This document shows positions 1 through 64,000 of a DNA stretch of 64,000 nt, piece after piece. The notes beneath the pieces were generated by a model. That model saw only the letters and a list, made by a program, of their open reading frames with translations, ran no database searches and had not been told where the DNA came from. A program made the position numbers and the translations under genes. Origin of the DNA: Clostridia bacterium. Lineage in GTDB: Bacteria; Bacillota; DTU086. The stretch spans positions 62,001 through 126,000 of the forward strand of contig JAAYIF010000032.1 of the NCBI GenBank assembly GCA_012523575.1. Reading direction: 5' to 3'. Within the stretch, counting starts at the first letter, position 1, and each line of letters begins with the position of its first letter.

Positions 1-177
1 CAGTTTTCTTGGCTTGCGAACTCACGCCGGTTAAAACCGGGCTGCCCCAATTCGGCGTCCAAACGAGAGAATAGCTGGCGCTCATCTTCAGCTTGCGCTT
101 CCCGGTTTTGCCTTACGCTTTGCCAAGGGCTGTTAGCCGACGTTCGTTAAGTCGTTTCGCAAGCCGCAGCAAATACC
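1..177 (+). repeat. Dispersed structured repeat, copy A (left end cut by window)
   Basis: This is one copy of a family also found at 36068-36279, 44192-44349 and, inverted, at 46255-46441. Shared blocks are GAACTCACGCCGG (19-30 region), GCCCCAATTCGGCGTCC (44-60) and GTTCGTTAAGTCGTTTCGC (143-161). An internal stem pairs AAAACCGGG (33-41) with CCCGGTTTT (101-109). The right terminal arm is 161-177; the left arm is truncated by the window edge. The copy lies upstream of the spoIIIA operon and is followed by two hairpins. Confidence 0.85.
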
Positions 178-243
178 CATGGAATTTAATAGGAAATTTT
201 TTCTACGGTCTAATGAGAGGGAATATCCCCCTCATTTTATTTT

Positions 244-278
244 GGAGGCAAAGGAAAACAACTTTGCCTCTTTTTTTT
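244..278 (+). terminator. Rho-independent terminator upstream of spoIIIA
   Basis: GAGGCAAAG and CTTTGCCTC form a perfect 9-bp stem around an 8-nt loop, followed by eight T. A second hairpin (TGAGAGGG/CCCCCTCA, 214-234) precedes it. Together they would end transcription arriving through repeat copy A. Confidence 0.85.
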
Positions 279-329
279 CATAATCTTACCAGCAGCGTAA
301 TATCTATTAATAAGGCAGGTGGGACAAGA

Positions 330-1403
330 GTGGAACTGATATCAGCCCAAAAGGCAGGTGGGAATTTTAATAAAGGGATGCTGGACAGAAGAATATTAGA
401 AATTTGCTCAACACCGCTTCGGAGGATATTAGAGCGACTTCCAGCTTCCATAATTAATAATTTTCAGGAATTAAGGCTGAGGCAGGAAAGGCCTTTATGT
501 TTAAGGTGTGTACAGGATGAATTTTTTGTGACCATTGATGGTCGTGTGACCCGAAACCCAAGGGAAGCTTATTTTATCACTAAAAGTGATATTGAGAAAA
601 TTTTTCTTAATTTAACCAGAAGCTCCGTATACACCCTGGATGAAGAGCTGCGCAGCGGGTTTATAACCATTTCCGGAGGACACCGTGTGGGTTTTACGGG
701 TGAAGCTGTTCTTCAAAATGGCAGGGTAAAAAGTTTAAAAAATGTTACCTCCATAAACATAAGAATTTCCCGTGAAGTAGAGGGCTGCGCGGATCCGGTT
801 ATGCCTTTGATTATTGATCCCGTTTTAAATACCGTCTACCATACCCTGATTATTTCTCCTCCCGGTTGTGGAAAGACAACATTGCTAAGGGACATAGTTC
901 GGCAGATCAGTAATGGAATACCGTCAATGGGATTTAAGGGAGTTAATGTAGGCCTAGTTGATGAGCGATCAGAAATTGCAGCATGTTATAATGGCGTGCC
1001 TCAACATGATGTTGGTTTGCGCACCGATGTGTTGGATAGATGTCCCAAGGCTGAGGGGATGTATATGCTGGTTAGATCAATGGCTCCCCATGTAATAGCC
1101 ACGGATGAACTTGGCCGGGCAGAGGATATTGCGGCTGTGGAAGAGGTTTTGAATGCGGGAATAAAACTGATAACCACTGTGCATGGAGCTGATTTGGAAG
1201 ATATTAAGAAACGCCCGGTTATTGAACAGCTGCTTAAAAAAACATTGTTTCACAGAATTATTATCCTAAGCGGTACTAAAGCTGTGGGAACGGTGGAGGA
1301 TGTTGTGGATGGGTTAAAGGGCAGAAGCTTGCTTAAGAAAGTAAAAAGGGGTGGTGAAGATTGTAAAAGTTTTGGGAGGAATTATAACCGTTCTGGTCTG
1401 TAG
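330..1403 (+). CDS. spoIIIAA: Stage III sporulation protein AA, ATPase
   Basis: SpoIIIAA is the cytoplasmic ATPase of the SpoIIIA-SpoIIQ channel (feeding tube) assembled in the mother-cell membrane during engulfment. It is related to secretion ATPases. The Walker A motif PPGCGKTTLL and a Walker B-like GLVDERSE are visible, with a DELGR segment further on. The reading frame is open back to 93, through repeat copy A, but GTG at 330 has a good ribosome site (AGGTGG, 318-323) and gives 357 residues, near the family length. ATG at 378 is an alternative. It is first gene of an eight-gene operon and overlaps spoIIIAB. Confidence 0.95.
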   Translation: MELISAQKAGGNFNKGMLDRRILEICSTPLRRILERLPASIINNFQELRLRQERPLCLRCVQDEFFVTIDGRVTRNPREAYFITKSDIEKIFLNLTRSSVYTLDEELRSGFITISGGHRVGFTGEAVLQNGRVKSLKNVTSINIRISREVEGCADPVMPLIIDPVLNTVYHTLIISPPGCGKTTLLRDIVRQISNGIPSMGFKGVNVGLVDERSEIAACYNGVPQHDVGLRTDVLDRCPKAEGMYMLVRSMAPHVIATDELGRAEDIAAVEEVLNAGIKLITTVHGADLEDIKKRPVIEQLLKKTLFHRIIILSGTKAVGTVEDVVDGLKGRSLLKKVKRGGEDCKSFGRNYNRSGL

Positions 1404-1878
1404 TTTTATGGGCCTAATGGTTTCATATAGGTATGCAGTCAGACCTATGCAAATAAAGTGTTTGCGATCGGCTTTGCAGATGTTGGAGACGGAAATATAT
1501 TATTCCCTAACTCCCCTACCCGAAGCCCTGTATGGAGTGGGAAAAAGGTTTGAAAATGAAATTGGCCGGTTTTTTTTGTATACATCCCGGCTGATGACAG
1601 GAAAGGAGATGCTAACCGCCCAAGAAGCGTGGGAAAAGTCCCTAAACTGGCTTTGGGAGAACTCTTTTCTTACGAAGAGCGATATTGACATTCTTAAAAA
1701 TTTCGGTTTCAACCTAGGTTGTTCTGACAGAGAAGAACAGATAAAGCATTTTAAATTAGTACAGCAGCAGCTTTTACACCAGGAAGGTAATGCGGAAAAA
1801 GAAAGGGAGAAAAACGAACGAATGTGGCGTCATATGGGTTTTTGGAGTGGGCTTTTGATTGTGATTATTCTCAGTTAG
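1351..1878 (+). CDS. spoIIIAB: Stage III sporulation protein AB
   Basis: SpoIIIAB is a membrane-anchored part of the SpoIIIA complex with a GspF-like helical domain thought to work with the AA ATPase. The protein has an N-terminal membrane segment (LGGIITVLVCSFMGLMV), a soluble helical domain beginning at RPMQIKCLRSAL, and a C-terminal hydrophobic helix (GFWSGLLIVIILS), the usual layout. GTG at 1351 or GTG at 1354 can start it. Either choice overlaps the end of spoIIIAA by about 50 bp, which suggests translational coupling. Confidence 0.93.
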   Translation: MVKIVKVLGGIITVLVCSFMGLMVSYRYAVRPMQIKCLRSALQMLETEIYYSLTPLPEALYGVGKRFENEIGRFFLYTSRLMTGKEMLTAQEAWEKSLNWLWENSFLTKSDIDILKNFGFNLGCSDREEQIKHFKLVQQQLLHQEGNAEKEREKNERMWRHMGFWSGLLIVIILS

Positions 1879-1890
1879 GAAGGTGGTTTC

Positions 1891-2088
1891 ATGGGGGTTG
1901 ACCTGGTATTTAAAATAGCAGGTATCGGCATTATAACAGCGGTGCTGCACAGCATTTTAAAACAGTTTGGAAAAGAGGAGCTGGCTCACTTGACAACATT
2001 GGCAGGGGTTGCGGTCTGTCTTCTTATGGTAATCCAGCTTTTAGCTGATCTCTTTGAAATGGTTAGAACGGTATTTCATCTGCACTGA
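1891..2088 (+). CDS. spoIIIAC: Stage III sporulation protein AC
   Basis: This is a 65-residue, two-helix membrane protein, the usual size of SpoIIIAC. Helix one is KIAGIGIITAVLHSIL and helix two lies in LTTLAGVAVCLLMVIQLL. It forms part of the membrane platform of the SpoIIIA channel and shares ancestry with SpoIIIAD. A strong GGAAGGTGG precedes the ATG. It sits between spoIIIAB and spoIIIAD with short gaps, so it is co-transcribed. Confidence 0.93.
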   Translation: MGVDLVFKIAGIGIITAVLHSILKQFGKEELAHLTTLAGVAVCLLMVIQLLADLFEMVRTVFHLH

Positions 2089-2098
2089 GGTGTGATGG

Positions 2099-2485
2099 AT
2101 GGAAATACTGCAGATCGTTGGATTGGGTTTAATAGCAGCTATTCTTATTGTAGTTGTTAAGCAGCAAAGGCCGGAAGTGGTGATCCAGCTGAGCATAGCT
2201 GCAGGAGTTATTATATTTATCCTTATTCTGGAAAAAATATCCGGCGTTTTTTCCGTAATTGAAGAGCTTTCCAATAGAGCTGATATTGATCGTCTATATT
2301 TGAGCACTATTTTAAAAATTATCGGCACGGCTTATATCGGTGAGTTTGGAGCACAGATATGTAGAGATGCCGGTGAGAGCGCTGTTGCTGCGAAGATTGA
2401 GCTTGCAGCAAAGATACTAGTTATTATTTTAGCCATGCCTATTATTGTGGCTCTTTTGGAATCCATCATCAGACTGATCCCTTAA
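2099..2485 (+). CDS. spoIIIAD: Stage III sporulation protein AD
   Basis: SpoIIIAD is a polytopic membrane subunit of the SpoIIIA channel. The 128 residues match the family length. Four hydrophobic stretches are visible, starting with QIVGLGLIAAILIVVV and ending with ILVIILAMPIIVALLESIIR. The first half resembles SpoIIIAC. An AGGTGTG ribosome site lies just before the ATG. A closer upstream ATG (2094) is in another frame and is not used. Confidence 0.93.
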   Translation: MEILQIVGLGLIAAILIVVVKQQRPEVVIQLSIAAGVIIFILILEKISGVFSVIEELSNRADIDRLYLSTILKIIGTAYIGEFGAQICRDAGESAVAAKIELAAKILVIILAMPIIVALLESIIRLIP

Positions 2486-2498
2486 GGTGGGGAGAGCT

Positions 2499-3680
2499 TT
2501 GAGAAAGTTAGCCATTTTGGTATTGGTTGTGGCGCTGTATCTTTTAATCTGTCCTGTGGGTGCAAGGGCCCAGGAGCAGACAGAGATCGATCCCAACAAA
2601 ATTTTAGATGCCCAGATGGAGAAAATAGAGTTATCGGATTTACAGGAATTTATTGATCAAATAGATAGGGATGTTGGGCAGTATGTACCGGAGATAAGTA
2701 TAAGAAAATTTATTGATAGTCTTAGAGAAGGGAAAATTGATTTCAGCTTTGGCTCCCTTTTAAGGGGTTTAGGCGAATTTCTGTTTCATGAATTAATAAA
2801 GCACTCGGCATTAATGGGCAAGCTGGTAATACTGGCTGTTATTTGTGCCGTTTTATACAATCTTTTGGATGCCTTTGAAGGCACTACGGGTCAGGTAGCC
2901 TATACTATTGTTTATCTTGTATTAATTGCCATAGCCATTGGTTCATTTACCGAAGCCATTAAAATAGGTCGGGAGAGCATCGACAAAATGGTAAGTTTCG
3001 TTCAGACTCTTCTTCCGCTGTTATTGACCCTTCTTGCCTCCATAGGCGGGGTGAGCTCAGCGGCATTAATGCATCCATTTATAATGGCTGCATTGGGACT
3101 GCTGGGTACGCTGATCAAAAATTTTGTATTTCCTTTAATATACTTTTCCGGCATTTTAGGCATTATAAGCCACATTAACAAAAAGATTAAAATTTCAAAC
3201 TTTGCTGCTTTATTAAAGGATATAGGGGTTGCTTCCCTAGGGATTTTTTTAACGCTTTTTGTGGGCTTCTTGGGGCTGCAGGGCATTGCCGGAGTTGTGG
3301 TGGACAGCGTTACTTTAAAAACGGCAAAGTTTATGACGGGAACCTTTGTTCCTGTAGTGGGGAAAATGATGGCCGATGCCCTTGAAGTGATTGTAGGTAC
3401 TTCACTCCTTTTAAAAAATGCCGTGGGGCTAATTGGAGTAATAATCCTAATAGTGCTTTGTGCTTTTCCGGTAATTAAGATTATTTCTCTGGTAATAATT
3501 TATAGGCTTGCGGCAGCGCTGGTTCAGCCCATAGGAGAAAGTGGAGTGTCCGATGCCCTTCAAACCATGGGTAATGCCCTTACCCTTGTTTTTGCAGCGG
3601 TTGCAGGGGTTGGTTTGATGTTTTTTATAGCCATTGGTGTGGTGGTGGGAGTGGGGAACTTCAATGTAATGCTGAGATAG
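2499..3680 (+). CDS. spoIIIAE: Stage III sporulation protein AE
   Basis: SpoIIIAE is the largest membrane component of the SpoIIIA channel. A signal peptide (LAILVLVVALYLLICPVGARA) is followed by an extracytoplasmic region of about 80 residues and then repeated hydrophobic helices, consistent with the polytopic family. A GTG at 2487 is in frame, but it lies inside the ribosome site AAGGTGGGG (2484-2492). TTG at 2499, six bases after that site, is the better start and puts the signal peptide at the N-terminus. Confidence 0.92.
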   Translation: MRKLAILVLVVALYLLICPVGARAQEQTEIDPNKILDAQMEKIELSDLQEFIDQIDRDVGQYVPEISIRKFIDSLREGKIDFSFGSLLRGLGEFLFHELIKHSALMGKLVILAVICAVLYNLLDAFEGTTGQVAYTIVYLVLIAIAIGSFTEAIKIGRESIDKMVSFVQTLLPLLLTLLASIGGVSSAALMHPFIMAALGLLGTLIKNFVFPLIYFSGILGIISHINKKIKISNFAALLKDIGVASLGIFLTLFVGFLGLQGIAGVVVDSVTLKTAKFMTGTFVPVVGKMMADALEVIVGTSLLLKNAVGLIGVIILIVLCAFPVIKIISLVIIYRLAAALVQPIGESGVSDALQTMGNALTLVFAAVAGVGLMFFIAIGVVVGVGNFNVMLR

Positions 3681-3705
3681 AGGGTTAGTCGGGGGGAGAG
3701 CTTTA

Positions 3706-4311
3706 ATGGAAAAGTTAGGCCAATTGGTGCAGAGTTTAGCTATTATCATAATTATTACAACTTTTTTAGAGCTGCTGGTTCCAAACAGCAAAATGAGACG
3801 ATACATACAGCTGGTATTGGGACTTTTCATCATTGTTATGATCCTGAATCCGGTGCTGGATTTTTTGGACGGGTCAAAGAATTTAGATTATTTTTCATGG
3901 GCCGATTCCGGGGGAAGGGTTCAGCTGGAAACAATTTTAGCACAGGGAAAAAAAATCTCAGAAGAAAACCGGAAAGAAGCAGTGGAGATTTATGGTAAGA
4001 ACCTTGAAAAACAAATGGCTGCTCTTATTGGGCTTATACCGGGAATTGAGAAAGCAGAGGTGAAGGTTAAATTAAAGTCCGGGGATCCTTTTTATTCAGC
4101 GGATAGTATAGAGGAAGTAATTGTTGAGGCACAGGCAACAGGTGAGGGGAAAAGGGAGGTGGTTTCCCCTGTAAAGCCCGTAGAAATAAAGGAAAAAAAG
4201 AGTGCTGATGACGGAGAATTTGAGAATTTAAAGTCAAGAATTTTGACCAGCTTAAGTGATTTCTTCGGAATAGATAGGGAGCTCATTAAGGTTAATATTA
4301 AAAATCCATAA
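3706..4311 (+). CDS. spoIIIAF: Stage III sporulation protein AF
   Basis: SpoIIIAF has two N-terminal membrane helices (LAIIIIITTFLELLV and LVLGLFIIVMILNPVL) and then a soluble domain that follows the ring-building fold of secretion proteins. The protein is 201 residues. The C-terminal part (KVKLKSG, then a charged linker, then a helix ending in FFGIDRELIKVNI) fits the family. GGGGGAGAG lies before the ATG. The gap to spoIIIAG is short. Confidence 0.9.
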   Translation: MEKLGQLVQSLAIIIIITTFLELLVPNSKMRRYIQLVLGLFIIVMILNPVLDFLDGSKNLDYFSWADSGGRVQLETILAQGKKISEENRKEAVEIYGKNLEKQMAALIGLIPGIEKAEVKVKLKSGDPFYSADSIEEVIVEAQATGEGKREVVSPVKPVEIKEKKSADDGEFENLKSRILTSLSDFFGIDRELIKVNIKNP

Positions 4312-4327
4312 CCGGGAGGTGGTTTAT

Positions 4328-4942
4328 ATGTCCCCTTTTAATTTAGAGAAAATAATGAATTTGGGTAGAAAAAAATTTATCTTGCTGGTAATACTGCTGC
4401 TGCTGGGGATTGTTCTTTTAAGCATTGGAAATGTGCTTGCCAAAAGGGAAGAGATCGTAAAAAACGCAAAAGAAGCATCTACAACAGAAGAAATTGTAAA
4501 TGCAGGATTTTCCTATGAACAGTCAGGGATTACAAGGGCCGAAGCTGCCCTTGAGGAAAAGCTGAAAACCACTCTCCAACGCATTGAGGGAGTAGGAGAA
4601 GTATCAGTATCCCTTATATTAAAAACCAGTCCTGAATATGAGTATGCAATAAATGAGGATAGCAACCAAAGGGAAATCAAAGAAAAAAACACCGGCGGTG
4701 GTGAACGGGTAACCATAGAAACCAACAGTAATAATCAGCTAGTGGTGCTGCAAAATGCCGGTATGGGGGGCCAGGAGCCCGTTGTTATCAAGGAGTTGAT
4801 GCCCGAAATTGAAGGGGTTCTGGTTGTTGCCGAAGGAGCGGATGATCCGTACATAATGGCGGGTTTGAGCAGGGCGGTTCAGACAATTTTAGGAATTCCT
4901 GCTCATCAGGTAAGCGTTTGGCCCATGAAAAAGGAAAGGTAG
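4328..4942 (+). CDS. spoIIIAG: Stage III sporulation protein AG
   Basis: SpoIIIAG forms the large ring of the SpoIIIA channel in the space between mother cell and forespore. One N-terminal membrane helix (FILLVILLLLGIVLLSIG) precedes the soluble ring-building domain (RIEGVGEVSVSLILKTSPEYEYAI). An in-frame GTG at 4319 overlaps the ribosome site GGGAGGTGG (4314-4322). ATG at 4328, correctly spaced behind it, is chosen. Confidence 0.92.
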   Translation: MSPFNLEKIMNLGRKKFILLVILLLLGIVLLSIGNVLAKREEIVKNAKEASTTEEIVNAGFSYEQSGITRAEAALEEKLKTTLQRIEGVGEVSVSLILKTSPEYEYAINEDSNQREIKEKNTGGGERVTIETNSNNQLVVLQNAGMGGQEPVVIKELMPEIEGVLVVAEGADDPYIMAGLSRAVQTILGIPAHQVSVWPMKKER

Positions 4943-4953
4943 GTGAATTGTAA

Positions 4954-5565
4954 ATGACTATTTTAACCAATACCAGGACTATAAATGTCCTATTAATAGC
5001 TTTCTTAATTATATTTTGTGTTGCGGTTGGTATTCAGCACATTGATAATATAAAGGGTTTTTTTGTCCATGATGTTAAGGTTGAGGGGAAGGGGAGTAAA
5101 ACAGAGGTAAGCAATAAAAGCGAATCTTTAAACAAAAATAAAGAGGGGAATGCTTCCGTTAATCAATCCGTACCTGCTTCGGTGGAACTGGCTGAAAATA
5201 TACAGAATAAAGATATTGAGGAGTTTTTTATAAATTACAGAATGGAAAGGGATAGGGTTAGGGGACAGCAGGTAGAGCTTTTGCAGAAAATTATCAGTGA
5301 TCCCAGTTCCGATACTCAAATGAAAAAAGATGCTCAGAAAAAACTCATTGAGCTTACGGAAAATATGGAAAAAGAAATGCAGCTGGAAAGTTTAATCAAG
5401 GCAAAGGGATACAGGGAAACTGCATTATTTATTCAGCCGGGCTCTGCCACCGTTATAATCAAAAAAGACGGTGATTTGACCGAAGAGGATGCTGCAAAAG
5501 TAGCGGATATTGTGTCTAAGGTGACCGGTTTTGATTTAAGCGATATTGTTGTTGTGCCCAAATAA
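4954..5565 (+). CDS. spoIIIAH: Stage III sporulation protein AH
   Basis: SpoIIIAH is the mother-cell partner that binds forespore SpoIIQ across the septum. It has one N-terminal membrane helix (NVLLIAFLIIFCVAVGI), a low-complexity linker rich in K, S, N and E, and a C-terminal ring-building (YscJ/FliF-like) domain. The protein is 203 residues, near the usual size. It is last in the operon and a strong terminator follows. Confidence 0.92.
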   Translation: MTILTNTRTINVLLIAFLIIFCVAVGIQHIDNIKGFFVHDVKVEGKGSKTEVSNKSESLNKNKEGNASVNQSVPASVELAENIQNKDIEEFFINYRMERDRVRGQQVELLQKIISDPSSDTQMKKDAQKKLIELTENMEKEMQLESLIKAKGYRETALFIQPGSATVIIKKDGDLTEEDAAKVADIVSKVTGFDLSDIVVVPK

Positions 5566-5606
5566 TAGAGTAATAAACAAAAATTATAAACAGTTATAAA
5601 ATTTTT

Positions 5607-5648
5607 CCCAAAGCCTTTGGTATCAAAGGACGGGCTTTGGGGTTTTTT
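5607..5648 (+). terminator. Terminator of the spoIIIA operon
   Basis: CCCAAAGCC (5607-5615) pairs with GGCTTTGGG (5633-5641), followed by a run of six T. It ends the spoIIIA transcript. The rest of the 319-bp gap up to 5884 holds a promoter (5703-5731) and a long A/T-rich leader with no other gene seen. Confidence 0.88.
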
Positions 5649-5702
5649 ATGGAGTTTTCCTGCATAAAAAGCAAAATATTATGTATACACTTCCATATTC
5701 CC

Positions 5703-5731
5703 TTGCGCAAAAAAAAATTGATTAATATAAT
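5703..5731 (+). promoter_or_regulatory. Sigma-A type promoter for the carboxylase genes
   Basis: TTGCGC (5703-5708) is separated by 17 bp from a perfect TATAAT (5726-5731). This predicts a start near 5738 and a leader of about 145 nt before the carboxyltransferase gene. No recognised riboswitch was seen in the leader. Confidence 0.65.
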
Positions 5732-5884
5732 ATCCGTAGTGCCTTTTTATTTATTGAATTGTTAGTACTCAAAAAATCATGTTATTTATCCCGTAAATGG
5801 GTTTAATATAGGCCTTATTCGGCATAGTATATTTTTTCACTGTTTTTCTCCTAATTGGTGGTATAAGGGAAGGGGGTAATACAT

Positions 5885-7774
5885 TTGAAAAAAATTAAAA
5901 TAACCGATACCACATTGAGAGATGCTCATCAAAGCCTTTGGGCAACCAGAATGTCAACATCCGATATGCTTCCAATAGTTGAAAGGTTGGATTCCCTGGG
6001 CTATTATTCTTTGGAAACTTGGGGCGGTGCAACCTTTGATGTCTGCATGAGATATCTTAATGAGGATCCATGGGAAAGACTGCGTTTATTGAAAAAATAT
6101 GCTAAAAAGACGCCCCTTCAGATGCTTCTTAGGGGGCAGTCATTGGTGGGATATCAGCACTATCCCGATGATGTAGTTGAGAGTTTTGTTGCCAAATCCG
6201 TTGAAAATGGAATAGACATTATTAGAATTTTTGATGCTTTAAACGACCTGCGCAATATGGAAAAATCCATTGAAGTGGCCAAAAGAGAGGGTGCCCACGT
6301 TCAGGGGGCAGTGGTTTATACCGTAAGTCCCGTTCACAGTATGGAACATTACCTCGAAGTAGCAACGCAGCTGCAGGAGATGGGGGTAGATTCCATCTGC
6401 ATAAAGGATATGGCCGGGCTTTTAACTCCTTATAAGGCTGAGGAGTTGGTTAAGCTCTTTAAAGAAAAACTGGATGTACCCATACACCTACATAGCCATT
6501 ATGTGGGAGGGCTTGCCTTTGGTGCTTACTTAAAGGGCATTGAGGCAGGGGCTGATGGTATTGATACTGCTTCGGTGCCGTTAGCCTTTGGTTCATCACA
6601 GCCTCCTGTGGAAACCTTGGTAAGGGCCCTTGCTGAAAGTAATGTTGAAACGGGTTTGGATTTGCATGAATTATTTGAAGTGGCAAACTATTTTGAAGAG
6701 ATCAGGAAAATGCATGGTTTTCAGCGGGGCGTTACAAGAATTACGGATATGTGGGTGTTTGAACATCAGGTTCCCGGGGGAATGATATCAAACCTAGTAA
6801 ACCAGCTTAAGGAGCAGAATGCCACGGATAAGATTGAAGAAGTGCTGAAGGAAATACCCAAAGTTAGGGAAGATTTAGGTTACCCACCTCTGGTAACTCC
6901 CACAAGTCAGATTGTAGGTACCCAGGCAGTATTAAATGTCCTTATTGGGGAAAGATACAAACTCATTCCCGGGGAAGTTAAAGCATATGTAAGGGGTGCA
7001 TACGGTAAACCCCCAGGTGAAATAAATGAAGAAATCAGAAAGAAAATAATTGGCGATGAGGAAATATATGAAGGAAGGCCTGCGGACCTTCTGGAGCCGG
7101 GTATGGAAAAGGCGAGGGAAGAGATAAAGGACCTGGCCCAAAGTGAGGAAGATGTTATCTCCTATGCTTTATTCCCTCAGGTAGCAAGAAAATTCTTTGA
7201 GGAAAGAAAAAATAAGAAAATAACCTATACCCAAGAGAAGAGCATAGCTGCTACCAGGGAGCATGTTGCGGAAGATGAGGCTGCCGATTTAGAACAGGAG
7301 GTGGACAATGTGAAAATAAGCGATATTAAGGAGCTCTTAAAAGTTCTTAATGAAACGGGCACAACGGAATTTAACTATGAGGGCGATGGAATGCGCCTTG
7401 TGGTAAGAAGGGGCAAAATGATTGTTGCTGAAGAACAGGGTGAAGCTTTGAAAATCGATCAAAATCCACAAACTGTTCTTGAAGTTGATGAAGATGAAAA
7501 GATCGAAAAAGAAGTGGTGGCAGAGGACGAGGATATTGTTGTAGTGGAGGCTCCCATGGTAGGAACTTTTTACAGAGCTCCTGCTCCCGATGCTGATCCC
7601 TTTGTGGAAGTAGGAAGTAAAGTTAAAAAAGGCCAGACCCTTTGCATAATTGAAGCCATGAAGCTGTTTAATGAAATCGAGACTGAAGTTGATGGTGAAG
7701 TGGTTGAAATTTTAGTGGAAAACGAAGCACCTGTGGAATATGGTCAGCCGTTATTTAAGATAAAAAAGGGGTAG
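5885..7774 (+). CDS. Pyruvate/oxaloacetate carboxyltransferase fused to AccB-type biotin carrier
   Basis: The N-terminal 460 or so residues are a carboxyltransferase TIM barrel of the PycB/OadA family. It carries [16 protein letters not shown] (8-23), the metal-binding HLHSH (201-205) and IKDMAG around Lys174. From about residue 476 the sequence switches to a complete AccB-like BCCP: the [12 protein letters not shown] start, an acidic linker, then the biotinyl domain with EAMKL (biotinylated Lys593). With accC directly downstream it most likely forms a two-subunit pyruvate carboxylase, or an OadA-like decarboxylase or transcarboxylase; no membrane beta subunit is present. The start is TTG at 5885 behind AAGGGGG. 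A GTG with a strong ribosome site lies inside the gene at 7310. Confidence 0.88.
7296..7312 (+). promoter_or_regulatory. Internal RBS and GTG that could start a free BCCP (7310-7774)
   Basis: AGGAGGTGG (7296-7304) is followed after 5 nt by an in-frame GTG (7310) exactly where AccB homology begins. Translation from there would give a 154-residue protein of normal BCCP size ending at the same stop (7774). The Shine-Dalgarno reads through as codons for Gln-Glu-Val-Asp in the fusion. Either two products are made, or this is the relic of a recent gene fusion. Confidence 0.6.
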
Positions 7775-7780
7775 TGGTTG

Positions 7781-9130
7781 ATGTTTAAAAAGGTATTGAT
7801 AGCCAATAGAGGAGAAATTGCATTAAGAATTATTCGCGCTTGCCGGGAGCTGGATATTGCCACCGTAGCGGTTTATTCTGAAGCTGATAAAGATGCACTG
7901 CACGTACAATTAGCTGACCAATCCATATGCATCGGGCCCCATCAGTCCATAAAAAGTTACTTAAACATACCCAATATAATAATGGCGGCCAAGGCCAGCG
8001 GAGCCGAGGCCATTCATCCTGGATATGGTTTTCTGGCGGAGAATCCAAAATTTGCAGAGGCATGCGCTGATAATGATATCATATTTATAGGCCCTTCCCC
8101 CAAAGCCATTGCGCTTATGGGGGAAAAGGCCAAAGCCAGGGAGACGGTGCAGAAGGCGGGGGTTCCGGTGGTTCCCGGCTCAGAGGGAATAGTTGCCAAT
8201 TCCCAGGAGGCCGCTTCAGTTGCAGAAAAGCTGGGTTATCCCGTAATGATAAAGGCTGCCGCCGGCGGTGGAGGACGTGGAATGAGGGTGGCCTACGGTA
8301 GAAATGAGCTTATAAAGAATTTCCAAACGGCTCAAAGGGAAGCTGAGTCAGCCTTTGGCAACCCTCAGCTGTATTTAGAAAAATATATTGAAGAACCCCG
8401 ACATGTGGAAGTTCAGATTATTGGGGATACCCATGGAAACATTGTGCATTTAGGTGAACGGGATTGTTCCCTTCAGAGGAGAAATCAGAAGCTTTTAGAG
8501 GAAGCGCCGTCTCCAGCGGTGAATGAAGAGCTTCGTGCCCGTATGGGAGAAGCAGCCATCAAGGCTGCCAAGGCCGTAAATTATCACAGTGCCGGAACAG
8601 TGGAATTCCTTTTAGATAAAGAAGGCAACTTCTACTTTATGGAGATGAACACAAGGATTCAGGTGGAACATCCCGTTACTGAAATGGTTACCGGCATTGA
8701 TCTGGTTAAGGAGCAAATAAGGGTAGCCGGCGGGGAGAAATTGTCCTTTACTCAGGAGGAAGTTAACATAAGAGGCTGGTCCATTGAGTGCAGAATAAAT
8801 GCCGAAGACCCAAAAGAGGATTTTAAACCTTCTCCTGGGAAGATTGAAAAATATTATGCCCCTGGAGGCAACGGCGTTCGTGTGGATACTGCCGTTTTTG
8901 CGGGCTATGAAATACCGCCTTACTATGATTCTTTAATTAGCAAGTTAATTGTTTGGGCCCCTACTAGGGAGGAAGCCATTCAGAGAATGAAAAGAGCTTT
9001 AAATGAGTATATAATTGAGGGTATAAAAACCACAATTCCCTTTCACTTAAAAGTCCTTGACAATGTTTATTTCAAACGGGGTGAAGTTTACACCAACTTT
9101 ATTCAAAGGCGATTAACGGAAGATGAGTAA
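7781..9130 (+). CDS. accC: Biotin carboxylase subunit
   Basis: This enzyme carboxylates the biotin on the carrier using ATP and bicarbonate. The N-terminal [19 protein letters not shown], the ATP-grasp glycine loop [10 protein letters not shown] and the active-site segment [16 protein letters not shown] are all present. It is 449 residues, the normal AccC/PycA length. TTG at 7778 precedes it in frame, but ATG at 7781 is preferred. The partner is the upstream carboxyltransferase-BCCP fusion; whether it also serves acetyl-CoA carboxylase cannot be decided here. Confidence 0.93.
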
Positions 9131-9182
9131 TTAATACACTAAAATTAAAACATAAGCTGCAGAACTTTTGGGGGTTTTAATA

Positions 9183-9584
9183 TTGAACGAAGTTTTATAT
9201 AATGAAAAAGGTGTAATAAAAATTTCTCCGGAAGTTGTGGCTGTGGTGGCAGGTCTAGCGGCCACCGGGGTAGATGGTGTCGCGGGTATGAGCGGCGGTG
9301 TTGTCGGGGGCATTGCGGAGTTGCTGGGTTTTAAAAATCTTTCCAAGGGTGTAAAGGTTGATCTCAACGATACCACGGCATATCTAAATATTCATTTAAT
9401 TGTATATTTTGGGGTTAAAATACCGGAAGTGGCTTTTAAGGTTCAGAAGAAAGTTAAAAATGATGTTGAACATATAACGGGATTGAAGGTTAGAGAAGTA
9501 AATGTTCATGTTGAAGGAGTGCTCCCCAAAAAGGAGCAAAGTGAAGAAACAGCGGGTAAGGAAGAAGATAATGAAAATGATTAA
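9183..9584 (+). CDS. Asp23/Gls24 family envelope stress protein
   Basis: The sequence KGVIKISPEVVAVVAGLAA is the usual start of Asp23/YloU proteins, followed by the glycine-rich VDGVAGMSGG and a DLNDTTAYLNIHLIV strand. In clostridia this gene often lies next to nusB, as here. The precise function is unsettled; members are linked to envelope homeostasis. TTG at 9168 overlaps the GGGGG ribosome site, so TTG at 9183 is the likelier start. The C-terminal tail is charged and low complexity. Confidence 0.85.
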   Translation: MNEVLYNEKGVIKISPEVVAVVAGLAATGVDGVAGMSGGVVGGIAELLGFKNLSKGVKVDLNDTTAYLNIHLIVYFGVKIPEVAFKVQKKVKNDVEHITGLKVREVNVHVEGVLPKKEQSEETAGKEEDNEND

Positions 9585-9607
9585 CGAAATAGAGTGAAAT
9601 TATCTTT

Positions 9608-9665
9608 AGCCCTGGATTGATTTTGCTTAAAATATAAGCTGTCTCCAGGGCTTGTATTTATTTTA
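9608..9665 (+). terminator. Terminator between asp23 and nusB
   Basis: AGCCCTGGA (9608-9616) pairs with TCCAGGGCT (9644-9652), with an inner GCTTA/TAAGC stem, followed by a T-rich tail. It separates the carboxylase group from nusB. Confidence 0.75.
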
Positions 9666-9751
9666 ATGATGTTATGGTATTATTAAAGGACTTAAGAAGA
9701 ATAAATAAAAAATAAATTGGGATTCTGAAAAAACTGGAAGGAGCATAGGGT

Positions 9752-10177
9752 GTGAAAAGAAGGAAGTCCAGGGAAAAGGCGCTTCAAAGTTTATATCAAG
9801 CGGATATAGCGGAAATACAAATTGAAAAAGCCCTTAAAAATGTCTTTTCCGATGAAAGTCTGGACGCCGGCATCAGGGAATTTGCCCAAAGACTGGCACT
9901 TTGTACCTGGAAAAATAAAAATGAAATTGATGCTTACATTTCTAAATATTCCATAGGATGGAAAATGGAAAGGCTAGCCAATGTGGACAGAAATATACTA
10001 AGAATGGCGGTATGCGAAATGCTTTATGAGCCGGACATACCCTACAAAGTATCCATTGACGAGGCTGTGGAGCTGGCAAAAAAATACAGTACAGAAAAAG
10101 CGGCGGCTTTTGTAAACGGAATTCTAGACAGTGTTAAAAGGGAACTTGAGGAGAGGGGAGAGAAGGAGCAGCTTTAA
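9752..10177 (+). CDS. nusB: Transcription antitermination factor NusB
   Basis: NusB binds the boxA element of rRNA leaders with NusE (S10). The N-terminal RRKSREKALQSLYQAD and the C-terminal DEAVELAKKYSTEKAAAFVNGILD are diagnostic, and 141 residues is the normal size. The GTG start follows GGAAGGAG with 8-nt spacing. The stop codon overlaps the ATG of the following gene by one base (TAATG), suggesting coupled translation. Confidence 0.95.
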   Translation: MKRRKSREKALQSLYQADIAEIQIEKALKNVFSDESLDAGIREFAQRLALCTWKNKNEIDAYISKYSIGWKMERLANVDRNILRMAVCEMLYEPDIPYKVSIDEAVELAKKYSTEKAAAFVNGILDSVKRELEERGEKEQL

Positions 10178-11142
10178 TGGACCGGGAATTTTTTATTGGT
10201 ATTGATACAAGCTGTTATACAACATCGGTAGCGGTGTCTGACAGTAAGGGGAAGATAATATTTGATGAAAGAGTTCCTTTGAAAGTTCCTAAGGGTTCCA
10301 AGGGGCTTAAGCAGAGCGATTGTGTGCTCCAGCATGTGGAGAATCTTCCAAAGTTAATATTAAAATTAAAAGAATTAATTGATTTCGAAAAGGTCGGGGG
10401 AATTGCGGCCAGTGTAAAACCGCGGCCTTTGAAGGGGTCCCATATGCCTGTGTTTATGGTTTCCCAAGGGATGGGTATGTCTTTGGCATCTGTATTACAG
10501 GTGCCTTTTTTGCCTTTAACCCACCAGGAAGGTCACCTCATGGCAGGTATTTACTCTTCATGCTTTTTACCCAAAAGTGATTTTTTGGCGGTTCATTTTT
10601 CCGGAGGCACCTCTGAACTGTTAAAGGTAAAGGTTCGTGAAAAGGGGGATTTTTTAATTGAAATTCTCGGCCAAACCCAGGACCTTTATGCCGGCCAGTT
10701 TATTGACAGGGTGGGTATAAGCATGGGTTTGGACTTTCCGGCGGGCCCGGATCTGGAAAAAACGGCTAAACTTTGCAATAACGATATAGAGCTTAGGATT
10801 CCTTCCTCGGTAAAGAAGTACAATTTCAGTTTTTCCGGACCCGAGACCCTTGCTCAGCGCTTGATAGAGCAGGGAGAGGATTTTCCTACCATCGCCCGGG
10901 CCATTGAAATCTGCATTGCTAAAACCATTGAAAAAATAGTAAGGCGTGCAGTTGAGGAGCATGAAATTAAAGATGTTCTTTTTATTGGTGGGGTTATGGC
11001 AAACCAATTTATACAAAATTTGCTGAAAAAAAGGCTTGGGCACCCCGCTGTTGGGGCAATGCTGCATTTCTGCGAACCCCGTTACAGCACTGACAATGCT
11101 GTGGGAACGGCATTAATGGCTGTAAGGATGCTTGCAGGATAA
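10177..11142 (+). CDS. TsaD/Kae1-like paralogue (peptidase M22-type ASKHA protein)
   Basis: The fold is that of TsaD, the enzyme family that makes t6A37 in tRNA. The phosphate loop IGIDTSCYTTS (8-18), a metal-binding HQEGH (His116, His120) and a terminal TDNAVGTALM are visible. It differs from canonical TsaD in the His motif context (LPLTHQEGHLMAG) and is somewhat short at 321 residues. Such nusB-linked paralogues occur in clostridia alongside a true TsaD and have no settled function. The call is to the family, not to t6A synthesis. Confidence 0.75.
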   Translation: MDREFFIGIDTSCYTTSVAVSDSKGKIIFDERVPLKVPKGSKGLKQSDCVLQHVENLPKLILKLKELIDFEKVGGIAASVKPRPLKGSHMPVFMVSQGMGMSLASVLQVPFLPLTHQEGHLMAGIYSSCFLPKSDFLAVHFSGGTSELLKVKVREKGDFLIEILGQTQDLYAGQFIDRVGISMGLDFPAGPDLEKTAKLCNNDIELRIPSSVKKYNFSFSGPETLAQRLIEQGEDFPTIARAIEICIAKTIEKIVRRAVEEHEIKDVLFIGGVMANQFIQNLLKKRLGHPAVGAMLHFCEPRYSTDNAVGTALMAVRMLAG

Positions 11143-11211
11143 AATCATTAGAGCTAGAATAAATTAAACTATTTAATATTTGGCCTTTTGGGGAGGGGGG
11201 TTAGATGGTAG

Positions 11212-11505
11212 ATGGCTTCAAGGGCTTATTTTTTAATAAATGTTTCAGAAAACCTTGATAGGGACGGTTTTATAGAAGCAGCTTTGGAACTGGAAAGAAA
11301 ATTGGAAGTGGATTTCGTGGACCCCGTTGTGGGTAATTACGACCTTGTGGTAATGGTTGAAACCAACGGCAGCCTAGAAGACATGGCAGACAGCATAGCA
11401 AAACTGTCTTGGGTGAAAAAAATAGAAGTTTTAAAAACTGTGCCGTTACAGCGTAAAAGGAGTTTAACACCGTTGGAAATAGAATCCTTTTTAGGTGGTG
11501 CTTAA
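11212..11505 (+). CDS. Stand-alone Lrp/AsnC ligand-binding (RAM) domain protein
   Basis: At 97 residues it holds only the RAM-type alpha/beta domain of Lrp/AsnC regulators (RAYFLINVSENLDRDGFIEA, then VGNYDLVVMVETNG) and has no helix-turn-helix. Members bind amino acids or other small ligands as oligomers. It lies 2 bp before the nuoE-like gene and is probably co-transcribed, so it may sense a metabolite for this redox operon; that is inference. Confidence 0.72.
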   Translation: MASRAYFLINVSENLDRDGFIEAALELERKLEVDFVDPVVGNYDLVVMVETNGSLEDMADSIAKLSWVKKIEVLKTVPLQRKRSLTPLEIESFLGGA

Positions 11506-11507
11506 AT

Positions 11508-12002
11508 ATGGGAGAAAAAAGAACTGCCCTGGAAGGTATAGAGGATGTTATAGATGCAATTATAAAAAGGCATGCTGATAAGCGGGGTGCTGCTATCCCA
11601 ATCCTTCAGGACATTCAGAAGGAGTTGGGTTATATACCTAAAGCCGCTCTTTACAAAATCTCTCAATTGCCCGGTATGAATGCAAGCGATCTTTATGGAA
11701 TAGTGACCTTTTATTCCCAGTTTCGTTTACAACCCATGGGCGAAGTGATGATTCATGTTTGCCATGGGACTGCATGTCACTTGGCGGGAGCTGAAGAGAT
11801 TACCTGTGTCATTTGTGAGACTGCCGGTATTACCGACGGGGAAACCAGTCCGGACGGAAAAATTACCGTGGAAAAAGTTGCCTGCCTAGGCTGCTGCAGT
11901 CTGGCGCCCGTCATAACCGTTAATGGTGAAACCTATGGAAGGTTGACGCCGGAAAAAGCAAGGGAGCTTATTAAAAATATAAAGAAAGAAACAGAGAATT
12001 GA
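11508..12002 (+). CDS. NuoE/HydC-type [2Fe-2S] subunit
   Basis: This is a thioredoxin-fold [2Fe-2S] protein of 164 residues. It starts with a helical region (GAAIPILQDIQKELGYIP), followed by YGIVTFYSQF and the cluster ligands CHGTAC and CLGCC. NuoE proteins pass electrons from the FMN subunit in complex I, NAD-dependent formate dehydrogenases and bifurcating hydrogenases. The genes for NuoF-like and NuoG-like partners follow immediately. Confidence 0.88.
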   Translation: MGEKRTALEGIEDVIDAIIKRHADKRGAAIPILQDIQKELGYIPKAALYKISQLPGMNASDLYGIVTFYSQFRLQPMGEVMIHVCHGTACHLAGAEEITCVICETAGITDGETSPDGKITVEKVACLGCCSLAPVITVNGETYGRLTPEKARELIKNIKKETEN

Positions 12003-12054
12003 GAAAATACCTAAGCTTTATATTTCTGCCTTGGATTTAAGGGGAGAGTGAGAA

Positions 12055-13845
12055 ATGCACAATAAAAAAGCGGTTAAAGTCGGCTTAGCAAGCTGTGGAA
12101 TTGCTGCGGGGGCCAATAAAGTTTTCGATTATTTAGAATCCCATCTTCCTAAGGAAAAGGCTGAGCTTAAGAAAACCGGATGTATCGGTATGTGCTTTAA
12201 AGAACCTCTTGTGGAGATAAATGATGAAAAGGGCACTTTTATATACGGCAGTGTTGATGAAAAGAGAGCAGAAAGAATCATAAGGGAGCATTTGATACAG
12301 GGTAACCCCATAGAAGAATGGATTGTTTATTCCAATACCTTTGAAACGGAAGAAAGGGATTATCTTAAAAAACAACACAGAATTCTTCTTAAAAACAGTG
12401 GAAAAATTGATCCCGAGGATATAGACAGCTATCTTCAGGTGGGAGGATATGAAGGTTTAAAAAGAGCGGTTACGGCTATGTCCCCGGATGAGGTTATATT
12501 GGAGATCGAAAAAGCCGTGCTTAGGGGACGGGGCGGTGCCGGTTTTCCCACCCATCTGAAATGGAAGTTTACCCGTGAAGCCAAGGGTAAACCTAAATAT
12601 GTAATATGCAATGCCGATGAAGGTGATCCTGGGGCTTTTATGGACAGGAGCGTGCTGGAAAGCGATCCCCACAGTGTTTTAGAAGGGATGGCTATAGCCG
12701 CCTATGCCATTGGGGCTGAAAAGGGATACATTTATGTTCGGGCTGAATATCCCCTTGCCATAAGAAGGCTCAAAATAGCCATTGAGCAGGCCAGAAGCCA
12801 GGGATTTCTTGGTAGGGATATATTTAATAAAAACTTTAATTTTGATATTGAGATTCGGGAAGGAGCCGGAGCCTTTGTCTGTGGTGAAGAAACCGCCCTT
12901 ATGGCCAGTATTGAAGGACAGAGGGGAATGCCCCGCTTCAAGCCTCCCTTTCCTGCCCAAAAAGGATTATGGGGAAAGCCCACCTGCATCAATAATGTGG
13001 AAACCTTAGCTGCCGCTGCTAGAATCCTTTCCCAGGGTGCTGAAGTTTTCAGCTCCTGCGGCACGGAAAAGAGCAAGGGAACAAAAATATTTGCCCTTGC
13101 AGGAAAGATAAAACGGGGCGGCTTAATTGAAATTCCCATGGGTACAACCATCAGGGAAATAGTGTTTGACATAGGCGGAGGGATTTCTTCCCAAAAAGCT
13201 TTTAAAGCCGTACAAACCGGAGGACCTTCCGGCGGCTGTATCCCCGCCCATATGGCGGATTTAACCGTTGATTATGAGGCTTTAAAGGAAGCCGGCGCCA
13301 TAATGGGTTCCGGGGGCCTTATAGTAATGGACGAAGATACCTGCATGGTTGATGTTGCCCGCTTCTTTTTAAAATTTACCACCGGCGAATCCTGTGGAAA
13401 GTGCACCTTCTGCAGAATAGGAACATATCAGATGCTCCATATTCTGGACAGAATTTGCAGCGGGCATGGGGAACCGGAGGATCTAGAACTGCTTGAGGAT
13501 TTGGGAGAGAAAATAATCAAAGGTTCCCTCTGCGGATTGGGGCAGACGGCCCCCAATCCGGTGCTGACAACCATAAAATATTTCCGGGAGGAATATGAAG
13601 CTCATATTTATGAAAAAAGATGTCCTGCGGGTAAGTGCAGAGATCTTGTGGAGTACAGAATTATTCCTGAAAAATGTATCGGCTGCGGACTGTGTTCTAA
13701 AATATGCCCCGTTAATGCAGTGGAAGGAGTTAGAAAACAGCCTCACACAATAAATGTCCGGAAATGCATTAAGTGCGGAAGTTGTGCGGAAGCCTGCAGA
13801 TTTGATGCCATTGAAATAGCATCCGGGCTTTCGGAGGGGAGGTAA
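12055..13845 (+). CDS. NuoF/HydB-type NADH-binding flavoprotein with ferredoxin tail
   Basis: The subunit has 596 residues. The N-terminal 100 residues are a second thioredoxin-like [2Fe-2S] domain (Cys14, Cys42 and Cys46 visible). The core carries the NADH/FMN motifs GRGGAGFPTHLKWKF and CNADEGDPGAFMDR, then the [4Fe-4S] motif ESCGKCTFCRIG. The C-terminus adds two [4Fe-4S] clusters (CIGCGLCSKICP and CIKCGSCAEACR). This architecture is typical of electron-bifurcating hydrogenases, formate dehydrogenases and BfuB-type enzymes rather than respiratory complex I. It exchanges electrons with NAD(H). Confidence 0.9.
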   Translation: MHNKKAVKVGLASCGIAAGANKVFDYLESHLPKEKAELKKTGCIGMCFKEPLVEINDEKGTFIYGSVDEKRAERIIREHLIQGNPIEEWIVYSNTFETEERDYLKKQHRILLKNSGKIDPEDIDSYLQVGGYEGLKRAVTAMSPDEVILEIEKAVLRGRGGAGFPTHLKWKFTREAKGKPKYVICNADEGDPGAFMDRSVLESDPHSVLEGMAIAAYAIGAEKGYIYVRAEYPLAIRRLKIAIEQARSQGFLGRDIFNKNFNFDIEIREGAGAFVCGEETALMASIEGQRGMPRFKPPFPAQKGLWGKPTCINNVETLAAAARILSQGAEVFSSCGTEKSKGTKIFALAGKIKRGGLIEIPMGTTIREIVFDIGGGISSQKAFKAVQTGGPSGGCIPAHMADLTVDYEALKEAGAIMGSGGLIVMDEDTCMVDVARFFLKFTTGESCGKCTFCRIGTYQMLHILDRICSGHGEPEDLELLEDLGEKIIKGSLCGLGQTAPNPVLTTIKYFREEYEAHIYEKRCPAGKCRDLVEYRIIPEKCIGCGLCSKICPVNAVEGVRKQPHTINVRKCIKCGSCAEACRFDAIEIASGLSEGR

Positions 13846-13849
13846 ATTC

Positions 13850-16800
13850 ATGGGTTTGGTAAAATTAACCATTGACGGAATAGAAGTTGAAGTGGAAAGG
13901 GGAACCACAATTATTGAAGCTGCAAGGAGAGCAGGCATTGACATTCCCAGCCTCTGTTATGACCCAAGAATTGAACCCTTTGGTGCCTGTCGCCTGTGTT
14001 TTGTAGAAATAGAGAATTGTCCTAGACCAGTAACTGCTTGTTCCACGGAAGTATCCGATGGGATGGCTGTGAGAACAAATAGCAGTACACTCTTTGAAAT
14101 TAGGAAAACGGCCCTTGAACTTATCCTTTCCAATCACTACGGCGATTGTACGGCACCCTGCCGGAATGCATGCCCTGCGGGAATAGATATTCAGGGATTC
14201 ATAGCCCATATTGCCAACGGTGCTTATAATGAAGCTGCCAAACTAATAAAAGAGGAACTTCCCTTTCCTGCATCGGTGGGAAGAATCTGTCCAAGATTTT
14301 GTGAAGGAGAATGCCGCAGACAGATTGTAGATGAACCCATTTCCATATGCCTCCTTAAGCGATTTGCCGGAGATGAAGGGGACAATTCTTATCCAACAAA
14401 TTCTCTGTCCGATACAGGGAAATGTGTTGCGGTGGTAGGAGGAGGACCTGCGGGATTAACGGCGGCCTATTATCTTCGTCAGCGCGGGCACAGGGTTACT
14501 ATTTTTGAGGCTGAACAGGAACTTGGGGGAATGATGCGATATGGCATTCCCCGGTACAGGCTTCCCAGAGAAGTGTTGGATAGAGAAATAGAGCAGATTT
14601 TACAACTTGGAATAGAAGTAAAATGCGGAATGAAAATGGGAAGGGATTTTAACCTTCAGGATTTAAAGGAGCAGGGTTTTGATGCCGTGTTTATATCCAT
14701 TGGCTGTCAGGCGGATCAAAGGCTTTGTTTGGAAGGAACGGATAAACAGAGGGTTTATTCCGGGATTGAGTTTTTGAAAAATGTTGCCTACGGGAACAGC
14801 ATATCTATGGGGAAAAAGGTTGTGGTCGTGGGCGGTGGAAATACGGCAATGGATGCGGCAAGAACAGCTTTAAGACTGGGGGCTGAGGAGGTTTTAGTTG
14901 TATACAGAAGAACTGAAAGGGAAATGCCTGCGGAAAAAAGGGAAGTAGAAGAGGCCAAGGAAGAAGGAGTAAAGTTTGTTTTTCTCGCCAATCCGATAAG
15001 AATCCACTGTTGTGGCTCGGGAGTGGAAGCAGTGGAGTGCGTACGCATGGAACTGGGAGAACCTGATGCCAGCGGAAGGAGAAGGCCTATTCCCATTGAA
15101 AATTCCGAATTTCTGATTCAGGCCGATACGGTTATTATGGCATTGGGCCAGGGTATGGAAGAAGAAAGCCTTATGGGAAGCTCCGAAATAAAAACCGATA
15201 AAAAGGGTTTTATTGAAGTGGAGGCAGGAACATATAAAACTTCCGTGGAGGGGGTTTTTGCAGCCGGGGACTGCGTAACAGGTCCAAGTACCGTTGTGGA
15301 AGCAGTAGGATGTGGGAAAAAGGCTGCTTTGGCAGTGGATAAGTACTTAAGGGGCGAAGCCGTAATCCCGGAGCCGGAGCCTTACAACCTCAGTAAAGGC
15401 AGCCTTGAAGAGATTGACCCTGAAGAATTTAAAGATATTCCCCGAAAGCCAAGACAAAAAGAATCTCTTATATCCATTGAGAGAAGAAAAAACAGTTTTG
15501 ACGAGGTAGTGGAGGGCTTTTCTGAAAAACAGGCAAGGGAAGAAGCAATGCGCTGCCTTTCCTGTGGATGCAGTGAGGTTTATGAATGCAGGCTTAGAGA
15601 ACTTGCAACACAATACAAAGTGGAGGATAATAGATTTTTCAAAATTGCTGATTACAATCCATTGCTCAATGAAAATGAATTTATAGTAAGGGAACCCAGC
15701 AAATGTATACTGTGCGGCAACTGTATAAGGATTTGCCAGGAGGTTCAAGGGGTAAGTGCTTGGGGATATGTTAATAGGGGTCTTCAGACAGAGATTAAAC
15801 CATCCCTTGAATTGCCCCTTTCAAAAACCCAGTGCGAATTCTGCGGACAGTGCGTATCCACATGTCCCACGGCAGCTCTTTCGGTAAAAGTTCCACTGCC
15901 CAAACCGGCACCCTGGAAAACCAGAAAAACTGCTACGGTATGCCCCCACTGCAGTATAGGCTGCGAAATTGTGCTTAACACCACGGAATACGGGCTGGTA
16001 AAAGTAACATCATCCCTGGAAAATGAAATCAATGGGGGTAATCTATGCTTTAAAGGTGCCTTTGGGTACACCCTTTACAACAACTCTGATAAACGCATTT
16101 TGGCCCCCATGGTACAGGAAAAGGGCGGTTTGGTAAAAACATCTTGGGAAAAGGCGTATGACAGTGCAGCCAAGGGCCTTTCTAAAGCCATTAAAGAAGG
16201 AGAAGCCCAGAGCATTGCCTGCCTTATTTCACCAAAAATAACCAATGAAGATGCCTTTGCGGCTTTTAAATTGTGCAGGACGGTGTTGGGAACGGATAAA
16301 ATTGCGGTTCTAAACCCTGAACCGGAAAATCCTGTACCCTTTATGGAAAACAGCAGATTATCCATTTTTAAAGGTATGGAGGAGAGGGATTTTATCCTTT
16401 TATTGAATATAGATCCGACCCTGGACTATCCCGTTTTAGGAAATATACTGAGAAAAGCGGTTAAAAAAGGAACAGCCCAAATAGGAATTGTCAACAATAA
16501 ACCCACTGCATTGGATGAAATAGCGGCATATACCCTTCATATAAGCCCGAAAAAAATTGTAGATTTCCTGGAATCAATAAACCTGGCTTATGAAATTATT
16601 AAAGGGGAAAAGGAAGATCAGTTAAAAGTTCTGGAAACAGCTTTGAATAAAATTTTAACTAAACCGGAAAAACTTCTGTCAATTATTGCTAAATTAATAA
16701 AGGCAGAAAATCTCCTCATTCTCTATGATGGCAAAAGGACTAACGATGCTGAAATGGAGGCTGTTGAAGCCATTGCCAATGCCGTGGGTGGTGATTTTGA

Positions 16801-17242
16801 TGTGTTGTATCCCGCGGGTAATTACATGGGATTAATGAAATTAGGAATTATTAATAAGGAATCCAGTAGCAGGAAAATTTATGAAGATATAAAAAAGGGT
16901 AAAATTAAGGCTTTGTTTATCATTGCCGATGAAGATGGGGTGCCTGCAGAATACGTGGAATACATTGGGAATCCAGATATATTTTCCATTGTAATTACTC
17001 CAAAATATCAGGAGGCCCTTAAAAATGCAGGGGTTGTCTTCCCCGGAACAGCCTATCCCGAAACAAGGGGTAGCTTTGTAAATTCCGAAGGAAGGATAAG
17101 GCAGCTTAATAGAGCTTTTTTTCCCGTAAGCGGTAGGGAAGTGTGGGAAATTGTTTCGGCAGTTGCAGAAAAAATATCAGACAGCTGGGATTTAAACCGT
17201 TACGACGTTGTTTTAGAGCAGGTGAGAGGCTTGTTGAAATAA
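13850..17242 (+). CDS. Giant NuoG-GltD-molybdopterin-domain fusion oxidoreductase
   Basis: The 1130 residues hold, in order: a plant-type [2Fe-2S] domain (Cys36, 47, 50, 65); a NuoG-like Cys/His cluster region (HYGDCTAPC, 96-104); a GltD/NfnL-type domain with FAD site VAVVGGGPAGLTAAYY (193-208) and NAD(P)H site VVVVGGGNTAMDAA (324-337); two [4Fe-4S] clusters (Cys619-629, Cys662-672); and a molybdopterin-type [4Fe-4S] entry (CPHCSIGC, 698-705, and Cys733). The remaining 400 residues look like a NuoG-style degenerate molybdopterin domain. I see no Cys or Sec in the formate dehydrogenase catalytic context and no hydrogenase H-cluster motifs. It probably joins NuoE and NuoF as an NAD(H)/NADP(H)/ferredoxin-linked complex. 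Confidence 0.85.
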   Translation: MGLVKLTIDGIEVEVERGTTIIEAARRAGIDIPSLCYDPRIEPFGACRLCFVEIENCPRPVTACSTEVSDGMAVRTNSSTLFEIRKTALELILSNHYGDCTAPCRNACPAGIDIQGFIAHIANGAYNEAAKLIKEELPFPASVGRICPRFCEGECRRQIVDEPISICLLKRFAGDEGDNSYPTNSLSDTGKCVAVVGGGPAGLTAAYYLRQRGHRVTIFEAEQELGGMMRYGIPRYRLPREVLDREIEQILQLGIEVKCGMKMGRDFNLQDLKEQGFDAVFISIGCQADQRLCLEGTDKQRVYSGIEFLKNVAYGNSISMGKKVVVVGGGNTAMDAARTALRLGAEEVLVVYRRTEREMPAEKREVEEAKEEGVKFVFLANPIRIHCCGSGVEAVECVRMELGEPDASGRRRPIPIENSEFLIQADTVIMALGQGMEEESLMGSSEIKTDKKGFIEVEAGTYKTSVEGVFAAGDCVTGPSTVVEAVGCGKKAALAVDKYLRGEAVIPEPEPYNLSKGSLEEIDPEEFKDIPRKPRQKESLISIERRKNSFDEVVEGFSEKQAREEAMRCLSCGCSEVYECRLRELATQYKVEDNRFFKIADYNPLLNENEFIVREPSKCILCGNCIRICQEVQGVSAWGYVNRGLQTEIKPSLELPLSKTQCEFCGQCVSTCPTAALSVKVPLPKPAPWKTRKTATVCPHCSIGCEIVLNTTEYGLVKVTSSLENEINGGNLCFKGAFGYTLYNNSDKRILAPMVQEKGGLVKTSWEKAYDSAAKGLSKAIKEGEAQSIACLISPKITNEDAFAAFKLCRTVLGTDKIAVLNPEPENPVPFMENSRLSIFKGMEERDFILLLNIDPTLDYPVLGNILRKAVKKGTAQIGIVNNKPTALDEIAAYTLHISPKKIVDFLESINLAYEIIKGEKEDQLKVLETALNKILTKPEKLLSIIAKLIKAENLLILYDGKRTNDAEMEAVEAIANAVGGDFDVLYPAGNYMGLMKLGIINKESSSRKIYEDIKKGKIKALFIIADEDGVPAEYVEYIGNPDIFSIVITPKYQEALKNAGVVFPGTAYPETRGSFVNSEGRIRQLNRAFFPVSGREVWEIVSAVAEKISDSWDLNRYDVVLEQVRGLLK

Positions 17243-17298
17243 AAAAGGGATAGAGCCGGGGATATAGTTGGGAACTTAATTTTTAGGAGGTAGGTTTT

Positions 17299-18147
17299 GT
17301 GTCAGCAGGTATAATAGACGGAAAAGAAATTGCCGGGGAACTGAGGAATGAGATTAAAGAGAGGGTAAGGGTTCTTAAGGAGAAAAATATAATACCGGGT
17401 TTATCGGTAATATTGGTGGGAGACGATCCCGCTTCCCAGGTTTATGTTCGAAATAAAGAAAAGGCCTGTGAAGAATTGGGGATTAGATCAAAGACCTTTA
17501 GACTTCCCCAGGAAACCCGCCAGGCTGAAGTTATAGAACTAATAAAAAAATTAAATGATGATCCGGAAATTCACGGCATTCTTGTACAGCTTCCCGTTCC
17601 CAAACAAATCAACCCCGATGCTATCATAGAAGCCATTTATCCTGCAAAGGATGTGGACGGGCTGCATCCAGTGAATATGGGGAGGCTTATTCGGGGGCAG
17701 GAGTGCTTAAAGCCCTGTACTCCCCATGGCTGTATGGTTATGATCAAAAGAACGGGAATTGACATAAAAGGTAAAAAAGCCGTAGTGGTGGGCAGAAGCA
17801 ATATTGTGGGAAAACCGGTGTCCATAATGCTCCTTCAGGAAAATGCCACGGTAACCGTGTGCCACTCCAAAACCGTCAATTTGGACAAGGAAACCAGGGA
17901 AGCGGATATACTGGTGGTGGCCGTTGGCCGGCCGGAATTTATAAAAGGAGACATGGTCAAGCCCGGTGCCGTGGTGATAGATGTGGGAATCAATCGACTG
18001 GATAATGGGAAGCTGGTTGGAGATGTGGATTTTGAGAGCGTCTCAAAAATAGCCGGGTGGATTACCCCTGTTCCCGGCGGGGTCGGTCCCATGACAATTA
18101 CAATGCTAATGCACAATACGGTGGAGGCTGCGGAAAGAACGTGCTAG
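17299..18147 (+). CDS. folD: Methylene-THF dehydrogenase/methenyl-THF cyclohydrolase
   Basis: FolD interconverts 5,10-methylene-, methenyl- and 10-formyl-tetrahydrofolate, normally with NADP. The active-site [17 protein letters not shown], the [10 protein letters not shown] segment and [15 protein letters not shown] are all present. At 282 residues it is full length. GTG at 17299 follows a good AGGAGG. The position directly after the NuoEF-type complex suggests a link between one-carbon metabolism and pyridine-nucleotide balance; folD-xseA linkage by itself is common. Confidence 0.96.
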
Positions 18148-19364
18148 AACAAAAAATTTATTCCGTGGGAGAAGTTACAAAATATATTAAAAAGTTGCTG
18201 GAAAGGGATATAAATCTGGCAAATATCTGGATTAAGGGAGAAATATCCAATTTCAAATATCACCCTTCGGGGCACATGTATTTTACCTTGAAGGATAGCA
18301 CCGCATGCTTAAAGTGTGTTATGTTTAGATCCCGGGCGAAAAATCTCTTGTTCCAGCCGGAAAACGGTATGGAAGTTATAGCAGGGGGATATGTGTCGGT
18401 ATATGAACCGGCCGGTCAGTACCAGCTTTACGTGGAGGTCTTGGAGCCCTCCGGTGTGGGCAGCCTGCACATAGCCTTTGAGCAGCTGAAAGAAAAGTTA
18501 AAAGCAGAAGGTCTCTTTGACGAGAAGAGAAAAAAACCCCTGCCCAAAGTTCCCCAAACCATAGGGGTAATAACCTCGCCATCGGGAGCGGCGATTCGGG
18601 ATGTTTTAAATATAGTAAATAGAAGATTTCCCGGGATTAAGGTTGGTATAGTGCCCACCCTTGTACAGGGAGAGGAGGCCCCAATATCCATAGTAAAGGC
18701 TCTGGAAATCGCAAACAGATATGAAGATTTGGAGGTTATTCTTCTGGTTAGGGGGGGTGGTTCCCTGGAAGAGCTCTGGGCCTTTAACACTGAAATGGTT
18801 GCCAGGGCTATAGCAGCATCTAGAATTCCCATTGTCACCGGTATTGGGCATGAAACGGATTTTACCATAGCGGATTTTGTAGCTGACGTGCGTGCTCCTA
18901 CCCCATCTGCTGCAGCGGAACTGGTGGTCCCGGTGAAAGAGGAAATTCTTGAACATATTAAAAGGCTTAAAAGAGCCCTTTATTTGGCAATGGAAAAACA
19001 GCATGAAACAAAAAGGGCCAAATTGGAACTTCTAAAAAGCTCCAAGATATTTTCAAAGCCCGAAACGGTGCTGGGGGATTACTGGCAGGGACTGGATGTT
19101 TTATACCGGAGACTCAAGGACAGCACCCATAAAGTATTAGTGAAATCCAAACAGGATTTTTTAGCCGTTTCTGCCAAATTGGATACCTTAAGTCCCGTAA
19201 GGATTCTTGCCAGGGGTTTTTCCATCTGCATGAAAGAAGATGAAATTATAAAAGATTACCGGGAAGTAGAGATTGGGGATAGGGTTGAAATCATACTGCG
19301 CAAAGGAAGCTTGAACTGTGAAGTTGTGGATAAAAGGGGAGGCTTATCATGGAAGAAGAAATGA
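18141..19364 (+). CDS. xseA: Exodeoxyribonuclease VII large subunit
   Basis: XseA is the catalytic subunit of exonuclease VII, which degrades single-stranded DNA. The N-terminal OB-fold ([17 protein letters not shown], then [20 protein letters not shown]) and the catalytic core [31 protein letters not shown] and [23 protein letters not shown] segments are clear. The frame is open upstream, but the homology starts at GTG 18141, which overlaps the folD stop codon. That gives 407 residues. Confidence 0.95.
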
Positions 19365-19615
19365 TCAAAGGGACTGAAAGCAGTGAACTTACCTTTGAAG
19401 GGGCTCTCAAAAGATTGGAAGAAGTGGTTTCTTGTTTGGAGGAAGGGGAACTACCCTTGGAAGAAGCCCTTGACCATTTTAGAGAAGGAATAAAATTAGT
19501 AAAAATATGCAATGAGAAACTTAAAAATGCTGAAACTGTCATAAACCGGCTCATTGAAGGGGAAGAGGATAATATTATTCTAGAACCGATGAATTTTAAT
19601 TTGGAAGGAGACTAG
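19349..19615 (+). CDS. xseB: Exodeoxyribonuclease VII small subunit
   Basis: XseB is the small helical subunit that stabilises XseA. The hallmark LTFEGALKRLEEVVSCLEEGE followed by LPLEEALDHFREGIKLVKICNEKL is complete. At 88 residues it is normal size. It overlaps the end of xseA by 16 bp and lies 3 bp before ispA, so the three are translated from one transcript. Confidence 0.95.
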   Translation: MEEEMIKGTESSELTFEGALKRLEEVVSCLEEGELPLEEALDHFREGIKLVKICNEKLKNAETVINRLIEGEEDNIILEPMNFNLEGD

Positions 19616-19618
19616 GCG

Positions 19619-20503
19619 TTGGACGTTAAGGAATATTTAAAAGCAAAAAAGGAAATAGTGGAGAAAGCTTTGGATCTTTATCTTCCGGGGGAAGATGCGG
19701 AGCCGAAAATCATCCACGAAGCCATGCGTTACAGCGTCTTTGCAGGGGGTAAAAGGATAAGACCTATACTTGTTATAGCTTCCGCTGAAGCCGTAGGGGG
19801 AAATGAGGAAACTGTTCTGCCTGCTGCCTGTGCCCTGGAAATGATACATACATATTCCCTCATCCATGACGACCTTCCTGCCATGGATAACGATGATTAC
19901 CGCAGAGGCAAGCCCACCAATCATAAGGTATTTGGTGAAGCTATGGCTATTCTTGCCGGAGATGCCCTCCTAACCCATGCTTTTGGGGTTATTACCAGAT
20001 GTTCAGGTAAAGTGGACGACAGTAGTATTATGATGGTCCTCAGGGAACTGTCAGAGGCTGCAGGAAGCATGGGTATGGTTGGAGGACAGGTTATGGATAT
20101 TTTATCAGAGGGAAAAGAGATAAATGGTGAAGAATTGCAGTTTATACACAGGCATAAAACGGGCTGTTTATTTAGAGCCTCTATTCGTACCGGGGCTATA
20201 CTGTCCGGAGCCAACCATGAGAAGCTGGCAGCTCTGACGGCTTATGCTGAACATCTTGGTCTGGCCTTTCAGATAATTGATGATATATTGGATGTAACAG
20301 GTAATGAAAAAAAACTGGGCAAGAAAACCGGAAGTGACATTAAAAAGCAGAAAGCAACCTATCCTGCATTGTATGGGCTGGAGAAATCAAGGGAACTGGC
20401 CAAAAAAGAGATTGAAAGCGCCGTTGAGAGTTTAAAAGGCTTGGGTGCTGCGGCTGATCCCCTTCGAGGGATAGCGCTTTATTTGGGCAAACGCGATAGC
20501 TAA
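19619..20503 (+). CDS. ispA: Farnesyl/geranyl diphosphate synthase
   Basis: This is a polyprenyl diphosphate synthase making FPP or GPP for isoprenoid synthesis. The first aspartate-rich motif (HDDLPAMDNDDYRRG) and the second (FQIIDDILDVTG) are intact, with GGKRIRP near the N-terminus. The TTG start follows GGAGAC. The neighbours xseB, OLE RNA, oapA and dxs form the conserved setting of OLE loci; dxs supplies the precursor pathway. Confidence 0.93.
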   Translation: MDVKEYLKAKKEIVEKALDLYLPGEDAEPKIIHEAMRYSVFAGGKRIRPILVIASAEAVGGNEETVLPAACALEMIHTYSLIHDDLPAMDNDDYRRGKPTNHKVFGEAMAILAGDALLTHAFGVITRCSGKVDDSSIMMVLRELSEAAGSMGMVGGQVMDILSEGKEINGEELQFIHRHKTGCLFRASIRTGAILSGANHEKLAALTAYAEHLGLAFQIIDDILDVTGNEKKLGKKTGSDIKKQKATYPALYGLEKSRELAKKEIESAVESLKGLGAAADPLRGIALYLGKRDS

Positions 20504-20519
20504 CAGGTTATTACGGAGT

Positions 20520-20547
20520 TTGAAAAAATTAATAGTTATGTTATAAT
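20520..20547 (+). promoter_or_regulatory. Extended -10 sigma-A promoter for OLE RNA
   Basis: TTGAAA (20520-20525) and TATAAT (20542-20547) are separated by 16 bp, and TG at 20539-20540 makes an extended -10. This predicts transcription from about 20554. It gives OLE RNA a strong promoter of its own downstream of ispA. Confidence 0.75.
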
Positions 20548-20554
20548 TGTTCTT

Positions 20555-21205
20555 AACTGCTGCGGGTGGCGCAGTATTCTAGTCAGGCTTGCCACTCTGA
20601 AGACGGGCCTAAAAATCCGTCAAAGGGCACATCGATGAAGTTCCTGGTGATGGCTTCTGACGCCCAGTTGGGGGTCGTTGCTGGGAGTTAAGGGGATGGG
20701 GCGATCTACAAAGGCATGTAGGCGTTGACCCTATCCCCGCGGAGACCCAAGTGCGTGGTTTTCCTGTAAAAGGAAAGCTATGGCTTGGGTTTAAACCTGC
20801 ATTCGGTGTGGGGAGCGCTGGGTGCAGTGTAGCCTGCCTTGAGTGGCGGTGGCGGAGACGTCAAAAACGCAGCTTAATGAAAGGGGCCCTATCATTAAGC
20901 TGCGTTGTTGAAACCATCGCTGCAAAAGAGGCTAGGAGTGGAACAAGTCTGTTGAAGAAAATTCCTAGACTGTTTACCGGAGGGTAAGGCCTGCTGGGGA
21001 TTAAAGTGTGTGCTAAGTGGTAATCCAGTCCTGCAGTTTGCGAAACTGCAGATCGGCCCTTAAAGGGAAACCGCTGGTTCGGCGACGGCCAGTGGGCCGA
21101 TGGGAAATCCTACTGGACCTAAGCCGCAAAGTTTACCCAGCCGGGCTGCCACCCGCGGGACGGCAGCATTAAAGTGTAAGACGAGGGTTTTCCCTCGTCT
21201 TTACT
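20555..21205 (+). ncRNA. ole: OLE RNA (ornate large extremophilic RNA)
   Basis: A gene-free stretch of about 650 nt lies between ispA and a membrane-protein gene, which in turn precedes dxs. This is the known genomic setting of OLE RNA. The stretch is rich in paired elements; for example an AACGCAGCTTAATGA arm near 20863 pairs perfectly with TCATTAAGCTGCGTT ending near 20907. It ends with a highly ordered GC-rich region (ACCCAGCCGGGCTGCCACCC, 21134-21153). A promoter lies just upstream and a terminator hairpin at its end. OLE RNA binds OapA and gathers at the membrane; in Bacillus halodurans it is tied to alcohol, cold and magnesium stress. Length, context, promoter and structure all agree; exact ends are estimates. 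Confidence 0.9.
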
Positions 21206-21209
21206 TTAT
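21178..21209 (+). terminator. Terminator of OLE RNA
   Basis: AAGACGAGGG (21178-21187) pairs with TCCCTCGTCTT (21191-21201) around a short T loop. The tail is T-rich but interrupted, so some readthrough into oapA is plausible. Confidence 0.7.
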
Positions 21210-21247
21210 AATGCAACTGAAAATTATAAAAATTAGGAAGAGGTAAA

Positions 21248-21853
21248 ATGAAACAAGATCTTACAGTATATTCCCTAAAAAAGGGAATCATCATAGGCAT
21301 TGGAACTTTTTTATTAGCTTTAATAGTATCCGTAAGCTCCCAAGGAATCTTGAATTTTTTGGGCCCGGTGTGGCTTAAATTATGTTTATTAGTGCTAATT
21401 ATAGCCATTGGTGTGTTTTTTGATATTATAGGGGTAGCAGTGGCAGCAGCCAGTGAAAGTTCCTTCCATGCCAAAGCTGCAAGGAGCATTTTAGGGGCAG
21501 AACAGGCTGTGAGGTTGGTAAGAAATGCGGACCGGGTGGCCAGCTTCTGCAATGATATTATAGGAGATGTTTGTGCTTCTTTGAGTGGTGCTTTGGGAAC
21601 GGCTATAGTTTTTGAATTAACTCCTAGTATCTTAAGCGGGCATACTGCTATCCTTGGGGTTTTAATGACGGCGGCTATTGCCGGGTTAACTGTGGGAGGC
21701 AAAGCCTTTGGGAAAAGCTTCGCCATTGAATTTGCTGACAATGTAATTTTTAGGGTAGGAGAAGTTTTGGCAGTTGTAGAAAATACATTGGGGGTAGGGA
21801 TAATTAAAAATAGGAGTACAGGTAAGAATGCAGGAAAAAAGGGGAGAAGATAA
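21248..21853 (+). CDS. oapA: OLE-associated protein OapA
   Basis: The protein has 201 residues with hydrophobic helices at [18 protein letters not shown] and [26 protein letters not shown] and further helices near residues 115-145. The C-terminus is basic ([15 protein letters not shown]), suited to RNA contact. It lies immediately downstream of OLE RNA, the defining position of OapA, which forms a complex with OLE RNA at the membrane. The stop codon overlaps the dxs ATG (TAATGG). Confidence 0.88.
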
Positions 21854-23733
21854 TGGATTTATTAAAAAAAATCGAAAGCCCCCATCAAATAAGAAGCATG
21901 TCGGTGCAAGAATTGGAAAAGCTAGCAACGGAAGTGCGGGAAATCATAATCAATACTGTATCCAAAACAGGAGGTCATTTGGCCTCAAATCTTGGTGCTG
22001 TTGAACTTACCCTCGCACTGCATTCGGTTTTTAATACTCCAGAAGATAAGATTGTTTGGGATGTGGGGCATCAATGTTATACCCATAAACTGATAACCGG
22101 GAGAAGAGATAGATTTGATACTTTGAGAAGTTATGGAGGTATAAGCGGCTTTCCCAAAAGGGAAGAGAGCATTTATGATGTTTTCAACACAGGTCATGCC
22201 AGTACTTCCATATCTGCAGCTTTGGGTATAGCCTCTGCCAGGGATAAAAAAGGTGAAAAATACAAGGTAATTGCCGTAATCGGTGACGGAGCTTTAACAG
22301 GGGGAATGGCTTTTGAAGCCCTTAATTACGCCGGTCATTTGGGTAAAGATCTTATTGTGGTTCTTAACGACAACAAAATGTCCATTGACAAGAATGTGGG
22401 GGCATTGTCCTCATATTTAAGCCGCATTAGGACGGATCCCAAATATTTTAGGGGAAAAGAAGAAATAGAAAATTTGCTAAAGAAACTTCCCCATGGGGCA
22501 ACGGTTCTAAAGCTTGCTGATAAAATAAAGGATAGCATAAAGTACCTTGTTGTTCCGGGAATGCTTTTTGAAGAATTGGGATATACATATCTGGGTCCCA
22601 TTGACGGGCACAGCATAAGTGCCATGAAAGCTGTTTTCACCAATGCTAAATCTTTAAAGGGTCCGGTGCTGGTGCATGTGGTGACCCAAAAGGGAAAGGG
22701 ATACGAGCCTGCTGAAGATAAACCGGATACCTTTCACGGCATTGGCCCCTTTAATATTAGCACGGGAACCTCTCCTAAAAAGAAAGACCCTCCCTCCTAT
22801 ACCTCCGTATTTGGTCATGCTTTATCCAAGCTTGCTGAAGATAGGCCTGAGCTTGTTGCCATCACGGCTGCCATGCCCGGAGGAACGGGCTTGGACATTT
22901 TCCAGAAACATTTTCCTGACAGATATTTTGATGTGGGGATAGCCGAACAGAATGCCGTTACCATGGCGGCGGGCATGGCTGCAGCAGGACTTAAGCCGGT
23001 GGTGGCAATTTATTCAACCTTTCTACAGAGAGCCTATGATCAGATAATTCATGACGTGGCCATGCAGAATCTGCCCGTGGTTTTTGCCATGGACAGGGGC
23101 GGTATAGTGGGAGAAGATGGGGAAACCCATCAGGGCGTGTTTGATCATTCTTATTTGAGGCACAATCCCAACATGGTGGTTATGGCACCAAAGGATGAAG
23201 AAGAACTCCGGCACATGTTGTTTACGGCGGTGGAATATAACAAGGGCCCCATTTCCCTACGCTATCCCAGGGGACGTGGAGTGGGAGTGCCCTTAAGTGA
23301 TACCTTTGTGCAGCTTCCCATTGGAAAAGCTGAAGTGCTGGCAGAGGGCAGTGACATAGTATTTTTAGCCGTGGGCAGCCAGGTTTATACCGCCCACAGG
23401 GCTGCAGAGGCATTGAAAAATGACGGAATTGGGGCAACCGTAATTAACTGTCGTTTTATTAAACCAATGGATGAGGAGCTTATCTGTGAAACGGCTTTAA
23501 AAATAAAGCGGATTGTTACCATTGAGGAAAATGTATTAATGGGGGGCTTTGGTTCAGCGGTTCTTGAAACCTTAAATAACAGGGGAATCAATAATGTTAG
23601 GCTTATTCGCATAGGACTTCCCGATAAGTTTATAGAACACGGAAAAGCTGATTTATTAAGGGAAAAATACGGACTTTCCGCCGAAAAAGTTATAGAAAAA
23701 ATAAGACAGAGCTTTCCGGAGCTTTTTAGTTAG
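21853..23733 (+). CDS. dxs: 1-deoxy-D-xylulose-5-phosphate synthase
   Basis: Dxs joins pyruvate and glyceraldehyde-3-phosphate, using thiamine diphosphate, in the first step of the MEP isoprenoid pathway. The ThDP/Mg site [31 protein letters not shown] near the start, and the transketolase-like [18 protein letters not shown] are intact; length is 626 residues. It overlaps oapA by one base. Its stop codon lies inside a (TTAG)n tandem repeat. Confidence 0.96.
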
Positions 23734-23772
23734 TTTGTTAGTTAGTAAGTTAGTTAGTTAGTTAGTTAGTTA
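23726..23772 (+). repeat. (TTAG)n tetranucleotide tandem repeat
   Basis: Eleven TTAG units plus TTA run from 23726 to 23772, with two units imperfect (TTTG and TAAG). The first units contain the last codon and stop of dxs; the tract ends 21 bp before the likely tlyA start. Slipped-strand length change here would alter dxs-tlyA spacing but not either protein. Confidence 0.95.
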
Positions 23773-23793
23773 AACAAAGCGGGGTTGAGTTGT

Positions 23794-24603
23794 TTGAGGA
23801 AAGAAAGTAAAGACAAAAAAAGGCTGGATCTGCTTTTAGTGGAAAGGGGATTTTTTGAAAGCAGAAGCCGGGCCCAGTCAGTCATCATGGCAGGTAAAGT
23901 AATGGTTAATGATAAAATTGTAGACAAACCCGGCACACGTTTTCCCGTTGATGCGGACATAAGGCTCCTGGAAAAGGATATACCCTATGTGAGCAGAGGA
24001 GGCCTAAAACTGGAGAAGGCGGCCGAAGTTTTTGGCATTTCCTTTTCTTCAAAAACGGTACTGGATATAGGTGCTTCCACCGGAGGCTTTACTGACTGTG
24101 CCTTGAAGCACGGTGCAAAAAAAGTTTATGCCGTTGATGTGGGGTACGGGCAACTGGATTGGAAACTACGGAAAGATTCAAGGGTAGTGAATATGGAGAG
24201 AACCAATGCAAGGTATTTAACCCTTCAGGATATAGGGGAAAGGGTTGACATTGCTACCATTGATGTATCCTTCATATCAATATTAAAAATCCTTCCTGCA
24301 GTATATGATATCCTTGAGGATAAAGGAGAAGTTGTGGCCCTTATAAAACCGCAGTTTGAGGCCGGCAGGGAAAATGTGGGTAAGAAGGGGGTTGTAAGGG
24401 ATCCCCGGGTGCATAAAACGGTAATTTTAAAAATCTTAGATGGAATAGAAAAAATCGGTTTTTCCGTTAGGGGATTATGGTATTCCCCCATAAAGGGGCC
24501 GGAAGGCAATATAGAGTATCTTTTGTATTTAATAAAGGATAAGGGCAAAGGCATCGCCATTGATGTGGATGCCATTGTAGAAAAAGCCTGGAGAGAACTA
24601 TAG
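23794..24603 (+). CDS. tlyA: TlyA family rRNA 2'-O-methyltransferase (S4 domain)
   Basis: The N-terminal S4 RNA-binding domain (RLDLLLVERGFFESRSRAQSV) is followed by an FtsJ-like methyltransferase with the SAM motif VLDIGASTGGFTDCALK. TlyA proteins methylate 16S and 23S rRNA ribose; older annotations call them hemolysin A. TTG at 23785 abuts the GGGG ribosome site, so TTG at 23794 is favoured. It lies in the usual dxs-tlyA-nadK-argR-recN order. Confidence 0.92.
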   Translation: MRKESKDKKRLDLLLVERGFFESRSRAQSVIMAGKVMVNDKIVDKPGTRFPVDADIRLLEKDIPYVSRGGLKLEKAAEVFGISFSSKTVLDIGASTGGFTDCALKHGAKKVYAVDVGYGQLDWKLRKDSRVVNMERTNARYLTLQDIGERVDIATIDVSFISILKILPAVYDILEDKGEVVALIKPQFEAGRENVGKKGVVRDPRVHKTVILKILDGIEKIGFSVRGLWYSPIKGPEGNIEYLLYLIKDKGKGIAIDVDAIVEKAWREL

Positions 24604-24625
24604 CCGGAATTATGTTCCGGTTTTT
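24604..24625 (+). terminator. Hairpin terminator after tlyA
   Basis: CCGGAA and TTCCGG form a stem around a 5-nt loop immediately after the tlyA stop, followed by five T. Confidence 0.75.
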
Positions 24626-24759
24626 ATATTATTTGAAATTCTTTGGGAGCTGTTTTTATAATCAAAGGAAAAAGGAATTATGAATTGAATTTATTATCAA
24701 TAATAAGCTTTTTTAAAAGATAAAATAGTTTTTTGGAAGTGGAAAGGGCAGATAAATTC

Positions 24760-25623
24760 ATGAAACGCATGGGTGTTGTTTTAAATATTGAAAAGCCGAA
24801 AACCATTGAAACGGCACGGGAGCTGTACAGCTGGTTGAAAAGAAAGGGAATAGACATATTCTTTTTAAAAGAACATGCCGAAGCATTAGGGTTTCCCGAA
24901 CTGGGTCTCAACCAGGATGAATTGGCGGAGCACTGCGACTGTATTATCACCCTGGGCGGAGACGGTACTCTTCTTTATGCAGCCAGGATTACGGCCCCCA
25001 GGGAAAAGCCCATTTTAGGCATTAATCTTGGGGATTTTGGATTCCTTGTGGCTGTGGATCCCAAGGATATGTATGAAAGTTTGGAAAATGTGTTGGCGGG
25101 AAATTTTTCCCTGGATAAAAGAATGATGCTAGAAGCAGCGGTTTACAGAAACGGTAGATGTTTGAAAACCTGTTATGCTTTAAATGACGTAGTAATAGCA
25201 AAACCCGGACTTTCAAGATTAATCAAGCTGGAAACCTATGTTGCCGGTGAGTTTGCCAGCAACTATCCTGCCGACGGTTTGATTATTTCTTCCCCTACGG
25301 GCTCCACTGCTTACAATCTTTCTGCCGGAGGTCCCATAGTTTCTCCTAAAGTTGATGTGATAATATTAAATCCTATTTGCCCCCACACCCTGGTTTCAAG
25401 ACCCTTGGTGATTTCACCGGAGGAAGAGATAAGGATAATCTTAAAATCCGGTGAAGGGGAAGCATTAATGACCGTGGATGGGCAGGTGGGTTTTCCCATC
25501 ACCAAGGGTGACGAAATATATGTCAGTAAAGCGCCTTTTCGTACAAACTTAATCAGCCTTCCCGGAAGGAGTTTTTATGAGATTCTGCGGAATAAACTGG
25601 GGAAGGTAGATAGGAATGGATAG
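24760..25623 (+). CDS. nadK: NAD kinase
   Basis: This enzyme makes NADP from NAD and ATP. The diagnostic ITLGGDGTLLYAAR, the NxxD-type region and PTGSTAYNLSAGGPIV are complete, and the C-terminal VDGQ segment is present. The frame opens with TTG at 24733, but ATG at 24760 (MKRMGVVLN) fits the family start better. It overlaps the next gene by 8 bp. Confidence 0.93.
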   Translation: MKRMGVVLNIEKPKTIETARELYSWLKRKGIDIFFLKEHAEALGFPELGLNQDELAEHCDCIITLGGDGTLLYAARITAPREKPILGINLGDFGFLVAVDPKDMYESLENVLAGNFSLDKRMMLEAAVYRNGRCLKTCYALNDVVIAKPGLSRLIKLETYVAGEFASNYPADGLIISSPTGSTAYNLSAGGPIVSPKVDVIILNPICPHTLVSRPLVISPEEEIRIILKSGEGEALMTVDGQVGFPITKGDEIYVSKAPFRTNLISLPGRSFYEILRNKLGKVDRNG

Positions 25624-26182
25624 GCTCTTTAAAAATGCCGTGGAACTTTCCCATAAAATTATTGCCAGTACGGTGGGGGAAGGGGATATTGCGGTGGATG
25701 CTACGGCTGGCAATGGTTGGGATACGGTTTTTTTGGCTGAACTGGTCTCCGATAGAGGTAAGGTCTATGCCTTTGATATTCAGGAGCAGGCATTGAAAAA
25801 TACTGAACAAAAGCTTAAAGAGAGAAATCTTTCGCACCGTGTTCGATTAATAAAAGACGGTCATGAGAACATGAAAAATTATATTTCCGAAGAGGTTAAG
25901 GCGGTAATGTTCAATTTGGGTTACTTGCCGGGTTATGACCGTACTTGCATTACCCGTCCTTCTACCACTATTAAGGCATTGGGTTCCGCTTTAAGCCTCC
26001 TAAAAAAAGGAGGGCTCATTACCATTGTGGTTTATACAGGGCACGAAGGAGGCATGGAAGAAAGCGATTCCGTTATGAAGTTTATCTCCCAACTACACCA
26101 GTCTGAATGGGACGTTGCTGTCATTGATTTTCCCAATAGAAAAAATTTTTCCCCATATTTAGCAGCTATTCAAAAGAGGTGA
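25616..26182 (+). CDS. mnmM: tRNA (mnm5s2U34) methyltransferase, MnmM/YtqB family
   Basis: This is a small Rossmann methyltransferase (188 residues) with the SAM motif VDATAGNGWDTVFLAELV and the family block FNLGYLPGYDRTCITRP. YtqB-type MnmM finishes the wobble modification of tRNAs in bacteria lacking MnmC methyltransferase. It starts within nadK and lies 9 bp before argR. Assignment is by family motifs. Confidence 0.82.
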   Translation: MDRLFKNAVELSHKIIASTVGEGDIAVDATAGNGWDTVFLAELVSDRGKVYAFDIQEQALKNTEQKLKERNLSHRVRLIKDGHENMKNYISEEVKAVMFNLGYLPGYDRTCITRPSTTIKALGSALSLLKKGGLITIVVYTGHEGGMEESDSVMKFISQLHQSEWDVAVIDFPNRKNFSPYLAAIQKR

Positions 26183-26191
26183 AATGGGCAG

Positions 26192-26644
26192 GTGAAAGCA
26201 GAGCGCCATAAAGCCATCCTTAAGCTTGTTTCTGAACAGGAAATAACCACTCAATGGGAATTAGTGGAAAAGTTAAGGGAAATGGGATTTAATTCCACCC
26301 AGGCAACAATTTCAAGGGATATAAAAGAGCTGGGTCTGGTCAAGGTCCCTGTGGGGGAGCATAGATACCGTTATGCTGCACCTCCTAGACATCAGGTGGA
26401 CAATGTATATGGTCGCTTAGTACGACTTTTTCATGACTCCGTGGTTTCCTATGATTACAGTGAAAATATTATCCTTGTAAAAACTTTACCGGGCACAGCT
26501 CATGCTGTGGCTTCATGTATTGATAATATCGGCTGGAAGGAAGTGCTGGGAACCGTTGCGGGAGATGACACCATTTTATTGGTGATTAAACCCAAGGAAG
26601 CGGTGCAGGCGGTAATGAAAAGATTTGAAGCACTGTCAATGTAA
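26192..26644 (+). CDS. argR: Arginine repressor ArgR/AhrC
   Basis: ArgR is a hexameric arginine-responsive DNA-binding regulator. The N-terminal winged helix (KAILKLVSEQEITTQWELV, then STQATISRDIKELGLVKV) and the C-terminal oligomerisation/arginine domain with GTAHAVASCID and GDDTILLV are intact. Length is 150 residues. It lies next to recN, as in most Firmicutes. Confidence 0.95.
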   Translation: MKAERHKAILKLVSEQEITTQWELVEKLREMGFNSTQATISRDIKELGLVKVPVGEHRYRYAAPPRHQVDNVYGRLVRLFHDSVVSYDYSENIILVKTLPGTAHAVASCIDNIGWKEVLGTVAGDDTILLVIKPKEAVQAVMKRFEALSM

Positions 26645-26655
26645 GGGGGAGTCTT

Positions 26656-28344
26656 ATGCTTAGACAGTTGAGCATAGAAAATTTTGCCCTAATAGATAAA
26701 CTTCTTTTGGAATTCGGTCCCGGTTTAAACGTGCTGACGGGGGAAACAGGGGCGGGAAAATCAATAATCATCGATGCATTGGGACTATTGCTTGGCGCCA
26801 GGGCTTCCCAGGAATTTCTTAGAAGCGGCAGTGAAAAAGCCGTTATATCCGGGGTGTTTGAGCTGAGCAATGATATCAAGGAGAAAATCGTTTCATTGGG
26901 GTTGGAGGATATTGAAGAAGAAGACATGATTTTTCTTTCAAGGGAACTTACTTTAAGCGGAAAAAATGTCTGCAGGGTGAATGGAAAAATAGTTCCCCTT
27001 TCCATGCTTAAAAAAATAAGCGCCCAGCTCATTGATATCTGCGGACAGCATGAGTATCAAAAAATTTCAAGTCCAGCTCAGCAGCTAGCAATTCTGGATG
27101 AATACGGCGGTGAAAAGTTAATTAAGCTGAAAAATGAGGTGGCTGAAGATTATAGAAAGCTAAAAAAGATAGAAAAAAAGATTTACGATTTACGGAGTAA
27201 AAGGGAAGAATATCTCCAAAAACAGGATTTTCTACAGTTTCAGCTGGATGAAATAAATTCTGCGCGCCTTAAAGAGGGAGAAGAGGAAGAAATAGAAAAG
27301 GAGCTTAAATTTTTATCCGGGGCAGAGTTTTTAGCCGGTGAAAGTGCAAAGGTATACGGCCTGCTCTTTGGGGGGCAGAATGAGTTTCCTTCTGCATACG
27401 ATCTCATGGGGAATGCCGCTGAAAGTCTCAGGGCAATGAGTGTCTATGATGCTTCCTTGGAGGAAAAGATAAAGGCCTTGGAAGATGTCATGTATGCAGT
27501 GCAGGATATTGCCCATTTTATGAGGGATTACTGCGAGGGCAAGGAATACGATCCCGAGCGTTTAAGGCACCTGGAAGAAAGGTTGGCCGTTATTAACCGC
27601 TTAAAGCTGAAATACAGTAAATCCGTTGAAGAGATTTTGAAATATAGGGATGAGATTTCGGCATCTTTGGAAGAACTTTATTTCAGCGAAGATACATTAA
27701 AAAATCTTGAAGAAAAAAGGGAAAAACTTTTTAAGGAATTAATTGCAAAGGCCCGTGAACTGGAAGAGTTAAGGAAATTTTCCGGTAGAAAACTTTCCCT
27801 AGAGCTGGAAAAAACTTTAAAGGAACTGGAAATGAAAAATTCAAAATTTGAAGTTAAAGTGGAGACCGCCAAAGACCTTGGTGAGCAGGGGATGAATAAT
27901 GTGGAATTTTTATTTTCCGCCAATCCCGGTGAGCCTTTAAAGAATCTGGCCAAAGTTGCTTCCGGAGGGGAATTGTCAAGGCTTACGCTGGCCCTCAAAA
28001 GTGTTCAGGCGAAAAAAGATTCCGTTCCCGTACTTGTATTTGATGAGGTTGATTCCGGTATTGGGGGCAATACTGCTTTTAAAATTGGAAAGAAAATTGC
28101 CTTTCTTGCTAAATTTCATCAGGTAATTTGCGTTACTCATTCTCCCCAGGTAGCTGCCTTTTCACAACGGCATTTTGAAATTGTCAAAGAAGTGAAAAAT
28201 AATAGAACCACCACCAATGTTATTCCCCTATCTCCTGAAGAAAGCATAGGTGAAATTGCCAGAATGCTTGGGGGTAAGGAAAAGGATACAGCGGTGGAAC
28301 ATGCAAGGAGATTGGTTAATGAAGCCCGGGAATACACAAATTGA
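26656..28344 (+). CDS. recN: DNA repair protein RecN
   Basis: RecN is an SMC-like ATPase acting early in double-strand break repair. The N-terminal LSIENFALIDKLLLEFGPG and Walker A GETGAGKSIII, a central coiled coil (about residues 150-400), the signature VASGGELSRL and Walker B VLVFDEVDSGIGG are all present. Length is 562 residues. It starts 11 bp after argR. Confidence 0.96.
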   Translation: MLRQLSIENFALIDKLLLEFGPGLNVLTGETGAGKSIIIDALGLLLGARASQEFLRSGSEKAVISGVFELSNDIKEKIVSLGLEDIEEEDMIFLSRELTLSGKNVCRVNGKIVPLSMLKKISAQLIDICGQHEYQKISSPAQQLAILDEYGGEKLIKLKNEVAEDYRKLKKIEKKIYDLRSKREEYLQKQDFLQFQLDEINSARLKEGEEEEIEKELKFLSGAEFLAGESAKVYGLLFGGQNEFPSAYDLMGNAAESLRAMSVYDASLEEKIKALEDVMYAVQDIAHFMRDYCEGKEYDPERLRHLEERLAVINRLKLKYSKSVEEILKYRDEISASLEELYFSEDTLKNLEEKREKLFKELIAKARELEELRKFSGRKLSLELEKTLKELEMKNSKFEVKVETAKDLGEQGMNNVEFLFSANPGEPLKNLAKVASGGELSRLTLALKSVQAKKDSVPVLVFDEVDSGIGGNTAFKIGKKIAFLAKFHQVICVTHSPQVAAFSQRHFEIVKEVKNNRTTTNVIPLSPEESIGEIARMLGGKEKDTAVEHARRLVNEAREYTN

Positions 28345-28512
28345 CCCGGGATTTTTTTCTTTAAATAACATAAATATTAATTTTTAAGGAAAAACGTTGA
28401 TATATCTTACTCGACATTCATCTGCCATGCTTATCCTAATGATTGTTGGTATTAAACCTCTTTTTTAAGGTTAACTTAAGATTAAAGGCCAGGCCTTAAT
28501 TAACTGAAGCAG

Positions 28513-28543
28513 CCCCAACTTGAAAAAAGTGGGGATTTTTTTT
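28513..28543 (+). terminator. Terminator between recN and spoIVB
   Basis: CCCCAACTT pairs with AAGTGGGG (one bulge), followed by eight T. It isolates spoIVB from the recN transcript. The remaining A/T-rich gap (28345-28512) showed no gene. Confidence 0.85.
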
Positions 28544-28607
28544 CGAAAATATGTCTCAGCATTAAGATGTGCGAAAACAATTTATTATATGTGGGAGTGA
28601 GAAAGTA

Positions 28608-30014
28608 TTGGACGCGGCACAAAGAAATGGGATTATCCGTACCATTTTTTTCGCAGTGATCCTATCATTTTTCTTAATGTTTACTATTCATGCTGTTCTT
28701 GAAATCCCTACACAGCATAGAATCGCAGTGGGACAGGAACTTCGCATCCCTTTAAACTATCCTAAGGAGCTTTTAGACAGCATCAAGGTTCACATTAATT
28801 CCCAAAATGCAAATGTTATCAAATACAAAGGGATAAATACTAAAAATATTGCCTTTAATCCCAATGATAGCTGGCCTGTGGCGGCAAATCCCGGAACCGT
28901 AAAACTTCAGGTTAAACTTTTTGGATTAATTCCTCTAAAAAATATGATTGTGGATGTCCTTCCCCAATACGAAGTTATTCCCGGAGGACAATCCATAGGA
29001 GTAATTCTTAAATCCCATGGTATTATTGTTGTTGGATATTCTTCTATTAAGGTTTCGGGAGAATCCCTGGTACCTGCAAAAAGTGCCGGCATCAGGGTGG
29101 GAGATGTAATCTTATCCATTAACGGTAGAAAAGCAGATTCCGAGGAAGCGGTGGCAGAGATAGTTGACAGTGCCGGCAGGGAGAGGAAAAATGTAGTCAT
29201 GAGGGTAAAAAGGGGAAAACATGTAATGAATTTAAATGTAAAGCCTGTATACTGCAGTGAAACCGGAAGGTATAGAATTGGACTATACGTTAGGGATAAT
29301 GCAGCGGGCGTGGGCACCCTCACTTTTTATGAGCCTAAAAGTAATATTTTTGGAGCCCTTGGACATGCTGTAAGCAGCGGAAACAGCGATCAAGAAGTGG
29401 CTTTTAAAAGCGGAAAAATTATTGAAGCAACAGTTCAGGGTATTCATCAGGGTAAAAGGGGACAGCCCGGTGAAAAAATCGGAATATTTTTAAACGATGG
29501 GAGAGTTAAAGGTAATATAATAAACAATTCTAAATACGGAATTTTTGGCAAGATGACTCAATTTTCTGATGAAAATTCCTTTTACCGAAAGCCCATACCC
29601 GTTGCTTTTTCAGGTCAAATTAAGGAAGGGCCTGCCAAAATGCTTACGGTGGTTCAAGGAGATAATGTGGAAGCCTTTGATATTAAAATTTTGAAGGTTA
29701 TGCCCAACCAGCACAACAGCGGTAGGGGCCTTGTTATAAAGGTTACGGACAAAAAACTTATTAATCTTACCGGTGGAATAATTCAAGGAATGAGCGGAAG
29801 TCCCATTATACAGAACGGGCGATTGGTAGGTGCCGTAACCCATGTATTTATCAACGATCCCACCCAGGGGTACGGGGTAATGGCAGAATGGATGCTCCTT
29901 GAATCCGGCATTCTTGATGGTGAAGAAATATCCAGGAAAGTCGGTGTCGAATTTCCTGGATATTTTTCTTTTTTTATCGATTTTTCCAAAAATTTTTGTT
30001 ATTTTTGCCTTTAG
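28608..30014 (+). CDS. spoIVB: SpoIVB peptidase
   Basis: SpoIVB is the forespore-secreted serine protease that starts pro-sigma-K activation by cleaving SpoIVFA. An N-terminal membrane anchor (IIRTIFFAVILSFFLMFTIH), a PDZ domain (KSAGIRVGDVILSINGRKA), the catalytic His in GALGHAV and the nucleophile in GMSGSP are visible. TTG at 28608 follows GGGAGTGAG; GTG at 28569 is a longer option. The last 25 or so codons run through a terminator hairpin and encode an atypical hydrophobic tail, so the family-like end lies near ILDGEEISRK. Confidence 0.92.
   Translation: MDAAQRNGIIRTIFFAVILSFFLMFTIHAVLEIPTQHRIAVGQELRIPLNYPKELLDSIKVHINSQNANVIKYKGINTKNIAFNPNDSWPVAANPGTVKLQVKLFGLIPLKNMIVDVLPQYEVIPGGQSIGVILKSHGIIVVGYSSIKVSGESLVPAKSAGIRVGDVILSINGRKADSEEAVAEIVDSAGRERKNVVMRVKRGKHVMNLNVKPVYCSETGRYRIGLYVRDNAAGVGTLTFYEPKSNIFGALGHAVSSGNSDQEVAFKSGKIIEATVQGIHQGKRGQPGEKIGIFLNDGRVKGNIINNSKYGIFGKMTQFSDENSFYRKPIPVAFSGQIKEGPAKMLTVVQGDNVEAFDIKILKVMPNQHNSGRGLVIKVTDKKLINLTGGIIQGMSGSPIIQNGRLVGAVTHVFINDPTQGYGVMAEWMLLESGILDGEEISRKVGVEFPGYFSFFIDFSKNFCYFCL
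29925..29972 (+). terminator. Terminator inside the 3' end of spoIVB
   Basis: GAAATATCCAGGAAA (29925-29939) pairs with TTTCCTGGATATTTT (29952-29966), followed by a T-rich run. The hairpin lies before the spoIVB stop codon (30012-30014), and its loop contains a perfect 0A box. Confidence 0.8.
29945..29951 (+). promoter_or_regulatory. Spo0A box, distal (TGTCGAA)
   Basis: This is an exact match to the 0A-box consensus TGTCGAA, about 140 bp before the spo0A start, in the loop of the spoIVB terminator. Paired with a second copy at 30034, it suggests Spo0A autoregulation. Confidence 0.6.
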
Positions 30015-30033
30015 AAGGATAGCAGGCTCCATA

Positions 30034-30040
30034 TGTCGAA
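30034..30040 (+). promoter_or_regulatory. Spo0A box, proximal (TGTCGAA)
   Basis: A second exact TGTCGAA lies 53 bp upstream of spo0A. The sequence from AAGGATA (about 30016) to CGAACT (30037-30042) also loosely resembles a sigma-H promoter, which is how spo0A is sporulation-induced in Bacillus. The box itself is seen; the promoter call is tentative. Confidence 0.65.
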
Positions 30041-30092
30041 CTGAACCAAAACCGAATATAAACAAAAATATGGAAAAGGGGAGGAGGATTTA

Positions 30093-30869
30093 ATGAAAGG
30101 TATAAAAATTGCCGTTGTGGATGATAATAAAGAATTTTGCGAAATTCTGGAAGAATATTTAACAAAACAGGAAGATTTTGAGCTGGTTGGAAAGGCATAT
30201 AACGGAAACGAAGCCATAGTTTTGATAAAGGAAAAAGAGCCCGATGTTGTTATTCTTGATATTATAATGCCCCATTTGGATGGAATTGGAGTGCTGGAAA
30301 GCTTAAACTGCATTGAGCTTGAAAAAAGACCGAAGATCGTTGTCCTTACAACTTTGGGGCAAGAGACCATGACCCAGAGAACCATCGAACTGGGTGCTGA
30401 CTATTATATTCTCAAACCCTTTGATCTGGAAGTTTTAGGAACCAGAATCAGGCAGCTGATAGAGGGTGCCAGCGGGAAAAAGCAGAGCAACGGTATTTCC
30501 CCGAGATCCTCAAAAAATAACATGGAAGTGGAGGTTACCAATATCATTCATCAAATGGGTGTACCTGCACATATAAAAGGCTATCAATATTTAAGGGATG
30601 CAATTCTTCTGGTTATTGATGAAGTTAACCTTTTGGGAGCGGTTACTAAGGAACTGTATCCAATGATTGCTGAAAAATATAATACTACGTCCAGTAGAGT
30701 GGAGCGGGCGATCCGTCATGCCATTGAACTGGCATGGGATCGGGGGAATGTTGATTTGATGAATAAGTTTTTTGGTTATACAATTAATGTGGAACGGGGT
30801 AAGCCCACAAATAGTGAGTTCATAGCCATGATTGCCGATAAGCTTAGAATGAAAGCAAAAGCCGGATAA
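30093..30869 (+). CDS. spo0A: Sporulation master regulator Spo0A
   Basis: The receiver domain ([18 protein letters not shown], phosphoacceptor Asp56 in [13 protein letters not shown]) is joined by a short linker to the Spo0A DNA-binding domain with the characteristic [21 protein letters not shown] helix. Length is 258 residues, as in other clostridia. It controls entry into sporulation. The spoIVB-spo0A linkage is conserved. AAGGGGAGGAGG precedes the ATG, and two 0A boxes and a terminator frame the gene. Confidence 0.97.
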
Positions 30870-30896
30870 CCTGACACTCTGCTGTCAGGTCTTTTA
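30869..30896 (+). terminator. Terminator of spo0A
   Basis: ACCTGACA and TGTCAGGT form a perfect 8-bp stem around a 6-nt loop, followed by CTTTTATT. Confidence 0.85.
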
Positions 30897-31024
30897 TTAT
30901 TCATTTATTGGATTTGTTTTTTGCCCGGTTTTGGTTCCTTTTAAATTTTAATATTTTCCTTTATTTTTGATAGAATAAGTATAATGGATTGTCGTGAGTT
31001 TTTTATGGAGAGTGTTGATTAATC

Positions 31025-32146
31025 ATGATAATTAATGGCATTGCCAGGGTGGATAAAAGAACTAAAAATTTGGTTAAAAGACTTCAGCCCAACGAAATAG
31101 CCATCATCGATCACCAGGATATTGACGAAATTGCAGCGGATAGCTTGATTGCCTCTAAGGTTAAGGCCGTTGTAAACGCCAGCGAATCCATTTCCGGAAG
31201 ATATCCCAATCCTGGTCCCCTTAAAATAATAGAAGCGGGTATTCTGCTTGTGGACAGTGTCGGTAAGGGAATTATGGAGAAAATTGAAGAAGGACAGGAA
31301 ATTACAATAATTTCCGGAGATATCTATGTGGGCGACAAGCTAATTGCTTCCGGTAGAATTTTAACCCTTGAAGAAGTAAAAGAATTAATGGAAGAAAGCG
31401 AAGAAAATTTTAATAAAGAATTGGAAAAATTTATTGATAATACCTTAGAGTATGCAAAAAAAGAAATGAAGTTCATCCTTAATGGGATTGAAGCACCGGA
31501 CTTAAAAACAAAATTTAAGGGAAAGCACGCATTGATTGTTGTTAGGGGCCATGATTATAAAAAAGATTTAAAAACAATCAGATCCTATATTAAGGAAGTA
31601 AAGCCGGTACTGGTGGGGGTAGACGGTGGAGCCGACGCTTTATTAGAAGCCGGATATAAACCGGATATAATAGTTGGGGATATGGATAGTGTAAGTGATA
31701 GGGCATTAAAATGCGGAGCAGAATTAGTGGTCCATGCTTATCCCGACGGTAGGGCACCGGGCTTGGATAGGGTTCGTAAGCTGGGTATTGATGCAGTGGT
31801 GGTCCGTGCTCCGGGAACCAGCGAGGATCTTGCCATGCTTCTTGCTTACCAAAAGGGGGCTCAGCTTATTGTGGCAGTGGGTACCCACTCCAATGTCTTT
31901 GATTTCCTTGAAAAGGGACGGAAAGGCATGGCAAGCACCTTTCTGGTGAGAGTAAAAGTGGGTTCCATTCTTGTGGATGCAAAGGGTGTAAATAAACTGT
32001 ATAAAAGCTCCATTAAATTCAGGTATTTAGCGGGTATAATTGCAGCGGCACTTATACCGTTTTTAGTGATCTTCATTGTTTCCCCTGTAACCCATCAGCT
32101 GGCAAGATTGATAGTTTTACAGATAAAGCTCATGCTCAATATTTGA
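31025..32146 (+). CDS. steA: SteA-like cytokinetic ring protein (thiamin pyrophosphokinase-like domain)
   Basis: The central domain resembles the thiamin pyrophosphokinase catalytic fold (VGVDGGADALLEAGYKPD, then VGDMDSVSD). The N-terminal 150 residues are the SteA-specific region, and one C-terminal membrane helix (LAGIIAAALIPFLVIFIV) anchors it. SteA is known from Corynebacterium/Mycobacterium as a division-site protein that influences cell separation. Firmicute members often sit near recN or spo0A. No SteB partner was recognised. Confidence 0.8.
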   Translation: MIINGIARVDKRTKNLVKRLQPNEIAIIDHQDIDEIAADSLIASKVKAVVNASESISGRYPNPGPLKIIEAGILLVDSVGKGIMEKIEEGQEITIISGDIYVGDKLIASGRILTLEEVKELMEESEENFNKELEKFIDNTLEYAKKEMKFILNGIEAPDLKTKFKGKHALIVVRGHDYKKDLKTIRSYIKEVKPVLVGVDGGADALLEAGYKPDIIVGDMDSVSDRALKCGAELVVHAYPDGRAPGLDRVRKLGIDAVVVRAPGTSEDLAMLLAYQKGAQLIVAVGTHSNVFDFLEKGRKGMASTFLVRVKVGSILVDAKGVNKLYKSSIKFRYLAGIIAAALIPFLVIFIVSPVTHQLARLIVLQIKLMLNI

Positions 32147-32170
32147 TGGAGACAAATATATGGAGGAATA

Positions 32171-32857
32171 GTGGAATATATGAAAGTATCGGTTATAGTT
32201 CCGGCTTATAATGAAGAAGAGAAAATAATGGATACGGTCAACGCGTTACATAAAATATCAGGAATAAATGAAATTGTTGTTGTGGACGATGGTTCAGAGG
32301 ACAGCACAGCTTTAAAGGCAAAGGAGGCAGGAGCTAAAGTAATTATTCTGCCCAAAAATCAAGGCAAGGGAAACGCTTTAAACGAAGGGGCTAAACACGT
32401 AACGGGGGATATAGTAGTTTTAGCCGATGCCGATTTAGGTGATACGGCGGTGGAAATTGAAAAACTGATTGAACCCGTCGCCCATGGAAGGGCGGATATG
32501 AGCATAGCAAAGATTACCGCCACAAAGGGTTCAGGGGGCTTTGGCCTTGTAAAGGGTTTATCCCGTTTTTGTGTACGTTTTTTTACCGGCAAGGAATTAA
32601 GTACGGTTCTTTCCGGCCAGCGGGCAATGAAAAGGGAAGTTCTAAAGGAGCTTCTGCCCTTTGCATCCGGTTTTGGCGTTGAAGTGGGAATGACTATAAA
32701 AGCTTTAAAACAGGGTTATAAAATTACTGAGGTACCTGTAAACATAAAGCACAGTGAAACCGGCAAAGATTTAAAGGGATTTATTCATCGAGGGAGGCAG
32801 TTTAGCCATATTTTTAAGGTATTTTTCTCCCTTTTATTAAGGGGTGAGCGCCAATGA
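32171..32857 (+). CDS. Family 2 glycosyltransferase
   Basis: This is a GT-A fold glycosyltransferase of 228 residues. The nucleotide-sugar site VSVIVPAYNEEEKI, VVVDDGSEDST and VVLADADLGD (metal-binding DxD region) are clear. It resembles small GT2 enzymes such as dolichyl-phosphate or glucosyl-phosphoglycerate synthases; substrate unknown. GTG at 32171 has GGAGG just upstream; ATG at 32180 is an alternative. It overlaps the next gene, an MraY/WecA-like transferase, which suggests a shared lipid-linked sugar pathway. Confidence 0.82.
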   Translation: MEYMKVSVIVPAYNEEEKIMDTVNALHKISGINEIVVVDDGSEDSTALKAKEAGAKVIILPKNQGKGNALNEGAKHVTGDIVVLADADLGDTAVEIEKLIEPVAHGRADMSIAKITATKGSGGFGLVKGLSRFCVRFFTGKELSTVLSGQRAMKREVLKELLPFASGFGVEVGMTIKALKQGYKITEVPVNIKHSETGKDLKGFIHRGRQFSHIFKVFFSLLLRGERQ

Positions 32858-33684
32858 TGGTGTTTTTGATTATGCTTTTACTGCCCTTTATATTGACCAA
32901 AATTATAACTCCCAAAATAGCGGATCTTTTAATTTCCGGCGGGGCAGTGAGAAAAAACTACCTCGGCTTGCAGATACCGACGGCGGCGGGTTTAGCCATT
33001 GTCATTGCTGGTTCCCTAAGCTTGGTTTTGGCCGCCGCAATATATGATCCCATTAAACTGCATGCCCTGCTGGTATTATCCGCCCTGCTGGGAATGTGTC
33101 TCCTTGGTCTTCTGGATGATTTGATCGGCACCAGGGATGTAACGGGGTTGAAGGGACATCTGCGCCTTTTATTAGAAGGAAAACTCAGCACCGGTGGGCT
33201 AAAGGCATTGGGTGGCGGAATAATTGCATTGGCCTTCAGTTTTTTTATTTCCCCGGGTAATTTAGGGGAAATTGTTATAAACACATTGGTAATTGCTCTT
33301 TTCACCAACGCCGTTAATTTAACGGATTTAAGACCGGGAAGGGCAGGAAAGGTTTTTTTGATATTATCTATTCTGCTGGTGGGTTACTCCTATACCCGTG
33401 AGGTAGCAAATCCCGATGTTTGGTTGATTTTACCCTTTATAAGCTCGGTTTTAGCCTTTCTTAGTTATGATTTATCCGGGCAAGTTATGATGGGAGATAC
33501 AGGTTCTAATTCTTTAGGGGCTGTACTGGGCACAATGTCCGTTCTTCTGCTACCCTTTGGAATAAGGGCTAGCGTTGCTGTACTTCTTATTCTTCTGCAC
33601 ATATATACTGAAAAATATTCCCTAACGGAAACCATAGAAAAAATAAGGTTCCTCAGGTATCTTGACGAATGGGGGCGGACCTAG
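32854..33684 (+). CDS. MraY/WecA-like phospho-sugar transferase, compact
   Basis: This is a polytopic membrane protein of 276 residues, shorter than MraY (about 320). It has the family motifs LGLLDDLIG, NAVNLTDLRPGRA (usual NAVNLTDGLDGLA altered) and MGDTGSNSLGAVLG. Enzymes of this family move a phospho-sugar from UDP-sugar to undecaprenyl phosphate. The changed second motif makes the substrate or activity uncertain. It is coupled to the upstream glycosyltransferase and the downstream DUF3866 gene. Confidence 0.8.
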   Translation: MMVFLIMLLLPFILTKIITPKIADLLISGGAVRKNYLGLQIPTAAGLAIVIAGSLSLVLAAAIYDPIKLHALLVLSALLGMCLLGLLDDLIGTRDVTGLKGHLRLLLEGKLSTGGLKALGGGIIALAFSFFISPGNLGEIVINTLVIALFTNAVNLTDLRPGRAGKVFLILSILLVGYSYTREVANPDVWLILPFISSVLAFLSYDLSGQVMMGDTGSNSLGAVLGTMSVLLLPFGIRASVAVLLILLHIYTEKYSLTETIEKIRFLRYLDEWGRT

Positions 33685-34823
33685 TGATACATAGAAAAAT
33701 TGGTAAAGTTAAAGCAGTGGCTTCTTCGCAAGGGGACCTGACGGAAATTTCCGTGGATATAGCGGGGAAAATTTACCCCGCTATAAATTTTGATTCCCTT
33801 ACGGGAAGGGTTAAAGAAGGGGACGACGTGTTATTGAACACCACAGCCGTGGATTTAAATTTAGGAAGCGGCGGCTACCATTTCGTAATGGCTAATTTAA
33901 CGGAACCGGCGGGAGTAGAGGAAAATGATAATCCCGGACACATTATGAAGCTTAGATATACTCCTTTTCAGGTGAAAGTTCTGGCTGCCGAGGAGCAGGA
34001 CAGTCCCCACCACGGTTCTCTAAAAAAAGAGGATTCATTAGCCGGTACCCCTGTAGTTTGCTGCACCCTGCACAGCATGCTTCCTCCGGCGGCGGCTGCG
34101 GTAAAAACCCTTGCACCAAATTTAAGAATTGTTTATGTAATGACTGACGGCGCAGCTCTTCCCATTCAATTCAGCAGGCTGGTGCAAATTTTAAAGGAAA
34201 GGGGCCTGATTCAGGGGACCGTTACCACCGGCCACTCCTTTGGGGGAGATCTTGAAGCGGTAAACGTATATTCAGGTCTTTTAGCCGCAAAGAAAGTGCT
34301 TCATGCTGATATTATAATCGTTTCCATGGGTCCCGGTATTGTGGGAACGGGAACAACTTTTGGATTTACAGGAATGGAGCAAGCAGATATTATAAATGCA
34401 ACTGCGGTGCTGGAAGGGATACCTGTGGCGGTGCCCCGTATCAGTTTTGCAGATAATAGGGAACGACACTATGGTCTAAGTCACCATAGCAGAACCGTTC
34501 TTGGGAAAGCTTCCTTTGCTGAAGCTATCGTTGCTCTACCCATAATGGATGAGAAAAAAACAAAAAAAATCATTTCTCAAATGAAGGAGGGCGGCATTAC
34601 GGAAAAACACAACATTGCCGTCGAAGACGGAAATCCGGGGTTGGAACTTCTTAAGGAACTTGATATTAAAGTTACAACCATGGGCAGAACCATAGCCGAA
34701 GACAAAGAATTTTTTTTGGCACCGTCTGCTGCGGGCAGTATTGCAGCTAAAATTTTATTGGATGAAAAAATAAAATTCTTGGACCAATGGGAGAAGGGGG
34801 AAATATGGAAGAAAAAAGAATAG
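33684..34823 (+). CDS. DUF3866 family protein
   Basis: The protein has about 379 residues and no membrane segment. Family-like blocks include IHRKIGKVKAVASSQGDLTE, CCTLHSMLPPAAAAVKTL and VSMGPGIVGTGTTFGFTG. The function is unknown; the family is conserved in Firmicutes and Actinobacteria beside steA-type genes. GTG at 33684 overlaps the stop codon of the upstream gene (TAGTG) and follows GGGGGCGG, so it is preferred to ATG at 33669. Confidence 0.8.
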   Translation: MIHRKIGKVKAVASSQGDLTEISVDIAGKIYPAINFDSLTGRVKEGDDVLLNTTAVDLNLGSGGYHFVMANLTEPAGVEENDNPGHIMKLRYTPFQVKVLAAEEQDSPHHGSLKKEDSLAGTPVVCCTLHSMLPPAAAAVKTLAPNLRIVYVMTDGAALPIQFSRLVQILKERGLIQGTVTTGHSFGGDLEAVNVYSGLLAAKKVLHADIIIVSMGPGIVGTGTTFGFTGMEQADIINATAVLEGIPVAVPRISFADNRERHYGLSHHSRTVLGKASFAEAIVALPIMDEKKTKKIISQMKEGGITEKHNIAVEDGNPGLELLKELDIKVTTMGRTIAEDKEFFLAPSAAGSIAAKILLDEKIKFLDQWEKGEIWKKKE

Positions 34824-35338
34824 ATACCAGAACAATTTATAATGGAAGAATAGTAAATCTCCGTGTTGATACGGTTATGCTTCCCAACGGGAGAAATACC
34901 CAAAGGGAAATTGTTGAACATCCGGGGGCAGTGGCTATAGTCCCTGTGTTATCCAACGGGAATATTGTTTTGGTGAAGCAATACAGGGCAGCTGTGGGAA
35001 AGGTTCTCCTGGAACTCCCCGCTGGCACCCTTGAAAAGGGAGAAGATCCCCATGAGTGCGCTTTAAGGGAGCTGGAGGAGGAAACGGGTTTATCCGCCGG
35101 GAAAATGAAGCAGCTGGTAACTTTTTATCCGTCTCCCGGCTTCTGCAGTGAAACAATACATGTATTTGTGGCTTCCGAACTTACAAAAACCCAAAGCTCT
35201 CCCGATCCCGACGAATTTTTAAGAGTGGTTAAATTAGAAATTTCCGAAATTTTGGATAGGATAAATACTGGTGAGATTGAAGACGGAAAAACCCTTGTGG
35301 GCATACTTTGCTATCTGCAAAGGGGTGGAGGAATTTAA
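34805..35338 (+). CDS. nudF: NUDIX hydrolase, ADP-ribose pyrophosphatase type
   Basis: The Nudix box is complete (G-x5-E-x7-REUxEExGU; here ending RELEEETGL), and YPSPGFCSE downstream is typical of ADP-ribose pyrophosphatases. The protein would hydrolyse ADP-ribose to AMP and ribose-5-phosphate. ATG at 34805 follows AAGGGGGA and overlaps the DUF3866 gene. Its stop overlaps the ATG of the next gene. Confidence 0.88.
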   Translation: MEEKRIDTRTIYNGRIVNLRVDTVMLPNGRNTQREIVEHPGAVAIVPVLSNGNIVLVKQYRAAVGKVLLELPAGTLEKGEDPHECALRELEEETGLSAGKMKQLVTFYPSPGFCSETIHVFVASELTKTQSSPDPDEFLRVVKLEISEILDRINTGEIEDGKTLVGILCYLQRGGGI

Positions 35339-36015
35339 TGTTATTTTATCCCTCGGTTATCATGGCTTCCAATGCCAGCGGTGCCTACAACGCAGCCAAA
35401 AAAGGCTTCATTGTTGCCGTGGTGGACGTCATTGATATGTCCACCTCTGCCGAAGCTGTACTGGAAAGGGGAGCCATTGGCATATATGGTGCTTCCCCCG
35501 CCGGTCTTAAGGTACCGGTGCCCGTTAATCCTGAAGGCATAGGGTATGCCGCGGGAAAACATGCCCTTGAAAAAGGGACGGGTATCATTATTATTTCTGA
35601 ACCCAGGGTCGGAACCGAGGAAGAAAGAATAAAGAGATGTGGTTCTGTTATGGAAGGGATTAATAGAGCCGGAGCTGAGGTTTTAAAAATTGTTCCCAAT
35701 TTAGGGGCTGAAACTGCAAAATTGGCAGATTTTGATGGCAGGGTAGTGGTTGCGGTAACCGACAGTGGGGGAGCGGCTTTTGATGCAGCATATAATGCGG
35801 GGGCGCAGGTGCTTACGGCAACTGTGGCCAGGACCATTGGAAAGAAAGGAAAGGAAGTGGCTGCTGCCGGGGTAAGAAGAATTTGTGAGGAAGCTAAAAG
35901 GCGGAGGAAAAATATAGCCGTGGTTGCAGCAAGTAGCAATGCTCTGGAAGATTTGTTAGCTGCTCAATATATTTACAATCTTATTGTAGAAGAAGGTTTT
36001 TTAAGAAAAATATAG
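35338..36015 (+). CDS. Conserved protein of unknown function, distantly ComB-like
   Basis: I cannot assign this 225-residue protein firmly. It opens with YPSVIMASNASGAYNAAK and has VVDVIDMSTSAEAVLERGAI, which recalls the DVLRA(S/T)T block of 2-phosphosulfolactate phosphatase (ComB), and a VTDSGGAAFDAAYNAGA segment. No membrane segment is seen. ATG at 35338 follows GGAGG and overlaps the nudF stop, so it is the last gene of the steA group. A structured repeat and terminator follow. Confidence 0.55.
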   Translation: MLFYPSVIMASNASGAYNAAKKGFIVAVVDVIDMSTSAEAVLERGAIGIYGASPAGLKVPVPVNPEGIGYAAGKHALEKGTGIIIISEPRVGTEEERIKRCGSVMEGINRAGAEVLKIVPNLGAETAKLADFDGRVVVAVTDSGGAAFDAAYNAGAQVLTATVARTIGKKGKEVAAAGVRRICEEAKRRRKNIAVVAASSNALEDLLAAQYIYNLIVEEGFLRKI

Positions 36016-36067
36016 CCGTTTATGACAGTGCTGGGCAGGGCAATGACTTGTTCTATCTGTTTAAATA

Positions 36068-36279
36068 GGTATATGCTGCAGTTTTCTCACTCCGGAACTC
36101 ACCCCGGACATCTCTATGCAAAGCTTAAGGGTAAAACCGGACCGCCCCAAATTCGGCATCCGTGCCTCAGTTGGGGCTGGCGCCGACATCCTATCGGCGC
36201 CTTCCGGTTTTGCCCTACGCTTTGCCAAGAACTATTAGCCGGCGTTCGTTAAGTCGTTTCGCAAACTGCAGCAGATACC
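36068..36279 (+). repeat. Dispersed structured repeat, copy B (complete)
   Basis: The ends form a 17-bp inverted repeat with one mismatch (GGTATATGCTGCAGTTT, 36068-36084, against 36263-36279). A middle stem pairs AAAACCGGA (36133-36141) with TCCGGTTTT (36203-36211). A copy-specific apical hairpin pairs GGCGCCGA (36179-36186) with TCGGCGCC (36194-36201). It fills most of the 380-bp gap between the unknown gene and spoIIM, followed by a terminator. Confidence 0.9.
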
Positions 36280-36296
36280 CTTGGTTAACAAACCAG

Positions 36297-36320
36297 GCAG
36301 GTTGCTGACCTGCTTTTTTT
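36297..36320 (+). terminator. Terminator downstream of repeat copy B
   Basis: GCAGGT (36297-36302) pairs with ACCTGC (36308-36313) around a 5-nt loop, then seven T. It lies 17 bp after the repeat and ends transcription before spoIIM. Confidence 0.85.
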
Positions 36321-36395
36321 ATTAATTTTGTTCTATATTTACCCTGCAAAAACATAGAATTATGTAAGGTAGTCCCCTAGGAAGAGGAGAGCACC

Positions 36396-37031
36396 TTGAT
36401 AAGAAACTTTAGAAATCACCTGCTCAACCATATACATGGAAACAAATATTTATATATTTTAATAGTTTTTTTCTTTATCCTTGGAGTTGCAGCAGGTTCC
36501 TATATGGTTAAAATGCTAAATTCCCAACAGGTAAAAGACTTAATCAGCTACCTGGACAAGTTTCTTTCAGATATTGCCCAGTGGGACGTTGAACCAACGG
36601 TTTTGGCTCAGCATACGGTGATCAACCATCTGAAAATCATTCTCTTTTTTTGGTTCTTGGGGCTTACCGTAATTGGGGTTCCTTTAATACTTCTCATAGT
36701 CCTCTTTCGTGGTTTTGTTATGGGGTTTACCATTGGCTTCTTGTATCAGCAGAAATCATTGTATGGATTAATAATGGCGCTTTTAGCCATTGTGCCGCCC
36801 AGCACAATTTATTTACCCGCAACAATTATAGGTGCCGCTGCAGCAATTACATTTTCTTACTGGCTCATAAGGGGCCGCAGCAGAGGTTTGGACGGCTCTA
36901 TATTACAGCAGTTTATGGCCTATAACTTTATTATGCTGGTGATATCCCTTTTTGCCGTGTTAGCGGGATTTATGGAGGCTTATCTATCGCCAACATTCAT
37001 TAAAATCTTTTCAAACTTTGTTTCCCTTTAA
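36396..37031 (+). CDS. spoIIM: Stage II sporulation protein M
   Basis: SpoIIM is a membrane protein of the DMP (SpoIID-M-P) peptidoglycan machine that drives septal thinning and engulfment. The 211 residues contain a first helix YILIVFFFILGVAAGSYMV, three central helices (including FWFLGLTVIGVPLILLIVLF) and a last helix near LVISLFAVLAGFMEAY. TTG at 36396 follows GAGGAGAG. In B. subtilis spoIIM precedes fur, yqzK and xerD; here fur is absent. Confidence 0.92.
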   Translation: MIRNFRNHLLNHIHGNKYLYILIVFFFILGVAAGSYMVKMLNSQQVKDLISYLDKFLSDIAQWDVEPTVLAQHTVINHLKIILFFWFLGLTVIGVPLILLIVLFRGFVMGFTIGFLYQQKSLYGLIMALLAIVPPSTIYLPATIIGAAAAITFSYWLIRGRSRGLDGSILQQFMAYNFIMLVISLFAVLAGFMEAYLSPTFIKIFSNFVSL

Positions 37032-37103
37032 TATTTCTAAAAAGTCTAAATTTAAAGCGTTGGACATAAAATTTTTAAAAAGAAATGTTATGGGGTGAAA
37101 TAT

Positions 37104-37367
37104 ATGATTATCGTTACGTTAAAAAACTGGCGTAGAAAACTGAAAATTTTGATTACTGTTCTCATTCTTCTATTAATTGTTGCCCTTGTTGGTTCCTACT
37201 TTTTTCAATTAAGTGAAAAAACAGTTACCACCATTGAATTGGATTCTAAGGACAGAAGCCCCAACGGTTCATTAAAGGTTGACACTAAAATTGAGACAGA
37301 AATGCAGAATGAGGAAGTTTGGTGGAACAAGTTTATACAGACCCTTAAAACTTTATCCCAGGAATAA
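37104..37367 (+). CDS. Small membrane protein, YqzK/DUF4227-like
   Basis: About 87 residues with a basic N-terminus (LKNWRRKLKI), one membrane helix (LITVLILLLIVALVGSYFF) and a polar tail. Size, topology and position between spoIIM and xerD match YqzK (DUF4227) of B. subtilis; the call rests mostly on this synteny. ATG at 37104 follows GGGGTG, which makes it better than the in-frame GTG at 37095. Confidence 0.6.
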   Translation: MIIVTLKNWRRKLKILITVLILLLIVALVGSYFFQLSEKTVTTIELDSKDRSPNGSLKVDTKIETEMQNEEVWWNKFIQTLKTLSQE

Positions 37368-37445
37368 AAAGTTATAAAAGGAATAAACCTCAAATTGTTG
37401 AAATATTAAGCATTACTATTTACAACATAAAATGGTGATATTGTA

Positions 37446-38330
37446 ATGAAACAGGAAATAGAATGGTTTATACACTATCTTTCTGTGGAGAGGGGTTTAT
37501 CGGAAAACACCCAAAACTCATACCGACTGGATCTAATATCCTTTGCTTCCTTCCTTGTGGACAAAAACAAGCATTCCTTTGCTGAGGTGGAAAAATCCGA
37601 CATACTTAAGTATATGGTTCATCTTCAGCAAAGGGGAAAAGCTCCTGCCACCATAGCACGTCAGCTGGCAGCCATTAAAGCTTTCTATCGTTTTAGATTA
37701 ATAGAGGGGCTTCAGGAAAATGAACCTACACAGGATCTGGAATCCCCCAAACTGGGTCGCCGCCTTCCTAAAATATTAACTCAATGGGAAATGGAAAAGC
37801 TTCTTGAACAGCCAGATACTACCAAACCCGCAGGCCTTAGGGACAGGACTATGTTAGAAGTATTATACGCCACCGGGCTTAGGGTATCTGAGCTGGTTTC
37901 ATTGGACGTGGGGCATGTAAACTGCGATACCGGCTATATAAGATGCACGGGTAAAGGAGACAAGGAAAGAATTGTACCTTTGGGTTCTATAGCCGTGTTC
38001 TATTTAAAAAATTATTTAAGCGAAGGAAGAACAAGATTAATAAAAAAATCCGTAGAAGCCCTTTTTTTAAACAGCAGGGGGCAGCGATTAACCAGGCAGG
38101 GCTGTTGGAAAATAATAAAAAAATATGTTCGTCAGGCGGGAATAAAAAAAGATGTTACTCCCCATACCATCAGGCATACCTTTGCAACCCACATGCTGCA
38201 GAACGGGGCTGATTTAAGATCCGTGCAGGAAATGCTGGGTCATTCGGACATTTCAACTACCCAAATCTATACCCACCTAACCACAAAACGCATAAGGGAA
38301 GTTTATGATCGAACCCATCCCAGGGCATAG
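37446..38330 (+). CDS. xerD: Site-specific tyrosine recombinase XerD
   Basis: XerD resolves chromosome dimers at dif with XerC. The N-terminal SAM-like domain (WFIHYLSVERGLSENTQNSY) and catalytic residues are intact: Arg in ATGLRVSELV, HTIRHTFATHML, LGHSDISTTQIYTHL with the nucleophile Tyr. Length is 294 residues, normal for XerD. It lies in the conserved xerD-deoB order. Confidence 0.93.
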   Translation: MKQEIEWFIHYLSVERGLSENTQNSYRLDLISFASFLVDKNKHSFAEVEKSDILKYMVHLQQRGKAPATIARQLAAIKAFYRFRLIEGLQENEPTQDLESPKLGRRLPKILTQWEMEKLLEQPDTTKPAGLRDRTMLEVLYATGLRVSELVSLDVGHVNCDTGYIRCTGKGDKERIVPLGSIAVFYLKNYLSEGRTRLIKKSVEALFLNSRGQRLTRQGCWKIIKKYVRQAGIKKDVTPHTIRHTFATHMLQNGADLRSVQEMLGHSDISTTQIYTHLTTKRIREVYDRTHPRA

Positions 38331-38366
38331 TACAATTAAGAAAAAATTTTTTGGGAGGAAAAGGCA

Positions 38367-39545
38367 GTGAAAGTGGAACGAGTGGTGATATTACTTCTGG
38401 ATGGTGTAGGGGTTGGAGCCTTGCCTGACGCGGAAAAGTATGGGGATGTGGGAAGCAATACTTTGGCCAATACGGCCAGGGCTGTGGGAGGGCTGCAGCT
38501 TCCTAATCTTGAAAAGCTGGGACTAGGGAATATAGAAGAAATAGACGGGCTACAGCCGATAAGCAATCCTAAAGCGGCTTATGGAAAAATGAAACAGAAA
38601 TCAGCGGGGAAGGATACAATTACCGGACATTGGGAAATAGCCGGGATTATTTTGGATAAGCCCTTTCCCACTTATCCTAATGGTTTTCCTTCAGAAATAA
38701 TTGATAGATTTGAAAAATTAATCAGTAGAAAGGTCCTGGGCAACGTAGCTGCATCCGGTACCAAAATAATAGAAGAATATGGAAGGGAGCATATGGAAAC
38801 AGGTTTTCCCATTGTGTATACTTCCGCTGACAGTGTTTTTCAAATAGCTGCCCATGAAGATGTGATTCCTGTAGCTGAGCTGTATGAAATATGTAAAAAA
38901 GCAAGAAAGTTGTTGGTGGGAAAGCACGCAGTGGGAAGGGTAATTGCAAGACCCTTTGTGGGTGAACCCGGACAATTTGTAAGAACGCCTAACAGAAAGG
39001 ATTTTACATTGGAACCTCCCGGGGAACATCTTCTGGATTGCATATATAAAGCAGGAATGGAAGTGATTGGGATAGGGAAAGTGGGCGATATTTTTGCTGG
39101 GCGGGGTCTGACAAAGATCATAAAAACTAAGGATAATACGGAAAGTATAGAAAGGACTAAGGATTCTTTAAGCAGCGGCTTCAAAAGGGGGTTGATTTTT
39201 ACAAATCTGGGGGATTATGATAGCCGATACGGGCACAGAAATAATCCCCAAGGGTTTGCTGCTGCTTTAGAGGAGTTTGACAGAAGGCTTCCCGAGATTA
39301 TTTCCCTTTTAAAGGATAAAGATATTCTTGTGATTACTTCCGATCACGGATGCGATCCCACAACCCCCAGCACCGATCATTCCAGGGAGTATGTTTTCCT
39401 TTTAATTTACGGAAAGGGAATTAAAGCTGTAAATTTGGGTATAAGAAATACCTTTGCTGATTTAGGGGCTTCTATAGCCGATCTTCTTGGTACACCTCCG
39501 CCCCCTGAAGGTGAAAGCTTTGCCCATCTGCTCAGTGCATTATAG
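38367..39545 (+). CDS. deoB: Phosphopentomutase
   Basis: DeoB converts (deoxy)ribose-1-phosphate and -5-phosphate. The alkaline-phosphatase-fold metal sites are visible in [14 protein letters not shown], the [15 protein letters not shown] block and [19 protein letters not shown]. Length is 392 residues. GTG follows GGGAGG. It works with the downstream nucleoside phosphorylase in nucleoside salvage. Confidence 0.96.
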
Positions 39546-39563
39546 TACATAGGGTGATTAAAA

Positions 39564-40871
39564 ATGAGAGCATACGACTTAATCCTGAAAAAAAGAAACG
39601 GAGAAAGTCTTTCTGCCGAAGAGATAAAATTTTTAATAAGAGGCTTTTTAAAGGGCGAAATTCCTGATTACCAGATGGCAGCTTTTTTGATGGCTGTATA
39701 TTTTCGCGGCATGGACGTTGACGAAACCGTTGCGTTGACCGAAGCCCTGGTAGATTCCGGGAAAAGAGTGGACCTTTCCAATATTCCGGGGGTAAAAGTA
39801 GATAAGCACAGCACCGGAGGCGTTGGGGACAAAGCTACCATTGTATTGGTACCCTTGGCAGCCAGTGCAGGAGTTACCGTAGCAAAAATGTCCGGCAGGT
39901 CTTTGGGACACACCGGTGGTACCGCGGACAAGCTTGAAAGCATACCGGGATTTAAAATAGAAATGTCCTTGGAAGAGTTAGTGGAAATAGTTTCTAAGGT
40001 TGGGGCAGCAATGATTGGGCAATCAAAGGAGCTGGTTCCGGGAGACAAAAAACTTTATGCCCTAAGGGACGTAACGGCAGTTGTGGACAGTATTCCCCTT
40101 ATTGCCAGTAGCGTAATGTCCAAAAAAATTGCTGCCGGTTGTGATGCCGTTGTCCTCGATGTGAAAGTAGGCAGCGGAGCCTTTATGAAAAATATTGAAG
40201 AAGCAAAGAAGCTCGCTTCTCTAATGGTTGATATAGGCTCTCGTTTTGGCATACCTACCACTGCAGTGCTTACCAGGATGGATCAACCCCTTGGTTACGC
40301 AGTGGGCAATTCCCTTGAGTTGATAGAAGCCGTTAATACTTTAAAGGGAGAGGGGCCGGAAGACCTTGAATATCTTTGTATTGAATTGGGTTCCCATATG
40401 CTTAAGCTTTGCGGTGATAGAAGAGATCCTTCAGCTATTAAAGAAGATCTGGAAAAAAACTATTTAAAAAGTGGTAGAGCATTGAAAAAATTCAGGGAAA
40501 TAATTGCCGCCCAGGGAGGAGATCCGTCATTTTTAGATAATTTGGATAAGCTGCCCAAAGCGGAACATATCCGTTATGTTTATACCGATGAAGAGGGATA
40601 TATCATTGAGATCGATGCAGAAAAAATAGGTCGGGCTGCTGCCATCTTAGGCGCAGGTAGAGAAGTTAAGGAACAGCGGATAGATCTTTCAGCGGGGCTC
40701 ATAATTAAGAAAAAGCTGGGGGAGACTGTTAAAAAAGGAGACATATTAACTGAAATGCACTCCAATAATGTGGGTACCTTTGAAAAGGCAGAAGAATTAA
40801 TTAGAAATGCCTTTAAAATTGGAAGTAATAAGCCCAAAGTGCCTCCCCTTGTGATCCAAACCATAGGATAG
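39564..40871 (+). CDS. pdp: Pyrimidine-nucleoside phosphorylase
   Basis: This enzyme splits uridine, thymidine and deoxyuridine with phosphate. The family signature SGRSLGHTGGTADKLESIPG and the phosphate-site VDKHSTGGVGDKA are complete, with the C-terminal barrel-sandwich domain ending NAFKIG. Length is 435 residues. It lies 18 bp after deoB and feeds ribose-1-phosphate to it. In B. subtilis a purine phosphorylase sits here. Confidence 0.94.
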   Translation: MRAYDLILKKRNGESLSAEEIKFLIRGFLKGEIPDYQMAAFLMAVYFRGMDVDETVALTEALVDSGKRVDLSNIPGVKVDKHSTGGVGDKATIVLVPLAASAGVTVAKMSGRSLGHTGGTADKLESIPGFKIEMSLEELVEIVSKVGAAMIGQSKELVPGDKKLYALRDVTAVVDSIPLIASSVMSKKIAAGCDAVVLDVKVGSGAFMKNIEEAKKLASLMVDIGSRFGIPTTAVLTRMDQPLGYAVGNSLELIEAVNTLKGEGPEDLEYLCIELGSHMLKLCGDRRDPSAIKEDLEKNYLKSGRALKKFREIIAAQGGDPSFLDNLDKLPKAEHIRYVYTDEEGYIIEIDAEKIGRAAAILGAGREVKEQRIDLSAGLIIKKKLGETVKKGDILTEMHSNNVGTFEKAEELIRNAFKIGSNKPKVPPLVIQTIG

Positions 40872-40964
40872 AAGTATACTATAAAGGATTTACCGGCTGC
40901 CATGCCAGATCCCGGAAGATATGAAATCAGGAAAGAATCGGCGAAGGCTCTGGCTGAAACATTG

Positions 40965-40991
40965 CCCGGGTATTTTACCCGGGTTCTTTAT
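40965..40991 (+). terminator. Terminator after pdp
   Basis: CCCGGGTA and TACCCGGG form a perfect 8-bp stem, followed by a T-rich tail. It closes the xerD-deoB-pdp unit. The gap 40872-41218 otherwise holds only a promoter for the next genes; no gene was seen in it. Confidence 0.82.
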
Positions 40992-41164
40992 TTCCTGGGG
41001 GTAGTTTTCCGAAAGCTAAAAAAATAATTGTAGATAGAAAAGTGAATCACCCAAGATAAAAAAGGGATATTTTGTTTAAAGAGTGGCAGGGCAATAAACC
41101 TGACCATAATTATCTTTTATTAGCGTTTATTTGTAGCTTTTTCATAAAAAGTGTAATCAATTGA

Positions 41165-41192
41165 TTGCAATTTGAGTAAAAATGGATAAAAT
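41165..41192 (+). promoter_or_regulatory. Promoter of the toxin-antitoxin pair
   Basis: TTGCAA (41165-41170) and TAAAAT (41187-41192) are spaced by 16 bp. A start near 41199 would leave only about 20 nt of leader before the toxin's first possible start codon. Confidence 0.55.
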
Positions 41193-41210
41193 ATTGATAG
41201 AGATACGAGA

Positions 41211-41234
41211 AACCGGAGGTGTTAACACCGGTTG
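41211..41234. promoter_or_regulatory. Palindrome over the toxin start, likely autoregulatory operator
   Basis: GGTGTTAACACC (41218-41229) is a perfect 12-bp palindrome flanked by CCGG on both sides. It overlaps the ribosome site and first GTG of the toxin gene, a natural place for repression by the HTH antitoxin. The palindrome is seen; the binding is inferred. Confidence 0.5.
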
Positions 41235-41605
41235 CTCGCTCTCAAATTCTCCTTTTTCTTTATGAAGCAAAAAGGCTGATTAGTAAAGGCAACTGTCAGT
41301 TAGTACCCAGAAAGAAAAATTTAGATGCTTTGTCCAATCTCGGTTGGGAAGTTAATTTTTTATTTGAACATATTTGTTCTGAAATAACACCGGAACACTA
41401 TGTAGACGGGCCGAAAACAGATTACAATTTTCCAGGAGAAGATGTCTGGATTTTTGGCACAAATATTGAAGAAAATGAGTATTACATCAAGCTCAAAATA
41501 CGCAGATTTAAAGATGATGCTAACGATGCTTTGTTTCTTTGTATTTCTTTTCACCCGGTAGAGCATCCGTTGAAGTATCCTTTTAGAGGAGGTGATTGTA
41601 CGTAA
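41219..41605 (+). CDS. MqsR-like toxin
   Basis: The protein has 128 residues. An N-terminal helix (LFLYEAKRLISKGNCQLVPR), a LGWEVNFLFEHICSEITPEHY stretch, EDVWIFGTNIEENEYYIKLKI strands and a final LFLCISFHPVEH strand follow the layout of MqsR, a RelE-fold mRNA interferase. The similarity is by pattern and by the MqsA-like partner downstream. The only in-frame start, GTG at 41219, overlaps GGAGG, so the true N-terminus (or a non-standard start downstream) is uncertain. A stop codon overlaps the antitoxin ATG. Confidence 0.68.
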   Translation: MLTPVARSQILLFLYEAKRLISKGNCQLVPRKKNLDALSNLGWEVNFLFEHICSEITPEHYVDGPKTDYNFPGEDVWIFGTNIEENEYYIKLKIRRFKDDANDALFLCISFHPVEHPLKYPFRGGDCT

Positions 41606-42609
41606 TGAAAGAAGGGTACTGCCCCTATTGTGATGCCAAAAGGCAATTACTTGTGAAATACGTTAACGAAACATATTCGGTTCGTGGAGAGCCAATCACG
41701 ATTAAGGCTGAGGTAGCTTTTTGCGAAAAATGCGGGGAAGATGTTTTTGATCGAGAATTGGATTCCGCCAATTTAGAGCGAGCATATGCCGAATATAGAA
41801 AAAGGAAAGGGTTGCCATCACCTGGAGAGATCGTAGCTTTGCGGGAAAAATACGGGCTGGGCCAACGTACTCTGGCAAAGCTGTTGGGATGGAGCCCTGC
41901 AACCGTTTATCGTTATGAAAAAGGAGCTATCCCTATTCCATCGCATGGAGAAATGCTGAAAAGGATAGCTAATCCTGCACAAATGGCTGAACTTATAAAA
42001 ATGCATGGAGGAAAGCTTTCTCCAAGGGAATACGCGAGGGTTAAAGAAAAACTTAACATTTTGCAAGAGAAGGAACGAAAGTATGCTGCTCTATCTGCAT
42101 TAAAAAAGAAAGCTGATTCTAAACCTAGTATTGAGAACGGCTTTCGGAGATTTAATTTTGAAAAATTGCTGAACATGATTATATATTTTGCTCGTCAAAA
42201 AGGGATATATAAGGTTGCTTTGATGAAGCTTCTTTGGTACGCTGACTTTCTGCATTTTAAAAGACACGCTGTATCAATAAGCGGTGCAAAGTATGCTGCA
42301 CTTCCAAATGGGCCTGCACTTGATAACTGGATGCTTTGTCTCCAAGCAGCCGTTGAAACCGGTGGTGTGGCAATAGAACCTGTGGTGCTTCCTGAATATG
42401 AGGGTGAATTGGTTGTTGCTAAAGCGGAAATTGAAGAAGATATTTTTTCCCAAGACGAACTGAAAACATTAGAAGAAGTTGCTGAACGCATTGGAGGCAT
42501 GTCTTCCCGCGCACTTGCGGATCTCTCCCATAAGGAAGAAGGATGGGTAAAGACACCTCCTAACGATATTATTTCCTATGAATACGCTTTAAAACTAAAG
42601 TGGGAATAA
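41605..42609 (+). CDS. MqsA-type zinc finger/HTH antitoxin fused to a Panacea (DUF4065/SocA) domain
   Basis: The 334 residues start with a zinc finger (Cys6, Cys9, Cys40, Cys43) as in MqsA. An Xre-type helix-turn-helix follows (about 74-115; LGQRTLAKLLGWSPATVYRYEKG), then a charged linker. The C-terminal domain (about 170-330) is Panacea/SocA-like: KVALMKLLWYADFLHFKR, then AKYAALPNGPALDNW. It should neutralise the upstream toxin and repress the operon. ATG at 41605 follows AGGAGGTGAT with ideal spacing; an upstream in-frame TTG is inside that site. Confidence 0.82.
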   Translation: MKEGYCPYCDAKRQLLVKYVNETYSVRGEPITIKAEVAFCEKCGEDVFDRELDSANLERAYAEYRKRKGLPSPGEIVALREKYGLGQRTLAKLLGWSPATVYRYEKGAIPIPSHGEMLKRIANPAQMAELIKMHGGKLSPREYARVKEKLNILQEKERKYAALSALKKKADSKPSIENGFRRFNFEKLLNMIIYFARQKGIYKVALMKLLWYADFLHFKRHAVSISGAKYAALPNGPALDNWMLCLQAAVETGGVAIEPVVLPEYEGELVVAKAEIEEDIFSQDELKTLEEVAERIGGMSSRALADLSHKEEGWVKTPPNDIISYEYALKLKWE

Positions 42610-42633
42610 TCCAATGTGATGTTAAAAAAATCT

Positions 42634-42675
42634 AAAAAGCCACGCTTCTTTTTTTTAAAAGCGCCGGCTTTTTTA
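42634..42675 (+). terminator. Terminator of the toxin-antitoxin operon
   Basis: AAAAAGCC pairs with GGCTTTTT and an inner GCTT pairs with AAGC around a T-rich loop, ending in a run of T. The gap 42610-42930 otherwise contains a TATAAT (42880-42885) with no good -35 and no convincing gene. Confidence 0.75.
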
Positions 42676-42930
42676 CTATACGCTTATTAGGTTTTTAAAA
42701 CGAGCAGAAAGATATAATCATTATGGCTTCCTTTGCTTGCACTGATTTTTCCCCTTTAACCGTTGTATTTGCGAACAAATATTACAACAAAGAAATGGTA
42801 AAGAAGCTGGTATTTGATCGGCTATAAAGATGGGAGGGGGGTATCAGGTAAAGATTAGCTGTCATATATTTCCCCCAATTATAATAAAGTTAGGGTAAGG
42901 GTTCGGAAAAACCTTTCTGGGGGGAAAATC

Positions 42931-44094
42931 ATGGGGCAGCTTAGGAAAAAATCCTATGTTTTTGCAGCAGTGGTGCTGGCATTTTTTTTATTTAATTTAT
43001 CCAATGCACTCCCTGTATATGCTGTAGCGGATTTGAATTTAAAATGTAAAGGAGCTGTTCTTGTTGAAGCCCAATCTGGAAGGGTGCTTTATGAAAAGAA
43101 TCCTCACTCGAAATGGTATCCTGCCAGCATGACGAAAATAATGACCCTAATACTGGCCCTGGAAGCGGTTCGAGATGGCACGGCTTCCATGGATGAAAAA
43201 GTTGTGGCCAGCGAAAATGCTTCCAGTTACGGAGGTACCCAGGTATGGTTGGAACCGGGGGAAGAATTTACTTTAAAAGAAATGCTTATTGCCATTGCAG
43301 TGGGTTCTGCCAATGACTGCAGTGTTGCCGTTGCCGAGCATTTAGCGGGTTCCGAAGAAGCCTTTGTGGAGATGATGAACAAAAAAGCAAGGGAACTAGG
43401 GGCAAAAAATACCCATTTTGTTAATTCCCATGGCCTCCATGACGACGATCACTATACAACACCCCATGATCTGGCACTTATTTCCCGCTATGCCATAACC
43501 CTTCCTCACATGCTGGAGCTGACCTCCATCAAAGAATATACCTTCAGAGAGGAACCTAAATTGGTATTATATAATACCAACAAACTCCTATGGTGGTTTG
43601 AGGGGACCAAGGGCTTAAAAACAGGAACTACGGATAAAGCTTTGCGGAACCTCACTGCAGTTGCCCAAAAAGACGGTTTGACCCTAATAAGCGTTGTTAT
43701 GGGCTGTGAAGAAGAACGTGGGCATTTCACTGAAAGCATGAATCTACTAAGATACGGCTTCGCCCGCTACACTTATAAACATTTTTACAGCAAAGACAGC
43801 CAAATTGCTCAGGTAAAGGTGGGCAAAGGGGTTGTTGATAAGGTAGGGGTGGTTCCCAAAGAAGATATAGGCATAGCTGTTCCTAAAGGGGAAAATGTAC
43901 CTGTAAAAATGCGCTATGAACTTCCTAAATTGGTTAATGCGCCGGTGAAAAAAGGTGAGGTAATTGGGAAAGCAGTTATTTTAGAAGGGGGAAAAGAAGC
44001 TTTTTCCGTTCCCCTTTGTGCAGCGGAGGAAGTAAAAAGGGCTTCCATGCTGACTACTTTAAAAAAGGCTGTTCTGAGAATATTTTTAATATAA
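42931..44094 (+). CDS. dacF: D-alanyl-D-alanine carboxypeptidase, DacF-type (PBP5 family)
   Basis: This is a penicillin-binding protein that trims pentapeptide stems in forespore peptidoglycan. A signal peptide (FAAVVLAFFLFNLSNALPVYA) precedes the catalytic SxxK (PASMTKIM), SxN (SANDC) and KTG (LKTGTT) motifs. The C-terminal PBP5-type domain and amphipathic tail are present; length is 387 residues. Its place just before spoIIAA-spoIIAB-sigF matches dacF of B. subtilis. Confidence 0.93.
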   Translation: MGQLRKKSYVFAAVVLAFFLFNLSNALPVYAVADLNLKCKGAVLVEAQSGRVLYEKNPHSKWYPASMTKIMTLILALEAVRDGTASMDEKVVASENASSYGGTQVWLEPGEEFTLKEMLIAIAVGSANDCSVAVAEHLAGSEEAFVEMMNKKARELGAKNTHFVNSHGLHDDDHYTTPHDLALISRYAITLPHMLELTSIKEYTFREEPKLVLYNTNKLLWWFEGTKGLKTGTTDKALRNLTAVAQKDGLTLISVVMGCEEERGHFTESMNLLRYGFARYTYKHFYSKDSQIAQVKVGKGVVDKVGVVPKEDIGIAVPKGENVPVKMRYELPKLVNAPVKKGEVIGKAVILEGGKEAFSVPLCAAEEVKRASMLTTLKKAVLRIFLI

Positions 44095-44191
44095 TTTATA
44101 TTTTAAACGATAATTTAACAAAAATATTGCGTATTAAAGCAGACATTTAATGCCACTTTTATAGTCAAAATAAGGCAGTTTGTTGACCAAG

Positions 44192-44349
44192 GGTCTCTGA
44201 TGCAATTTACTCACTCCGGAACTCACGCTGGACATCTCTAAGCAAGGAGTTATGGGCAAAACTGGTACGCCCCAATTCGGCATCCATGCTCGCACTTCCC
44301 GGTTTTAATCGGCGTTCGTTAAGTCGTTTTGCAAACTGCATCAGAGATT
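44192..44349 (+). repeat. Dispersed structured repeat, copy C (short form)
   Basis: The ends pair over 17 positions (GGTCTCTGATGCAATTT, 44192-44208, with 44333-44349; two G-T wobbles, one mismatch). The middle stem is AAAACTGG (44258-44265) with CCGGTTTT (44299-44306). This copy lacks the apical segment of A, B and D, so it is only 158 bp. It lies in the 448-bp gap between dacF and spoIIAA. Confidence 0.9.
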
Positions 44350-44386
44350 TAAAAATAATTTATTAAACAGGTTTGTCGGCAGCCTG

Positions 44387-44414
44387 GGAATTGGGATAAA
44401 CCCGTTCCTTTTTT
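44387..44414 (+). terminator. Terminator downstream of repeat copy C
   Basis: GGAA-TT-GGG (44387-44395) pairs with CCC-G-TTCC (44401-44408), with an internal bulge, followed by six T. It lies about 38 bp after the repeat and before the spoIIA promoter. Confidence 0.7.
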
Positions 44415-44472
44415 ATTTTCAATGATTCCACAAAGGTTCTGTTAAAACGACATTGTTTTTGCCAGTATTTAG

Positions 44473-44501
44473 AAGGGATTTAAATTTTTACTGTAGAATA
44501 T
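44473..44501 (+). promoter_or_regulatory. Candidate sigma-H promoter of the spoIIA operon
   Basis: AAGGGATTT (44473-44481) resembles the sigma-H -35 (AGGAWWW) and GAATAT (44496-44501) the -10 (GAATTW). In Bacillus this operon is transcribed by sigma-H under Spo0A control. No perfect 0A box was seen here. Confidence 0.5.
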
Positions 44502-44542
44502 CGCCTGAGGCTGGAAACTAAGGAGTTGGAGGGTAAATATCA

Positions 44543-44881
44543 GTGAAAGTAAAGGTTGAAAAAGTAAAAGACACTTTAATTCTCAGACTTAAAGGTGAAT
44601 TTGACATGCTGACAGCTGATGAATTCCGCAGTGCAGTGGATAATTACTTTGATGGGGAAAAAGTTAAAAAATTAGTTCTTGATATCCGTAAGGTGTCATT
44701 TATGGATAGCTCCGGCCTGGGAGCTGTTCTGGCCAGGTACAAAAAAATTAGTCAGCTTAACGGTAGTATGGTTATCGTCGGTGCCAACCCTCAGGTAAAA
44801 AAGGTCTTGGACTTATCCGGTATTACAAAGATAATAGGAATTTATGAGGATGAGAAGTCTGCAATGACGGGGCTGTCCTAA
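44543..44881 (+). CDS. spoIIAA: Anti-anti-sigma factor SpoIIAA
   Basis: SpoIIAA is a STAS-domain protein that, when unphosphorylated, frees sigma-F from SpoIIAB. The phospho-serine site VSFMDSSGLGAVLARYK and the DTLILRLKGEFDML strand are typical; length is 112 residues. GTG follows GGAGGG. It is first gene of the spoIIA operon. Confidence 0.96.
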   Translation: MKVKVEKVKDTLILRLKGEFDMLTADEFRSAVDNYFDGEKVKKLVLDIRKVSFMDSSGLGAVLARYKKISQLNGSMVIVGANPQVKKVLDLSGITKIIGIYEDEKSAMTGLS

Positions 44882-44897
44882 AAGGAGGAAATGCAAG

Positions 44898-45374
44898 ATG
44901 ACGGTAAAGGACCGGGGCAAGGTAATCAACTATGTCCAAATGGAATTTTTAAGTGTACCGGAAAATGTAAGCCTTTCAAGGGTGGCAGTGGCATCCTTCG
45001 CAGCTCAATTGGATTTAACTTTGAATGATTTGGAAGAGCTAAAGGTTGCAGTTTCAGAAGCTGTATCAAATTCCATAATTCATGGGTACAATAACAAACC
45101 TGTAGGAAAAGTTTGGGTATCGGTGATGCGTTATGAGAAGGAATTGGTAATAATAGTAAAAGATGAGGGCGTTGGAATCGAAGATGTAGAAAAAGCAATG
45201 GAGGCAGCTTACTCAAAGGACCCCGATAGAATGGGGCTTGGCTTTGTATTTATGAGGTCTTTTATGGATGAGGTAAATGTTGAATCAGAACCGGGTAAGG
45301 GAACAACTGTGGAGCTGGTTAAAAAACTGGAGCTACCAAAGCAGTCCTCAGGTAAGCAGACACCAAAGGGATGA
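44898..45374 (+). CDS. spoIIAB: Anti-sigma-F factor and kinase SpoIIAB
   Basis: SpoIIAB holds sigma-F inactive and phosphorylates SpoIIAA. The GHKL kinase N box (EAVSNSIIHGYNNK), G1 box (VKDEGVGIEDV) and G2 box (MGLGFVFMRSFMDEV) are intact; length is 158 residues. AAAAGGAGG precedes the ATG. It sits between spoIIAA and sigF with short gaps. Confidence 0.96.
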   Translation: MTVKDRGKVINYVQMEFLSVPENVSLSRVAVASFAAQLDLTLNDLEELKVAVSEAVSNSIIHGYNNKPVGKVWVSVMRYEKELVIIVKDEGVGIEDVEKAMEAAYSKDPDRMGLGFVFMRSFMDEVNVESEPGKGTTVELVKKLELPKQSSGKQTPKG

Positions 45375-45380
45375 GCTGCC

Positions 45381-46178
45381 ATGAAGCTGTCAGAAATGAA
45401 TCTTCCCCGTTTTCCCCTTCTTTCTGATTCGGAAACCAAAGAACTTTTGAAGAAAGCAAAGGAAGGGGACGAAAAGGCCAGGGAAAAATTAATAAATTGC
45501 AACCTTAAGCTGGTTTTTAATCTGGTTAAAAGATTTGAAAACCGCGGCTGCGAGCTGGAAGACTTATTCCAAATAGGAACCATTGGGTTAATGAAAGCCA
45601 TTGATAAGTTTGCTCTATCCTATGATGTGAAATTTTCTACATACGCCGTTCCCATGATTATAGGGGAAATTAGAAGGTTTTTAAGGGATGATAATCCTAT
45701 TAAAATCAGCCGCTCCGTCAAAAAAACAGCTTATGAAGTTAATCGAAAAAGGGAAGAATTGGCCAAGGAGCTTGGAAGGGAACCTTCCATCGGTGAAGTT
45801 TCAGAGGCCTTGGGGCTGTCTGCTGAAGAAGTGGTTATTGCCATGGAAGCCGTACAGCAACCCAGCTCAATACATGATACTCTGTACCAGGATGACGGGG
45901 ATCCAATTTATGTTCTTGATCAATTGAAAAGCGATGTGGATGATGAAGCGGCATGGTTTGATAGAATAGCATTGAAGGAGGTTCTTTTAAAGCTTCCGGA
46001 AAAGCACCGAAAAGTTCTCATACTTAGATTTTTACATGATAAAACCCAAACGGAAGTTGCTGAAATTGTGGGTCTTTCCCAGGTTCAAGTTTCCCGAATT
46101 GAACGCCAGGCAATAGCTGCTTTAAGACAGATGATTTCTGAGGAAGAAACCCAGGATAAATCCCAAAATATAAAATAA
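45381..46178 (+). CDS. sigF: RNA polymerase sporulation sigma factor F
   Basis: Sigma-F is the first forespore-specific sigma factor. Regions 2 (EDLFQIGTIGLMKAIDKF, then FSTYAVPMIIGEIRRFLRDD), 3 (KTAYEVNRKREELAKELGRE) and 4 (RFLHDKTQTEVAEIVGLSQVQVSRIE) are clear. Length is 265 residues. The gene directly follows spoIIAB. A hairpin and an inverted copy of the structured repeat come next. Confidence 0.96.
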   Translation: MKLSEMNLPRFPLLSDSETKELLKKAKEGDEKAREKLINCNLKLVFNLVKRFENRGCELEDLFQIGTIGLMKAIDKFALSYDVKFSTYAVPMIIGEIRRFLRDDNPIKISRSVKKTAYEVNRKREELAKELGREPSIGEVSEALGLSAEEVVIAMEAVQQPSSIHDTLYQDDGDPIYVLDQLKSDVDDEAAWFDRIALKEVLLKLPEKHRKVLILRFLHDKTQTEVAEIVGLSQVQVSRIERQAIAALRQMISEEETQDKSQNIK

Positions 46179-46196
46179 GTATGATTTTCCTGCTAT

Positions 46197-46222
46197 TTAA
46201 AAGGAAATTACTTCCCTTTTAA
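46197..46222. terminator. Terminator after sigF, probably bidirectional
   Basis: TTAAAAGGAA (46197-46206) pairs with TTCCCTTTTAA (46212-46222), with one bulged base. The A-rich left and T-rich right flanks could end transcripts from both sides. Confidence 0.6.
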
Positions 46223-46254
46223 GACTGTCAAAAAGTCATCTTAAAATATCATGA

Positions 46255-46441
46255 GGTATCTGCTGCGGTTTGCGAAACGACTTAACGAAGGCCGATTAAA
46301 ACCGGGAGGCGCGAGCAGAAGATGAGCGCCACCCATTCTCTCGCATGGACGCCGAATTGGGGCGGCCCGGTTTTGCCCATAACCCTGCGCTTAGAAATGT
46401 CCGGCGTGAGTTCGCAAGTAAAGTAAACCGCAGCAGATATT
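46255..46441 (-). repeat. Dispersed structured repeat, copy D (inverted)
   Basis: This copy lies in the opposite orientation to A-C. Its ends pair over all 17 positions (15 Watson-Crick, two G-T): GGTATCTGCTGCGGTTT (46255-46271) with 46425-46441. The middle stem is AAAACCGGG (46298-46306) with CCCGGTTTT (46366-46374). It occupies the gap between sigF and spoVAC, where spoVAA and spoVAB lie in Bacillus. Confidence 0.9.
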
Positions 46442-46457
46442 CATTGATAACAAGCTC

Positions 46458-46483
46458 AAAGGGGGAAATGCCCCCACTTTTTT
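46458..46483 (+). terminator. Terminator between repeat copy D and spoVAC
   Basis: AAAGGGGG (46458-46465) pairs with CCCCC (46471-46475) around AAATG, and a run of T follows. It separates the spoIIA and spoVA transcripts. Confidence 0.75.
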
Positions 46484-46551
46484 ATGCCTAAAAACATTTG
46501 GAATAATTGCAGATACCGGTGAAAGAATATTTAGAGGAGGTGGAAACGCCA

Positions 46552-47052
46552 ATGGCTACATTTACGGATCCGGAAAAAACCAGCAGATTAAAAGAGCAGA
46601 TGGATCAATCCAGGAAGCAGTATGAGCAGGAGAAATATAAAAAAATTACCCAAAAACACGTTCCCAAAGTTTCAATATTGAAAAATGCAGTTAACGCTTT
46701 TTGGGTCGGAGGGTTAATTTGTGCCGTTGCCCAGACTTTATTTAATATATTTTCCAATGCTGGTTTTACGGTAAAGGAAGCCAATGCCATTGTGGCAATG
46801 ATTATGATTTTTTTGGGTGCTTTTTTAACGGGAATTGGGGTATATGACAGCATTGCCAAGGTTGGGGGTGCCGGGGCAATGGTTCCCGTTACGGGTTTTG
46901 CTAATTCCATTGTAGCCCCTGCCATGGAATTTAAGAAAGAAGGTTATGTCTTTGGCATAGGAGCCAAAATGTTTTCCATTGCCGGTCCCGTTCTTGTCTA
47001 TGGAATAGTTACCTCTATTATTGTGGGTTTAATTGCATTTACCATAATGTAG
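46552..47052 (+). CDS. spoVAC: Stage V sporulation protein AC
   Basis: SpoVAC is a membrane protein of the SpoVA dipicolinic-acid channel and behaves as a mechanosensitive channel during germination. Hydrophobic helices (GGLICAVAQTLFNIF, AMIMIFLGAFLTGIGV, GPVLVYGIVTSIIVGLIAF) and the block GAGAMVPVTGFANSIVAPAMEFKKEG are visible. ATG at 46552 follows AGGAGGTGG; an upstream TTG (46507) is in frame but unsupported. About 166 residues. Confidence 0.94.
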   Translation: MATFTDPEKTSRLKEQMDQSRKQYEQEKYKKITQKHVPKVSILKNAVNAFWVGGLICAVAQTLFNIFSNAGFTVKEANAIVAMIMIFLGAFLTGIGVYDSIAKVGGAGAMVPVTGFANSIVAPAMEFKKEGYVFGIGAKMFSIAGPVLVYGIVTSIIVGLIAFTIM

Positions 47053-47066
47053 GAGGCACAGGAAGG

Positions 47067-48083
47067 TTGGAAACAAAGAAGGTTGGTAAACAGACCATTA
47101 AATTTGCCAATCCTCCGATTATTTTAGAAACTTCCTCCATTGTGGGCCCAAAGGAAGGCGAAGGGCCTTTAAAGGATACCTTTGATCATATTGTTGATGA
47201 TATGTATTTCGGCGAAAAAAGCTGGGAAAGGGCAGAAAGAAAGTTTTTAGAAGAAGCCATTAAAACCGTTTTGAATAAAAAGAAGCTTACTTCAGAGGAT
47301 ATTGATTTTTTATTGGCGGGAGATCTCTTAAATCAAATAATATCTTCAAACTTTGCTGCCAGCACGCTGGGAATACCTTTTTTAGGACTTTACGGGGCCT
47401 GTTCCACTATGTACGAGGCTATAGCTTTAGCTGCGGTTTTAATAGATGGGGGTTTTGCCCATAAAATAATTGCGGCCACCTCCAGCCATTATGCCACTTC
47501 CGAAAGACAGTTCAGATATCCCACGGAACAGGCTGTTCAGAAACCTCCCACCGCCCAATGGACCGTAACGGGAGCCGGGGCCATGCTCCTTGGGACCCGG
47601 GACCAGGGAGAAGGACCCGTTGTAACCTTTGCCACTGTGGGCAAAGCAGTGGATGCCGGTGCAAAAGATCCTATGAATATGGGAGCGGCAATGGCTCCAG
47701 CAGCGGTAGATACCATAATTACCCATTTACAGGATACGGGAAGAAAAGTAGAGGACTATGATCTGATTATAACGGGGGATTTGGGTTCGGTGGGACGATC
47801 CATAGCCATAGAGCTGGCAAATAAGAATGGATATGATCTTTCCAATAACTTCGAGGACTGCGGAATCCTTATTTTTGATCCTTCCCAGGATACCCACGCC
47901 GGGGGAAGCGGTTGTGCTTGCTCAGCCGTTGTTACTTGCGGTTACTTAATGAAGGCCCTTCGGGAGAAAAAGTATAAACGAATTTTGGGCATTGGTACCG
48001 GTGCTCTCATGAGCGTTACCAGCATCCAGCAGCAGGAGTCCATACCGGCCATAGGACATGCAGTAGCCATAGAGAATGTTTAA
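47067..48083 (+). CDS. spoVAD: Stage V sporulation protein AD
   Basis: SpoVAD is a soluble, thiolase-fold protein that binds dipicolinic acid. The thiolase-like LLAGDLLNQIISSNFAAS, GLYGACSTMYEA and SGCACSAVVTCGYLM segments are clear; length is 338 residues. TTG at 47067 is the start, behind AGGAGG. Its C-terminal codons are close to spoVAEB. Confidence 0.95.
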   Translation: METKKVGKQTIKFANPPIILETSSIVGPKEGEGPLKDTFDHIVDDMYFGEKSWERAERKFLEEAIKTVLNKKKLTSEDIDFLLAGDLLNQIISSNFAASTLGIPFLGLYGACSTMYEAIALAAVLIDGGFAHKIIAATSSHYATSERQFRYPTEQAVQKPPTAQWTVTGAGAMLLGTRDQGEGPVVTFATVGKAVDAGAKDPMNMGAAMAPAAVDTIITHLQDTGRKVEDYDLIITGDLGSVGRSIAIELANKNGYDLSNNFEDCGILIFDPSQDTHAGGSGCACSAVVTCGYLMKALREKKYKRILGIGTGALMSVTSIQQQESIPAIGHAVAIENV

Positions 48084-48105
48084 GCTTCACAAAGAGGTGA
48101 AAAAA

Positions 48106-48462
48106 ATGTCTTTGTTGTGGGCCTTTTTAATTGGAGGTGCCATTTGCCTTGTAGGGCAAATAATAATGGATCTCACCCCTTACGAGATATCCACGGGCCA
48201 TGTCCTTGTGGGTTATGTTACCTTGGGAGCTGTAGCCAGTGCCCTTGGATTGTATCAACCATTGGTTGACATTGGTGGTGCTGGTGCAACCATTCCCCTA
48301 TCGGGATTTGGGCATGGACTGGTTCAAGGGGTGCTTAGTGGTATAAAATCCCAGGGCATATTGGGAGTATTCATGGGGGGTATTTCCGCCAATGCTGCGG
48401 GTATAGCAGCAGCGGTTATCTTTGGTTACATCATGGCAGTGTTATTCAATCCGAAGGGATAG
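48106..48462 (+). CDS. spoVAEB: Stage V sporulation protein AE (AEB type)
   Basis: This is a small membrane protein of the SpoVA channel, about 118 residues, with three to four helices (LLWAFLIGGAICLVGQIIMD first) and the GGAGATIPLSGFGHGLVQGV block shared with SpoVAC. ATG at 48106 follows AGAGGTGA; ATG at 48076 lies inside spoVAD and lacks a ribosome site. Confidence 0.93.
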   Translation: MSLLWAFLIGGAICLVGQIIMDLTPYEISTGHVLVGYVTLGAVASALGLYQPLVDIGGAGATIPLSGFGHGLVQGVLSGIKSQGILGVFMGGISANAAGIAAAVIFGYIMAVLFNPKG

Positions 48463-48469
48463 ATGAAAA

Positions 48470-49045
48470 ATGAAAAAGCGCAAAGTAATTATTATAACCG
48501 ACGGAGATGAAACAGCCCGGGCTTCAGCAGAAGTGGTGGCAAGAAAAGTCGGTGGAAGATGCATATCCCTTTCCGGCACAGCTTCAAGACCCCTTACGGG
48601 AAAGGAAATAGTGGAGCTTATTATAAAGGCTCCCAAGGAACCCATTTTTGTTATGGTTGATGACAAAGGTTTAAGCACCCAGGGAATGGGGGAAAGGATT
48701 TTAACTTACATTGCCAGGCACCCCGCCATAGAGGTTCTAGGAGTTGTAGCAGTGGCATCCAATACAAAACAAGCGGAAGGAACTCCGGTGGATGTTTCCA
48801 TTACAAAAACCGGAGAAAAAACCCAATTTCCCGTTGACAAATATGGAAATGCCCTTCCCAATGAGGGGTTATTAAAGGGAGATACTGTGGATGTTTTAAA
48901 GGAGCTTAACATCCCCATTGTAGTGGGAACAGGGGATACGGGAAAACAGGACGGAGCAGATGATTTAAGAAAAGATGCTCCTGTAACCTTAGAAGCCGTG
49001 GAAGAAATTCTCCGTAGGAGTGGTTTTTTAAATGACAATAACTGA
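48470..49045 (+). CDS. spoVAEA: Stage V sporulation protein AE (AEA type)
   Basis: This is a soluble protein of 191 residues that begins KKRKVIIITDGDETARASAE, with FVMVDDKGLSTQGMGER in the middle, the pattern of B. subtilis SpoVAEA. Its exact role in dipicolinic-acid transport is not settled. Many clostridia lack it, so its presence is a Bacillus-like feature. It overlaps spoVAF by 14 bp. Confidence 0.9.
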   Translation: MKKRKVIIITDGDETARASAEVVARKVGGRCISLSGTASRPLTGKEIVELIIKAPKEPIFVMVDDKGLSTQGMGERILTYIARHPAIEVLGVVAVASNTKQAEGTPVDVSITKTGEKTQFPVDKYGNALPNEGLLKGDTVDVLKELNIPIVVGTGDTGKQDGADDLRKDAPVTLEAVEEILRRSGFLNDNN

Positions 49046-50603
49046 TGGAAAAGTGAAAGCCTCAAAAAGTCTTGAACGAAATTCTGACTGGTTAAGCCAG
49101 GAACTGGGAATAGATAGAAGCTTTGATGTTATAAGGCGCGATTTAGAAATTGCCCATAGAAAAGCAGCTCTGTTCTTTATTGACGGCTTTGCTAAAGATG
49201 ATGTTATGGAGAGGGTTTTGAGCATCCTAAATACCATTGAACCCCAGTTGCTCAGACCTTCTGTTTTTAAAAAAATTTTTCAAAAGTATCTTACCTACAT
49301 AGAGGTAGAAACAACCGATGATCTTCATGAAGTTGTGGACAAAGTACTGGCAGGCCCCACAGCCCTTTTAATTGATGGAATAGATGAAGTCATAATCATT
49401 GATGCCAGGGAGTACCCGGTAAGAAGCCCCGATGAGCCCAATCTAGAAAGAGTTATTAGGGGTTCAAGGGACGGTTTTGTTGAAACCATTGTTTTTAATA
49501 CCGCCCTGATACGCAGGCGGGTCAGGGACCCAAAATTAAGAATGGAAATGCTACAGGTGGGAAGCCGTTCTAAAACGGATGTCTGCGTGTGCTATATAGA
49601 AGATATTGCCAGCCCAAAATTGGTTGAAATGGTTAAAGAAAAAATCAGCGACATTAAAATTGACGGCATACCCATGGCGGAAAAGTCCATTGAAGAGCTA
49701 ATAGCACCGGGAAGCTACTGGAATTTTTTCCCCAAGGTAAGATATACTGAGCGCCCCGATGTGGCAGCCAATCATCTTTTAGAAGGCCATGTTTTAATTA
49801 TTGTGGACACTTCACCCAGCATAATGATACTTCCGGCAACGCTGTGGCATCATCTTCAGCATGCCGAGGAATTTCGCCAGTCACCTACGCTGGGAGTGTG
49901 CATAAGATGGCTGAGGTACGGCGCCGTGTTTTTATCCGTTTTTTTAATGCCCACATGGCTGCTTTTGGCTAAAAACCCTCAGTACCTCCCTGAAACGCTT
50001 AAATTTATAGGTCCATCTAAAATAGGTAAAATCGATCTGGCCATTCAATTTTTCATGGCGGAAATTGGTATAAACCTTATGCGTATGGCAGCCATTCATA
50101 CTCCCGATGCATTGACCACTTCCCTTGGCATCATCGCTGCGGTGTTAATAGGTGATATTGCAATTTCCGTGGGGTTATTTTCACCGGAAGTGGTTCTGTA
50201 TACTGCCATTGCGGCGGTTTCCATTTTTGCAACCCCAAGCTTTGAACTGGGTGCAGCCAATACCTTGGTAAGGGTAATGCTTTTAGTGGGCACAGGGCTT
50301 TTTGGACTGGCAGGTTATGCAGGAGCCTTAGTTATTGTAATTTTAATTCTCCTTACCACCAAGTCTTTCGGCGTTCCCTATCTTTGGCCCCTAATTCCTT
50401 TAAATGTTAGAGCTTTGAGGGATATTTTTGTAAGACCCCCTGTACCCACAATAAGTCTTCGTATGTTTGCTCCCGATTATCGGGATGCCACAAGACAGGC
50501 AACCCCCGTAGGTGCTGTTGCAAAGCCCCTTCCGGAAAAACTGCCTGACAATAAAACATCCAGAAGAAAAAACAGGAAAAAAAGAAACACCATAAAGCTA
50601 TAA
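49032..50603 (+). CDS. spoVAF: Stage V sporulation protein AF (GerA-like)
   Basis: SpoVAF resembles the A subunit of germinant receptors. A soluble N-terminal half contains DGIDEVIIIDAREYPVRS and PDEPNLERVIRGSRDGF; the C-terminal half has several membrane helices (YGAVFLSVFLMPTWLLL, LVRVMLLVGTGLFGLAGYAG). The tail is very basic. Length is 523 residues. It closes the spoVA operon (AC-AD-AEB-AEA-AF). Confidence 0.94.
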   Translation: MTITDGKVKASKSLERNSDWLSQELGIDRSFDVIRRDLEIAHRKAALFFIDGFAKDDVMERVLSILNTIEPQLLRPSVFKKIFQKYLTYIEVETTDDLHEVVDKVLAGPTALLIDGIDEVIIIDAREYPVRSPDEPNLERVIRGSRDGFVETIVFNTALIRRRVRDPKLRMEMLQVGSRSKTDVCVCYIEDIASPKLVEMVKEKISDIKIDGIPMAEKSIEELIAPGSYWNFFPKVRYTERPDVAANHLLEGHVLIIVDTSPSIMILPATLWHHLQHAEEFRQSPTLGVCIRWLRYGAVFLSVFLMPTWLLLAKNPQYLPETLKFIGPSKIGKIDLAIQFFMAEIGINLMRMAAIHTPDALTTSLGIIAAVLIGDIAISVGLFSPEVVLYTAIAAVSIFATPSFELGAANTLVRVMLLVGTGLFGLAGYAGALVIVILILLTTKSFGVPYLWPLIPLNVRALRDIFVRPPVPTISLRMFAPDYRDATRQATPVGAVAKPLPEKLPDNKTSRRKNRKKRNTIKL

Positions 50604-50695
50604 ACTAATTTGAAATAATAAATGAGCGGCCGAATAAGAATGCCAAAATTAGTAAATACTAGTGTTTGTGAAGTTTTAATGGAAAGGGGTTGCTT

Positions 50696-51712
50696 GTGTC
50701 TGTTAAGGTTGGAATTCCCAGGGCACTTTTTTATTATTACCTTTTTCCCCTGTGGAAAGCTTTTTTCGAATATTTGGGAGCCCAGGTAGTTGTCTCTCCC
50801 CCAACCAATAAAGAAATTTTAAATATGGGGGTAAGGGAATCCGTTGACGAAGCATGTCTTCCGGTAAAAATTTATTACGGTCATGTCATGTATATAAAAG
50901 ATAAAGTGGATTTGTTATTTCTACCCCGTCTGGTCAGCATAGAAAAAAAAGCATACATTTGTCCTAAATTTATGGGACTTCCTGATATGATTCGTTCCAA
51001 CCTTACCGGGCTTCCCCCTGTGATAAATGTGGATGTAAATGCTGTTAAAGGGCAAAGGGCTTATAAAAAAGCATTTTTTGAAATGGGAAGCCATTTCAGC
51101 TCAAGCTTTCGGAAAATAAACCGAGCATGGAATGAAGCCTTTAAGCTTCAAAGCCGGTTTGAAGAACTGCTGGTTAGCGGTTATTTCCCATTGGAAGCCA
51201 TTGGAATATTAGAAAGCGGGCACAAAGGGGAAAAGGACAAACATGATGCTGCCCATGAAATTGCCGTTCTGGGACATGGGTATACCATATATGATAATTT
51301 TCTAAGTCTGAATACTATCAAACATTTGAAGGAAATGGGAGCAAAGATTAATACCGTAGAAAACCTGCCCCTTAATATTATTGAAAGGACAGCAGCTAAG
51401 CTTCCCAAAAGAATGTTTTGGACCATGGGAAAACGGATCCTGGGGGCAGCCCTTTATTATCTTGAACGTTCCCAAATTGATGGTATTGTATATGTTACCG
51501 TGTTTGGCTGCGGTCCCGATTCAATGATCGCTGATTTGACGGAACGCTATGCCCGAAGGCGGGGAATGCCCTTTATCCTTATTACTTTAGACGAACATTC
51601 CGGTGAAGCCGGTGTAATTACCAGACTTGAAGCCTTTATGGATATGCTTGCATGGAGTGGAAAAAATGAAAATCACTTTTCCTCACATGGGAAACTTGTG
51701 GATATCTGCTAA
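50696..51712 (+). CDS. DUF2229 protein, 2-hydroxyacyl-CoA dehydratase-like
   Basis: The start KVGIPRALFYYYLFPLWKAFF and ESVDEACLPVKIYYGHV followed by PKFMGLPDMIR mark the DUF2229 family, which resembles HgdB-type [4Fe-4S] dehydratase subunits. A C-terminal TLDEHSGEAGVITRLEAF segment is shared with the next protein. About 338 residues. In many anaerobes these parts and the activase form one very long protein; here they are split over three genes. The substrate is unknown. GTG at 50696 follows AAAGGGG. Confidence 0.8.
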   Translation: MSVKVGIPRALFYYYLFPLWKAFFEYLGAQVVVSPPTNKEILNMGVRESVDEACLPVKIYYGHVMYIKDKVDLLFLPRLVSIEKKAYICPKFMGLPDMIRSNLTGLPPVINVDVNAVKGQRAYKKAFFEMGSHFSSSFRKINRAWNEAFKLQSRFEELLVSGYFPLEAIGILESGHKGEKDKHDAAHEIAVLGHGYTIYDNFLSLNTIKHLKEMGAKINTVENLPLNIIERTAAKLPKRMFWTMGKRILGAALYYLERSQIDGIVYVTVFGCGPDSMIADLTERYARRRGMPFILITLDEHSGEAGVITRLEAFMDMLAWSGKNENHFSSHGKLVDIC

Positions 51713-52775
51713 AGCACTCCTTGAAGGATTGAATCTGGAAGTTGTGGTTCCACCTCCCTGTACTAAAAAGACCCTCAGTTTAGGTGTTCTCCATGCCCCT
51801 GAGTTTATATGCCTGCCTTTGAAAATTAATTTGGGTAATTATATAGAGGCTGCAGAAAAGGGTGCGGATACAATTATTATAGCCGGGGGAAGGGGGCCGT
51901 GCCGTTTTGGATATTACTGCAGACTGGAAAAGGAAATTATGGATGATCTGGGTTACAATTACGAAATGATAGTTTTGGAACCCCCGGAAAAGAGCTTTTT
52001 TGAAGTAATTCAGGATATCAGGGCTATAGCCAAATGTAGCATGCTGCAGATAATGAATGCAGTGAGGACCGCCTGGCTTAAGTGCTGTGTCGTGGATGAA
52101 ATAGAAAGGAAAGTTCAGATGATAAGGGCGCGGGAAAGCTGTCCAGGCTTGGCTGATGGGATTTACAAGGAAGCTTTAAAGGATATAGATAGTGCCCAAA
52201 GGGGTAAAGAAATTATTTCTATAAAACGGCGTGCCTTTGAAGCCCTCAATGAGGTGCCTGTGGATCCTAAGCGTGAAATTGTTCGCATAGCCCTGGTGGG
52301 AGAAATATATACAATTCTGGAACCCTTTGCCAACCAAAACATTGAGAAGCATTTGGGCAAGTTGGGAGCTGAGGTAAAAAGATCCCTTTATTTGAGTAGT
52401 TGGGTTAATGATCACCTCCTTGGGGGTGTGCTGCCCCTGGAAAGTACTAAGGAGGCGTGCAGATTGGCTGCTCCTTACTTAAATTATTTTGTAGGGGGAC
52501 ATGGAAGGGAAACGGTGGGAAGTGCCGTCAAGTTCTCCAGGGAGGGTTTTGACGGAATAATTCAAATAGCGCCCCTGACATGCGGCCCCGAAATAGTTGC
52601 CGAAGCCATACTGCCTGAGATTTACCTTAGCGAAGGAGTTCCCGTTATGACCATTTATATGGACGAGCAGACCGGGGAAGCGGGGCTCATAACCCGGCTG
52701 GAAGCTTTTGTGGATATGACCCGGAGGATAAAATTTTCTGAAAAGGACAGTGACCTATTAATTTTAAGGGGGTAG
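51666..52775 (+). CDS. HgdB/DUF2229-related 2-hydroxyacyl-CoA dehydratase-like protein
   Basis: This 369-residue relative of the upstream protein starts FPHMGNLWISAKALLEGL. It has the conserved Cys-bearing segments APEFICLPLKINLGNY, GRGPCRFGYYCRLEKEI and APLTCGPEIVAEAILPE, and ends with MDEQTGEAGLITRLEAF. The cysteines suit an iron-sulfur cluster. ATG at 51666 follows GGAGTGG and lies within the end of the upstream gene, suggesting coupled synthesis. It is probably reduced by the following activase; reaction unknown. Confidence 0.8.
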   Translation: MKITFPHMGNLWISAKALLEGLNLEVVVPPPCTKKTLSLGVLHAPEFICLPLKINLGNYIEAAEKGADTIIIAGGRGPCRFGYYCRLEKEIMDDLGYNYEMIVLEPPEKSFFEVIQDIRAIAKCSMLQIMNAVRTAWLKCCVVDEIERKVQMIRARESCPGLADGIYKEALKDIDSAQRGKEIISIKRRAFEALNEVPVDPKREIVRIALVGEIYTILEPFANQNIEKHLGKLGAEVKRSLYLSSWVNDHLLGGVLPLESTKEACRLAAPYLNYFVGGHGRETVGSAVKFSREGFDGIIQIAPLTCGPEIVAEAILPEIYLSEGVPVMTIYMDEQTGEAGLITRLEAFVDMTRRIKFSEKDSDLLILRG

Positions 52776-52781
52776 TATCCC

Positions 52782-53777
52782 ATGAAATCTTACATGGGAA
52801 TAGATGTTGGTTCAGTAAGCACCAATATTGTACTTATTGACGAAAAGGGAAAATTAATTGAGAAGCTTTATATAAGAACCAATGGACAGCCTATAGACGC
52901 CGTAAAAAAGGGGCTCAAACTAATTGAAGAAAAGATTAAAGCAAATGGTAAGTCTGTGGAAATTGCCGGCGTGGGCACTACGGGAAGCGGAAGAAAGCTT
53001 GCTGCGGTCATAGTGGGGGCTGACGTAGTTAAAAACGAAATAACAGCCCATGCCGTGGCGGCTATGAACCATGTGCCGGGGGTCCAAACGGTAATTGAAA
53101 TTGGGGGGCAGGATTCCAAACTCATTATAATCCGCAATGGGGTTGTATCCGATTTTGCGATGAATACAGTCTGTGCAGCGGGAACAGGTTCTTTTCTTGA
53201 CCAGCAGGCAGCAAGGCTCAACCTCCCCATAGAAAAGTTCAGCAAACTGGCCTTAAATGCCCAGGCCCCCGTGAGAATAGCGGGTAGATGTTCCGTTTTT
53301 GCGGAATCCGATATGATACATAAGCAGCAGATGGGTCATAATCTGTCGGACATTATTGCCGGACTTTGCGATGCTTTGGTGCGCAACTATTTAAATAACG
53401 TGGGAAAAGGGAAAGAGATTCTAGTTCCCATAGTGTTCCAAGGTGGTGTTGCTGCCAACGAGGGGATGAGGGAAGCTTTCAGAAAAGCCCTGAACACTGA
53501 AATTATAGTCCCGGAAAATTTTGATGTAATGGGTGCTTTGGGAGCTGCGTTTTTAGCCCGGGAAGCAGTGGTGCAAAATAATCAAAAAACGGTTTTTAAA
53601 GGTTTTGATACAGTGGATCATGATTTTAAAGTTAAGGGGTTTGAATGTAGCGGGTGCCCTAATTTATGTGAAGTTGTAGAAATTTATGAAAATTTTCAGG
53701 TTTTGGCCCGCTGGGGTGATCGCTGCGGCAAGTGGACTGAAACACATCAAGAATTAAAACAAGTTAGTTTTAATTGA
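52782..53777 (+). CDS. Acyl-CoA dehydratase activase (HgdC/BcrAD/BadFG ATPase family)
   Basis: This ASKHA-fold ATPase uses ATP to drive low-potential electrons into dehydratase-type iron-sulfur proteins. GIDVGSVSTNIVLIDEKG, EIGGQDSKLI, CAAGTGSFLDQQAARL and AGRCSVFAESDM are present; the last two contain the two cluster cysteines. The C-terminus carries an additional CSGCPNLC with a later GDRCGKW, probably another metal site. Length is 331 residues, with six bases between it and the upstream gene. Confidence 0.9.
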   Translation: MKSYMGIDVGSVSTNIVLIDEKGKLIEKLYIRTNGQPIDAVKKGLKLIEEKIKANGKSVEIAGVGTTGSGRKLAAVIVGADVVKNEITAHAVAAMNHVPGVQTVIEIGGQDSKLIIIRNGVVSDFAMNTVCAAGTGSFLDQQAARLNLPIEKFSKLALNAQAPVRIAGRCSVFAESDMIHKQQMGHNLSDIIAGLCDALVRNYLNNVGKGKEILVPIVFQGGVAANEGMREAFRKALNTEIIVPENFDVMGALGAAFLAREAVVQNNQKTVFKGFDTVDHDFKVKGFECSGCPNLCEVVEIYENFQVLARWGDRCGKWTETHQELKQVSFN

Positions 53778-53866
53778 TTTGCCGCTAATGTTCCCCTTTA
53801 CAAGGAAGTTTCTTTTTTGTAGAATTACATTAACTTATTTAGAATAGCTGAGAGGAGAGGAGATAG

Positions 53867-55180
53867 TTGAGAAGAGAAGAAGAGCTTACTAAAATTACAT
53901 TGAATGAGGAGGAAATCCCTACAAAATGGTACAACATTCAGGCGGATATGCCTAATCTACCCGAACCACCTCTAAACCCAGCAACCCGCGAACCCCTTAA
54001 GCCGGAAGACCTGTCTCACCTTTTTCCCATGGAGTTAATAAAGCAGGAAGCAAGCACGGAAAGATATATTGAAATACCCGAGGAAGTGCAGAACCTTTAT
54101 CGTTTGTGGAGGCCAACTCCCCTCATTAGGGCCCGGAGACTTGAAAAGGCCCTGGATACCCCGGCCAGGATTTTTTATAAAAATGAGGGTGTAAGTCCCG
54201 CAGGTAGCCATAAACTCAATACTTCTATTCCTCAGGCTTATTACAACAAACGGGAAGGTATTAAGAGGATTACCACCGAGACAGGAGCAGGGCAGTGGGG
54301 CAGTGCCCTGAGCATGTCGTGTAATTTCTTCGGAATGGAATGCGTGGTTTATATGGTGCGGGTCAGCTTTGAACAAAAGCCGTACCGAAGAACCTTCATG
54401 CAGGTATTTGGGGCTCAGGTGATACCCAGCCCAAGCACTCTTACAGAGGCAGGAAGAGAGGCCCTGGAGCTAGACCCGGATACTCCGGGAAGCCTAGGCT
54501 TAGCCATAAGCGAAGCGGTGGAAGATGCTGCTTCAAGGGATGACACCGCTTATTCCCTTGGCAGTGTACTGAATCATGTTGTGCTTCATCAAACCGTTAT
54601 TGGGCAAGAAGTGAAAGCCCAGTTGGAAAAGATTGATGCATATCCTGATGTTATAATCGGTTGCTGTGGTGGAGGAAGCAATTTTGCAGGTTTGGCCTTT
54701 CCTTTTATAAAGGATAAATTCGAGGGTAAGAAAATAAAAATTATTGCTGTAGAGCCTGCTGCTTGTCCTACATTAACCAAAGGTAGTTTTCAGTATGACT
54801 ACGGTGATATGGCGAAAATGACCCCCCTAATGAAAATGTATACCCTGGGATATGATTTTGTTCCTTCCAGTATACATGCGGGGGGATTGAGATACCATGG
54901 CGAGTCTCCATTGGTAAGCCAGCTTTATCACGACGGATATATTGAAGCCGTTTCATATAAACAGAGCGAGATATTTGAAGCAGCTGTAACCTTTGCCAGA
55001 AATGAAGGTATAATTCCGGCACCGGAAAGCGCCCATGCCGTTAAAGCAGCAATAGATGAAGCATTGAAATGTCGTGAGGCAGGAGAAGCTAAAAATATTG
55101 TGTTTGGCTTAAGCGGCCACGGTTATTTTGATATGACAGCATATGATGCGTATATTAGTGGTTCTCTTATAGATGTATAA
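53867..55180 (+). CDS. trpB2: Tryptophan synthase beta chain-like, TrpB2 type
   Basis: This PLP enzyme has the long N-terminal extension of TrpB2 ([19 protein letters not shown]) and the PLP lysine in [14 protein letters not shown]. The [13 protein letters not shown] phosphate loop is also intact. TrpB2 enzymes can make tryptophan from indole and serine without TrpA; no trpA or other trp gene lies near. Length is 437 residues. TTG follows GAGGAGAGGAG. Confidence 0.9.
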
Positions 55181-55198
55181 TGTATAGGAATTGGGCTT

Positions 55199-55268
55199 GT
55201 TTATTTAAAGTTGCTTAAAGCTTTTTAAATAAACCGGCGGCAGCAGTGTTAACTGATGCCGCCTTTTC
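55199..55268 (+). terminator. Double hairpin terminator after trpB2
   Basis: An A/T-rich 11-bp stem (55199-55209 with 55224-55234) is followed directly by GGCGGCA/TGCCGCC (55236-55263), with an inner CAGT/ACTG pair, and four T. It separates trpB2 from lysA. No lysine riboswitch is seen. Confidence 0.75.
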
Positions 55269-55311
55269 AAGTTTTTTCCAGCCAAAAAGTTTGTAAATGG
55301 GAGTGGGATTG

Positions 55312-56658
55312 GTGAAGCTGCATGGTACCATGCGCATAAACGAAAAAGGTCACCTGGAAATAGGGGGCTGCGACACCGTTGAACTGGTTCATGAATTTGG
55401 CACTCCCCTAATCGTATATGATGAGGATTATATCCGCCATATATGCCGCCGCTTTAGGGAAGCCTTCATTGAAGGATTCAGCGGCAGAGGGGATGTTGCT
55501 TATGCTTCCAAAGCATTTTTAACCGTTGCCATAGCAGCCATAATTATGGAGGAAGGACTTTCACTGGATGTGGTTTCCGGGGGTGAATTATTCACTGCCC
55601 TTAAGGCTGGATTTTCCCCAAAAAGAATTTATTTCCACGGCAATAACAAAAGCAAAGAAGAACTGGAGTTTGCGGTTAAATCCGGAGTGGGAAGGATTGT
55701 AGTTGACAACCATTATGAGCTGGATATGCTGGAAGAAATCACAAAGCATGAAAAAGAGCCCATATCCGTTATGCTGAGAATTACTCCGGGCATTGAAGCT
55801 CATACCCATGAATATATTAAAACCGGCCAGGAGGATTCAAAGTTTGGGTTTACTCTGTCAGAGGATGTAGCTTTTAATGCCGTAAAAAGAGCCCTTAATA
55901 TTCCCAATGTTTTCCTCAAGGGTTTCCACTGTCATATTGGTTCCCAGATATTTGAAACGGAACCCTTTAAAATAGCTGCTGAGATACTAATGGGATTGAG
56001 CAGCAGGGTTAAAAAGGAGCTTAATTATGAAATAGAAGAAATAAACCTAGGTGGGGGTTTTGGAATATACTACAGTGAAGGCGACAGACCGCTGGAAATT
56101 GAAAGTTATGCTGATACCATAAAAGAAGCGGTTTATAAAAAAGCTGAGGAGTACGGCTTAATCATACCCAAAATTATTGTTGAGCCGGGAAGATCCATTG
56201 TGGGACCTGCAGGTACCACCCTGTACACCATTGGATCCGTTAAAGAAATACCCGGAATAAGAAAATATGTATCCGTGGACGGAGGCATGGCTGATAACAT
56301 CAGGCCTGCCCTTTATAAAGCGGAATATGAGGCCCTTGTGGCAAATAAAGGAAACAAGGAGCCGGAGCAGGTGGTGTCCATAGCGGGTAAATGCTGTGAG
56401 TCCGGAGATATGCTTATTTGGGATATCAAATTGCCCAGGGTGGAACCCGGAGACATTTTAGCCGTATCCTGTACCGGAGCCTACGGATATTCCATGGCGA
56501 ATAATTATAACAAATTGGGAAGGCCTGCAGTAATACTTGTCAAGGACGGCATGGCGGATTTAATTGTAAAACGGGAAACCTATGAAGATATAATAAAAAA
56601 TGAAGTAATGCCAGGAAGGCTTTCAAAAAAGAAGTTGGCGGACGCTTTTAATCTTTGA
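55312..56658 (+). CDS. lysA: Diaminopimelate decarboxylase
   Basis: LysA makes lysine from meso-diaminopimelate with PLP. The PLP lysine in DVAYASKAFLTVAIA, the HCHIGSQIF and GGGFGIYY segments and CESGDML near the C-terminus are typical. ATG at 55297 has no ribosome site; GTG at 55312, behind GGGAGTGG, is preferred (TTG at 55309 also possible), giving 448 residues. In B. subtilis lysA directly follows spoVAF; here four genes lie between. Confidence 0.93.
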   Translation: MKLHGTMRINEKGHLEIGGCDTVELVHEFGTPLIVYDEDYIRHICRRFREAFIEGFSGRGDVAYASKAFLTVAIAAIIMEEGLSLDVVSGGELFTALKAGFSPKRIYFHGNNKSKEELEFAVKSGVGRIVVDNHYELDMLEEITKHEKEPISVMLRITPGIEAHTHEYIKTGQEDSKFGFTLSEDVAFNAVKRALNIPNVFLKGFHCHIGSQIFETEPFKIAAEILMGLSSRVKKELNYEIEEINLGGGFGIYYSEGDRPLEIESYADTIKEAVYKKAEEYGLIIPKIIVEPGRSIVGPAGTTLYTIGSVKEIPGIRKYVSVDGGMADNIRPALYKAEYEALVANKGNKEPEQVVSIAGKCCESGDMLIWDIKLPRVEPGDILAVSCTGAYGYSMANNYNKLGRPAVILVKDGMADLIVKRETYEDIIKNEVMPGRLSKKKLADAFNL

Positions 56659-56726
56659 GACAGACCTTATATTTGCCGGCTTTTGTAAGGGTAAGGCATA
56701 GGATTATTATTAAGGTGGTGTTGTGA

Positions 56727-57368
56727 TTGCCCTTTTCCAATTTTGCCGGAATGATTGCTGCAATACCGGCGGTTTTAATTGCAATAACCTTTCATGAATA
56801 TGCCCACGGAAAAATGGCTTCTATCTTTGGGGATCCTACCCCTGAAAGTCAGGGACGCCTTACGTTAAATCCCATGGCCCATCTGGACCCCATCGGCACA
56901 CTGCTGCTTTTTTTAGCCGGTTTCGGCTGGGCAAAGCCCGTTCAGGTAAACCCTTTTTATTTTAGAGGAGACAGAAAAAAGATTATGATGTTGGTAAGCC
57001 TTGCAGGGCCTATGATGAACCTTGTTCTTGCTTGTTTGTCCGCTGTGGGCTTGCGGCTTTTGGGGTTATTTTCTCCTGGGATGGGCACGTTTACAATATA
57101 TTTACACATATTTTTAAAACTGCTATTATTTTATAATGTAGTGCTTGCAATATTTAACCTAATTCCCGTACCTCCCCTGGACGGTTCTAAAATATTAGGG
57201 GGCCTTCTTCCGGAAAAATATTCAGAGGTTTTATATAGTTTAGAACAGTACGGACCTTTAATTTTGCTGTTATTGATATTTACCGGAGTAATAGATCTTT
57301 TTTTGGGTAGTGCTGTTCAGAAGGTAATTAATTTTTTAACCTTTATCAGCGGCGTAGGTTTTATATAA
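56727..57368 (+). CDS. Site-2 protease family protein (M50, RseP/YwhC-like)
   Basis: This is a membrane metalloprotease-like protein of 213 residues with four to five helices. The zinc motif HEYAH is in [13 protein letters not shown], and the second motif [14 protein letters not shown] contains the metal-binding Asp. Small M50 proteins of this type sit beside trpS and scpAB in many clostridia; the substrate is not known. TTG at 56727 follows AAGGTGGTG. Confidence 0.88.
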
Positions 57369-57387
57369 AGAAAGAAGGGAGAAAGCA

Positions 57388-58371
57388 ATGAAAGGCAGAA
57401 TTCTAAGCGGAATGCGTCCAACGGGCAGACTGCATATTGGGCATTTAAGCGTTCTTGAAAATTGGGTTAAACTTCAGGAAGAATATGAGACTTATTTCAT
57501 GGTTGCAGATTGGCATGCCCTGACCACTGCTTTTGATGAGACCGAGGAAATTAAGGGTAAAATATGGGACATGCTTTTGGACTGGCTTAGCGTGGGTATC
57601 GATCCTGAAAAGAGCGTTATTTTTGTTCAGTCCCATGTTAAGGAGCATGCGGAGCTTCATCTGCTGTTTTCCATGATTACGCCCCTTTCATGGCTGGAAA
57701 GATGCCCCACTTACAAAGACCAGGTACAGCAGTTTGGGGAGAAAGGAAAGGATATAAGTACCTATGGTTTTTTGGGATATCCCCTTCTTCAGGCAGCAGA
57801 TATATTGATATACAGGGCAGACACTGTTCCCGTAGGAGAAGATCAGCTCCCCCATCTTGAATTGAGCCGCGAAGTAGCAAGAAGATTTAACCATTTATAT
57901 AATGCTAGGGTTTTTCCGGAACCCAAGGCAAAGCTGTCAAAACTGGCCCTCCTACCTGGCACCGACGGAAGAAAAATGAGCAAAAGCTATAATAATTACA
58001 TTTCCATTACTGCAGATTTTGAGGTAATCAGCGATAAAGTAAGACAGATGGTTACCGATCCTCAACGTATACGCAAAACAGATCCCGGAAATCCGGAAGT
58101 CTGCACCGTTTATCTTTATCATAAGATATATAATCCCGTTGAACTTGAGCAATATGAAGCAGACTGCAGAGGTGGAAAGATCGGATGCGTCGCATGCAAG
58201 AAAAAACTTGCGGCTAAAATGGACGAAGCATTAAAACCCATCCGAGAAAAAAGAAATGAGCTGGAGAAGAACCCCGACTTAATTCAAGACATTATTACGG
58301 CCGGTGCTGAGAAAGCCAGGAAAGAAGCATCAATAACCATGGAAAAAGTAAGAGAGGTTATGAAAATTTAG
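57388..58371 (+). CDS. trpS: Tryptophanyl-tRNA synthetase
   Basis: This class I aminoacyl-tRNA synthetase has 327 residues. The HIGH-type motif is in PTGRLHIGHLSVLENW and the KMSKS motif in GRKMSKSYNN. A cysteine pair (IGCVACKKKLAAKMDE) lies before the C-terminal helices, as in many clostridial TrpS. No T-box is seen in the 19-bp upstream gap, so control would come from an upstream promoter. Confidence 0.95.
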   Translation: MKGRILSGMRPTGRLHIGHLSVLENWVKLQEEYETYFMVADWHALTTAFDETEEIKGKIWDMLLDWLSVGIDPEKSVIFVQSHVKEHAELHLLFSMITPLSWLERCPTYKDQVQQFGEKGKDISTYGFLGYPLLQAADILIYRADTVPVGEDQLPHLELSREVARRFNHLYNARVFPEPKAKLSKLALLPGTDGRKMSKSYNNYISITADFEVISDKVRQMVTDPQRIRKTDPGNPEVCTVYLYHKIYNPVELEQYEADCRGGKIGCVACKKKLAAKMDEALKPIREKRNELEKNPDLIQDIITAGAEKARKEASITMEKVREVMKI

Positions 58372-58386
58372 GCTGGAGTAAAAGCC

Positions 58387-59163
58387 ATGAACATGAAAGA
58401 TTTGCTAAAGGAAGTTGAAAAGGGGAAAAAAGCCGATCTAAAAGACCTTAATATCTCCCAGATTACCGGGCAGTATCTTGAAAAAATAAAAAAGGGAAAA
58501 GATTTGGATTTAGACGAAGCATCTTCCTTCCTTGTTTCAGCTGCGGAACTTCTGCGGAAAAAAACTCTTCAAATGTTAAAGGATAATGTTGAAAGCTTTT
58601 CTGAGGAAGAAAATACCGATGAAGAAGAAAATGCGGAACAAGAAACATCCTTTGCGGAAAAGGCGGAAAAACAACTAGCAGAATACAGAACTTTTAAGGA
58701 AGCTGCCAATTTTCTAAAGTCGCGCTTGATGTCAGAGGAAAAATATTATCCCCGCCCGGAACCGGAACTTTCTGCCTATATGGATTCCGTTAACACAAAG
58801 GGTTATCTTGAGGGATTAAAGCTGGAGGACCTTCTTTCTGCCTTTGAAAAACTTTTAATAAGGCATAAAGGAGAAGATGAAGAGGACGACGGTGAATTTT
58901 TAGAAATCGAAGGGCATGAATATAAAATAACTGAAAAGATAGACGAGATATTGAAATTTTTAAAAGGTTCCCCTGCGGGGATAGAATTTAATTCCCTTTT
59001 TGCTAAAAGGGCTTCAAAGGGAGAAATTATTGTAACATTTTTAGCTTTACTGGAATTGGTGCGGCTTCAAAAAGTTAGGGTGAAACAGGAAGAGCATTTT
59101 GGGAAAATTATTATATATCCCATCTTAGCAGAAGAAAAGATAAGGTGGGAACATAATGTTTAA
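58387..59163 (+). CDS. scpA: Segregation and condensation protein A, short N-terminus
   Basis: ScpA is the kleisin of the SMC-ScpAB condensin. The region ISQITGQYLEKIKKGKDLDL, then ASSFLVSAAELLRKKTL, matches family residues about 25-60, and the C-terminal winged helix is present. The usual opening F-x-GPLDLLLxLI is reduced to MNMKDLLKEVEKG, so the extreme N-terminus is short. The middle is very acidic. Length is 258 residues. It overlaps scpB by 8 bp. Confidence 0.88.
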   Translation: MNMKDLLKEVEKGKKADLKDLNISQITGQYLEKIKKGKDLDLDEASSFLVSAAELLRKKTLQMLKDNVESFSEEENTDEEENAEQETSFAEKAEKQLAEYRTFKEAANFLKSRLMSEEKYYPRPEPELSAYMDSVNTKGYLEGLKLEDLLSAFEKLLIRHKGEDEEDDGEFLEIEGHEYKITEKIDEILKFLKGSPAGIEFNSLFAKRASKGEIIVTFLALLELVRLQKVRVKQEEHFGKIIIYPILAEEKIRWEHNV

Positions 59164-59680
59164 AAAAAATCCGTGGGCAGTGGTGGAATGCATACTGTTC
59201 ATGAACAGTGAACCCGTTACTTTGGAAACCCTAACCAAAATTTCAGGGCTGAGTGAAGAAAAAGTCATTGCGGCTATTGAAGAGCTCCGGGCCATTTACT
59301 GCGAAAGGGAACACAGCATTGATGTTGTAAAGGTAGGTAACGGCTGGAAGATCTGTATACGGCCGGAATTTTCTTCCTATGTAGAAAAGCTGTGTTCCCC
59401 AAAACATAAAGGTCTGTCCCGCGCAGCTCTGGAAACCCTTTCCATAATTGCATACAAACAGCCCGTTACCCGCGCAGAAATTGAAAAGATCCGTGGGGTT
59501 AAAACCGATGGGGTTATTCAGACTCTTCTTGAAAGGGGATTAATTGCTGAAGTTGGGAAAAAAAAGAGCCCCGGCCGGCCCCTTTTGTATGGTACCACTC
59601 CAAAGTTTCTCCTTGAGTTTAATCTTAAGGACTTGAGCGAACTCCCTCCCCCTGAAACCTTCGCTAAAAAAACGGAATAA
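59156..59680 (+). CDS. scpB: Segregation and condensation protein B
   Basis: ScpB is the dimeric winged-helix partner of ScpA. The AVVECILFMNSEPVTLETL start, LSRAALETLSIIAYKQPVTR and IRGVKTDGVIQTLLERGLI are all typical; length is 174 residues. It follows scpA with an 8-bp overlap. The 210-bp gap that follows showed no gene or clear terminator. Confidence 0.95.
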   Translation: MFKKNPWAVVECILFMNSEPVTLETLTKISGLSEEKVIAAIEELRAIYCEREHSIDVVKVGNGWKICIRPEFSSYVEKLCSPKHKGLSRAALETLSIIAYKQPVTRAEIEKIRGVKTDGVIQTLLERGLIAEVGKKKSPGRPLLYGTTPKFLLEFNLKDLSELPPPETFAKKTE

Positions 59681-59890
59681 TTCCCCCAAAGGAATTTCCC
59701 TGTCTTAACAGAGGGCCCATCCATATCATTGCTTCATAAAGTTTTCCTCCGCATTGCTTTTAACTGCTGTATCATATCTATCCTCTCGATATCAGAGGAG
59801 CTAACAGATTGAGCGAAGGCTTAAGATTTGTGTATTTTTTTCATTTTACGGTAATAATTCATAACACATATTCCTTTAAATGGACATGCG

Positions 59891-60520
59891 GTGATTTTGG
59901 TGCGTCTGGCATATCTTTTATTTGTAACTCTGCTAATTCTGCCGGCAATTATTCTTTTTATTATTAAAGCAGATGTTGTTATAGAATACATCGTTGATGA
60001 CGAAAAAAGTTTTGCTGCCTTTGAGCTTAGGTTATTTGAAAAAATTACTGTATTTAAAATAAAACTGCCCTTAAACAAGCTGGAAAAGATAATCAAACAA
60101 TTAGATGTTGATTTAAAGGTCAGGGTTTCAGCATTGACGGTGCATCTTTTAATGATAAGAATTTTAAAATTAAATTTTTGGCTGCTCAAACATGCTCAAG
60201 TAAAAAAATTTTCCTGGAAAACTACCCTGGGATTGAGCAATCCGGCTGCAACCGGTATTTTTTCGGGGTTTTTAAGTATTACAATGTATATGATTTTAAG
60301 AGCCTTTATTGAAAAGTCAAAGGGTGTCATAAACCCTCCTGAAATTAAGGTTTTCCCAAATTTTTGGGACAACTGCTTATACACTCACTTGTACTGCATA
60401 CTAACAATTCCAATGGGCTATATTATTACTGCAGCTGTTAAAATGGTATTTCTTGTTATTTTTTGCTTGGTTTTTAAAAAGAATGAAGGAGTGGATCTGC
60501 ATGGAAGGTCATCCCATTGA
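59891..60520 (+). CDS. DUF2953 family membrane-associated protein
   Basis: The protein has 209 residues with an N-terminal membrane helix (AYLLFVTLLILPAIILFII) and a beta-rich region after it (ADVVIEYIVDDE, FELRLFEKITVFKIKLP). A C-terminal hydrophobic segment (TAAVKMVFLVIFCLVF) is also present. This matches YtfI-like DUF2953 proteins, which precede ytfJ/gerW in spore formers. Function unknown. GTG at 59891 or 59900 may start it; it overlaps gerW. Confidence 0.78.
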   Translation: MILVRLAYLLFVTLLILPAIILFIIKADVVIEYIVDDEKSFAAFELRLFEKITVFKIKLPLNKLEKIIKQLDVDLKVRVSALTVHLLMIRILKLNFWLLKHAQVKKFSWKTTLGLSNPAATGIFSGFLSITMYMILRAFIEKSKGVINPPEIKVFPNFWDNCLYTHLYCILTIPMGYIITAAVKMVFLVIFCLVFKKNEGVDLHGRSSH

Positions 60521-60923
60521 ATCCATGATGAAAACGGCCATGGAGAGCATAAAAGAAATGGTGGATGTAAATACCGTTGTGGGGGATCCTGTGGAAACCC
60601 CGGATGGAACGGTTATTATTCCTGTTTCCAGGGTAACGGCGGGATTTGTTGCCGGGGGCGGGGAATATGAAGGATCCGGTTCAGATAATGGCATGGGAGC
60701 TAAGGGGCAGCAGCCCATGTCCTATCCCTTTGGAGGAGGCAGCGGTGCAGGGGTATCGGTGCAGCCCGTTGCCTTTCTCGTGAGCAGCGGTACGGAAGTT
60801 AAGCTCCTGCCCATAAATGACAATATTATTTTTGACCATATGATTGACATGGCTCCAAAACTGCTCAATCAAATAAAAGAACTATTTAAGGATGGAAACC
60901 AAAACATAGAGGTTCAGTGCTGA
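60501..60923 (+). CDS. ytfJ: GerW family sporulation protein (YtfJ)
   Basis: The 140-residue protein begins HPIESMMKTAMESIKEMVDV and has TPDGTVIIPVSRVTAGFVAGG, a glycine-rich loop, and a C-terminal QPVAFLVSSGTEVKLLPI strand region, which define GerW/YtfJ. In Bacillus it is made in the forespore and aids germination with L-alanine. ATG at 60501 follows AAGGAGTGG and lies within the upstream gene. Confidence 0.92.
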   Translation: MEGHPIESMMKTAMESIKEMVDVNTVVGDPVETPDGTVIIPVSRVTAGFVAGGGEYEGSGSDNGMGAKGQQPMSYPFGGGSGAGVSVQPVAFLVSSGTEVKLLPINDNIIFDHMIDMAPKLLNQIKELFKDGNQNIEVQC

Positions 60924-61023
60924 AAGATGAAAAATATTTCCCACCCAAAATTGTAAAAAGGAAACTTTTAGTTGAAGGAAATCCAGTCCTATGGGAAAAA
61001 TTATTATTTTAATAAAAATTTAT

Positions 61024-61045
61024 CCCCGCAGAACTTTTTGCGGGG
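61024..61045. other. Hairpin just before dacB
   Basis: CCCCGCA pairs with TGCGGGG around an A/T-rich loop. No T-run follows on the + strand, so it is not a convincing terminator for gerW; it might work on the other strand or affect the dacB leader. Confidence 0.5.
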
Positions 61046-61063
61046 ATGAATTTTGGGTGGGGG

Positions 61064-62245
61064 ATGATTGCCTTGGGGGCGCGCATATATAAAGTTTTAA
61101 TTTCTGCAGTTTTAATTTCCTTTATATGGACTATACCCGTTTTGGGGCAAGATATTAATAATATAGGCATATATGCTGAGGGCGCAGTGCTGATGGATGC
61201 GGAATCCGGGAGGGTCCTATGGGCAAAAAATCCGCATAAAAGGTTGTTCCCTGCCAGTACCACTAAAATACTGACCGCGGTTCTGGCTTTGGAAGAGGGA
61301 GAGCTTGACAGTACTGTGGTGGTAAGCAAAGAAGCATCGGAAACAGGGGGTTCTTCCATTTGGCTGGAAGAAGGAGAAAGAATGACTCTGGAAGATCTCC
61401 TATATGCTGTTCTTTTAAGCTCTGCAAACGATGCAGCAGCAGCTGTGGCTGAACATATAGGGGGAACCCAGGAGAATTTTGTAAGGATGATGAACGAAAA
61501 GGCCAAAGCCATTGGTGCAAAGGAAACCCATTTTGCAAACCCCCATGGACTTCATGATGAACAACATTACACCACAGCATATGATCTAGCCCTCATTGCA
61601 AGGTATGCCATGACAAACAGTGAGTTTGAGAGAATAGTAGCTACGAAAAAAAAGGTCATACCCTGGGCCGGTCACGAATGGTCACGCTTATGTATAAATA
61701 AAAATAATCTCATTAGAAACCCAGAACTTTTTCCGGGAGCTGATGGAATAAAAACCGGCTATACCACCCCTGCAGGTCACTGCCTTGTGGCTTCCGCAAC
61801 TAGAAATGGAATGAGGCTTATTGCTGTGGTTTTAGATGCTCCCAGCGCCACTGCCGAGGCAGTGAGCCTTCTGGATTACGGTTTTAAAAATTATTCCAAG
61901 AAAACATTGGTAACAAAAGGGGAAATCTTAGGAAGCTTTAAAATTAAAGGATATGGACGGGTAAATCTCGTGGCTTCCCAATCCATGGGAGCAGCCCTTA
62001 GGGAAGGGGAAAAAGACAAAGTTGAAGCTGTGGTGTATGCCCCTGAAAAGGTCAATCATCCCGTAAAAAAGGGAGATGTGATGGGTAAAATTAAATTTAC
62101 AGTGGATGGTGAAACCATAACAACGGTTGACTTAGTGGCCGCAGAAACTGTTAAAAATCCCTGGCTCAGCGGTCTGTTAAAGGCATTTATGATGTTCTTT
62201 CCCTTTGGGTTTAAAGGGCAGCTTGTAACTTTCCTCAAACTGTAG
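61064..62245 (+). CDS. dacB: D-alanyl-D-alanine carboxypeptidase, DacB type (sporulation PBP)
   Basis: This second PBP5-family enzyme has a signal segment (YKVLISAVLISFIWTIPVLG), SxxK in PASTTKILT, SxN in SSANDAAAAVAE and KTG in GIKTGYTTPAG, plus the C-terminal beta domain. DacB lowers cross-linking in spore cortex. Its place before spmA-spmB matches the Bacillus dacB operon. The start is uncertain: ATG 61046 lies at the foot of a hairpin, ATG 61064 or TTG 61073 follow GGGTGGGGG. Confidence 0.9.
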   Translation: MIALGARIYKVLISAVLISFIWTIPVLGQDINNIGIYAEGAVLMDAESGRVLWAKNPHKRLFPASTTKILTAVLALEEGELDSTVVVSKEASETGGSSIWLEEGERMTLEDLLYAVLLSSANDAAAAVAEHIGGTQENFVRMMNEKAKAIGAKETHFANPHGLHDEQHYTTAYDLALIARYAMTNSEFERIVATKKKVIPWAGHEWSRLCINKNNLIRNPELFPGADGIKTGYTTPAGHCLVASATRNGMRLIAVVLDAPSATAEAVSLLDYGFKNYSKKTLVTKGEILGSFKIKGYGRVNLVASQSMGAALREGEKDKVEAVVYAPEKVNHPVKKGDVMGKIKFTVDGETITTVDLVAAETVKNPWLSGLLKAFMMFFPFGFKGQLVTFLKL

Positions 62246-62282
62246 AAAAATTCTCTTACTAAATCTAAAAAAGTCTCTGTTG

Positions 62283-62312
62283 CAGGGCAGCTTCAAGCTG
62301 CCCTGTTCTATT
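62283..62312 (+). terminator. Hairpin between dacB and spmA
   Basis: CAGGGCAGCT and AGCTGCCCTG form a perfect 10-bp stem with a 3-nt loop. The tail (TTCTATTTT) is only moderately T-rich, so partial termination is likely. Confidence 0.65.
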
Positions 62313-62369
62313 TTCGGACTGTTCTTCATAGGCTTGAATTGTAAACAAGCCTTTGGAGGTGCCTCCTAA

Positions 62370-62963
62370 ATGGTAAATTTAATCTGGTTTTTTCTCCTTA
62401 TTACCGGTATTTTTTTTGCGGCTGTTAATGGAAGAATTGAAGTTGTAACCTATGCAGCTTTAAAAGCCGCTGAAAATGCCGTTCAAATTTCCTTTGAATT
62501 AATTGGGATAATGGCGCTGTGGCTTGGTATCATAAAATTGGCGGAAGAAGCCGGCATTGTGGACCTTATTGCATTGATTGTGCGACCCATTACGGGATAT
62601 CTTTTCCCATCTGTTCCCCGGGACCACCCTGCCATGGGTGCCATAGTTCTCAATCTCAGTGCCAATATGCTTGGCCTTGGGAACGCCGCAACTCCCTTCG
62701 GGCTTAAGGCCATGGCGGAACTGCAGAAACTTAATCCCCAAAAGGACGAAGCCAGCGAAGCCATGTGCACCTTCCTTGCCCTCAACACCTCCTGCATAAC
62801 CCTCATCCCCGCAACCATTATAGGGGTTAGAGCCGCAAACGGTTCAGCAGATCCCACTTCCATTGTGGGAACCACTATATTTGCAACCTGCTGCGCCACT
62901 GTGGCTGCGGTTACCGCTGACCGGTTATTTAGATCTTACTGGAAACGAAAAAAAAGGGGATGA
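62370..62963 (+). CDS. spmA: Spore maturation protein A
   Basis: SpmA is a polytopic membrane protein (197 residues, nucleoside-recognition/Gate domain family) needed for full spore core dehydration in Bacillus. Helices include LIWFFLLITGIFFAAVNG. The Gate signature lies in MGAIVLNLSANMLGLGNAATPFGLKAM. GGAGG precedes the ATG. It lies just before spmB, its partner. Confidence 0.95.
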   Translation: MVNLIWFFLLITGIFFAAVNGRIEVVTYAALKAAENAVQISFELIGIMALWLGIIKLAEEAGIVDLIALIVRPITGYLFPSVPRDHPAMGAIVLNLSANMLGLGNAATPFGLKAMAELQKLNPQKDEASEAMCTFLALNTSCITLIPATIIGVRAANGSADPTSIVGTTIFATCCATVAAVTADRLFRSYWKRKKRG

Positions 62964-62967
62964 GAAT

Positions 62968-63507
62968 ATGGTTGAGGTAATTATTCAGGAAATTTCAAAA
63001 TGGGCCATCCCCACATTATTTTTTCTTATACCCAGCTTCGCTTTTTTAAAAGGGGTAAAAGTGTACGAAGCCTTTGTGGAAGGAGCCCAGGAGGGGTTTA
63101 ATACAGCCATTAAAATTATACCCTTTTTAGTGGGTATGCTGGTGGCTATAGGAGTTTTCAGGTCTTCAGGCGCCCTTGATGCTTTTACGAAGCTGCTGCG
63201 TCCCATAACTGATATTCTTTATATTCCCGGAGAAGTTATTCCTTTAGCCATTATGCGCCCGCTGTCCGGGGGTGCGGCCCTTGGGGCGGCGGCAGAATTA
63301 ATCAAAACCCACGGTCCCGATTCTTTTATTGGAGTTCTTGCTTCAACCATGCAGGGCAGCACGGATACCACCTTTTATGTCCTTACCGTTTATTTTGGTT
63401 CCGTGGGAATTGTAAAGTACAGATATTCCGCTGCTGTGGGGTTAATAGCCGATATTGTGGGTTTTCTTGCATCAGTTTTTATCTGCAATATAGTTTTTAA
63501 TAATTAA
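62968..63507 (+). CDS. spmB: Spore maturation protein B
   Basis: SpmB is the second Gate-domain membrane protein needed for spore dehydration. The IPTLFFLIPSFAFLKGVKVYE start, then IMRPLSGGAALGAAAELI and MQGSTDTTFYVLTVYFG are typical. ATG at 62968 follows AAAGGGGATGAG; the open frame upstream lies inside spmA. About 179 residues. Confidence 0.95.
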   Translation: MVEVIIQEISKWAIPTLFFLIPSFAFLKGVKVYEAFVEGAQEGFNTAIKIIPFLVGMLVAIGVFRSSGALDAFTKLLRPITDILYIPGEVIPLAIMRPLSGGAALGAAAELIKTHGPDSFIGVLASTMQGSTDTTFYVLTVYFGSVGIVKYRYSAAVGLIADIVGFLASVFICNIVFNN

Positions 63508-63530
63508 TAAGTGGCAGCTCGTAAGCAAAT

Positions 63531-63560
63531 GGGTCTCTGCTGCGGTTTTCTTGCTGAGTT
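63531..63560 (+). repeat. Solo terminal arm of the dispersed repeat (copy E)
   Basis: GGTCTCTGCTGCGGTTT (63532-63548) combines the arm of copy C (GGTCTCTG) with that of copy D (CTGCTGCGGTTT), and continues TCTTG as in copy A. No body or second arm follows. It lies between spmB and rluB. Confidence 0.65.
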
Positions 63561-63688
63561 AATTATGAGGATTTGTTATATCTAAAGAGGCTTCTTTTTT
63601 CTATTAAATTCCGATTTCTTGTGGTAAATTAGTAATAATTACAGAGGACCTTCCTAATATTTAAGAAAAATTTCTGCGGGGGATTTTA

Positions 63689-64000
63689 ATGGAACGTCTT
63701 CAGAAGGTTCTGGCCCAGTGCGGAATTGCATCCCGGCGTAAATGTGAAGAAATCATTCTTGAAGGGAGAGTAAAGGTAAACGGCAGAGTTGTTACTCAGC
63801 TGGGAACAAAGGTTCATGAGCATGACAAAATAGAAGTGGACGGAAAACCCGTTGTTCGGAGAAAGGAAATGATTTATGTTCTTTTTAACAAACCCAAGGG
63901 TTGTATTACCACTGTTTCAGATCCCTTTGGCAGAAAAACGGTATTGGACTACCTTAAAGAATTTAAAAAATACAGGATTTTTCCCGTGGGCAGGCTGGAT
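63689..64000 (+). CDS. rluB: Pseudouridine synthase RluB-type (partial, runs off window)
   Basis: Only the first 104 codons are in the window. The S4 domain (RLQKVLAQCGIASRRKCEEII, then GRVKVNGRVV) and the start of the RsuA-family catalytic domain (VLFNKPKGCITTVSDPFGR, then FPVGRLD) are clear. The catalytic Asp in GRLD is at the window edge. The spmB-rluB order matches B. subtilis. Confidence 0.92.
   Translation, partial: MERLQKVLAQCGIASRRKCEEIILEGRVKVNGRVVTQLGTKVHEHDKIEVDGKPVVRRKEMIYVLFNKPKGCITTVSDPFGRKTVLDYLKEFKKYRIFPVGRLD

Follow-up and report, generated by a model that had tools for sequence, protein, structure and literature searches.

Four neighbouring genes, recN, spoIVB, spo0A and steA, were recognized by family match in the window, by which we mean the whole 64-kb stretch of DNA analyzed. 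The spoIVB open frame occupies positions 28569 to 30014 of the + strand, with the first GTG taken mechanically as its start and a TAG at 30012–30014 as its stop. Its product matched the SpoIVB domain (TIGR02860, E = 3e-135) over residues 23–448 of 481, and the conserved part finishes near position 29912. On the same strand, spo0A follows at 30093–30869 (TIGR02875, E = 1.3e-125), preceded by the Shine-Dalgarno-like sequence GGGGAGGAGG at 30078–30087 (+). The DNA-binding domain of Spo0A is close to the solved Spo0A domains 1lq1 and 1fc3, and shares with them an identical stretch of 12 residues that we take to include the recognition helix. SpoIVB, the product of a core gene of sporulation, serves as the forespore's signal for the late programme of the mother cell, and spoIVB of B. 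subtilis is transcribed late, in the forespore. Two structured RNAs lie elsewhere in the window: a full-length OLE RNA (Ornate Large Extremophilic RNA; 20550–21168, + strand, 537.6 bits) and a TwoAYGGAY RNA motif (36095–36251, – strand, 61.1 bits).

A terminator hairpin was found at 29928–29963 (+), in which the arms ATATCCAGGAAA and TTTCCTGGATAT form 12 perfect base pairs, with no mismatch, around a 12-nt loop (29940–29951). It is followed at 29964–29975 (+) by a T tract of 11 T and one C. When the RNA from 29915 to 29990 was folded, the z-score was –4.8, and none of 200 shuffled sequences folded as well. The original prediction placed this hairpin after the end of spoIVB. This was incorrect: the frame remains open through the hairpin and the T tract, and the first in-frame stop, the TAG at 30012–30014 (+), begins 49 nt past the last stem base. 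Non-stop genes of the brfA/arfA kind are arranged in this way, with a strong intrinsic terminator that precedes the first in-frame stop.

We assembled spoIVB–spo0A junctions from other genomes by searching for SpoIVB in relatives, where 57 of 61 genomes gave a match, and in a sample of the phylum, where 218 of 259 genomes did so at 1e-30, with junctions taken from the better-scoring places. After the duplicates L001 and L032–L036 were taken out, there were 132 loci, namely 30 from relatives, 100 further phylum junctions and two named loci. Both genes were present at 127 of these, since L017, L030, L043, L079 and L134 had no spo0A match and were dropped, and removal of L038 (a duplicate of L072) left 126 junctions, a sample that leans toward the SpoIVB proteins most like that of the window. 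One locus, L037, was assigned to its family (f71) by sequence likeness. At L005, from the congener Clostridia bacterium 41_269 (G001), the spoIVB match was split between query residues 5–307 and 279–477 in different frames, which we attribute to a frameshift or an assembly error.

We then located the spoIVB stop relative to the terminator, using one terminator finder throughout and calling scores of 22 or more strong. A terminator was detected in 73 of the 126 junctions, and in 40 of them the spoIVB stop came after it; in the remaining 53 none was detected. For the 61 junctions with strong terminators, the stop lay after the hairpin in 34, within it in 15 and before it in 12, and shuffled junctions gave only 0.25 'after' cases on average and at most 2. 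The same finder applied to other genes (125 strong terminators on 41 contigs, 864 kb) placed the stop before the hairpin in 105 cases, within it in 14 and after it in 6. The proportions with a late stop (34/61 and 6/125) differed with P = 1e-14 in Fisher's exact test, where the stretch searched ran from the domain end to the spo0A start for spoIVB, and for other genes began 150 nt ahead of the stop and finished 160 nt beyond it. Because 40 long regions had been chosen partly for a late-stop spoIVB, they served only for the other-gene counts, and the spoIVB rate was taken from the 126 junctions. The contrast became smaller when weak hairpins were included, with 160 stops before, 29 within and 45 after for other genes (45/234), compared with 40/73 for spoIVB.

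The six strong late-stop cases among other genes look like background hairpins of coding DNA, where 48 strong hairpins occurred in 561,016 bases of coding interior, or about one per 11.7 kb. At the ends of spo0A itself, in the same loci, 20 stops came before the terminator, 3 within it and none after it. For spoIVB, 'after' was the largest class at every threshold from 18 to 26, and at 28 the counts were 12 after, 12 within and 2 before. Counted by family, 16 of the 33 with a strong terminator had at least one genome whose stop lay at least 12 nt past the hairpin. The spoIVB hairpins that lie in frame equal the usual terminators at gene ends, both in energy and in T content. We rejected the idea that compactness of the junction alone explains the late stop: median junction lengths were 205.5 nt (n = 40) with the stop after and 224.5 nt (n = 18) with the stop before the hairpin (P = 0.38), and only 4 of 73 strong terminators of other genes with a neighbour within 250 nt were followed by the stop.

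The position of the stop beyond the hairpin appears, on the whole, to be unselected, because, measured from the hairpin, the median distance to the next stop was 28.5 nt when read in frame, and 27 nt when read in either of the other two frames (n = 40 for each). At four loci (L022, L066, L130 and L129, from G020, G150, G168 and G170, respectively) there was no stop at all before spo0A, and spoIVB and spo0A formed one uninterrupted frame of 755, 753, 735 and 864 codons, respectively. An intervening terminator was detected in the first three of these genomes; none was detected in G170. In genus g16, a TAA occurs at a fixed place past the hairpin in all six genomes examined, and the T tract is gone in three of them while the hairpin stays; the stop there may therefore be used.

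Since the terminator lies inside the spoIVB frame, a message that ended there would probably carry no stop codon. We infer that the terminated spoIVB transcript is such a non-stop message, in which case its ribosomes would have to be rescued, whether by tmRNA-SmpB or by some other factor. A tmRNA was found in 16 of the 18 genomes searched and SmpB in 18 of 20; neither was found in the assemblies of the window's own genome (G000) and of G003, both of which are drafts. In the one-contig genome G168, the SmpB match was in two pieces (G168:C1:2776539-2776965). To our knowledge, non-stop messages from an intragenic terminator are known only for ribosome rescue factors. The spoIVB gene resembles brfA of B. 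subtilis and arfA of E. coli in that an intrinsic terminator inside the frame would leave the message without a stop; for brfA, this arrangement is described in the available part of the report (PMC6881298). However, brfA and arfA encode ribosome rescue factors and their non-stop transcripts have been demonstrated, whereas SpoIVB is a sporulation peptidase and its non-stop transcript is deduced from sequence. A rescue factor of the ArfA/BrfA type can be dismissed for the spoIVB product, which is the SpoIVB peptidase. Among the matches listed in the open-licence literature, judged by title and the start of the abstract, none treated the 3΄ end of spoIVB. We tentatively raise the possibility that spoIVB is a naturally stop-less developmental gene, whose product might be made through ribosome rescue that would set its amount or timing. 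This reading covers about half of the sampled families with a strong spoIVB terminator.

An alternative is that the late stop is an ordinary one, the hairpin being weak or non-functional as a terminator so that most transcripts pass the stop. The fixed TAA of genus g16 favours this explanation, as do three genomes of family f14 that keep the hairpin and have lost the T tract. However, it accords poorly with hairpins that match gene-end terminators in energy and T content, with stops whose positions look unselected overall, and with the four loci where no stop precedes spo0A (a terminator was detected at three of these); we consider it unlikely. It could also be supposed that a ribosome crossing the hairpin prevents its folding, so that polymerase enters spo0A when spoIVB is well translated. 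The hairpin does lie inside a translated frame, and the available part of a study of E. coli reports almost complete repression of a terminator located several base pairs past a gene (PMC4824070). On the other hand, the stems of other genes in these genomes often lie near the stop or overlap with it (lower quartile 8.5 nt, median 25 nt, n = 119), which suggests that their terminators tolerate ribosomes, and in B. subtilis RNA polymerase outruns the ribosomes, as stated in the accessible portion of another report (PMC13323073). Such translation-coupled antitermination seems rather improbable to us.

The heptamer TGTCGAA, the 0A box, occurs at 29945–29951 and at 30034–30040, exactly as predicted, with both copies on the + strand and 89 bp apart. 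There is no third occurrence on either strand of the window. Because 3.3 occurrences would be expected by chance in a sequence of this length, the bare presence of the heptamer is not significant; what is notable is that two copies share a strand and a 96-bp stretch immediately ahead of spo0A. The distal copy does lie in the terminator loop, of which it forms the final 7 nt. The proximal copy overlaps a sigma-H-like –10 element (GAAC, 30038–30041), and a sigma-H-like –35 element, AAGGAT (30015–30020, +), begins directly after the spoIVB stop; both calls follow the sigma-H promoter consensus as generally known. On this basis, the spo0A promoter would be read by sigma-H. An AAGGAT-like –35 element (0–1 mismatch) was present at this place in 33 of 49 families, compared with 9 of 49 in a control stretch, a count that is favoured by our ranking of candidate boxes by a G-rich tetramer upstream.

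The arrangement agrees with that of the B. subtilis spo0A gene (promoters Pv and Ps, boxes 0A1–0A4), where one 0A box overlaps the Ps –10 element recognized by sigma-H and the other three are located between Pv and Ps, as given in the available part of PMC12090719. In the window, one box likewise lies over the sigma-H-like –10 and another is present further upstream. However, one upstream box is seen here instead of three, it lies in a terminator loop, and a simple consensus scan found no sigma-70-like site on the + strand from 29192 to 30756 that would correspond to the sigma-A promoter Pv upstream of the boxes. The C. difficile spo0A promoter carries a consensus 0A box at –75 of spo0A and was bound with high affinity by the Spo0A DNA-binding domain, with several shifted species; the part of that report available (PMC3485338) describes no box in a terminator loop, as found at this junction. 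We found no paper in the open-licence literature that treated the 0A box, the terminator, spo0A and spoIVB together.

A proximal box (0–1 mismatch, 15–130 nt before spo0A) that overlaps a sigma-H-like –10 was present in 110 of the 126 junctions; before duplicate removal, the count was 111 of 127, including 53 TGTCGAA and 47 CGTCGAA. A second exact TGTCGAA on the + strand, 60–115 bp upstream of the proximal box, was found at 18 of these 110 loci, representing 8 of 49 families, compared with a mean of 0.23 and a maximum of 3 in 100 shuffles, where the range of 60–115 bp had been chosen after the spacing histogram was seen. The spacing was exactly 89 bp in families f1, f34, f5 and f52, and 97–99 bp in f14; in f12 the second box stands in reverse orientation, at a spacing of 98. 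Among variants of the heptamer at the distal place, mild enrichment was seen for CGTCGAA (3 loci in 1 family, 0.10 expected), TG[ACG]CGAA (6 loci in 5 families, 1.12 expected) and TGTCGA[TCG] (3 loci in 2 families, 0.65 expected). GGTCGAA/AGTCGAA (0 loci, 0.55 expected) and TGTTGAA/TGTAGAA/TGTGGAA (2 loci, 2.04 expected) were not enriched there, and the reversed control heptamer occurred at 0 of 110 loci. The spacings (69, 79, 89, 97–99 and 111) were best fitted by a helical period of 10.9–11.2 (P = 0.005–0.009), which is only a lead, as the test used 10 and 12 family values merged by hand. Family f23 (L085, L126 and L136) carries three 0A boxes, of which one directly follows the spoIVB T tract, one is inverted and sits just upstream of the –35-like element, and one lies over the –10.

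The original prediction expected both boxes to be conserved in close relatives. The proximal box recurs at most junctions, but the distal one is exact in only one of four genomes of the window's own family, so that for the distal box the outcome named in advance as refuting was in part observed. In the loop, G000 has TGTCGAA, whereas G001 and G003 have TGTCGAT; in G002 the sequence is TGTCGGT, with no hairpin detected. The distal copy might accordingly be a chance match, as the 3.3 copies expected per window and the three relatives lacking an exact box would allow; however, it recurs at a restricted spacing in 8 of 49 families, and the bases G2, C4 and G5, listed as 0A-box contacts in the available part of PMC3485338, are retained in the TGTCGAT of G001 and G003. 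We regard chance as a very unlikely explanation. In family f14, the terminator loop contains TGTCGAA in four of the nine genomes (G016, G125, G221 and G174); three others have CGTCGAA between the hairpin arms with no T tract (G097, G198 and G242), and two have no box there. The loop box of this family is read in different frames (VE in G016 and LSN in G174), which suggests that the DNA sequence is maintained and not the peptide that it encodes, and led us to reject protein-coding constraint as its cause in f14. At L045, L048 and L051 (G097, G198 and G242), where the hairpin and CGTCGAA are kept, the T tract is replaced by ACATATAATGG, with a TATAAT-like –10.

At one locus of f1 and four of f14, the distal box lies inside the hairpin; at two of the three loci of f34 and all three of f23, it adjoins the terminator on its 3΄ side, close after the T tract. 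It was proposed in the original prediction that Spo0A bound in the loop would link autoregulation to readthrough from spoIVB, with Spo0A~P on this box blocking RNA polymerase or altering termination. In addition to these placements, the roadblock by 0A boxes considered for Pv of spo0A and for abrB in B. subtilis, in the part of PMC12090719 available, speaks for the proposal. However, given the hairpin of each locus, a box placed at random 60–115 bp upstream of the proximal one would fall in the hairpin with a probability of 0.46–0.68 in f1 and f14. The loop placement is thus predicted by geometry, both elements having to fit one short stretch, and no special link to termination is needed. Moreover, no terminator was detected in f71, the terminator is far from the box in f12, the box lies 39 nt beyond the terminator in f52 (L101), and, apart from G000, no genome of the window's family has an exact box in the loop. 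The two-box part of the prediction is supported, with the proximal box at most junctions and the pair in 8 of 49 families, whereas the binding–readthrough link, proposed on the basis of the overlap, is in our view highly doubtful.

We consider it fairly probable that this is a compact junction autoregulated by Spo0A, in which the spoIVB transcript would end before its stop codon and the loop overlap would reflect a shared stretch. Three signals would thus operate within about 110 bp. Transcription of spo0A would start from a sigma-H-type promoter whose –10 overlaps one 0A box, with the second box 89 bp upstream. To judge from sequence and position, Spo0A~P probably occupies both boxes to tune transcription of spo0A, in the manner of B. 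subtilis Ps, and autoregulation through two boxes appears to be the simplest reading. The intrinsic terminator would keep late forespore transcription of spoIVB out of spo0A, and the distal box in its loop would merely share a short stretch, so that binding and termination would not require each other. Messages of spoIVB that stop at the terminator would end without a stop codon and would be rescued by tmRNA-SmpB or another factor. While the boxes, the hairpin, the T tract, the missing stop and their recurrence are read directly from the genomes, the binding, the termination in vivo, the non-stop message and its rescue are what these features lead us to expect.

The recurring spacing of 89–99 bp between two Spo0A boxes offers a simple model for spo0A autoregulation outside Bacillus. 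If spoIVB is indeed stop-less across many families, ribosome rescue would gain a built-in role in spore development.
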